DNA from: Fibrobacter sp. | Lineage (GTDB): Bacteria > Fibrobacterota > Fibrobacteria > Fibrobacterales > Fibrobacteraceae | Assembly (NCBI GenBank): GCA_016285835.1 | Contig: JAEERM010000024.1 | Span: 1 to 33,575 of the forward strand | Direction: 5' to 3' | DNA: 33,575 bases | Shown here: positions 1 through 33,575 of the stretch, one piece after another | Position numbering within the stretch: the stretch's first letter is position 1 | Layout of the letters: each line of letters opens with the position of its first letter | The notes under the pieces: generated by a model | What the model was told of the DNA's origin: nothing | Databases searched by the model: none | What the model saw: only the letters and a program-made list of their open reading frames with translations | Made by a program: the position numbers and the translations under genes

Positions 1-173
1 CCAGCAAAATTCTGGAACTACTCTCTGATTATCCGGACATAACCTACGCCGAACTCAGAGAGAATATCGGCATAAACATGTCCGCCATACAAAAACAGCT
101 AAAATCAATGATGGATAAGGGCTACATCATCCGAACAGAAAACAGGGAATGGCGCGTGATCATAACCCGGTAA
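1..173 (+). CDS. C-terminal end of a winged-helix protein (partial)
   Basis: An open frame enters from the left edge (first full codon at base 3) and stops at TAA 171-173, giving 56 residues. They read as a winged helix-turn-helix: a helix (KILELLSDYPD), a second helix (ITYAELRENIGI), a recognition-like helix (NMSAIQKQLKSMMDKGYI) and a wing ending in EWRVI. This pattern closes many AlbA_2/AAA_4 (Schlafen-like) ATP-binding regulators and some Fic proteins, where the tail also ends in W-x-V-I. The family assignment is inference, because the catalytic or ATP-binding part lies outside the window. The gene converges on the FISUMP gene at 186 with only 12 bp between the two stops and no obvious terminator. 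Confidence 0.6.
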   Translation, partial: SKILELLSDYPDITYAELRENIGINMSAIQKQLKSMMDKGYIIRTENREWRVIITR

Positions 174-185
174 ATGAGCCTAAGG

Positions 186-1907
186 CTAGTCCTGGATGCA
201 ACGGACGGAATAACCGAAGTCCTTAGTGGTGTAGGACAGGTCCGCGTCCGCATACTCTTTGTCGAATTTGCGCAAACACATGTAGTAGGCGCTGATTTTA
301 TTATTGACCTCAGTGGCACTCCAGAAGTCAGCGTATATGCCTTTGTCAAAGCTGTCACCGCAGGACCTATAGCCCGCAGGGAGCACAGAAAAGCCGTAAA
401 CGTCCGAACCATTGTCACCATAGAGCCAACCCGTCTGTGACTTGAGTATATATCCAGCAGTCGAGTCTTCGCCGACTTCATTAATCAGAGTTCTCCATTC
501 CGTAGTATCGGGCAAATGCCAGCCTTCAGGACACACACCACGTACCTTGCCGGAAAGACCGCAAGTATTCCCGTAGCCGCATTCCCTTTCGGACTTGCCT
601 ATTGCCGCAGCCCATCTGTAAAGCCGACCGAACATTCTGCAATACTTGGCAGAATCGTTGTAGCAGAAACTTGAGTCCACTTCGTAGTTGAGATTTTCAG
701 CCATCCAGATTTGCGAGCCGATTGTCACTGTCTTGTAAATCTGACCATCGCGGTCATCGACCATTTCGCCATAATCAATATTTGGGTTCAAATAATCCCA
801 TGCAGCTTCCGGCTCCGCAACGTCCTGTAGGCAACGGACAGAGTAAGCTTTTCTCTTGGACTCGGATAACTGACTCCAGCCTGAGCTGCCGGAGTAAAGG
901 TTAATGCAGTAGGCATAGGTACCGGCAAAACTAATGCAGGCAGCGTCTGTGCAAAAAATGATGTGCTCATCGGCACTCCAAAAGGAGGCGGCAGCACCTT
1001 CGTAGACGTAGTCATTGTAGTCCTTGAAGCCAGCAGGGAGCGCAGAGAATCCATAGGCGTCCGTACCGTTACCATCATCATTCCAACCCATCTGCGACTT
1101 GAGAGCCACACCAACTGAATCACCTACATTTGAGAACAGACGTTTCCATTCTGCAACACGAGGCAAATGCCAGCCCGTTGGACAAACTCCGGACACCATA
1201 GCGGGCAGACTACAATCCTTGTCGCTACTGCAGACAATGGAATTATCTTTGTGAAGCTTGGCCGAATCGATTGCCGCCGTCCAAGTATAAAGGCGGCCGG
1301 ACACGGCACAGTTTGCCGTAGTGGCACTGTTCTCGGCACCATGGCACCAGCTACGGCCATCAAAAGTTTCATCATAATAGTTCAAATTCTCCGCCATCCA
1401 CACTTGGTCGCCAATTTCCACCGTTTTGTAAGTCTGACCATCGCGAGGATCGGTCAAGGTACCGTAGGAAATTTTCGGATTGAGATAATCTTCCTTCGGA
1501 ATACTCCAATCAAATTCTTTCAAGCTTGAGGATGATTTTTCCCCACCAGCAGAGCTACTAGAATTTGCTTCATCCTTGCAGTCTTCGCAACGAGAGGAGG
1601 AAGATTTCGCTTTGTCTTTACTATTACTGGAGTTTACTTTGTCTTTGCTGCTGCTGGATTTTTTGCGAGTATCGGCGTTGGTGTCGATAGTCCAATCTCC
1701 GTCGGTGCAGATGTAATCTTTTTCTTCGTCTTTCACGTAGGCGGTCGCGCCTTCGCGTTTGTCGAAGCAAACCGAAAGATCGTCAAAGGTATCCACAACA
1801 AAATCGGCCTCGGCAGAAGGAGCCAGGTCACTGGCTTTGTTATCATCTCCGCCGCAAGCCACGAGAAGGAATGCCGCCATTGCAGTAATACATATTTTCA
1901 AAGACAT
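186..1907 (-). CDS. FISUMP lipoprotein 1, two domains
   Basis: 573 residues. The type II signal peptide ends in lipobox LVAC with Cys18 as the lipidated residue, so the product should sit on the envelope. Residues ~33-80 form a short N-module with two Cys, shared by all four paralogues. A Ser/Lys/Asp linker follows (~83-130), then FISUMP domains at ~147-365 and ~375-573. Each domain shows DRDGQ-x-YKTV-x-IG-x-Q-x-WMAENLNY at its start, GRLY-x-W, a C-P-x-GWHLP motif, YGFS-x-LPAG, FWSA and a terminal SVRC-x-QD. The conserved Cys residues suit an extracytoplasmic fold. The family is known as a Fibrobacter paralogous domain; its function is unknown to me. Domain 1 is of the TDPRDG subtype, domain 2 of the VDDRDG subtype. 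An AAAGAG ribosome site lies upstream of the ATG at 1907. Confidence 0.93.
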   Translation of the reverse strand: MSLKICITAMAAFLLVACGGDDNKASDLAPSAEADFVVDTFDDLSVCFDKREGATAYVKDEEKDYICTDGDWTIDTNADTRKKSSSSKDKVNSSNSKDKAKSSSSRCEDCKDEANSSSSAGGEKSSSSLKEFDWSIPKEDYLNPKISYGTLTDPRDGQTYKTVEIGDQVWMAENLNYYDETFDGRSWCHGAENSATTANCAVSGRLYTWTAAIDSAKLHKDNSIVCSSDKDCSLPAMVSGVCPTGWHLPRVAEWKRLFSNVGDSVGVALKSQMGWNDDGNGTDAYGFSALPAGFKDYNDYVYEGAAASFWSADEHIIFCTDAACISFAGTYAYCINLYSGSSGWSQLSESKRKAYSVRCLQDVAEPEAAWDYLNPNIDYGEMVDDRDGQIYKTVTIGSQIWMAENLNYEVDSSFCYNDSAKYCRMFGRLYRWAAAIGKSERECGYGNTCGLSGKVRGVCPEGWHLPDTTEWRTLINEVGEDSTAGYILKSQTGWLYGDNGSDVYGFSVLPAGYRSCGDSFDKGIYADFWSATEVNNKISAYYMCLRKFDKEYADADLSYTTKDFGYSVRCIQD

Positions 1908-2014
1908 AAGCCGCTCTTTCGCAAAGATTTTTCTTAATTTACATTCTTTTATGAAAAATTGCGCTCAAAAGAAGAAAGCCATTGGACAAAGTTGACAGAA
2001 AGAATCGACATTGA
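1908..2014 (-). promoter_or_regulatory. Spacer upstream of FISUMP 1 (promoter candidate)
   Basis: This 107-bp spacer is nearly the same as the one at 5428-5535, differing at only a few positions by eye. Read on the minus strand it holds TTTTGAGC, an A/T-rich stretch, a TAAATTAAG box (around 1932-1942) and a purine-rich ribosome site before ATG 1907. The conservation suggests it carries a promoter that was copied with the gene. No terminator hairpin for the upstream FISUMP gene is evident. Confidence 0.4.
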
Positions 2015-3649
2015 CTAGTCCTGGATGCAACGGACAGAAAATGCGTTGCTCTTAACATCGATAAGAAATGACGCTTTCTCGTAGTTAAAGTTCAGGTACA
2101 TACTGTAGGCGCTGTTGACATAGCCCGAAGGAGCATCATTCTCAGTGGCACTCCAGAAGAAAGCGGAGAAGCCATCCGAGTCGAAGTAGCCTTTGTTATT
2201 TCTACAGCCAGCAGGGAGCGCTGAAAAACCGTAAACGTCCGTACCGTCACCCTCATCGTACCAATCCGTTTGCGACTTAAGCATCTTGCCAGCTTTCAAA
2301 CGTCCACCCACTGCGGCAAACAGTTTATACAATTCTGTTGTATCGGGCAAATGCCAGCCCTCAGGACACACGCCACGCACCATGCCGGAAAGTCCGCAAG
2401 TAAAGTCGTAGCCACATTCCTCTTCGGGCTTGTCTACCGCAGCAACCCATTTGTAAAGCCGTCCGTACTTGGCGCAATTTTCTTCATTATTACCATGTCC
2501 GACGTCACACCAACTGTTTTCCGTTTCGTAATTCAGGTTCTCCGCCATCCACACCTGGTCGCCAATTTTCACCGTCTTGTAAATCTGACCATCGCGGTCA
2601 TCGACCATTTCGCCATAATCAATTTCTGGATTCAAATAATCCCATGCAGTTTTCTGACCCGCAAAACTGCTGCTGGACTTTGCATCATCCTTGCAGTCCT
2701 CGCAACGCGAGGAGGATGATTTCGCTTCGTCTTTATTGCTGTTGGAGATAGAATAGTCCTGGATGCAACGGACAGAGTAAGCTTCGTGCTTGTCGCCGAG
2801 GTAATCGTATTCGTAGTTCAATAACATGCTGTAAGCGAGGAAGATATCGCTCTCAGTGGCACTCCAAAAGCAGGCGAGATAGCCTTCACCACGAAAGTCA
2901 TCGTTGGACAAACCGCCGGCAGGGAGCACAGAGAAACCGTAGGCGTCCGTACCGTTACCGTTACGCCAACCTGCCTGCGATTTGAGAACCTTTGCGGCAT
3001 TGCTCCGGTCTCCTATGTATGTGAAGAAATGTTCCCATTCCACTCTACTAGGCAAATGCCAACCTGACGGGCAAATTCCGTACACCGTATCGGGCAGAAC
3101 ACAAATCTTGTCGTATCCGCAGTCAATAGATTTTTCCTTATAAAATTTGGCCGAATCGATTGCCGCCGCCCATGTATAGAGACGACCGTACTTGGAGCAA
3201 TTTCCTGCATCCTTACCGATTCCACCACCACACCAACTTTTTTTTGTTTTATAGTTCAAGTTCTCTGCCATCCACACCTGGTCGCCAATCTTCACCGTCT
3301 TGTAAATCTGACCGTCGCGGTCATCGACAAATTCTCCATAATCAATATTTGGATTCAAATAATCCCATGCGATTTTAGGACCTGCCGAACCGTTACTGGA
3401 TTTTTTGCGAGTATCGGCGTTGGTGTCGATGGCCCAATCGCCGTCGGTGCAAATATAAGCGTTATCTTCGTCTTTCACGTAGGCGGTCGCGCCTTCACGT
3501 TTGTTGTTGCAAATCGAAAGGTCGCCGAAGGTATCTACTACAAAATCTGCCTCGGAAGAAGGAGCCGGGTCACCGGCTTTGTTGCCGTCGCCGCCGCAAG
3601 CCACGAGAAGGAAAGCCGCCATTGCAGGAATACATATTTTCAAAGACAT
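2015..3649 (-). CDS. FISUMP lipoprotein 2, two domains
   Basis: 544 residues. The signal peptide and lipobox (LVAC, Cys18) are almost the same as in the flanking paralogues, as is the N-module to ~82. A short linker (SSNGSAG) leads to FISUMP domain 1 at ~103-298. A Ser/Lys/Asp linker with RCEDCKDD follows, then domain 2 at ~345-544. Both domains are of the VDDRDG subtype with CP-x-GWHLP, LPAG and SVRCIQD signatures. TAAGGG lies a few bases upstream of ATG 3649. The upstream spacer (3650-3723) is shorter than the others and lacks the block that holds the candidate promoter, so this gene may depend on readthrough from the gene at 3724-5427. The product is a surface lipoprotein of unknown function. 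Confidence 0.93.
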   Translation of the reverse strand: MSLKICIPAMAAFLLVACGGDGNKAGDPAPSSEADFVVDTFGDLSICNNKREGATAYVKDEDNAYICTDGDWAIDTNADTRKKSSNGSAGPKIAWDYLNPNIDYGEFVDDRDGQIYKTVKIGDQVWMAENLNYKTKKSWCGGGIGKDAGNCSKYGRLYTWAAAIDSAKFYKEKSIDCGYDKICVLPDTVYGICPSGWHLPSRVEWEHFFTYIGDRSNAAKVLKSQAGWRNGNGTDAYGFSVLPAGGLSNDDFRGEGYLACFWSATESDIFLAYSMLLNYEYDYLGDKHEAYSVRCIQDYSISNSNKDEAKSSSSRCEDCKDDAKSSSSFAGQKTAWDYLNPEIDYGEMVDDRDGQIYKTVKIGDQVWMAENLNYETENSWCDVGHGNNEENCAKYGRLYKWVAAVDKPEEECGYDFTCGLSGMVRGVCPEGWHLPDTTELYKLFAAVGGRLKAGKMLKSQTDWYDEGDGTDVYGFSALPAGCRNNKGYFDSDGFSAFFWSATENDAPSGYVNSAYSMYLNFNYEKASFLIDVKSNAFSVRCIQD

Positions 3650-3723
3650 AAATTGCCCTTACGCAAATAATACATAAAAGAAGAAGGTCATTGAACAAGG
3701 TAGACGGAAAGAATCGACATTGG

Positions 3724-5427
3724 CTAGTTCTGTAGGCAACGGACAGATAAACCGTATGTCTTGGGCTTGCCCAGACTCACCTCGTACTTATTCTCGCCGA
3801 TACACATGTAGTCACCTTCATCACTATTAGTTTGAGAAGCACTCCAAAAGCAAGCGGCGCTGCCGTCTTCGCTGATGAGACCCTCAGGACTCCTTTTGCC
3901 AGCAGGGAGCGCAGAGAAACCGGAATAGTTCGAACCATCGATCCTTTTACCTTCGTTATCTACCCAACCAAACCTCGATATCAGATCCTTGACGCCCCGA
4001 ACATACTGGCTACGTAACAGAACATCCCATTCCCTCTCACTCGGCAAGTGCCAACCCGGCGGGCAAATTCCGTACACCGTATCGGGCAAAGAACAAGAAC
4101 TACCGTAAGAACTACCGTATCCGCAAACAATAGACTTATCCTTATAAAGTTTAGCAGAATCTATTGCCGCTGCCCAGGTATAAAAGCGCCCCGGAACAGC
4201 ACAGTTCAATGTTGTAGCATCGGTTATGGCACCATAACACCAACTGCGGCCATCAAGAGTTGCATCGTAGTAGTTCAGATTCTCGGCCATCCACACCTGG
4301 TCGTCAATTTTCACCGTCTTGTATGTCTGGCCATCGCGGGGATCGGTCATGGTGCCGTAGGAAATTGCCGGGTTGAAATACTCTTCCTTCAAAACATTCC
4401 AATCAAAGTCATTCGAGTTTGAGGATGACTTTTCTTTACTAGCTGAATTGCTGTTAGAGACCGCATCGTCCTTGAGGCAACGAACAGAGAGCGCGTCGCT
4501 CTTACCCGAGCGGTTACCCGAGCGGAACGGCAAATGATGTATATTGTCGCACCGCGCGCGCAAGTCCATGATACTAGCGATATCATCGTAAGCGTCCTCA
4601 GTGGCACACCAAAATCTGGTATTGACACCACTGAATTCACGACGATTGTAGAACAAATAACCCGCAGGGAGCACAGAAAAACCATACGCATCCGATCCGT
4701 CGCCATCACCGAGCCAGCCAGTCTGCGACTTAAGTTTTCTGCTCGCAATCCATCGACCACCAACCGCAGTGACTAAGATTTCCCATTCTGTCGTGTCCGG
4801 CAAGTGCCAGCCCTCGGGACAAATCCCACGCACGGGATACTTTGGCAAACACGTTTTTCCTAAGCCACAGCCCTTGCCGTTCGAACTCCATGTGCCTGCG
4901 CTGTCCATAGAAACAGCCCAAGTATAAAGCCTTCCATACTTTTCGCAATATTCGACAGAATCGTTGAAGCAGAAACTAGAGTCCACTTTGTAGTTGAGGT
5001 TTTTCGCCATCCACCACTGGTCGCCAATTTTCACCGTCTTGTAAGTCTGACCATCGCGAGCGTCCACCAACTCGCCGTATTCGCAGTTGTCTTCCGTTCC
5101 GGTCTTGCAAGGCTTAGCCAAAAGCACCGGACCAGAAGATTGTTTTGAACCTGACGACTTCGCCGAACCGTTACTGTTCTTTTTGCGAGTATCGGCGTTG
5201 GTGTTGATGGTCCAACCACCGTTGGTGCAGATGTAAGCGTTATCTTCACCTTTCACGTAAGCGGTCGCGCCTTCGCGATCATCGATGCAAACCGAAAGAT
5301 TGTCAAAGGAATCCACTACAAAATCGGCCTCGGCAGAAGGGTCCGGGTCACCGGCGTTATTGCCGTCGCCGCCGCAAGCCACGAGAAGGAATGCCGCCAT
5401 TGCAGGAATACATATTTTCAAAGACAT
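3724..5427 (-). CDS. FISUMP lipoprotein 3, two domains
   Basis: 567 residues, with the same signal peptide and Cys18 lipobox and the same N-module. The linker is NSNGSAKSSGSKQSSG followed by a Cys-containing segment (KPCKTGTEDNCEYG). FISUMP domain 1 (~115-330, VDARDG) has the variant start WWMAKNLNY. Domain 2 (~358-567) is of the TDPRDG subtype and closely matches domain 1 of the gene at 186-1907, including its DGRSWC-x-GA and NCAV insert, although it sits in the other position. It ends SVRCLQN. An AAAGGG ribosome site precedes ATG 5427. The subtype swap indicates domain shuffling between paralogues. Confidence 0.93.
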   Translation of the reverse strand: MSLKICIPAMAAFLLVACGGDGNNAGDPDPSAEADFVVDSFDNLSVCIDDREGATAYVKGEDNAYICTNGGWTINTNADTRKKNSNGSAKSSGSKQSSGPVLLAKPCKTGTEDNCEYGELVDARDGQTYKTVKIGDQWWMAKNLNYKVDSSFCFNDSVEYCEKYGRLYTWAVSMDSAGTWSSNGKGCGLGKTCLPKYPVRGICPEGWHLPDTTEWEILVTAVGGRWIASRKLKSQTGWLGDGDGSDAYGFSVLPAGYLFYNRREFSGVNTRFWCATEDAYDDIASIMDLRARCDNIHHLPFRSGNRSGKSDALSVRCLKDDAVSNSNSASKEKSSSNSNDFDWNVLKEEYFNPAISYGTMTDPRDGQTYKTVKIDDQVWMAENLNYYDATLDGRSWCYGAITDATTLNCAVPGRFYTWAAAIDSAKLYKDKSIVCGYGSSYGSSCSLPDTVYGICPPGWHLPSEREWDVLLRSQYVRGVKDLISRFGWVDNEGKRIDGSNYSGFSALPAGKRSPEGLISEDGSAACFWSASQTNSDEGDYMCIGENKYEVSLGKPKTYGLSVRCLQN

Positions 5428-5535
5428 AAGCCGCCCTTTCGCAAAGGATTTCCCTTAATTTACATTCTTTTATGAAAAATTGCACTCAAAAGAAGAAAGC
5501 CATTGAACAAAGTTGACAGAAAGAATCGACATTGG
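5428..5535 (-). promoter_or_regulatory. Spacer upstream of FISUMP 3 (promoter candidate)
   Basis: This is a near-copy of the spacer at 1908-2014 that runs into the last codons of the upstream gene. On the minus strand it has TTTTGAGTGC, then TAAATTAAGG, then AAAGGG and ATG 5427. Gene plus spacer therefore appears to have been the duplication unit. Confidence 0.4.
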
Positions 5536-7761
5536 CTAGTCCTGGATGCAACGAACAGATAAACCGTAGTATTTTTCGCGCAAGCCCAAGTCCGCGCGCT
5601 TGTGGTCGCGTTCCTGCATGAGCATGTAGCAGTAGTAAGCGTTGCGTCCATTGTCAGTGGCACTCCAGAAGTAAGCATCGTTTCCATAGAGGATGTTGCC
5701 ATCGTCGCCCCTTGAGCCAGCAGGGAGCGCAGAAAAACCGTAGGCATTCGTACTGACACTATCATTGAGCCATTTCGTATCCGTCGTAATGAACCAATCC
5801 GTCTGCGTCTTAAGCATCATGCCTGCTTTTGCCGTTCCGCCGACCTCGGTAAACAGCGTATTCCATTCCGCAGTATCGGGCAAATGCCATCCTTTTGGAC
5901 ACGCAGCGACCGCAGACTCCCAAGTGTAGTAATCACCGTACTTGGAACAATGCTCGGCAAAGAAACAAAAGCTAGAGTCCATTATATAGCTCATATTTTC
6001 CGCCATCCACACCTGGTCGCCAATCTTCACCGTCTTGTAAATCTGACCGTCACGATCATCGACCATCTCACCGTAATCAATATCTGGATTCAAATAGTCC
6101 CATGCGATTTTCGGGCCCGCAAAACTGCTGCTGGACTTTGCATCATCCTTGCAGTCCCCGCAACTCGAGGAGGATAATTTCGCAGGACTGCTGTCGAAAT
6201 TTGAATCATCCTTGAGGCAACGGACCGCGTAAGCATAGTTCTTCCAGCGGTCATCTTCCCTGACATACAAGACCTCATCCACGTCGTTGTAAAACAGGTT
6301 CACGTTATTGCTATAGTCCTCAGAGGCACTCCAGAAGTAGGCGTTGAAGTCCTCATAATTGTAGAGTCCATCGCTCCCCCTGTTGCCAGCAGCGAGTGCA
6401 GAGAAACCGTAGACGTCCGGACCATTACCATCATTGACCCAGCCTTTCTGCGACCTGAGCGCCTTGCCAGCGACCTCCTTTCCGCCCACTGCGGCAAATA
6501 GCGCATTCCACTCCGTATTATCGGGCAAATGCCAGCCTTCAGGACACACACCAACCGCATCAAACCGTATGTAAAGCCGCCCGTACTTGGAACAATCACC
6601 TGGCTGAAAATCATGCCCACCGCCACAGGAACTGCCTCCCGATTCATAGTTCAAGTTCTCCGCCATCCACACCTGGTCGCCAATCTTCACCGTCTTGTAA
6701 ATCTGACCGTCACGGTCATCGACCATTTCGCCATAATAAATATCTGGATTCAAATAATTCCATGAGGTTTTCCAACCCGCAAAACTGCTGCCGGAATTTG
6801 AATCATCGTTGAGGCAACGGACAGAGTAGTAACTGTTCTTATAGTCGTACATCAGGGTCGCATCCTCGGAGCCGTAGTTCAGGTACAAGCTGTAGGCGCC
6901 GTCGCTACCGTCCTCAGTGGCACTCCAGAAGTGAGCGTAGTGACCCATATCGTAGAAGCGGCCAGTGCGGTACATGTAACCAGCAGGGCACGCAGAGAAA
7001 CCGTAGGCGTCCAAGCCATTATCACCATCGCCCCACCCCATCTGCGACCTAAGCATCTTGCCAGCCTTATCCTCTCCGCCCACTGCGGTAAAAAGCGTTC
7101 TCCACTCCGCATTATCGGGCAAATGCCAGCCTTCAGGGCACACTCCACGCACCCTGCGGAATAACCCGCATATCTTGCCGTAACCACAATCCTCTTCAGA
7201 TGTGTCAACCGCCGCCGTCCACATGTAAAGCCGTCCATACTTTTCGCAATATTCGGCAGAATCATTATAGCAGAAACTAGAGTCCACTTTGTAGTTGAGG
7301 TTCTCCGCCATCCACACCTGGCCACCGATTCTTACCGTCTTGTAAGTCTGACAATCGCGGTCATCGACCATTTCGCCATAATCAATATTTGGGCTCAAAT
7401 ACTCCCATGCTGTTTTCTGACCCGCAAAATTGCTGTTGGAGTTTGCTTCGTCCTTACTGTCCTTGCAATGACGCGAGGAGGAGGATTTCGCTTTGTCTTT
7501 ACTGCTGCTGGATTTTTTGCGAGTAGCGGCGTTGGTGTCGATGGCCCAATCTCCGTCGGTGCAGATGTAATCTTTTTCTTCGTCTTTCACGTAGGCGGTC
7601 GCGCCTTCGCGTTTGTCGATGCAAACCGAAAGATCGTCAAAGGAATCCACCACAAAATCGGCCTCGGCAGAAGGGTCCGGGTCACCGGCATTGTTGCCGT
7701 CGCCGCCGCAAGCCACGAGAAGGAATGCCGCCATTGCAGGAATACATATTTTCAAAGACAT
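5536..7761 (-). CDS. FISUMP lipoprotein 4, three domains
   Basis: 741 residues from ATG 7761. That start matches MSLKIC of the paralogues and has GGAG nine bases upstream; an in-frame TTG at 7770 would add three residues but lies too close to that GGAG. Lipobox LVAC has Cys18. The shared N-module is followed by a Ser/Lys linker and three FISUMP domains (~117-310, ~325-520, ~558-741). Domain 1 is full length. Domains 2 and 3 have lost most of the segment between GRLY/YYTW and CP-x-GWHLP, so they are compact variants (in domain 2, RLYIRFDAVGVCPEGWHLP). It is the first gene of the minus-strand array and is divergent from the agmatine deiminase gene. The function is unknown; a surface or adhesion role is a guess. 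Confidence 0.93.
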   Translation of the reverse strand: MSLKICIPAMAAFLLVACGGDGNNAGDPDPSAEADFVVDSFDDLSVCIDKREGATAYVKDEEKDYICTDGDWAIDTNAATRKKSSSSKDKAKSSSSRHCKDSKDEANSNSNFAGQKTAWEYLSPNIDYGEMVDDRDCQTYKTVRIGGQVWMAENLNYKVDSSFCYNDSAEYCEKYGRLYMWTAAVDTSEEDCGYGKICGLFRRVRGVCPEGWHLPDNAEWRTLFTAVGGEDKAGKMLRSQMGWGDGDNGLDAYGFSACPAGYMYRTGRFYDMGHYAHFWSATEDGSDGAYSLYLNYGSEDATLMYDYKNSYYSVRCLNDDSNSGSSFAGWKTSWNYLNPDIYYGEMVDDRDGQIYKTVKIGDQVWMAENLNYESGGSSCGGGHDFQPGDCSKYGRLYIRFDAVGVCPEGWHLPDNTEWNALFAAVGGKEVAGKALRSQKGWVNDGNGPDVYGFSALAAGNRGSDGLYNYEDFNAYFWSASEDYSNNVNLFYNDVDEVLYVREDDRWKNYAYAVRCLKDDSNFDSSPAKLSSSSCGDCKDDAKSSSSFAGPKIAWDYLNPDIDYGEMVDDRDGQIYKTVKIGDQVWMAENMSYIMDSSFCFFAEHCSKYGDYYTWESAVAACPKGWHLPDTAEWNTLFTEVGGTAKAGMMLKTQTDWFITTDTKWLNDSVSTNAYGFSALPAGSRGDDGNILYGNDAYFWSATDNGRNAYYCYMLMQERDHKRADLGLREKYYGLSVRCIQD

Positions 7762-7845
7762 AACAACCAACTCCGTTTCCTAAGGCAAAAGTTCTCTTCG
7801 CAACATAATATAAGCTAAATCATACGGAAATCAATCATCTTTACC

Positions 7846-7853
7846 TATATTTT
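7846..7853 (+). promoter_or_regulatory. TATATTTT box upstream of aguA
   Basis: TATATTTT resembles the -7 element TAnnTTTG of Bacteroidota-type sigma factors. Start of transcription would fall near 7860, leaving a ~17-base leader that still contains AAAGGA before ATG 7877. The 115-bp divergent gap (7762-7876) also carries TATATTAT on the minus strand near 7805-7812 for the FISUMP 4 gene. This is inferred from motif matching only. Confidence 0.4.
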
Positions 7854-7876
7854 AGAGCAATAAAAGGATTTTTACC

Positions 7877-8899
7877 ATGAAAAAAGCTCTTTATCGCTAC
7901 CCCGCAGAGTGGGAACCTCAAGAAGCCACCTGGCTCGCCTTCCCGCACAACAAGCAGAACTGGCACGGCGAACGCGGCGTCAAGATCCGCAAGTTCTATA
8001 TCGACCTTATCCGTACCATTAGCGAGTTCCAGCCGGTAAACGTCCTCGTCCCGAAAAAGAACTTCCTCACGACCGAAGAGAAATTCGCCGTCGCCGACAG
8101 GCCCTTCCCCGCCAGCTTTTACACCGTCAAGACCGACGACATCTGGATTCGCGACTACGGCCCGTTCTTCGTGAAGAAGGGCAAACAGACCGTCGTTTCC
8201 GAAACGGCTTTCAACGCCTGGGGCGCAAAGTTCCCGCCCTGGAAAAACGACAACCAGATTCCCGCGCGCATCGCCGAAATTTTCGAATACAAGAAGGGCG
8301 TAAGCGTCCCCTACATCTTTGAGGGCGGCGCCATCGAAGTCAACGGTGACGGGCTCGGCATGACGACCTTGGATTGCCTCGTGGGCAAGAACCGCAACAA
8401 GCCTGCCGACCTGAGCGCCATCATCAAAGCCATCTGCGACATGCTGGGCCTCAAAGCGCTGCTGGTACTCCCCAAGGGGCTCGTGGGCGACCATACCGAC
8501 GGGCACATCGACAACGTGGCGCGATTTATCGCCAAGGACCGCATTGTCCTCGATTCTGCAGCCCCGAACAGCGCCAACGGCAAGTACCTCGCAGAAGCCA
8601 AGGCCGCCATCCAGGAATTCCTCGAACTCCACTACGGCAAGGACGCCAAGGTGGACACGCTCCCGCTGCCTCCGCAGCGCAAGCTCGACGACGGGCAGAT
8701 TCTCCCGGCCAGCTACATGAACTACATCTACGTGAACGGCGGCTTGATTTACCCGAAATACAAGTGTGCGAACGACGCCGTGGCCCAGAAGTACTTCGAA
8801 AGCGTTTACCCCGACAGGTTCGTCATCGGCATTGACTGCTGCACCGTCATCGAAGAGGGCGGAAGCCTGCACTGCATGAGCAAGCACGAATCCAGGTAA
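7877..8899 (+). CDS. aguA: Agmatine deiminase family protein
   Basis: 340 residues, cytoplasmic, a typical length for agmatine deiminase / PAD_porph-type guanidine hydrolases. The family converts agmatine to N-carbamoylputrescine and ammonia, the first step of a putrescine route. Visible family motifs are TDDIWIRDYGP (87-96), FEGGAIEVNGDG (148-159), GDHTDGHIDN (204-213, His210 as the catalytic His) and a C-terminal GGSLHCMS with nucleophile Cys333. AAAGGA lies eight bases before the ATG. The exported-protein gene at 8914 starts 14 bases after the stop and is probably co-transcribed. No carbamoylputrescine amidase gene is adjacent. Related arginine deiminases share these motifs, so substrate is the least certain part. 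Confidence 0.9.
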   Translation: MKKALYRYPAEWEPQEATWLAFPHNKQNWHGERGVKIRKFYIDLIRTISEFQPVNVLVPKKNFLTTEEKFAVADRPFPASFYTVKTDDIWIRDYGPFFVKKGKQTVVSETAFNAWGAKFPPWKNDNQIPARIAEIFEYKKGVSVPYIFEGGAIEVNGDGLGMTTLDCLVGKNRNKPADLSAIIKAICDMLGLKALLVLPKGLVGDHTDGHIDNVARFIAKDRIVLDSAAPNSANGKYLAEAKAAIQEFLELHYGKDAKVDTLPLPPQRKLDDGQILPASYMNYIYVNGGLIYPKYKCANDAVAQKYFESVYPDRFVIGIDCCTVIEEGGSLHCMSKHESR

Positions 8900-8913
8900 A
8901 AAGGGAATTCCGC

Positions 8914-10194
8914 ATGAACTTTGTCCGCAAACTCGACAAGATTGCATTTGGCCTCTGCATTTTCGGGTTTACGTTTGCAGGTGCAGCGGAGTTGGACATT
9001 TGCGCATTCGACGAGCAACTCGTCGATGCGTTAACAGAATGCATCCAGTCCCATTCCGGCTACGCCAAGGTTCTCGATTTCATTCAGCAAGACAGCCTCC
9101 CCCCGAACAATGAAGTTTGCCCTGACGAGGAAAAGTCGCAGGACATCTCGAAAAAAGTTACGGCGCTTTTCCGCACGAGCAATACCGCCCGGAACGTCGC
9201 AGAGTATGATGTCGCATACACAAAGTACGCCCATTTTACCGGGAGCGAAGAAGACGGAAAAAAGTTTACCGACGAAGACAACGCCGCATACAACATCGTA
9301 CTTGACTACATCATCGCAAAATACGACAAGCGATTCGCCAACGTAAAACACAGCATGATATCTGCCGCCATGAACGGCGACATGAACAAGTACGGCTACG
9401 CTTCAAAAATCGACGCCTTGTTCGAAGATCTGGAAATATCCAAGTCGTCCATGATCGAAGGCAAGCCCGCAAGCGAAATAAAAAAGGAACGGGAAGATTC
9501 CTGGGCCGGCTTATGGATTACAGAGAACTCATCCAAAGAACTGAGCGAAGGTAAGTACAGTTGGTTGCAGAGACCGATTCAAAACTTTGCCCAAAAATAT
9601 CCTGGGAGCCCTTATATCGCGACATTTTCTTTGATGTCCGATGAAAAGTTGATACAGGACCTCGCCCAAACCGAAGAAAAAGAAGAAATCCAGACCTACA
9701 AAAAAGACAACCGACGCGTCGGTTTCGGCCTCGGAGTCATGGTAGGGAAAACACTGCTCGGTTCGGATATGGAGCCCATGAAAGAAAAAGTTTCCGTTTC
9801 CGTCCCCAACTTTAGACTCCAGATAATTCACGTGGTAGCGCAACTTCAGGGGGACATGTACCTCGGCGGCAGCATAAACGCTATGGGATTGGATGGGCTG
9901 TTCGGCTATTGCCTTGAATACAAATCGTTCGGGGCCGACTTGTTGGTCGGCATCGGATTCGACCAGTTCTTCATGGGCGAAGATACCACAACGAGTCGCG
10001 CACTATTAGCGGGGATTCAGGGTTTCAAGCATTTTTATTTTGGAGCAGTCGGCGCATTCACTACCAAGTTGCAGTGGACGCTAAAAACGCTTGAATTTGA
10101 TTCTCCCATAACAAAACGCAAACGCCGTGTTTTTATCAACCAGTTTTATTTCGGCGTAGCCCTCGATTTTCTTGTTCCACTCTCTGAAATTTAG
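8914..10194 (+). CDS. Exported protein of unknown function, paralogue A
   Basis: 426 residues with a signal peptide (hydrophobic 11-23, likely cut after AGA before AELDIC). I do not recognise the family. The N-terminal half is mostly helical, with D-x-C-x-FDE after the signal and a second Cys in a CPDEE context, a likely disulfide. YTKYAHF and DEDNAAYN-x-x-LDYIIAKYD follow. The last ~170 residues alternate polar and hydrophobic residues with many Gly and aromatics (GFGLGVMVGK, GVALDFLVPL), as in an outer-membrane beta-barrel or beta-rich domain. AAGGGA precedes ATG 8914. The next gene (10207) is a clear paralogue 12 bp downstream. The context suggests an envelope product in one operon with aguA, but no role can be given. 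Confidence 0.8.
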   Translation: MNFVRKLDKIAFGLCIFGFTFAGAAELDICAFDEQLVDALTECIQSHSGYAKVLDFIQQDSLPPNNEVCPDEEKSQDISKKVTALFRTSNTARNVAEYDVAYTKYAHFTGSEEDGKKFTDEDNAAYNIVLDYIIAKYDKRFANVKHSMISAAMNGDMNKYGYASKIDALFEDLEISKSSMIEGKPASEIKKEREDSWAGLWITENSSKELSEGKYSWLQRPIQNFAQKYPGSPYIATFSLMSDEKLIQDLAQTEEKEEIQTYKKDNRRVGFGLGVMVGKTLLGSDMEPMKEKVSVSVPNFRLQIIHVVAQLQGDMYLGGSINAMGLDGLFGYCLEYKSFGADLLVGIGFDQFFMGEDTTTSRALLAGIQGFKHFYFGAVGAFTTKLQWTLKTLEFDSPITKRKRRVFINQFYFGVALDFLVPLSEI

Positions 10195-10206
10195 GGTATA
10201 TCCGAC

Positions 10207-11502
10207 ATGAAGCGTTTGTTCCTCATCCTGTTCTTGCTTTGCGCAACGCATTCCCTCTCTGCAGAAATCGACGCCTGCACATTCGACGAATACGTTCTTG
10301 GAATGTTCAACGAAATTTCCGTTTCGCAAGACACCACGAGGCATCTGGAACTTTTGGACTTTGTCGCAGAATACGGGCACAAGGCAGATCCGGAGATATG
10401 CGCAATTGAATCCCGACGGGAAAAACTGGTGCGGATAGCCTACACGCTTTATGACGAAAAGAAAGGCGAGCACGAATATAACGACGTCTATACAAAGTAC
10501 GCCTTTATCGCGAATCGGGAAATTAATGGCCGCACGATAACGGAAGAAGACAACGCGATGTACAACATGCTACTGGATTACATGATAGCCAAGTACGACA
10601 GTTGGTTCGCCTACGAAAAAAAGGAAATGCTGAGCAACGCGCCACTAAGCCCTACGGTCCTTGGGGAACTGATTTTAAACAAACTTATCTCAATAGATCA
10701 AATCGCAGGATTCGCCCGCAAAATAGGAAAGCCTCCTTCTGATGCGGCTCTCGACCTGATGCAATCCTGGGCGGGACTTTGGTTCCAAAACGAAAGTCCA
10801 ATTGGACGCCATCCCAAATTCGACAACGACTACACCTGGATACTGCAAGCCAGGAACAACTTCTTGGAAAAATACCCCGAAAGTCGCTACAAGGCGGCAA
10901 TTGAAACCATCATGGACGACGACGTCTGCAACAAATTGCGGAAATACGACAAAGAAGACGGAGTTTTCAGTTTTGGGATAACGCTATCCCTCGGCAAAGC
11001 CCTAATGACGTCCGCCTTCGACAACGTAGACGAAACCTTCTCTATCGGGTTTCCTCAAGGGCGCCTCCAAATCAACCATTTGGTGTTCCAAATCCAGTTA
11101 GACGCAATATTCAACGGCTCAAAGCCCAAGCAAGTCGCTTTTAACGGACTCTCCGGATACGCTTTTGAATTCGGCAATTACGGCATCGATGTCATGGGCG
11201 GTCTTGGATATGCGCAGTTCATGCTCAACGGCGATTCCACAGACAACCTAGCTTACTTGGGTAGCATCCAGTTCGTAAAGCGTCTCCCTGTGGGAGACCT
11301 CCTCCACATATCCCCAAAGTTCCAATGGCTGGCCAAGGTAATCCATTTTGACGACCCCATCGACGACCGAAAAAAATGGGGCATGGTCAATCAGTTCCTG
11401 ATAGGATTCACCTTCGAAGCAAGGCAACCGCTGTCCCGGTTAAACGTCAAGGACTACGGCAAAAAGCACGAAAGTGTGCGGAGAACGAATCTCGGCGACT
11501 AA
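10207..11502 (+). CDS. Exported protein of unknown function, paralogue B
   Basis: 431 residues with a signal peptide ending SLSA before EIDACTFDE. It shares with the preceding gene the D-x-C-x-FDE start, a second Cys (PEICAIE), YTKYAF, EEDNAMYNMLLDYMIAKYD, the SWAGLWF segment, a KYPES-x-Y motif and a C-terminal beta-rich half (FSFGITLSLGKAL through NQFLIGFTFEA). Similarity is moderate, so the duplication is not recent. It ends in a basic tail (KKHESVRRTNLGD). It converges on rnhA with eight bases between the two stops, and no terminator is visible there. An outer-membrane barrel with a periplasmic helical domain is the most economical reading, but this is inference. Confidence 0.8.
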   Translation: MKRLFLILFLLCATHSLSAEIDACTFDEYVLGMFNEISVSQDTTRHLELLDFVAEYGHKADPEICAIESRREKLVRIAYTLYDEKKGEHEYNDVYTKYAFIANREINGRTITEEDNAMYNMLLDYMIAKYDSWFAYEKKEMLSNAPLSPTVLGELILNKLISIDQIAGFARKIGKPPSDAALDLMQSWAGLWFQNESPIGRHPKFDNDYTWILQARNNFLEKYPESRYKAAIETIMDDDVCNKLRKYDKEDGVFSFGITLSLGKALMTSAFDNVDETFSIGFPQGRLQINHLVFQIQLDAIFNGSKPKQVAFNGLSGYAFEFGNYGIDVMGGLGYAQFMLNGDSTDNLAYLGSIQFVKRLPVGDLLHISPKFQWLAKVIHFDDPIDDRKKWGMVNQFLIGFTFEARQPLSRLNVKDYGKKHESVRRTNLGD

Positions 11503-11510
11503 GCGCGGCG

Positions 11511-12119
11511 CTAGTCTTTTTTCTCCGATTTTTCAGAAGCCTTTTTTGCTTTCTCGATAGCCTCTTTAGCTAGTTTGTCTACAAGTTCGTTCCACTTGAC
11601 GCCCGTGTGGGCCGCCACCTTTTCGAACTGTACACGGTGCAGGTACGGCTTGACCGCCTTTACGTACTGCTGGGCGACATTGCTCTTGGCCTGCCATTCG
11701 CCCTTGGCCCAGCGGGCAATTCCTTCGTAGTCGTGGCAGATGACGCCCTTCTTGTCGTTGGCGTCGAGCCAACGCATGGCCTGGTAGCTCGCCATCACCT
11801 CGCCGTCGATATTGCGGCTTTCGGCGGGGAACGCCGTGATTCCCGACCCGCGTGCAAGTTCCTTGTCCCCATCCACGACAACATAAGCCCACCCGGCCGG
11901 AGCGAAAGTCGGCGAGAAGGAGCCGTCTACAAAAACACGGATCCCAGCAGGGACCGGAGCCTCGATTCCGGCAATCCAGGCCTCGGCTTCGGCCTTTGTC
12001 GCAAAAGATTTGAACAAAACACCCTTAATTCCGTGCGTCAGGGATTCACATTCGGCCCAAGAGGTCACGATTTGACTTTTTTCGGGGGCCTTTATGGCGT
12101 AGAACTTCACTTTAGGCAT
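11511..12119 (-). CDS. rnhA: Ribonuclease H with viroplasmin-type N-domain
   Basis: 202 residues. The first ~50 match the small viroplasmin / caulimovirus N-domain seen in front of some RNases H (FYAIK, TSWAECESLTHGIKGVLFKSF, AEAWI), which binds RNA:DNA hybrids in known members. The rest is an RNase H fold with the catalytic carboxylates visible: Asp65 (VDGSFS), Glu107 (DGEVMA), Asp130 (CHDYEG), Asp181 (ELVDKLAKEA), and His171 in AAHTGV. It degrades RNA in RNA:DNA hybrids. The tail is Lys/Glu-rich. No ribosome site precedes ATG 12119; a palindromic TAAATTTA box (12124-12131) ends four bases upstream of it, so a leaderless transcript is possible. Confidence 0.9.
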   Translation of the reverse strand: MPKVKFYAIKAPEKSQIVTSWAECESLTHGIKGVLFKSFATKAEAEAWIAGIEAPVPAGIRVFVDGSFSPTFAPAGWAYVVVDGDKELARGSGITAFPAESRNIDGEVMASYQAMRWLDANDKKGVICHDYEGIARWAKGEWQAKSNVAQQYVKAVKPYLHRVQFEKVAAHTGVKWNELVDKLAKEAIEKAKKASEKSEKKD

Positions 12120-12167
12120 GGCGTAAATTTAGTATATTATCCATCGGATATTTGACTTGGAGCAAAC

Positions 12168-12716
12168 GTGACACCTTCGCCTTATTTTACAGACACATTT
12201 CGCTATTTTTTCAAGCGATTCTATTCCAGCGCCAAGCTGTTCAAGTGGTTTCTGAAACAGGCTGGCGAAGACTCCGCCGCGTTTGACTTTCCGAACATTC
12301 TGAAGGACCACCCGAAGACTTTGACGATCCTGCCTAAGGACCTGGAACGCGCAAACAAGTTCATGCGCGCCATGCCCGACGCCTGGTTCAAGAACATGCT
12401 GTTCTGCACCCACGAGTCGCAACATTCCCTGATTTCTTCTAGGCGTTCCCACGCCGTGTACTACAGCGACAAGGAATGCCGTTTCGGCGAACCCGTCTTC
12501 AACGAAATCCAGCGCAAGATCCAGGAATTCGCTCCGCAGGTCTGCCTGTACCTCGACGATCCATTCCTCCCCCGCTTGTTCCTCGCCAAAACCAGCGGTG
12601 CCCCTTGCCGCATCGGTTTTGCCACTGAAAACTATTATCCGTTCCTCAACCTGAGCCTTCACAGAGACAACAAGTCCGAAGCCCAAACAATCTCCGAGTA
12701 TTACGGAGTCGGCTAA
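12168..12716 (+). CDS. Uncharacterised protein, GT-B-like pattern
   Basis: 182 residues from GTG 12168, chosen because GGAG lies five bases before it. I do not recognise a named family. A basic aromatic N-terminus (FRYFFKRFYSSAKLFKWFLK) leads to alternating strands and helices (KTLTILPKDLERANKFMRAMP, KNMLFCT, HAVYYSD, PQVCLYLDD) and an SGAP-x-RIGFATENYYPFLNLSL segment. This is reminiscent of the N-terminal half of heptosyltransferase (GT9)-like proteins, but it is too short for a full glycosyltransferase and no catalytic site is evident. Its TAA overlaps the ATG of the PHP gene (TAATG), implying translational coupling. The divergent gap 12120-12167 holds TATATTAT. Confidence 0.75.
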   Translation: MTPSPYFTDTFRYFFKRFYSSAKLFKWFLKQAGEDSAAFDFPNILKDHPKTLTILPKDLERANKFMRAMPDAWFKNMLFCTHESQHSLISSRRSHAVYYSDKECRFGEPVFNEIQRKIQEFAPQVCLYLDDPFLPRLFLAKTSGAPCRIGFATENYYPFLNLSLHRDNKSEAQTISEYYGVG

Positions 12717-13585
12717 TGCAAAAGGGATCCACCATCATCACCGAAAGCGGTGGGTTCGCAGACTTGCACCTCCACACAAAACTCTCCGACGGAAACCTGG
12801 AAGTTGAAGAACTGCTCCGGCTCTGCAAGCGCAAGGGACTGCGCTGCATTTCCATCACCGACCACGACAACCTCGACTCGTTCAAGCTGGCCGAAGAACC
12901 CGCAAAGCAAATCGGGCTCGAAATCATTCCAGGCATCGAGATTTCTGCCGTGTGGCAAAGCAAGGATATCCATATCCTGGGTTACTTCTGCGACCCGACA
13001 AACCTCGCCCTGAACATGGAACTCGAGGACTTCGCCAAGCAGAGGGTGAGCCGCGCCAAGGCCATCATCAAAAAACTGAACGCGCTCGGCATCGACATCA
13101 CGTTCGAAAAGGTGAATTCCTACTGCAAGGGCAAAGTCATCGGACGACCGCACATTGCCATGTCCTTGGTCGACGAAGAATACATCTCGAACTTTTCCGA
13201 GGCCTTCTCGAAGTACCTCGGTGACGGCTGCGTCGCCTTCGTCGAGAAGAAGGGACTCAACCCGCAGCAGACCATCCGTCTCATCGAAAACGCCGGCGGC
13301 ATCGCCGTGCTCGCCCACCCGTACAAGTCCGGGCTCAGCGACGAGTTCATCGAGAACATGGTGGAATGGGGCATCCAGGGTATCGAGGTCTACAGCCCCG
13401 CCCAGAAGGGCGCCGTGGCTCGCAAGTACAAAGACATGGCTCACAAGTACGGGCTCATCGGCACAGGAGGTTCCGACTTCCACACCGAAAGCGGTACATA
13501 CCCGCCCGGTTGCATGAAGATGCCTTACAGTGTAGTTCAAGCGCTTCGCGAAAGGCGCGAAAAATCCCGTGCGGAATGGTACTAA
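12716..13585 (+). CDS. PHP-domain metal-dependent phosphoesterase
   Basis: 289 residues, cytoplasmic. The PHP motifs appear in order: DLHLHTKLSDG (16-26), TDHDN, PGIEIS, HILGYF, GRPHIA, LAHPYKSG and GSDFHTESG, supplying the His/Asp/Glu ligands of a multi-metal centre. Length and motif order match the YciV/RNase AM (3',5'-nucleoside bisphosphate phosphatase) group, which trims nucleotides from RNA 5' ends or hydrolyses pAp-type nucleotides. The exact substrate cannot be set from sequence. The ATG overlaps the preceding stop, and its own TAA overlaps the next ATG (TAATG at 13583-13587), so three genes are coupled. The insertion between GYF and GRPHIA is typical of this group. Confidence 0.9.
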   Translation: MQKGSTIITESGGFADLHLHTKLSDGNLEVEELLRLCKRKGLRCISITDHDNLDSFKLAEEPAKQIGLEIIPGIEISAVWQSKDIHILGYFCDPTNLALNMELEDFAKQRVSRAKAIIKKLNALGIDITFEKVNSYCKGKVIGRPHIAMSLVDEEYISNFSEAFSKYLGDGCVAFVEKKGLNPQQTIRLIENAGGIAVLAHPYKSGLSDEFIENMVEWGIQGIEVYSPAQKGAVARKYKDMAHKYGLIGTGGSDFHTESGTYPPGCMKMPYSVVQALRERREKSRAEWY

Positions 13586-15657
13586 TGAAAATATCGTTCA
13601 AGACCATAGCCGTACTTTTAGTAGCACTTGCTACAAGTGCCCTTGCCGATATCATCCCGGCGAAACCTTACTCGATACCGGAGCCACAGGATTCCTCGTG
13701 GGATTCCCCCGATAGGCCGGACCCCGCAGTCCGGGAAACGGACGCCGGACGCTGGGCCATCCCGCTACGTGAAGTCATGCAGCGAACCTTCGACGTGTCG
13801 GGACAAAAATCCGAATGGGTCCTCGGAACATCCATCCTCGGCCACCCTGAACTCGACCCGATGGCCATGGGCATATCATCCCTTTCTACACGCTACCCAA
13901 GCAAGTTGGCCGGCCTTTACACGACGCGGCTGGGCTACGACGCGACCACGCTCACCCTGAACGGCGAGAACGGAATCCTATTCGAAGAACGGCACGGCAT
14001 CCCGATTGACACGCCCATAACAGACTTGAACTGGGAGCGTTCTTCGTTCGACGGCAACGCACTCCGGCTCGACTTCCGCCGACTCGTCACCGATTCCGTA
14101 ATGCTGGACTTTGGCGTCCAGAGCCACTCGAACCACGACTCCAAAGATTACACGTACCAAAACGTCACGCACTCTCCCTATTTTGCCCTGGGTCGCGACT
14201 CCACGCAAATCCCGTTCGGCGGCAGGAACATCGCCATGAACAGCATGCACATTCAACCCATGCTCACCTGGCGTTTCGGGCTCGGTAAGGCCTACCTCAA
14301 GATGAACTACCTGAGCCTGGAAAATGCGGACAACACGAACCACAAGGTGTTGCTCGACACCATGGACCATTCTATACGCACATTCCAGACTAATCCCTAC
14401 ACCATCGACATCAAGGCTGTCACCTACGGAGCAGGCTTTGAAATTTATCCCACCTCCAAGAGTTTCTTCTCGACTGACTTCCAGTACGGCACGCACGAAA
14501 TCGAAGAAGATTCCCTCCCCTCCATTCTTAAGGACACCGCAACCGTCGTCGCCGAAAACGGAATTGTCAGTGTAAACAATATCTACTACGACACGACGAC
14601 CTCGCTCGAATACGAAACCATCCTCGGCAACTTCGGGCTCGGCTACCACACACTTCTCAACCCCACACTCAAGTTCAGCTACGAATTCCTGAACGCCGAC
14701 GATGCTCGCGGTGGCAAAAAGAAGGAATACTTCCAGGACCGCGAAGTGGGCTACATGCAAGTTTCCGACACCATCGCATTCACGATGTTCCGTGCGCAAG
14801 CGGGTATGCAACGCAACAGTTCCCTACTCGACAAACAAGAATACGCCCCGGCCTATTCCACCGATGCAACTGTTTTCTTGCCGTACCACTTCCGGTTAAA
14901 TGGAAACATCCGCCACGACAACAGGTTCCCCGATATCAACCAAATCAAGATTTACGAAACCGGACGCCTCTCGTTCCCGAACGAAGATTTGAAATACGAA
15001 AAACGCGACCGCTACGCCACGCACATCGGCTGGCATTCTCGTGAAGTCTTTTACGGGCTAGGTTTCCGCTACGAAAAGGTCGAAAACCTGATGAGGCCCT
15101 ACTGGGTCAAGAAGGGCAGCGTCGACAGCACTGTTACGTACGATACCCGGGAATATGGGGAAGATACTATCATTGACACCATCGTTACGGCAGACTCCAT
15201 CGAAACACTCTACCGCTGGGCAAATATCGACGAAGCAAACACGCTCGACTGGATTTTGCAACTGGGCTTCCGTCTCGGGAACTGGAAATTCTACCTGGAA
15301 CGCGGGCAAGTCATCGACCGTTCGAGAAAACTCATCGACACACCGGAACTTTACTACAAGGGAAGTATCCACTGGCAGAACCGCTTTGTCAAGGACAGGC
15401 TGGGTGTGAGCGTTCGCGTAGACTGGCAGTGGTTCAACAACAGGATGGACTGCACCATCAACGAACACGGCAACCCCGAACTAGTTGAAATGAGCCACTA
15501 CCTGGCGCTTGATTTCGAAGCCCGTATGCAGATTCTCTCCTTTGAACTTTATACAAGAATCGAGAACTTCAACCACAGCATCTACATGCCCGAAGCGGGA
15601 TACACGCCGGAAGGCTTGCGATTCGCCTATGGAATCGTGTGGACGTTTGGCAACTAA
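13585..15657 (+). CDS. Outer-membrane beta-barrel (TonB-receptor/porin-like)
   Basis: 690 residues from ATG 13585. An upstream open extension in the same frame overlaps the PHP gene and is not coding; this ATG begins a clear signal peptide (MKISFKTIAVLLVALATSALA, cut before DIIP). From ~120 on the protein is a succession of amphipathic strands with paired aromatics and periodic turns (KAYLKMNYLSL, HFRLNGNIRHDNRFPDINQIK, YGLGFRYEKVENL, LGVSVRVDWQWFNNRMD), as in the barrels of TonB-dependent receptors. It ends in a strand (GIVWTFGN). No TonB box or convincing plug is seen, so it may be a plug-less barrel. The start is coupled to the PHP gene by TAATG. The ligand is unknown. Confidence 0.8.
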   Translation: MKISFKTIAVLLVALATSALADIIPAKPYSIPEPQDSSWDSPDRPDPAVRETDAGRWAIPLREVMQRTFDVSGQKSEWVLGTSILGHPELDPMAMGISSLSTRYPSKLAGLYTTRLGYDATTLTLNGENGILFEERHGIPIDTPITDLNWERSSFDGNALRLDFRRLVTDSVMLDFGVQSHSNHDSKDYTYQNVTHSPYFALGRDSTQIPFGGRNIAMNSMHIQPMLTWRFGLGKAYLKMNYLSLENADNTNHKVLLDTMDHSIRTFQTNPYTIDIKAVTYGAGFEIYPTSKSFFSTDFQYGTHEIEEDSLPSILKDTATVVAENGIVSVNNIYYDTTTSLEYETILGNFGLGYHTLLNPTLKFSYEFLNADDARGGKKKEYFQDREVGYMQVSDTIAFTMFRAQAGMQRNSSLLDKQEYAPAYSTDATVFLPYHFRLNGNIRHDNRFPDINQIKIYETGRLSFPNEDLKYEKRDRYATHIGWHSREVFYGLGFRYEKVENLMRPYWVKKGSVDSTVTYDTREYGEDTIIDTIVTADSIETLYRWANIDEANTLDWILQLGFRLGNWKFYLERGQVIDRSRKLIDTPELYYKGSIHWQNRFVKDRLGVSVRVDWQWFNNRMDCTINEHGNPELVEMSHYLALDFEARMQILSFELYTRIENFNHSIYMPEAGYTPEGLRFAYGIVWTFGN

Positions 15658-15663
15658 CGCGGG

Positions 15664-15698
15664 AAGTAGGAAGTAGACAGTAGGAAGTAAACGGTAGG
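15664..15698 (+). repeat. Short 7-bp-period repeat between genes
   Basis: Five heptamers in a row: AAGTAGG, AAGTAGA, CAGTAGG, AAGTAAA and CGGTAGG. The first 26 bases match exactly the tracts starting at 26906 and 27127 in the folC-endA region. The last heptamer gives the AGGAA that serves as ribosome site for ATG 15705. Confidence 0.8.
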
Positions 15699-15704
15699 AA
15701 ACAA

Positions 15705-16244
15705 ATGAAACGGGTTCTTGCATTATTGCTTACGATGACGATAGCCTGCCTTGCGCAGGCCGTTCCAAATACGCATGACGCAGAGTCCCAGTTTTACAGG
15801 GATTCCCTTAAGGCTATACAAAACGCCGACGACACCTACAGGGATTACGACGACTTCTACCAAAAACTCGTCAAGCAAGAGAAAATGCTTCCTACTATAT
15901 GGGAGAATATCGTAGGGTGCGCAGCCGGGGCATTCATCATCGGATTCGGAACATACGGGGCCATCAACTCAGAATCCATCCACGAATCCTATGAGTCCTC
16001 TACAATAAATTCAAGAACCATTTCCAGCACAGCTATCGCATTTCAAATCATCGGCACAACATTAATCGCCTACAATACGTATGCAATCATCCGCGACGCC
16101 CCAAGATCCAGAAGAACCCACAATTACAAAAGAATCTACGAAATCTATAAGCAGCGAAGAAACGAGCAAATTAAAATAGACTTCGTCCCCACCTTTGGAT
16201 TAGACAATTCCTCTGCCGGAATAAATCTGCTGCTCCGTCTATAA
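15705..16244 (+). CDS. Small exported membrane protein, unknown function
   Basis: 179 residues with a signal peptide ending AQA before VPNTHD. A charged, Tyr/Asp-rich region with helix-forming heptads (FYRDSLKAIQNADDTYRDYDDFYQKLVKQEK) precedes two hydrophobic segments at ~66-86 (GCAAGAFIIGFGTYGAI) and ~108-128 (AIAFQIIGTTLIAYNTYAII). A basic stretch (PRSRRTHNYKRIYEIYKQRR) and a short beta-like tail (FVPTFGLDNSSAGINLLLRL) follow. I recognise no family; it resembles small inner-membrane or lipid-associated proteins that Fibrobacterota and Bacteroidota carry near outer-membrane genes. Its ribosome site (AGGAA, 15696-15700) lies in a heptamer repeat. The phosphatase gene follows after 17 bp. Confidence 0.75.
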   Translation: MKRVLALLLTMTIACLAQAVPNTHDAESQFYRDSLKAIQNADDTYRDYDDFYQKLVKQEKMLPTIWENIVGCAAGAFIIGFGTYGAINSESIHESYESSTINSRTISSTAIAFQIIGTTLIAYNTYAIIRDAPRSRRTHNYKRIYEIYKQRRNEQIKIDFVPTFGLDNSSAGINLLLRL

Positions 16245-16261
16245 AAAAGGAAACTACATTT

Positions 16262-17602
16262 ATGAAATTTCAGGCAACCCTTTTTATTTCCGCCTTTTTG
16301 GCGTGCTCGATTTTTGCCCAGACGGATTCTGTCAAAGCTGAAATCATCAAGGACTTCCACAAAATGGGAAGCAACTACTATGCCTATCCCACTCCAGAAG
16401 CCAAATACACTAAAGTCCCCGCAGGGTACAAGCCCTTCTACCTGAGTCACTACGGCAGGCACGGCAGCCGTTTCCACCAGCCCGCCGACCACTACCACGA
16501 ACTGTACAACACACTGGCCAAAGCCGATTCCGCAGGCAAGCTCACCGAACTCGGTAAGAACCTTCTTGAACGCGCCAAGTACCTGGACGAATACGCCGCC
16601 CCCCGCGCCGGTGACTTGACGCAGGTCGGCGTAGCGCAGCACCAAGGTATTGCCAAACGCATGGTCAAAAACTTTCCCGAGGTGTTCAAGAACGACGCCT
16701 ACATCGAAGCCTACGCGAGTACCAGCGTACGTTGCGTCGTAAGCATGGCCGCCTTCCTCGAAGAACTGCGCGCCCAAAAGCCTAAACTCGACATCCACCA
16801 GGAATCGGGCAAGTACCTCATGAACTTTATCAGTCCGCTCGACTTCGGAAAAATCATCGGTGAGTCAAACACACCCGCATGGCAAAAAGAAAACGAAAAA
16901 CTTTACAGCCATGTGGACCCGACACGCATGATGCGTGCTATCTTCAACGACACAAATTACATCAAGAAGAAAGTGAACGCTGGCGACCTCTACAGCAAGA
17001 TTTACGAAATCGGCAACAGCCTCCAAGGCAGCCCCGAAATTGAGTTCAACTTCGATGACTTATGGACCGCCGAAGACATGTTCGAACGCTGGCGCGCCCA
17101 GAATGCCTGGTGGTACAGCGTTCTCGGCAACAATCCCTTCGCCAAAAAACAGGGACTCGAAAACGCAAGGCCGCTCCTGAAGAACTTCCTTGAAGTTGCA
17201 GACAAGGTAATCGCAGCCGATACGGCAAAGGCCGACAAGACCACAGCAAAGAACGCTCCGAAGAAAACTTCCGCGACGCTCCGCTTTGGTCACGACACCG
17301 TCATCTTCCCGTTCGCCGTCCTGTTGCAACTGGAAAACGGTTCGCAAAACACCGGCATCGAAACCGCCGACATGGAAAACCTGCACAAGGTCTGGCGCGA
17401 CTACGAAATCAGCCCGATGGCCGCAAACGTACAATTTATATTCTACAAGTCCAGCAAGAAGGGCACCCCGATTTTGGTGAAGGTGATGCTTAACGAAATC
17501 GAACAGAAACTGCCCGTGACATGCGACTCCACGACCGTCAAGAACTGCCCCGCCGCCCCGTATTACCGCTGGGAAGACGTGAGAGCGTTCTACGGGAAAT
17601 AA
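16262..17602 (+). CDS. Secreted histidine acid phosphatase (branch 2)
   Basis: 446 residues with a signal peptide (cut near CSIFA before QTDS). The catalytic SHYGRHGSRF motif gives nucleophile His67 and Arg66/Arg70. TSVRC (154-158) supplies the conserved third Arg, and FGHDT gives the proton-donor pair His344-Asp345. This is the clade 2 histidine phosphatase pattern (acid phosphatases, phytases, MINPP-like), with the long insert between RHG and HD filled by a helical domain. It probably releases phosphate from organic phosphates in the periplasm or outside. The Ala/Lys-rich stretch at ~318-337 (TAKADKTTAKNAPKK) looks like a linker inserted just before the HD strand. An AAGGAAA site precedes ATG 16262. 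Substrate (phytate, sugar phosphate or inositol pyrophosphate) is undetermined. Confidence 0.9.
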   Translation: MKFQATLFISAFLACSIFAQTDSVKAEIIKDFHKMGSNYYAYPTPEAKYTKVPAGYKPFYLSHYGRHGSRFHQPADHYHELYNTLAKADSAGKLTELGKNLLERAKYLDEYAAPRAGDLTQVGVAQHQGIAKRMVKNFPEVFKNDAYIEAYASTSVRCVVSMAAFLEELRAQKPKLDIHQESGKYLMNFISPLDFGKIIGESNTPAWQKENEKLYSHVDPTRMMRAIFNDTNYIKKKVNAGDLYSKIYEIGNSLQGSPEIEFNFDDLWTAEDMFERWRAQNAWWYSVLGNNPFAKKQGLENARPLLKNFLEVADKVIAADTAKADKTTAKNAPKKTSATLRFGHDTVIFPFAVLLQLENGSQNTGIETADMENLHKVWRDYEISPMAANVQFIFYKSSKKGTPILVKVMLNEIEQKLPVTCDSTTVKNCPAAPYYRWEDVRAFYGK

Positions 17603-17614
17603 AAAAATTCCATT

Positions 17615-18586
17615 ATGAAAAAAACATCCTACATTCTTTTCTCCGCCCTGCTGATGGTAGCCTGCGGCGACGACAATTCTTCATCTGCAAACGACCAACA
17701 AGAACTCGGCCATGATTTTGGCGACGGTTACGTATACGCCATGCCGTACCGCTACGATCAAGCCTCGGGCATCATTTATCAGGGTACATTTTCCTGCAAT
17801 TACCACGCTGACACAAAAACGTTTGCATGGGAAGAAAATCCAGAATCAATTGAAGCCAAAGCCATTAAAATTGTCGGGGACTCGATGTGGATTGGCCCCA
17901 CAAGCAAAGACATAGCAGAAAACCCTGATTATTACAATTCAGAAACTTTAGCGTTAAGCACCAACCATAACGGCATTTTGGGAACATGGAACGTTACGGG
18001 TTGTAAGCGAAAGCTCGGTCAAACAGAAATAAAATGTACAGAGTATATCGGTAGCCTGAGCGGTATAGCCAAGACTTTGACCTTTACCGAAGATTCCGTC
18101 TACAACAAAACCGTAGTCGACATAAGCTCCGGCACTCATCCGTACAAGACCAACTTCGATAACATTATCGACAGATACTCCGGATATAATGTGGGCGACC
18201 TTACGGTAGACTCGCTTATTAAGGCCAACGAACTCGAGCAACTTCCCGACATGAAATTCCGTATCCACAACCAGGAATTTACCGAAGGGGGCGACGCCCG
18301 TTTTGACTCTACGGGAATGAACTACATCCGCACCATGTCTAGCAACGAAAAGACCTGCACCAACATTCAAACACTAGGCTTCATTACTGAAAAAATGTGT
18401 AAGGAGAAAAGCGAAGATTTCTTGCTTAGCGCTAGGGATAAAAGTGAAGAACGCTACTATTATGAAGATGGCCCTGTAAGCGGCTTTTCCGTAGACAACA
18501 ACGAAGAATATAACGAATGTGTGAAAAAACTGTTTACGGAAGAGACCCTGAACTTCCTCGGCCAATTCAACCGCACATTCAACTAA
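17615..18586 (+). CDS. Lipoprotein of unknown function
   Basis: 323 residues with a type II signal peptide, lipobox MVAC and Cys17, followed by GDDNSSSAND, the usual Fibrobacter-style acidic/serine stretch. The mature part has several Cys (CNYH, GCKRK, IKCTEYIG, KTCTNIQ, KMCKEK, NECVKK) and a lipocalin-like run of short strands (IIYQGTFSCNYHADTKTFAWEEN, LGTWNVTGCKRK), with T/S/W patterns that recall small ligand-binding beta-barrels. The fold guess is weak. It starts 12 bases after the phosphatase stop, has only a poor ribosome site, and closes this plus-strand gene string before a terminator. Confidence 0.8.
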   Translation: MKKTSYILFSALLMVACGDDNSSSANDQQELGHDFGDGYVYAMPYRYDQASGIIYQGTFSCNYHADTKTFAWEENPESIEAKAIKIVGDSMWIGPTSKDIAENPDYYNSETLALSTNHNGILGTWNVTGCKRKLGQTEIKCTEYIGSLSGIAKTLTFTEDSVYNKTVVDISSGTHPYKTNFDNIIDRYSGYNVGDLTVDSLIKANELEQLPDMKFRIHNQEFTEGGDARFDSTGMNYIRTMSSNEKTCTNIQTLGFITEKMCKEKSEDFLLSARDKSEERYYYEDGPVSGFSVDNNEEYNECVKKLFTEETLNFLGQFNRTFN

Positions 18587-18610
18587 CTAAAACAAAGATT
18601 CAATAAAGGG

Positions 18611-18644
18611 AAATCCCCCGCTTCGGCGCGAGGGATTCTTTTTG
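18611..18644 (+). terminator. Rho-independent terminator after the lipoprotein gene
   Basis: AATCCC pairs with GGGATT around an inner CGC-TTCG-GCG tetraloop stem, followed by CTTTTTG. It serves the plus-strand gene string ending at 18586. Read the other way, the T-tract is poor, so it is less likely to serve the minus-strand gene at 18663 unless weakly bidirectional. Confidence 0.75.
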
Positions 18645-18662
18645 TATTCCGTTTAGATGTTT

Positions 18663-21600
18663 CTATTTGCGGGACTTCTTGCCGCCCTTGCGGTACACAC
18701 CCGTCTTGATCGTTCTCGTTTCCTTGTGGCCATCCTCGAACTTGAAGAATATCTTCCAGATGTAGATACCCGTGCCCACCTTGCGTCCCTTCTCGGAACG
18801 GTTGTCCCAATGCAAGAAGCTCTGCTTGAACTGGTCTTTGGAGTTTCCACGAGCCGATTCTTCCATTTCGCCATGGTAGCCGAACTTCTGCTTGAAATGC
18901 GTCACGTAGGTCGATATTCCGTCGAAGATGTAGACTTCGGCCGTGTATGGAGACATGGTTTTTACGCTGATGGCCGACAAGGTATCCGGCAAACGTTCCC
19001 ATTCGGAGCCCTTGGGCGGAATCCACTTCGGAGTTTTGCCAATGCCACTAACAGGCTGGAGAGGCTTGACTTCGCTGAGGTAGAACGAGCCATCCCTCCC
19101 TTCTATCTTGACGCCACCACGCCCCATTGAATTGCCAGCCAGATCTTCGTACGAGGCCGAGGGATTGGTAAACAAACAAGATCCCACCTTGAGAGAATAA
19201 TCATCAAGGATAAGAACCCATTGTAGCCCGTTTTCCCTAATTATCGGGTCATGCTTCAAATTGAGCGATTGAGAGACAGTGTCTTCGCAAGACGAAGAAT
19301 AGCGGAAGAGTTTCTTCCATGCATTCTCGTCGCCAACATTCGTAACAGGTTCCGAAAGGCTGACGATGAGCGTGTCTGGCGGGGTTTCCGATTTCGGATC
19401 CATGTACTCATCAAGGCCTATTGTTCCCGGAGCTTTGGTTGCCTTGGTAGGAACGGCACCCACCCTGTCCGAAAGCATAACATTTTCCAGTTTATCAGAA
19501 TAAATCGTGGTAAAACTCAAGAAAGGCTTCCTCACGGTGTCAGCCTTGGTCAACCCATAATTGTACGGCTTGTTGATGTATGCTTCGAACCATTTCCCGT
19601 CCGAACGGTTTCTCTTAATCGTACCATCCGGAACGAACCGCCATTCACCACGATTCGAATTCCAGAAGATGGAGTCGATGCTCGTGATATTATCGTCGTG
19701 TTCTTCCTTGAAATGGACTCGCACAAAGTCAGCACGACCATCCAAATCCTTGTCGTAAATTTCGGCAGTGTCCGCAATGAGCGAGTAAACAATGGAATCG
19801 CGCGGAGACGGCGTAAGCGTATCCTCCGGAACAGAGTCCACAACAGAAGAGTCCGTGTCAACGAAATGAATCAAGCAAGCATCCGTCAAAAGCGTTCCAT
19901 CCTTCGGGTTACGCACCGACGTCCCTCTTGCATCCGTCACGCGGATATAATATTCAATCCGATCATAATCACGAACGTTCGCCGGGAACTCCACAATCCA
20001 CGAATCGTTCTTGTCGACATAGGAAAGGAGCTTTTCCTGGAATATAACCGTTTTCGAATCTCTGAAATAGAGTTTTACAGCATCGACACCGTCGCTATCC
20101 TTGATTTTGAAGGAGAACGTCTTAATATCCGTCGTAGAGTCTTCACATGCCACAGAAAGGACCTCTACACTGGGGATATCGTTGTCAACAAAGATGGTGT
20201 AAGGTTCCTTGGACGGGTTCTGGATTTTCGGAGATTTGCCAGCTTGCCCAAGAATGTCCACTGCGAAAACATAGAAATCAAGCCCAGGAGCCATAACAAG
20301 ATCTGCCGGGACCGTAAATTTCCAAAGGCTATCGTGCACGTTCTGGAGCGGATACTGGGTGAAGAAACCGTTCACGCCGGAAGTGCGCAGATACACGTCA
20401 GCGTAGCTGATTCCGACCTGGCTCTTTATATACACACCAATCGTGAGCGGATTGTTGGACGCCTGGGAGTTGTTGATCAGTTCCCATGTATTCTCGGTGA
20501 GGGTTACAACCGGCGGGATGGACGTTTCACTCCACTGGGCCGTATCACCTGTAGTAATCTTGTTGAACTTCATGCCGATAGCGACATTGTGCGACTCCCC
20601 ATTCTGAACCGTATCGGGAGTCTGATAACAGACGACGTACTGCGAAAGAACATTGTCACGAATACCGGCATAGAGACCAGCCAGTTCGCTAGCATCGCTC
20701 GCAAGCGAGAATGTGCCACCCGAACCTTCTGCCAAATTCGCCAGCGGGTATTTTGTCTCGCTTTCGAGAGCAATGGTATAGATAGGCGTCTTTTTCGCAT
20801 TGGCCTGGTCAACAGTACCTCTCACATCTTTGGAACCGCTATTGTTATCGCCATCGGAGAACACAATAACCACGGTTGCGTTGGTTTCGTTTACGATCTG
20901 CTGTAAACCGACATTCGTTCCCGTGATGATATTCGTCAACCTGCCATCAGGTATGATGGAATCCACGGCCTGGAGCAATAAGGTCCTGTTCGAAGTCATC
21001 GCCTGGTGAACTACGGTAGAATCGACAAGGACAGAATCCTTTTTGACTGAATCGACCTCTACCTTAAAAGCGCCCTTGAAGCCAACAATAGATGTTCTAT
21101 CATAGGGGCCCATGTCGTTAACAAACGTACGAATTGCATCTTTTGCCTTTTCCATGCGGTTATTCGTTTTCATCGAGGTGCTCTCGTCTACGACAATAAC
21201 AACGGAGACGCCGGTGACATCGTTTATGCTCGTGACCTGGGGCTGTATAGATTTTCCATCCTGAGTCAGAGTAAAATCGTCAGCAACGAGTCCGTAAAAT
21301 GAATGGCCCGTACTCTTATCTGCGACAGAAACCTGTGCACAGATTTCAGGATAATTGCTTATATCAAGTTTGGAAATGTTTAACAAAGGTTCCGCAGACT
21401 CATCATTTATGAATGTGGCCTTTACAGAACAGACCGAATCAATCAAAGTGACTACCGTCCTAGAATTCTTCGGAGAGGCAATGTTCATATCCCCTTCTGT
21501 GTTCACCCAGGACTTGAACTTGTAACCACCATAAGGCCATGCAGTAAGAATCGTCTCGGCACCGGGGGCCGTATAAACCTTCCCGGACGGATTAACGGAG

Positions 21601-23405
21601 CCCGACTTGGCCGTCAACACGTTCAACACATAAGGAGTCGAAATCCAGACCTTGACCGACTTGTTCGGGATGTTCTTGGAACTGTCTTGAAGAGACCAAT
21701 ATAGAGGAACTCCAGCAGAGCCCTTAATAGTAAAGCTTTCCTTACCACTGACCGCACTTTCAGACAAAACATTCTCAAAGGTTTTGTCTACTCCGTAATC
21801 CTTGAATATCCCGCCAATGGGGTCGACTGGTTCGAAATTGATTATGTAAGTGGCTGTGTCAGGAGGAGTCCAAGTAAACCGGATTGCCGACTGAGAAGAC
21901 TCACTGTAATAGTTTTTCTGGTAATTGAAAGTCTGTTTTGCCTTGGTAAGTGTGTAAATGGAACTCGCCTTAAAGCGGGCTTTCAATTCAGTATTCGCAG
22001 AGACCGAAACATACGTATAAGGAGATTCCTTGTCCTCGATATCAGGCGAGCCTGACACCGTCTGCCAGTCCGAAAAACGGTATCCACTATCCGCTTCGGC
22101 AGCAATGGAGTATTTCGTGCCAGAATAGGCCGTTGAATAACCACCTGCCGGAATCACTTTTCCATTCCCGTCAGAGCTGAGCGCGAGGCCGAACGCTTGC
22201 GTTGCATAGTTGATATAGAATGGGTTCTCATTCTTGCTATATCTATAAACGACTATAGAGAGAACATCCCCTTGCGAAAGCGTCTGTGTTTCGCTGAAAG
22301 CTCCAAGGAACTTCTTTGAAACAGATATTGTTTGATAGTCAACATCCGTATAGCGAATGTAATACAGAGAATCATTAGAAAAATCGTTTGAGACAACGAT
22401 GGTATAGGAACCCGCGCTAGGCGCCGTAAAGGTAAACCTTACTCCAACATGCCCGTTGGTCACCTCTTTTGCATACACATTGTCTGTAAAATTGTACTTA
22501 ACTGGCTTCGCCGTAATGGTATAAATTTTCCCTGCCGTGAATACTGCATTCAATTTGCAGTCACTTTTTATATTTACAACTCTTGTCGTGTCTTTTTTAT
22601 TATCTATGATAGAACAAGTACCGGATGTAACTTCCCAATGATCAAATACATTGTCCTTGGCCGGTGTAGCATAAATTTTGATAGAATCCGTGTCTAAAGC
22701 TTTACTAAAGGATGTGACTTTCTTGTTTACGGAATCAACATAAGCAGTTCCATTACCCGTATGCGTTGCGCTCAAAGTATATGTCCGCGCAAAACGGACA
22801 AATAAGGAATCCTTCATGTCTATATTGGGATAACCCGAAACAAAAATGAAAAAATACTTTTTCGTATCTGCCTGCATCTTGAAAAAGCACTTTTTTTGAA
22901 AACAATCTCGACTTATGCTGAATGTATCACTGGGTGCACTTGTAGTAAAAGTGGAATCTCTAAGGAAATTCATAATTCCCAAAGTTTGACTATTCTTATA
23001 AACAAGGGCATACTGTCCATCTTCGTCAGGTTCTGCATACATCCGGACACCATATAATGAAGATCTAGGTATCTTGACGCTGTTTTTATCAAAATTGAAT
23101 TTAGTCGTCTTGTCTGTAATTTCATAGATGGGTAAATTCTGAATTACCCTTCTAATGACAACATCATTCGACGATGGAATAAATCCGGTGGAATCAACAG
23201 CCGCATCGGTAAATATTCCTGTACCCGAAACAACTTCCCACTTAACGAAATTTTCGCCATAATTAAGGCTTTTACGCGATGTAACAGAAAGCGTATCGCC
23301 AATGGCCACATTATACGAAACAGTATCTCCTTCTATGGATACACTCGCATTGGCCCCCGCAGCAAAGACAAGAGAACAAAGTAAAAGGACAAAAAAGACG
23401 ATCAA
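18663..23405 (-). CDS. Giant secreted multidomain VWA protein
   Basis: ~1580 residues. I place the start at TTG 23405, because AGAGAGG lies five bases upstream; TTG 23420 would add five residues (one Arg) but has no ribosome site. After the signal peptide come four Listeria/InlB-B-like beta repeats ending in W-x-x-x-x-G (~20-100, ~185-290, ~405-480, ~590-665), alternating with three PPC-like sandwiches that begin K/TFNFxKN or KYNFTDN. A VWA domain (~730-930) has a MIDAS (VVDESTS, later SDGDN). Ig-like modules and an EF-loop-like DKDLDGRADF follow. A FlgD-type Ig domain near the C-terminus (WDNRSEKGRKVGTGIYIW) precedes a basic tail (GGKKSRK). It is probably a surface adhesin or scaffold; no enzymatic motif is seen. 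Confidence 0.88.
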   Translation of the reverse strand: MIVFFVLLLCSLVFAAGANASVSIEGDTVSYNVAIGDTLSVTSRKSLNYGENFVKWEVVSGTGIFTDAAVDSTGFIPSSNDVVIRRVIQNLPIYEITDKTTKFNFDKNSVKIPRSSLYGVRMYAEPDEDGQYALVYKNSQTLGIMNFLRDSTFTTSAPSDTFSISRDCFQKKCFFKMQADTKKYFFIFVSGYPNIDMKDSLFVRFARTYTLSATHTGNGTAYVDSVNKKVTSFSKALDTDSIKIYATPAKDNVFDHWEVTSGTCSIIDNKKDTTRVVNIKSDCKLNAVFTAGKIYTITAKPVKYNFTDNVYAKEVTNGHVGVRFTFTAPSAGSYTIVVSNDFSNDSLYYIRYTDVDYQTISVSKKFLGAFSETQTLSQGDVLSIVVYRYSKNENPFYINYATQAFGLALSSDGNGKVIPAGGYSTAYSGTKYSIAAEADSGYRFSDWQTVSGSPDIEDKESPYTYVSVSANTELKARFKASSIYTLTKAKQTFNYQKNYYSESSQSAIRFTWTPPDTATYIINFEPVDPIGGIFKDYGVDKTFENVLSESAVSGKESFTIKGSAGVPLYWSLQDSSKNIPNKSVKVWISTPYVLNVLTAKSGSVNPSGKVYTAPGAETILTAWPYGGYKFKSWVNTEGDMNIASPKNSRTVVTLIDSVCSVKATFINDESAEPLLNISKLDISNYPEICAQVSVADKSTGHSFYGLVADDFTLTQDGKSIQPQVTSINDVTGVSVVIVVDESTSMKTNNRMEKAKDAIRTFVNDMGPYDRTSIVGFKGAFKVEVDSVKKDSVLVDSTVVHQAMTSNRTLLLQAVDSIIPDGRLTNIITGTNVGLQQIVNETNATVVIVFSDGDNNSGSKDVRGTVDQANAKKTPIYTIALESETKYPLANLAEGSGGTFSLASDASELAGLYAGIRDNVLSQYVVCYQTPDTVQNGESHNVAIGMKFNKITTGDTAQWSETSIPPVVTLTENTWELINNSQASNNPLTIGVYIKSQVGISYADVYLRTSGVNGFFTQYPLQNVHDSLWKFTVPADLVMAPGLDFYVFAVDILGQAGKSPKIQNPSKEPYTIFVDNDIPSVEVLSVACEDSTTDIKTFSFKIKDSDGVDAVKLYFRDSKTVIFQEKLLSYVDKNDSWIVEFPANVRDYDRIEYYIRVTDARGTSVRNPKDGTLLTDACLIHFVDTDSSVVDSVPEDTLTPSPRDSIVYSLIADTAEIYDKDLDGRADFVRVHFKEEHDDNITSIDSIFWNSNRGEWRFVPDGTIKRNRSDGKWFEAYINKPYNYGLTKADTVRKPFLSFTTIYSDKLENVMLSDRVGAVPTKATKAPGTIGLDEYMDPKSETPPDTLIVSLSEPVTNVGDENAWKKLFRYSSSCEDTVSQSLNLKHDPIIRENGLQWVLILDDYSLKVGSCLFTNPSASYEDLAGNSMGRGGVKIEGRDGSFYLSEVKPLQPVSGIGKTPKWIPPKGSEWERLPDTLSAISVKTMSPYTAEVYIFDGISTYVTHFKQKFGYHGEMEESARGNSKDQFKQSFLHWDNRSEKGRKVGTGIYIWKIFFKFEDGHKETRTIKTGVYRKGGKKSRK

Positions 23406-23460
23406 ATCGGCCTCTCTCAAAAAAAGTTTAAATGCAAAGAAAAAACTTGCAATTCTTTAT

Positions 23461-23468
23461 AAAATATA
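23461..23468 (-). promoter_or_regulatory. TATATTTT box upstream of the VWA gene
   Basis: The minus strand reads TATATTTT, the same box as at 7846-7853. Transcription would begin near 23454, giving a ~50-base leader that contains AGAGAGG before TTG 23405. Motif-based only. Confidence 0.4.
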
Positions 23469-23520
23469 CACTTATTTTAACTGGGAAAAAGGTAAACAAA
23501 TATATAACACAAAACATTTC

Positions 23521-23551
23521 AAAAAAAGAGACGGACCCCTTCGGATCCGTC
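23521..23551 (-). terminator. Terminator of the Cys-rich repeat protein gene
   Basis: On the minus strand GACGGATCC pairs with GGGTCCGTC around a GAAG loop (nine pairs, one G-U), followed by TCTTTTTTTG. It lies 28 bases past the TAA of the gene at 23579-25180 and separates it from the VWA gene. Confidence 0.9.
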
Positions 23552-23578
23552 CCCCTTTACATTTGCAATTCTCTGCTA

Positions 23579-25180
23579 TTAGCGGATGGAAACGCGCTGC
23601 ATGGCAACGAGCTTGTTACCAGCGGTCACGCGAACCAGGAGAACGCCCTTGCCAGCGAACTTGGCGAAGTCAACATCCTTGACCATGCCGCTGAAGGATT
23701 CGCTGTGGAGGAGCTTGCCGTTCATGTCGAACACGCGGAGCGTCTTGACATCGGCAGTGGTAGAAACAACGTTGAGAGTCTTGTCTGCAACGGCGATCTT
23801 ACCAGCAGCCTTCGGTTCCGGCTTAGCTTCCGGCTTCGGTTCTTCCTTGAGCACGAATTCCGTGCAGGAAGTTTCAACCCACCACCAAGAATCATAGGCA
23901 TTGCCGTTGATTGCGTGAGCATAACCAGCATTGTCAACACCACCAAGACGATCCGGATTCAGCACATAGCACTTGCCTTCTTCCATGCCGTTCAGACCGG
24001 CATTGTAGCAATGTTCGCTGTAGCCACCCACATCGTGTTCATAGGTAATGCAGCCCTTTTCGACTTCGTCATAGAGGCTCATATCAACCGGAGCAACGTA
24101 GACCTTTTCGCATTCCGTTTCAACCCACCAGTGAGAATCAAAGGCATTGCCGTTGATGTACTGGTCGTTAGCGTGGTGAGCAATACGATTCGGATTCATG
24201 GCATAGCACTTGCCTTCTTCCATGCCGTTCAGGCCGGACTTGTAGCAGTTTTCGGCATAGTGGCCAGCACCATGGACGTAGTTGATGCACTTGTCCTGGA
24301 TGTACTGAGCGCATTCTTCCTTGTCGGCATTGGCAACGTCAGAGCAGTTGACTTCTTCAGTTTCCTGCTGGCCTTCAGAACCCTGACCTTCAGAACCCTG
24401 ACCTTCGGAACCCTGACCTTCGGAGCCCTGGCCTTCAGAACCCTGGCCTTCGGAACCCTGGCCTTCAGAACCCTGGCCTTCAGAACCCTGGCCTTCAGAA
24501 CCCTGGCCTTCAGACTGGCATTCAATTTCTACACCAGTTTCCGGATCCGTGCAAACGCCCTGGCCTTCGGAGCCCTGGCCTTCAGAACCCTGGCCTTCAG
24601 AACCCTGACCTTCGGAACCCTGACCTTCGGAGCCTTCTTCTTCGCACTGGACAATATTGCCTTCAGCATCGCGGCAGAATTCAATGTCAGCGCAATCCAT
24701 TTCAACCCACCACCAGGATTCAGAAGCCTGGTTGTTGATCCACTTCGGAACGGCGCCACGAGCGGTGTTGAACGTGTAGCACTTGCCTTCCTTCATGTTC
24801 TCGAGGCCTTCGCTGTAGCAGTGCTTGTCATAATCCTGCGTGCCGTTTTTGAACGCGATGCAACCTCTGGAGACAATCTTGTAGGTGCCTTCGACTGGTT
24901 CCGGAACAGGAGCAGCTTCAACGCACGGAGTTTCCACCCACCACCAAGTTTCGGTAGCCTGGTTGTTGACCCACTGAGGAACCGGGCCACGGAGCGTATT
25001 GAAGGTATAGCAAGTGCCAGCCTTCATGTTTTCGAGGCCACTGTTGTAGCAGTTCTGATCATAATCCTTTGTGCCGTTCACGAATGCAACGCAACCCTTT
25101 TCGGCCCACGGAGTTTCTTGAGCAGCTGCAAACGATGCGAGCATCGCCACAGCCATAGATGAATAGATAAATTTCTTCAT
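23579..25180 (-). CDS. Secreted Cys-rich modular protein with GSEGQ repeats
   Basis: 533 residues; the signal peptide is cut after FAAA before QETP. Four tandem modules follow the pattern C-x13-C-x12-C-x(28 to 34)-C, with Y/N-rich centre, GLENMK/GLNGMEEGKCY and a closing WWVE-x-x-C: Cys 30/44/57/86 and 107/121/134/163, then two more after the repeats. Between modules 2 and 3 lie two GSEGQ tracts (5 and 10 copies), each preceded by a short C-D-x-E/T-x10-C element. The last ~70 residues (KTLRVFDMNGKLL ... LLVRVTAGNKLVAMQRVSIR) resemble a type IX secretion sorting domain. I know no named domain for the Cys module. Exposed Trp clusters could suit carbohydrate binding; that is a guess. AGAAGG precedes ATG 25180. 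Confidence 0.88.
   Translation of the reverse strand: MKKFIYSSMAVAMLASFAAAQETPWAEKGCVAFVNGTKDYDQNCYNSGLENMKAGTCYTFNTLRGPVPQWVNNQATETWWWVETPCVEAAPVPEPVEGTYKIVSRGCIAFKNGTQDYDKHCYSEGLENMKEGKCYTFNTARGAVPKWINNQASESWWWVEMDCADIEFCRDAEGNIVQCEEEGSEGQGSEGQGSEGQGSEGQGSEGQGVCTDPETGVEIECQSEGQGSEGQGSEGQGSEGQGSEGQGSEGQGSEGQGSEGQGSEGQGSEGQQETEEVNCSDVANADKEECAQYIQDKCINYVHGAGHYAENCYKSGLNGMEEGKCYAMNPNRIAHHANDQYINGNAFDSHWWVETECEKVYVAPVDMSLYDEVEKGCITYEHDVGGYSEHCYNAGLNGMEEGKCYVLNPDRLGGVDNAGYAHAINGNAYDSWWWVETSCTEFVLKEEPKPEAKPEPKAAGKIAVADKTLNVVSTTADVKTLRVFDMNGKLLHSESFSGMVKDVDFAKFAGKGVLLVRVTAGNKLVAMQRVSIR
24370..24520 (-). repeat. 15-bp tandem repeat encoding GSEGQ (10 copies)
   Basis: Ten in-frame copies of a 15-bp unit that differ mostly at silent third positions (GAA/GAG, TCC/TCT-type changes). 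It encodes a flexible acidic linker inside the Cys-rich protein. Length change by slippage would stay in frame. Confidence 0.9.
24558..24632 (-). repeat. 15-bp tandem repeat encoding GSEGQ (5 copies)
   Basis: A second, shorter tract of the same unit, separated from the ten-copy tract by a 13-residue Cys-x10-Cys element (VCTDPETGVEIEC). Confidence 0.9.
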
Positions 25181-25212
25181 ACTACCTTCTTTTGCCTTGG
25201 TTGTGAAATCTT

Positions 25213-25241
25213 ATTTTACAAGGCAGAAAACAATATAACAA
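25213..25241 (-). promoter_or_regulatory. Promoter of the Cys-rich repeat protein gene
   Basis: The minus strand shows TTGTTA, a 17-base spacer and TAAAAT, with an A/T-rich upstream region (25242-25330) that could act as an UP element. The start of transcription would be near 25206, about 25 bases before ATG 25180. Confidence 0.55.
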
Positions 25242-25445
25242 TTTTTTTCTGTCGTTAGGAACGAATAAAATATTTTGTTATTTTTATTGTAACTAAATTT
25301 ATACTTATTTTTTTATATAAATATAAGGAAGTTTGTCTTAAGGCCACGCCTCACAAGGGATTGCGTTCAATACAATGTAATACAGGCCATCCGCAAAAAA
25401 TCTATTTTCGGCCTATTTGTATAAAAAATTTTACAAAAATCATTC
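25242..25445. other. A/T-rich intergenic stretch, no gene seen
   Basis: No frame here looks coding. The part next to the promoter is strongly A/T-rich. At 25339-25390 a block beginning TTAAGGCCACGCCT and ending ACAGGCC loosely echoes the inverted-repeat element at 28271-28346 (TTAAGGCCACCTCT ... ACAGGC), but the pairing arms are not preserved. Confidence 0.5.
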
Positions 25446-25465
25446 AAAAAAGAGCCCGTTTAGGC
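25446..25465 (-). terminator. Short terminator after folC
   Basis: On the minus strand GCCT pairs with GGGC around AAAC, followed by TCTTTTTT. The stem is only four pairs, but it sits five bases past the folC stop and has a good T-tract. Confidence 0.55.
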
Positions 25466-25470
25466 AATTT

Positions 25471-26814
25471 TTAGTGATTTTCATTAACGGATGGCGCAAG
25501 TTTTTTAAAAAATTTAAACCCATCAAAGTCATTTTTGAGAATTTGGACAACCGAGCCTATTAAATAAAGGCTTCCGGTAATCAAAAGAGGCCCCTCAGAG
25601 GCATCCAGAATACCCTGTATATAAGTCTCCGACATTTCGCCAGCACTCGCCACAAGCCCACCGAGAGACTCTATCTCCGTCTGCAAGTCCGAAAGCTCAC
25701 GGAAACGGGTGTAAGGCGTCCTCGTGACATGCCATTGACTCACATGGGGCATCATCAGCCGGAGCATTTCATGGAGGTCTTTGTCCTTGAGAGCCCCAAA
25801 CAAGCAATGGAATTTTTGTCCAGGGTAATATTCGCCTAAAGTTTGCACCAAGCGCCGGACCGCATGGGAATTATGCGCCCCGTCCAATATGACCTTCACG
25901 GTTCCATCCGAACCGGTCAAAGTTTGCATCCGGCCAGCCCACGAACGCGTCTCAAGCGATTTTATAGACAAGGCATCGTCGTAACGTTTTCCGGCACGAT
26001 CCGGAGCTTTCAAGAATAGCTCGGCAGCCTTGAGCGAAAGGCTTGAATTTTCAACGTAGTGGTGCCCGAGATTCGGAAGTTTGACATCGGTCCGGATTTC
26101 AGGAACGACAACGGAGGCTCCGAGAGCTGTAGCGTATTCACGCGCCTCCTCAAGCAAATCCGGCCCAAGCCCGCCAAGAACAAAAACCTTGCCCAAAGCA
26201 TCGCCGACAACGCCTGTAGTTTCGCCCGGCACCCCAAGCACCCCCATCTTCTCGCGAAGGATTGCTGATTCCGTAGGCCCTAGAACCTCTGTATGTTCGA
26301 GCCCGATACTCGTCACGATGGCCATATCGCCACCGGCAACCGCGGTGCTATCGAGACGCCCGCCCATGCCCGCTTCGAGCACAGCTACATCGACGCCCTT
26401 CTCTGCATAATAAAGAAACGCAGCAACAGTCAAGACCTCGAAAAACGTAGGTTCCAGAGCGGGTTTGCCGAGCGCAACCTGTGCCGACGACACGGATTCT
26501 GCCGCCTGTTTTACCTGCAACAAAAGCCGGTCAAGATCCGCTTCTGAAATAGGTTCATCGTCAACGCGGATACGTTCACGCAGACTCACCAAATGCGGGC
26601 TCGTGTAAAGCCCCGTTCTAAACCCGTGCGCCTGCAAAATGCCAGCCAAGTAAAAACTCGTCGAGCCCTTGCCGTTCGTGCCCACGACATGGATAGACTT
26701 GAATTTTCGCTCAGGATTCCCGAGAGCATCGCAAATCATGCGCGTAGAATCCAGCCCGGGAACCATCCCGAACATCAAGCGAGTTTCAAGATATTTCATG
26801 CCATCGGATAACAT
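25471..26814 (-). CDS. folC: Folylpolyglutamate synthase / dihydrofolate synthase
   Basis: 447 residues from ATG 26814, where the conserved MLSDGMKYLETRL start of the family begins. ATG 26799 is a possible alternative; the in-frame TTG at 26847 lies in repeat sequence and is unlikely. The Mur-ligase-like ATPase shows P-loop VVGTNGKGST (residues 44-52), TSPHLVSLRERI (71-82), LEAGMGGRLDST, SIGLEHTEVLG and a C-domain ILDGAHN. It adds glutamate to (dihydro)folate and probably also makes dihydrofolate from dihydropteroate. The length is standard for the bifunctional enzyme. No other folate gene is adjacent. No ribosome site is seen; a TATATTTG box ends five bases before the ATG, so the mRNA may be leaderless. 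Confidence 0.92.
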   Translation of the reverse strand: MLSDGMKYLETRLMFGMVPGLDSTRMICDALGNPERKFKSIHVVGTNGKGSTSFYLAGILQAHGFRTGLYTSPHLVSLRERIRVDDEPISEADLDRLLLQVKQAAESVSSAQVALGKPALEPTFFEVLTVAAFLYYAEKGVDVAVLEAGMGGRLDSTAVAGGDMAIVTSIGLEHTEVLGPTESAILREKMGVLGVPGETTGVVGDALGKVFVLGGLGPDLLEEAREYATALGASVVVPEIRTDVKLPNLGHHYVENSSLSLKAAELFLKAPDRAGKRYDDALSIKSLETRSWAGRMQTLTGSDGTVKVILDGAHNSHAVRRLVQTLGEYYPGQKFHCLFGALKDKDLHEMLRLMMPHVSQWHVTRTPYTRFRELSDLQTEIESLGGLVASAGEMSETYIQGILDASEGPLLITGSLYLIGSVVQILKNDFDGFKFFKKLAPSVNENH

Positions 26815-26819
26815 GCGCG

Positions 26820-26827
26820 CAAATATA
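26820..26827 (-). promoter_or_regulatory. TATATTTG box directly before folC ATG
   Basis: A perfect match to TAnnTTTG on the minus strand, separated from ATG 26814 by GCGCG only. If it is the -7 element, transcription would start at or within a few bases of the A of the ATG. Confidence 0.45.
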
Positions 26828-26843
26828 GGAAAAGAGGTTGTGA

Positions 26844-26950
26844 GCAATGAGGTGTGAGGTCGGCACTTTGTGCCTTTGAGGGCGCTGCGCTGTGAGGTGT
26901 GAGGTAAGTAGGAAGTAGACAGTAGGAAGTAGGAAGTGATTAGTGGTTAG
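26844..26950 (+). repeat. 107-bp direct repeat, copy 1
   Basis: Matches 27065-27171 with one mismatch (26881 G versus T). It contains GTGAGGT heptamers, the palindrome GGCAC-TTT-GTGCC (26862-26874), GCGC-T-GCGC (26882-26890), the AAGTAGG heptamer block and the start of the TTAGTGG array. Confidence 0.9.
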
Positions 26951-27065
26951 TGGTTAGTGGTTAGTGGTTAGTGGTTAGTGGTTAGTGGTTAGTGGTTAGT
27001 GGTTAGTGGTTAGTGGTTGGTGGTTAGGGGTTAGGATTTAGGGGTTAGATTCTAGGGGCTAGGGG
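26940..27065 (+). repeat. Heptamer tandem array 1 (18 units)
   Basis: Eighteen units in strict 7-bp phase: eleven perfect TTAGTGG copies, then TTGGTGG, TTAGGGG, TTAGGAT, TTAGGGG, TTAGATT, CTAGGGG and CTAGGGG. There is no coding potential. The G-rich end (27027-27064) has four GGGG runs. Confidence 0.92.
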
Positions 27066-27171
27066 CAATGAGGTGTGAGGTCGGCACTTTGTGCCTTTGA
27101 GGTCGCTGCGCTGTGAGGTGTGAGGTAAGTAGGAAGTAGACAGTAGGAAGTAGGAAGTGATTAGTGGTTAG
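27065..27171 (+). repeat. 107-bp direct repeat, copy 2
   Basis: Second copy of the 26844-26950 unit, offset 221 bp, with the same palindromes and AAGTAGG block. Confidence 0.9.
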
Positions 27172-27209
27172 GGGTTAGTGGTTAGGGGTTAGATTCTAGG
27201 GGCTAGGGA
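27161..27209 (+). repeat. Heptamer tandem array 2 (7 units)
   Basis: TTAGTGG, TTAGGGG, TTAGTGG, TTAGGGG, TTAGATT, CTAGGGG and CTAGGGA: the same end units as array 1 but seven instead of eighteen copies, so copy number differs between the two duplicated blocks. Confidence 0.9.
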
Positions 27210-27217
27210 GAAATATC

Positions 27218-27254
27218 ACGGCTTCGCCGTCTTATATTGACGCACGTAGTGCGT
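27218..27254. repeat. Two short palindromes with 3-base centres
   Basis: ACGGC-TTC-GCCGT (27218-27230) and ACGCAC-GTA-GTGCGT (27240-27254), spaced nine bases apart. They share the layout of GGCAC-TTT-GTGCC in the direct repeats: a 5-6 bp stem and 3-base loop. Confidence 0.8.
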
Positions 27255-27265
27255 GATTCTTTTCA

Positions 27266-27328
27266 CTAGCCTCTAACCTCTAGTCTCTAGCCTCATCGCT
27301 CGCGCCTCGCGCCTCGCACCTCGCGCCC
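27266..27328 (-). repeat. Heptamer array 3, opposite strand (9 units)
   Basis: C-rich on the plus strand in 7-bp phase: CTAGCCT, CTAACCT, CTAGTCT, CTAGCCT, CATCGCT, CGCGCCT, CGCGCCT, CGCACCT and CGCGCCC. On the minus strand it reads as GAGGTGCG/GAGGCTA units related to the G-rich arrays, so it is an inverted relative lying just upstream of the endA promoter. Confidence 0.85.
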
Positions 27329-27338
27329 CAAAAAAACA

Positions 27339-27346
27339 TATATTTA
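27339..27346 (+). promoter_or_regulatory. TATATTTA box upstream of endA
   Basis: One base from TATATTTG. It lies 31 bases before ATG 27378, directly after heptamer array 3. No ribosome site follows. Confidence 0.4.
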
Positions 27347-27377
27347 TTCCCAAACCATCCTCAAAGTGCTTATTGCT

Positions 27378-28154
27378 ATGATTCTCGCCCCGTTTCAGCG
27401 CGTTTTAGCTGCATTTTCTGCCAAGGCATCTATCGCTCTTGCGGTCACATTCTTTGTCAGCCTCCTCGCCCCCAACACAGAGGCCCGCGTTGACCCCACG
27501 GCCGCGCCGCAGCATTACAACTACCGTGACGCAAGCAAGCAACTACGCCGCGTGTACTATGGGGACTTGCAAGAAACGCTCTACTGCGGCTGCAAATACG
27601 ACGACAAGAAGAACGTCGACTTCTCCAGTTGCAATTTCAAGCCGCGCGAAAACCCAAACCGCAAAAGTTTCAAGCGCGCCGAGAAAATCGAATGGGAGCA
27701 CATGGTCACGGCCCACAACATGGGGCACTTCCGCCCCTGCTGGAAGGACGGAGGCCGCAAGAACTGTAGCGCAAACGACACCACGTTCAAGCTGATGGAA
27801 GGCGACATGCACAACCTCTACCCCGCCATCGGCGAGGTGAATGGCGACCGCAGCAACTTCATGTACAGCCAGTGGACGAACGATCCCGTTCCTATGTACG
27901 GTAGCTGCAAGACCATCGTCGACTTCAAAGACAAGAAGGTGCAGCCCCGCGAGGAGGCCCGCGGCATTGTCGCACGCGCGAGTTTCTACATGGAAAAAAC
28001 GTACGGTATTAGTTTATCCAAACAGGACCGCAAGCTGTTCGAGGCATGGGACAAGATGTACCCCGTCACCGAAAAGGAATGTGAACGCGACCGCCGCATT
28101 TTCAAGGTGCAAGGCGACCACAATCCGTTCGTTTACGAGAAATGCCCCAAATAA
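27378..28154 (+). CDS. endA: Secreted endonuclease I (EndA/NucM family)
   Basis: 258 residues from ATG 27378; GTG 27366 would add four. A long signal peptide ends NTEA before RVDP. Family motifs are clear: IEWEHMVTAH (catalytic His108 of the beta-beta-alpha metal site), GDMHNLYPAIGEVNGDRSN (142-160, with metal-binding and active-site His145/Asn146 and Asn160) and a C-terminal GDHNPFVY. Several Cys (CGCKY, SSCNF, RPCW, NCSA, GSCK, KECE, EKC) suggest disulfides, as expected for a periplasmic or secreted nuclease. It cuts DNA, possibly RNA too, non-specifically with Mg2+, likely for nutrient recovery. It stands alone behind the heptamer array and is divergent from folC. HMVTAH replaces the usual HVVPA/HIVPA form. 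Confidence 0.92.
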   Translation: MILAPFQRVLAAFSAKASIALAVTFFVSLLAPNTEARVDPTAAPQHYNYRDASKQLRRVYYGDLQETLYCGCKYDDKKNVDFSSCNFKPRENPNRKSFKRAEKIEWEHMVTAHNMGHFRPCWKDGGRKNCSANDTTFKLMEGDMHNLYPAIGEVNGDRSNFMYSQWTNDPVPMYGSCKTIVDFKDKKVQPREEARGIVARASFYMEKTYGISLSKQDRKLFEAWDKMYPVTEKECERDRRIFKVQGDHNPFVYEKCPK

Positions 28155-28262
28155 CGTACTTCTGAATGAAATGAGGATTGCAGAATGTGTCCTTTTTCAC
28201 AGGCAAAGGCATTTTTTGCGTTTTCTGTCTCATTTTGAACCGCACGGCGATAAATAATCATA
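28155..28262. other. Intergenic stretch after endA
   Basis: No gene seen. GCAAA ... TTTTGC around 28204-28219 could form a weak hairpin before a T-rich run, but it is not a convincing terminator. TTTTGAAC at 28233-28240 lies upstream of the next promoter box. Confidence 0.4.
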
Positions 28263-28270
28263 TATATTTG
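28263..28270 (+). promoter_or_regulatory. TATATTTG box upstream of the beta-helix gene
   Basis: A perfect TAnnTTTG match. Transcription would start near 28276, which is where the inverted repeat at 28275-28346 begins, so the ~100-base leader would open with that hairpin. Confidence 0.45.
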
Positions 28271-28274
28271 TTAA

Positions 28275-28346
28275 GGCCACCTCTAAAAATTGCTTTGATA
28301 AAGAAAATTTGAGCGAGACCGAGTACAGGCATTTTTAGAGGGGGCC
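28275..28346. repeat. 72-bp inverted repeat in the leader of the beta-helix gene
   Basis: Arms 28275-28293 (GGCCACCTCTAAAAATTGC) and 28329-28346 (GCATTTTTAGAGGGGGCC) pair over 17 positions with one mismatch and one bulged T, enclosing a 35-base loop. The T-tract expected of a terminator is missing after the right arm. It may be an RNA hairpin or a small inverted-repeat element. Confidence 0.8.
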
Positions 28347-28375
28347 GGAAGAATAGTTCATAATACGAGGTTTTT

Positions 28376-31300
28376 ATGCGTCGTGTATTTTTGGCGTTTG
28401 TATTTTGCTTTTTTGGTGTTGCACTAGCGCAGGTGGAATTTCCGATCGGTTCCACCGTGGTGAACGTAACCAAGCCGCCCTACAAGGCTAAAGGCGACGG
28501 CAAGACCGACGATACGCAGGCCATCCAGCAAGCCCTGGACGACCACCCTAACGGCGACTATATTATCTACCTCCCCCACGGAATCTACAGAATAACCGGG
28601 CGACTCGTCTGGCCGCAGGCGGACAAGCCCGCCGACTCCTACAACCGCACCATCCTCCAGGGGCAGAGCATGGGCGGCACCATCTTGCAGTTGGACAACC
28701 GCTGCGAAGGCTTTGACAACCCCGACGCCCCGCGCGCCATGATTTACACCGGCACGGGCCCCGAACTCAGGCGCCGCAATGCCATCCGTGACATGACCAT
28801 CCGCACCGGAAAGGGGAACCCCGGCGCTATCGGCATCCGCTTCCTCGCCAACGAACAGGGCACCATCAAGAACGTAAAAGTCTACTCCAACGACAGTTCG
28901 GGCGTGTACGGCATCGATATGGGCTATGCCGAAACTATGGGCCCGCTCATTCTCAAGAACGTCGAAGTCCGCGGGTTCAACGTGGGTACCTATATCGCAG
29001 GCAAACTCAACGGAGTTACTCTCGAGCACCTTACACTTGGCGGGCAGCGCAAATACGGCCTCGAAGTGGACAACCAGGCAGTTGCAGCACGCGGACTGAG
29101 ATTCAGGGGATCCGTCCCCGCCGTTTACAGCCATGGCAAAAGCGCTTCGCTCAGCCTTGTCGACGCAACTCTGGAATTCGTCAAGGAACGGAATGCCAAA
29201 CAGGCGACTGCCATCGTGAACGAGAGCCAGTTGTTCGCCCGCTCCGTCATGATAAGCAAGTTCCACACCAAGATTCGCAGTACGCTCAAAGGCTACGGCG
29301 AAGGCATCGTCGGCAACGAGATTATCGAATTCTTTACCCAACCCGTCAAGAAACTCTGTTCCAGCCCAAGCCAGTCCATGCGAATCCCGGTGGCAGAAAC
29401 CCCGGATTACGCCGAGCAGAAGGCCGACTCCTGGATTACCATCGCCGGTGACTACGGTGGAAAGATGAACAGTGGTTCCGACGACGCGAAAGCAATCCAG
29501 GAAGCCATCGACGACGGTGCAGAAACCATCTACTTCCCGCCCGGAGGCCGCTGGACCATCAACCGCGACATTTACATCCGCAAGCGCGTCCGCCGCATTC
29601 TCGGTACCGAAGCCCGCATCGACGGCCGAGGCAAGTTCATCATCGAGGATGGCGCATTCAACGAAATTACTATCGAAAGATTCTCCGAGTTCGGCAGCGG
29701 CATCATCCACAAGAGCAAGCGCGCCGTGCTGCTCAAGGACATCACGCTCAAATCTTACGAATCTGCCGAAACTGGAGCCGGCGAAGTGTTCCTGGAAGAC
29801 GTATCCATCGGGACCATCCAGCTGAACTACCAGAAGCTGTGGGGCCGCCAAGTGACCATGACCGGGGACACGAAGGGGCCAAAGATTCAGAACAACGGCG
29901 GAACCATCTGGATTCTCGGCCTGACAGCAAAGGACGGAAACACCGTACTGCAAAACTTCAACAAGGGTTCGGCTGAACTTGTCGGCGTGCACGTCATCGC
30001 AAGCGACAAGGCGAAAAACCGCCCGATGTTCATCAACGACAACTCAAACCTTTCTATCGAGGGGCTCCGCGAAACACTCGTCAAGGGCAACCCCTACCTG
30101 AAGATTGTAGAAGAGTCCAGGCAGGGTTCCGCCATCTATTCGCTTGAAGGAAAAGAGCTCCAACACAACCCGACCGGAGGCGTAATGCTCCCGCTCTACG
30201 TTGGCTATGCGCCCAAGAGCGGTGCAAACGAAAAGCCCAAGGTCAAGGTTGAAAAGGAAATTATCCTGCTGCAACAGAACCAGCTCCGCATGAAAGGCTC
30301 CGTCGAAGACGACGGACGCGGTGACGGACTTTGCAAAATCCCCGCAGTCTGGCGCAAGGCGACTGGCCCAGGCAGGGCCACCTTCTCCGACAGCACGGAA
30401 TACGAGACCGACCTCTCGTTCACGGCAAGCGGACGCTACAACGTGACCTTCACGGCAAACGACGGCTACCAGGACGGAGCCGACACCAGCCGTATCTACG
30501 TGTTCGACAGGAAATACACAACGCTCGACAACAGTGGCGACGGCATCCCGAGCGGACGTGGCCAAGATGCCTGGATTTCGGAATTCGACAACTACAGCCC
30601 GCATAACTACGACACGACTCTTTGCGCCTCAACCCTCCCAGGCAAGGCTGGCAAGATTTACCTCAAGTTCGACCTTTCTGCACTGCCCGGCCCGCTGTTC
30701 GACGCCGGACTTAAGCTGGACTTCATCGCAGACTCGCTCAAGAAACCTATCTCGTTCAACATCTTCGGCCTCAAGGAAACATCCAAAGACATGGATTTCG
30801 GCGAGAGCAAGCTGAGCATAGACTGGAGCGAAGCAGACATCACGTGGGACAACGCCCCGGCCAACGACCCCAAGAAGGCGGGTGGCCAGTTCAACATCCG
30901 CAAGAACTCCGGCGGTGGCATAGACACCAAGTATGCAGACTACCTAGGCACCATCACCATCAACCCGAAGGCCCCGCTGGGAGCGTTCCTCCGCACACCG
31001 AACTTCACGGAGTTCTTCAAGCGCAAGCACGCCTCTGGGCTTTATACGATTATCCTTACAAGCGTCGATGCCGGAGAATACTTCATCAAGTCGAAGTCGG
31101 CAGGCAAGAACGCTGCACCGGCCCTTTACGTGAGCTACTTCGACAACACGCGCTCCATCGGCGGCGACGCGATGGACGGCGGCTACCAGCTTTCCAAGGT
31201 GAACATCGACATCTATAACCTGGACTGCGATTTCGACCTGACCGTAGGTTATCCTCAATTCGTGCAGATTGAAATTCTTAACGAATTCGGCAAGAGGATG

Positions 31301-31444
31301 CTCACCGTGGCAGCGCGCGAACTCGCTGGCGAAAAGAAAACAAACTTTAAGTTCAAAGCCAAGGCATTCCCCACCGGGCGCTACACGCTCAAGGTTATCG
31401 GAGAAGCGTTCACCGCCGAACAAAAATTTTACATCCTGAACTAA
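28376..31444 (+). CDS. Secreted tandem beta-helix protein (pectate-lyase-3 type)
   Basis: 1022 residues; the signal peptide is cut after GVALA. Two pectate_lyase_3-type beta-helix regions follow. The first (~28-340) opens KGDGKTDDTQAIQQALDD and IYLPHGIYRITG; the second (~355-600) opens with SGSDDAKAIQEAIDDG and IYFPPGGRWTI. A paired arrangement like this is known in GH55 beta-1,3-glucanases, while single copies occur in GH28-like and epimerase enzymes, so a polysaccharide-acting role is likely but the substrate is open. Next are a PKD/Ig-like domain (~620-715), a DNRLRE/CBM96-like domain (~720-920, DAWISEF, KIYLKFDLSALPG, SEADITWDNAP) and a type IX-like C-terminal sandwich (~930-1022). GAGG precedes the ATG. 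A lipoprotein gene follows after 10 bp. Confidence 0.87.
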   Translation: MRRVFLAFVFCFFGVALAQVEFPIGSTVVNVTKPPYKAKGDGKTDDTQAIQQALDDHPNGDYIIYLPHGIYRITGRLVWPQADKPADSYNRTILQGQSMGGTILQLDNRCEGFDNPDAPRAMIYTGTGPELRRRNAIRDMTIRTGKGNPGAIGIRFLANEQGTIKNVKVYSNDSSGVYGIDMGYAETMGPLILKNVEVRGFNVGTYIAGKLNGVTLEHLTLGGQRKYGLEVDNQAVAARGLRFRGSVPAVYSHGKSASLSLVDATLEFVKERNAKQATAIVNESQLFARSVMISKFHTKIRSTLKGYGEGIVGNEIIEFFTQPVKKLCSSPSQSMRIPVAETPDYAEQKADSWITIAGDYGGKMNSGSDDAKAIQEAIDDGAETIYFPPGGRWTINRDIYIRKRVRRILGTEARIDGRGKFIIEDGAFNEITIERFSEFGSGIIHKSKRAVLLKDITLKSYESAETGAGEVFLEDVSIGTIQLNYQKLWGRQVTMTGDTKGPKIQNNGGTIWILGLTAKDGNTVLQNFNKGSAELVGVHVIASDKAKNRPMFINDNSNLSIEGLRETLVKGNPYLKIVEESRQGSAIYSLEGKELQHNPTGGVMLPLYVGYAPKSGANEKPKVKVEKEIILLQQNQLRMKGSVEDDGRGDGLCKIPAVWRKATGPGRATFSDSTEYETDLSFTASGRYNVTFTANDGYQDGADTSRIYVFDRKYTTLDNSGDGIPSGRGQDAWISEFDNYSPHNYDTTLCASTLPGKAGKIYLKFDLSALPGPLFDAGLKLDFIADSLKKPISFNIFGLKETSKDMDFGESKLSIDWSEADITWDNAPANDPKKAGGQFNIRKNSGGGIDTKYADYLGTITINPKAPLGAFLRTPNFTEFFKRKHASGLYTIILTSVDAGEYFIKSKSAGKNAAPALYVSYFDNTRSIGGDAMDGGYQLSKVNIDIYNLDCDFDLTVGYPQFVQIEILNEFGKRMLTVAARELAGEKKTNFKFKAKAFPTGRYTLKVIGEAFTAEQKFYILN

Positions 31445-31454
31445 GGAAGATAAT

Positions 31455-33128
31455 ATGAAACTCTACAAGATTCTATTTGCCCTTTCCTTTGCCGCTTTCT
31501 GTGCAGGTTGCGGCGACGACGACAGTTCTTCGGCATCCCCGGAAGAAGAAAGCAGTTCGTCCAGGATTGCCTCCTTCAAGTCAAGTTCCTCGCTGAGCAA
31601 CCGCGCGGACATCGCCTATAACGACACCCTGGAACTCGGCGACACCGTTGCGCTGGATTTCGAAATTCCTAAAAGCAAGAAGGACATTGACAAGGAGAGT
31701 GGCTACATCTACATCTCCGATACGACAAAATCCATCAGGCTGTTCCTCGGCGAGTTCGTCAAAGGGACACGTATCAACGTCCACATTGCTGCATCGGGCA
31801 TGAGCAAAGACACCATAAGAATCCAAAACGAAATCGGCGACGAGCTGAACACGCTTGAGCCCGTATGGAACAAATCCAAGGAAGATTCCGTTTTTGGCAA
31901 CTACATGATTCCCGGTCACGACGGCAAAATGCAAGAAAATTCCTTCGTAGCCTTCAACGATGGCTTCTACTACATGGAAGTAAAAGCCAAGTTCGAAAAG
32001 GCTTCGAGAATCCGCACTTACGTCGGCATTGATTCTGCCTACTTTGTCTACACCGGCGAAGAGGACAGCATCCACATGAACTTGACCGACACGATCCGGG
32101 GCATATTCACCATAGGCGAAGGACCGAGTGCCGTGAAAGTTCTCTTCTCGGGCAACGAAGGTGTCAGCATCGCCCTAAATGCAGAAGGAAAATCTATCGG
32201 CAAGTTCGAACTTTACGAACAGGACACAAGCCTCATCAGCAAGAGCGATTCGGCAATCGACGCCCTGCTCCTGCCCCACGACACCACTGACTGGTCCATC
32301 AAGATTGTCCCGACCAAGGTCATCAGTTATCTCACCGGTCCTTATGCGACATTCGAAATAGAATCGATCAGCCGCCCGCTCGAGAAAGGCGAATACTTCA
32401 GGAACCCGGATTCTATCAGTGTTCCGGGCGATACGCTCACCGTGGTGCGCCCGCGCAACGACCAGGCCAAATACTACCTGTATCAGGAACAGTACATCTG
32501 GCTTGCCGACCTCAATCCAGGGGATTCTATCGACGTGTTCCACTTTATGGAAGGTTACTGCGACAACCAAGTCACTTGCCCCGCAAGTTGCGAAATTCTG
32601 GACAGCAAGCGCAAGTCCGTCCAGGAAATCAGCTGCCTCTACGGGGGCAGCCTCAAAGTAACGAGCAAGATGAAGAAAGGCGCCTACTACCTGCACTACG
32701 TCCGTACCGGCGACATCTACCCCACCGACGAAAGCCAAATTCTCACGCTCAAGACCTACATCCAGCAGCCGGGCCTATTCAAGGAATTTGCCTTCTTCGA
32801 CGAAGAAGCAGACGAAGTCTATGGAGATAAAGCCCTACGCGCCAAGGTGGGCGATACGCTCCGCTTCGAAAATTTCAAGTTCAGGACAATGCCCAAGGTG
32901 GCAAGCACCAACGTGCGCTGGTTCCTCTCCTGTGAAGACGTCCCCTACCTCGGGACATCGGCCTATATCGCCGCGTTGGACAACTGCGAAGACGAACTGG
33001 AAATCTACTCCAGCAGTTACCTCGTTGTCCAGGACAGCGCCTTCGGGAAGACCCCGCACATCATCGCGCAGAGCCTCGCCGACCCGACCGCCCGCGACAC
33101 CCTGAGCCTCTCCATCAGCGAGAAATAG
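31455..33128 (+). CDS. Large lipoprotein of unknown function
   Basis: 557 residues with a type II signal peptide, lipobox CAGC and Cys19, then GDDDSSSASPEEESSSSR and a KSSSS stretch before the folded part at ~50. The mature part is beta-rich, with repeated ~100-residue segments of similar rhythm (e.g. DTLELGDTVALDFEIP, DSISVPGDTLTVVRP, ALRAKVGDTLRFENFKF), suggesting several Ig- or PPC-like sandwiches in a row. Cys pairs appear only in the last third (YCDNQVTCPASCEIL, SCLYGG, LSCEDVPY, NCEDE). No enzymatic motif is seen. AAGGAAG precedes the ATG ten bases after the beta-helix gene, so the two are probably co-expressed; a cell-surface partner of that secreted protein is a reasonable inference. 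Confidence 0.83.
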   Translation: MKLYKILFALSFAAFCAGCGDDDSSSASPEEESSSSRIASFKSSSSLSNRADIAYNDTLELGDTVALDFEIPKSKKDIDKESGYIYISDTTKSIRLFLGEFVKGTRINVHIAASGMSKDTIRIQNEIGDELNTLEPVWNKSKEDSVFGNYMIPGHDGKMQENSFVAFNDGFYYMEVKAKFEKASRIRTYVGIDSAYFVYTGEEDSIHMNLTDTIRGIFTIGEGPSAVKVLFSGNEGVSIALNAEGKSIGKFELYEQDTSLISKSDSAIDALLLPHDTTDWSIKIVPTKVISYLTGPYATFEIESISRPLEKGEYFRNPDSISVPGDTLTVVRPRNDQAKYYLYQEQYIWLADLNPGDSIDVFHFMEGYCDNQVTCPASCEILDSKRKSVQEISCLYGGSLKVTSKMKKGAYYLHYVRTGDIYPTDESQILTLKTYIQQPGLFKEFAFFDEEADEVYGDKALRAKVGDTLRFENFKFRTMPKVASTNVRWFLSCEDVPYLGTSAYIAALDNCEDELEIYSSSYLVVQDSAFGKTPHIIAQSLADPTARDTLSLSISEK

Positions 33129-33162
33129 CCCAGGCAGCACAAAAAAATCAGGAATTACCCCC

Positions 33163-33187
33163 AAAGGCGCCAACCAGCGCCTTTTTT
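33163..33187 (+). terminator. Strong terminator before rpsD
   Basis: AAGGCGC and GCGCCTT pair around CAACCA, followed by TTTTTATT. It closes the beta-helix/lipoprotein unit and isolates rpsD. Confidence 0.92.
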
Positions 33188-33288
33188 ATTACTCCGAGCT
33201 GGGTCCCCTCCCGCATCATAACACGCAACGAATCAAGTAAATAAGCCGAATTTTGCTAAAAAATGAACCCTATCTCCCAACAAAAACA

Positions 33289-33318
33289 TTGAAATCCATA
33301 AAAAATATGCTATCTTTG
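33289..33318 (+). promoter_or_regulatory. rpsD promoter
   Basis: TTGAAA, 16 bases, TATCTT, which also reads TATCTTTG (33311-33318), a full TAnnTTTG match. Transcription would start near 33323, giving a ~72-base leader. Confidence 0.65.
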
Positions 33319-33327
33319 TGGCCTAAT

Positions 33328-33389
33328 CTTGCAAGTCGTGCCAAGCTCTACCAACTTGCAAGCAAAACCAAAGAGCTTCCTCTAAGAGG
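33328..33389 (+). promoter_or_regulatory. Structured rpsD leader, H-type pseudoknot candidate
   Basis: Stem 1 is CTTGCAAGT (33328-33336) with ACTTGCAAG (33354-33362), nine pairs. Stem 2 is AAGCTCT (33343-33349, inside loop 1) with AGAGCTT (33372-33378), seven pairs. Connecting loops are 6, 4 and 9 bases, the last A-rich (CAAAACCAA). Immediately after, CCTC-TAA-GAGG (33379-33389) can pair the ribosome site AAGAGG. S4 is known to repress its own mRNA through leader RNA in other bacteria; that it does so here is inference. Confidence 0.55.
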
Positions 33390-33394
33390 TATAT

Positions 33395-33575
33395 ATGTCC
33401 TCCTTCCGTGGACCAAAAGGTAAAGTAGCACGCTCTCTCGGCGTTGCCGTTTCTCAGAAGACTCAAAAGGCTCTCGACCGCCGCAACTTCGCTCCTGGCC
33501 AGCATGGTCAGAACCGCAAGAAGTCCGCTTCCGTGTACAAGCAGCAGCTCGTCGAAAAGCAGCGTCTTCGCTTCA
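33395..33575 (+). CDS. rpsD: 30S ribosomal protein S4 (N-terminal part)
   Basis: The first 60 residues of a protein usually ~200 long; it runs off the right edge. S4 hallmarks are RGPKGKVARSLGV near the start, NFAPGQHGQNRKK (31-43) and YKQQLVEKQRLRF (48-60), the S4 signature leading to the RNA-binding domain. It is one of the first proteins to bind 16S rRNA during 30S assembly and a translational autoregulator in E. coli and Bacillus. AAGAGG (33384-33389) precedes ATG 33395. The gene has its own promoter, and the preceding lipoprotein is unrelated, so at least upstream it is not in the usual S13-S11-S4-alpha operon; downstream genes are not visible. The N-terminal zinc-binding Cys set is absent. 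Confidence 0.96.
   Translation, partial: MSSFRGPKGKVARSLGVAVSQKTQKALDRRNFAPGQHGQNRKKSASVYKQQLVEKQRLRF

What the first reader, a model, noticed from the sequence alone, without database searches (positions are those of the whole stretch)
26840..27330. Almost 500 bp of non-coding DNA built on a 7-base rhythm
The whole folC-endA gap is made of heptamers with drifting consensus (GTGAGGT, AAGTAGG, TTAGTGG, TTAGGGG, CTAGGGG), plus an inverted C-rich counterpart next to endA. Two 107-bp blocks differ by one base but carry 18 versus 7 terminal heptamers, so copy number changes faster than sequence. I cannot assign it to a known element class.
Basis: seen in the sequence. Interest (0 to 1): 0.7.

Follow-up and report, generated by a model that had tools for sequence, protein, structure and literature searches.

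The report
Heptamer repeats around paired REP-like hairpins
The gap between two unrelated genes is filled with 7-letter DNA repeats wrapped around a pair of small hairpins, a genome-wide kind of non-coding repeat that comes and goes between species; it belongs to a known but unexplained class of bacterial heptamer repeats and shows a strict left-right polarity that any explanation must account for.

Summary
Window 26840-27330 has a strong 7-base period (lag-7 identity 0.64; dinucleotide shuffles 0.28, maximum 0.35). The two 107-bp blocks differ by one base, then diverge in repeat number. It is not a single-locus oddity: the right-hand part is a dispersed element with about 45 other copies in this genome (G-rich heptamers, two inverted REP-like hairpins, C-rich heptamers). 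Hairpin stems change only as complementary pairs across the genus. The orthologous folC/endA gap in 20 congeners is 0-612 bp, often lacks an array, and uses species-specific heptamers. In 2.0 Mb from four congeneric genomes, tandem repeats outside multiples of three are almost only period 7. Neighbouring arrays of opposite strand bias run G-rich then C-rich 32:0 here and 63:2 in loci from many phyla. Abundant intergenic heptamers and their strand preference near genes are already published (PMC6344855, PMC4692102); function is unknown. Best reading: a known kind (heptamer/STRR repeats) in a new variant, wrapped around a REPIN-like core without a RAYT in a near-complete carrier. Telomerase-like and RAYT origins were tested and not supported. 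The polarity and the exclusivity of 7 remain unexplained.

The parts
26801..26843 (.). promoter-proximal flank of folC, conserved with relative G008; contains AAATATAGG box
   Evidence: alignment; promoter role is inference
26844..26950 (+). 107-bp block 1: GTGAGGT heptamers, hairpin module AGGTCGGCACTTTGTGCCTTTGAGG, AAGTAGG heptamers, start of TTAGTGG run
26940..27064 (+). long TTAGTGG run passing in register into TTAGGGG and CTAGGGG units
27065..27171 (+). 107-bp block 2, one base different from block 1 (27103)
27157..27213 (+). G-rich left arm of the dispersed element (TTAGTGG/TTAGGGG/CTAGGGG)
27192..27287 (+). core used as query: conserved part of the dispersed element, about 45 further copies in the genome
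27214..27231 (+). REP-like hairpin 1: ATCACGGC-TTC-GCCGTC
   Evidence: compensatory stem changes
27239..27258 (-). REP-like hairpin 2, inverted: GACGCAC-GTA-GTGCGTGAT (usual loop GAA)
27264..27330 (-). C-rich right arm: CTAGCCT, CTCATCG, CTCGCGC heptamers
   Evidence: differs from sister G013 mainly by whole 7-nt units
27331..27378 (.). promoter-proximal flank of endA (AAAAAAACATATATTTA), conserved in G013 and G008
   Evidence: alignment; promoter role is inference

Best explanation
The gap is a non-coding heptamer-repeat tract of the widespread bacterial STRR/heptamer kind. It gains, loses and converts 7-nt units (shown by comparison) and carries one copy of a lineage-specific dispersed element: two short inverted hairpins framed by G-rich and C-rich heptamer arms. 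It sits between the two genes' own conserved promoter-proximal flanks and is tolerated there because it disturbs neither. Unit gain and loss by replication slippage or recombination between units is inferred. How the hairpin core spreads (recombination between heptamer arms, gene conversion, or a lost or foreign enzyme) is not shown. I think it is mainly a self-expanding, weakly selected intergenic repeat rather than a dedicated regulator of folC or endA.
For: Period 7 far above shuffles. In 2.0 Mb of four congeneric genomes period-7 arrays number 41, 17, 32, 50, while periods 4, 5, 8, 10, 11, 13 give 0-3 each; shuffles give none at period 7 (the G000 sample was chosen from contigs with matches, the other three were not). 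About 45 further copies of the core region in the genome and a core-bearing clade in the genus. The same divergent folC/endA gap in 20 congeners is 0-612 bp by alignment-based gene ends, with species-specific heptamers or no array. Against sister G013 the right arm differs mainly by extra whole heptamers; against G008 both flanks are conserved while the middle is replaced. Hairpin stems vary only as complementary pairs around a mostly TTC loop (ACGGC/GCCGT, ATGGC/GCCAT, GCGGC/GCCGC, GTGGC/GCCAC, ATGCC/GGCAT, ACGCAC/GTGCGT, ATGCAC/GTGCAT; that script searched for perfect stems of 4 or more, so imperfect ones were not listed). The core plus arms folds far better than shuffles (z -5.85). Literature: intergenic heptamers are common and unexplained (PMC6344855, PMC4692102, PMC4679880).
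Against: Plain slippage does not explain why only 7, nor the strict polarity (32:0 in the genus; 63:2 in multi-phylum loci, 21:1 among pairs without the query heptamer). Conserved pairing in the hairpins suggests some selection or templated correction on the core. Unit-number change within one species was not measured. The multi-phylum sample was collected with one heptamer.
Confidence: 0.68

Rival explanations
1. A REPIN/BIME-type mobile element copied by a RAYT (Y1 transposase), with heptamer arms as its terminal recognition sequence.
For: Two REP-like hairpins in inverted orientation with a short spacer, dispersed and intergenic, stems maintained by compensatory change.
Against: Near-complete core-bearing G008 has no Y1_Tnp match; Y1_Tnp genes elsewhere have open frames of about 160 aa and are present in core-free genomes too. 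In the window's genome the two places look like two copies of one IS200/IS605-type element with their own shared ends and no heptamers next to them.
Confidence: 0.12
2. A regulatory tract: the arrays act on transcription or translation of neighbouring genes (spacer, Rho or G-quadruplex site, or binding site for an RNA/DNA-binding protein) with array length as a tuning knob.
For: Location between divergent genes next to conserved promoter-like boxes; strand preference relative to genes; stable RNA fold of the core; MacGregor proposes such a role for TAACTGA repeats (PMC4679880).
Against: Several congeners have only 0-50 bp and no array between the same genes. Polarity holds for all four gene-pair types, so it is not tied to promoters. 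The dominant TTAGTGG unit has no GGG tract for a three-tetrad quadruplex. From general knowledge cyanobacteria lack Rho yet have such arrays.
Confidence: 0.12
3. Scars of telomere-like 3'-end heptamer addition at chromosome breaks by a reverse transcriptase (as DRT10 and telomerase add short tandem repeats), followed by joining of the two ends; this would give G-rich/C-rich order automatically.
For: The 32:0 and 63:2 order of G-rich then C-rich arrays is the order of a telomere fusion; units such as TTAGGGG look telomeric; DRT10 makes short-repeat cDNA (PMC12632851).
Against: The window's genome and near-complete or complete array-bearing congeners G004 and G046 have no RVT_1 match, while G045 and G049, which have RVT_1, show no match to this array. 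Many heptamer classes coexist in one array, unlike a single template.
Confidence: 0.05
4. Assembly artefact of a metagenome bin.
For: The genome is a 212-contig, 86% complete assembly.
Against: The same heptamers and core occur in many independent assemblies, including near-complete ones with few contigs. Only the exact repeat number here could be affected.
Confidence: 0.03

Closest known systems
Intergenic tandem heptamer repeats of prokaryotes (SPADE survey, PMC6344855; STRR of cyanobacteria)
   Same: 7-nt unit, intergenic, wide taxonomic spread, function unknown
   Different: here many unit classes follow each other in register and surround a hairpin pair
G-rich heptamers GGGAATC / GGGGA(C/T)T of Xanthomonas and Nostoc (PMC4692102)
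   Same: strand preference: non-coding strand upstream of a gene, coding strand downstream; length variation between relatives
   Different: main unit TTAGTGG has no GGG tract; sits in a divergent gap, where those repeats are under-represented; paired inverted arms shown explicitly here
TAACTGA heptamer repeats of Beggiatoaceae, Cyanobacteria, Bacteroidetes (PMC4679880)
   Same: heptamer direct repeats in unrelated phyla; length differences in 7-nt steps; other heptamers mixed in
   Different: in Beggiatoaceae mostly one unit directly upstream of start codons
REPIN / BIME (inverted pairs of REP sequences)
   Same: two inverted hairpins with short spacer, dispersed, intergenic, stem covariation
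   Different: heptamer arms; no RAYT found in a near-complete carrier

Membership tests
Heptameric tandem repeats (STRR / heptamer SSR) | head-to-tail units of 7 nt | tested here: met
Heptameric tandem repeats (STRR / heptamer SSR) | intergenic and present at many places in the genome | tested here: met
   (203 of 269 arrays mostly intergenic by a simple ORF caller)
Heptameric tandem repeats (STRR / heptamer SSR) | unit number varies between relatives in steps of 7 | tested here: met
   right arm, window versus G013; the two blocks within the window
REPIN / BIME | inverted pair of short hairpins, dispersed between genes | tested here: met
REPIN / BIME | RAYT (REP-associated Y1 transposase) in genomes that carry it | tested here: not met
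   no Y1_Tnp match in near-complete carrier G008; only IS200/IS605-type copies in the window's genome
Rfam RNA family | match at gathering threshold | tested here: not met
   none in the window
MITE | target-site duplication around an otherwise empty site | not tested
   no clean empty site with unchanged flanking heptamers was examined

The most novel reading that the evidence does not exclude
Intergenic heptamer arrays across unrelated phyla are the product of one directional, period-specific process (for example repeat addition to 3' ends at breaks, or a polymerase that slips by exactly 7 nt), because non-coding tandem repeats here are almost only period 7 and neighbouring arrays are nearly always G-rich first, C-rich second.
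Probability: 0.12. Interest if true: 0.9.

Novelty: new variant of a known kind. Interest (0 to 1): 0.5.

Why it matters
Why bacterial intergenic tandem repeats favour 7 nt has been an open question since at least 2007 (cited in PMC4692102, restated in PMC6344855). This genus gives a clear test bed: many genomes, one orthologous gap with full turnover, almost no other non-triplet period, and an orientation rule that a plain slippage model does not predict.

Tried and rejected
Reverse-transcriptase-written repeats: RVT_1 has no match in the window's genome nor in array-bearing G004 and G046. RAYT. Stop codons in all frames as the reason for 7: stops are only mildly enriched (0.71 versus 0.56 permuted on the G-rich strand, 0.39 versus 0.21 on the other), and published units such as GGGAATC have none. 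Arms co-evolving as a stem: own arms pair better than swapped arms in two genomes, hardly in a third, and not in the window's own, so not claimed. Rho sites with 7-nt YC spacing: literature search returned nothing, and cyanobacteria lack Rho (own knowledge). Orientation bias of the core relative to genes: 12 ++ versus 3 -- but copies are clustered, so not claimed. RNAalifold on the mixed-orientation core alignment was uninformative; stems were read per unit instead. No paper was found that joins heptamer repeats and Fibrobacter.

Full report
Observation. The region 26840-27330 has a 7-base period far above chance: lag-7 identity 0.636 against a mean of 0.279 and maximum of 0.353 in 1000 dinucleotide shuffles, with harmonics at 14, 21 and 28. 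The two 107-bp blocks exist exactly as described, at 26844-26950 and 27065-27171, with one mismatch. Unit classes follow each other in one continuous register: GAGGTGT, GTAGGAA, GTGGTTA, GGGGTTA, GATTCTA, GGGGCTA. Hairpin modules interrupt this. The gap lies between a Mur-ligase-type folC read leftwards and an Endonuclease I gene read rightwards (Pfam), so the genes are divergent.

Genome-wide context. A search of the window's own genome (3.5 Mb, 212 contigs) gives 76 matches. About 45 other places cover the right-hand part. Read side by side they have one plan: G-rich heptamers (CTAGAGG, CTAGGGG), a hairpin ATCACGGC-TTC-GCCGTC, a short spacer, an inverted second hairpin GACGCAC-GAA-GTGCGTGAT, then C-rich heptamers. 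Both hairpins, read from outside inwards, have the same form: ATC, a 5-6 bp stem, loop TTC, return stem. Core matches are strong in a set of congeners (G000, G013, G008, G063, G018, G083, G092) and weaker elsewhere. Stems differ between species as complementary pairs. This is a REPIN-like architecture. The defining enzyme was looked for and not found: near-complete carrier G008 has no Y1_Tnp match, and the copies in the window's genome look like an ordinary IS200/IS605-type element. So it resembles a REPIN but is not filed as one.

Turnover at one locus. In 20 congeners where both genes could be placed, the divergent folC/endA gap is 0-612 bp (gene ends are from alignments, so lengths are approximate). 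Many contain heptamers of different sequence (for example TAGTTAT/TAGTCGT/TAGTTAC in L174, TTGATAA/TTGATGA in L156); several contain none. Against sister G013 the right arm differs mainly by extra whole heptamers; against G008 both gene-proximal flanks, with AT-rich boxes, are conserved while the middle is replaced. At the same position the hairpin module AGGTCG-stem differs completely in stem sequence (GGCAC/GTGCC versus GGGGCT/AGCCCC) but remains a perfect hairpin. The array is therefore dispensable at this locus over evolutionary time.

Period and polarity. In 2.0 Mb from four genomes, period-7 arrays number 41, 17, 32 and 50; periods 4, 5, 8, 10, 11 and 13 number 0-3 each; multiples of three occur as expected of coding DNA; shuffles give nothing at 7. 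The G000 part was sampled from contigs with matches; the other three were not. Among neighbouring arrays (within 300 bp) of opposite strand bias, the order is G-rich then C-rich in 32 of 32 cases. In loci from many phyla fetched with GGTTAGTGGTTAGTGG it is 63 of 65, and 21 of 22 among pairs that do not contain that heptamer. Copies within a genome are not all independent. The rule holds for tandem, convergent and divergent gene pairs, and array-free intergenic DNA does not show it. Rehm and colleagues reported the matching strand preference for G-rich heptamers in three genomes (PMC4692102), so the rule is an extension, not a first sighting.

Interpretation. Heptamers as the commonest intergenic tandem repeat in prokaryotes are published, with the statement that there is no clear clue to function (PMC6344855). 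A link to the DNA segment held by the polymerase has been suggested (cited in PMC4692102). I place the finding there: a heptamer tract that gains and loses units, carrying a REP-like pair that has multiplied in this lineage. Gain and loss of units and dispersal are shown by comparison; slippage or recombination as the cause, and near-neutrality, are inferred. Reverse-transcriptase writing was considered because the polarity is that of a telomere fusion and DRT10 makes such repeats (PMC12632851), but RVT_1 has no match in array-bearing genomes. The reason for exactly 7 and for the polarity is open, and that is where the remaining interest lies.

Noticed in passing
window 15655-15700: A second small heptamer array (GGAAGTAGGAAGTAGACAGTAGGAAGTA) directly after the ORF ending at 15657 and before the ORF at 15705.
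   Followed up: partly
window 24368-24628: 17.6 copies of a 15-bp tandem repeat (CTGGCCTTCAGAACC) inside overlapping long ORFs on both strands.
   Followed up: no
L006, L008, L014, L016 (arrays): A second dispersed module, TTGTCATTGCGA...GAAGCAATCTCC, lies inside heptamer arrays.
   Followed up: no
L007, L017, L021, L025 (arrays): A further palindromic insert, CCTTTGACCACTTAGTGCTTTAGCACTTATGTGGGCATGGCCACCTTTAGGTGG, interrupts the arms at the same kind of place.
   Followed up: no
window 26858-26885 and 27079-27106; many loci of the genus: Hairpins with constant flanks (GAGGTC...TTTGAG) but freely varying, perfectly paired stems (GGCAC, GGCGC, GGGGCT, GCGACC, GCCTTGC).
   Followed up: partly
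L149, L150: Two copies of an IS200/IS605-type Y1 transposase gene with shared palindromic ends, the second with a frame break.
   Followed up: partly
window 28270-28345: Inverted repeat CCTCTAAAAATTGC ... GCATTTTTAGAGG between endA and the next gene, possibly another dispersed element or terminator.
   Followed up: no
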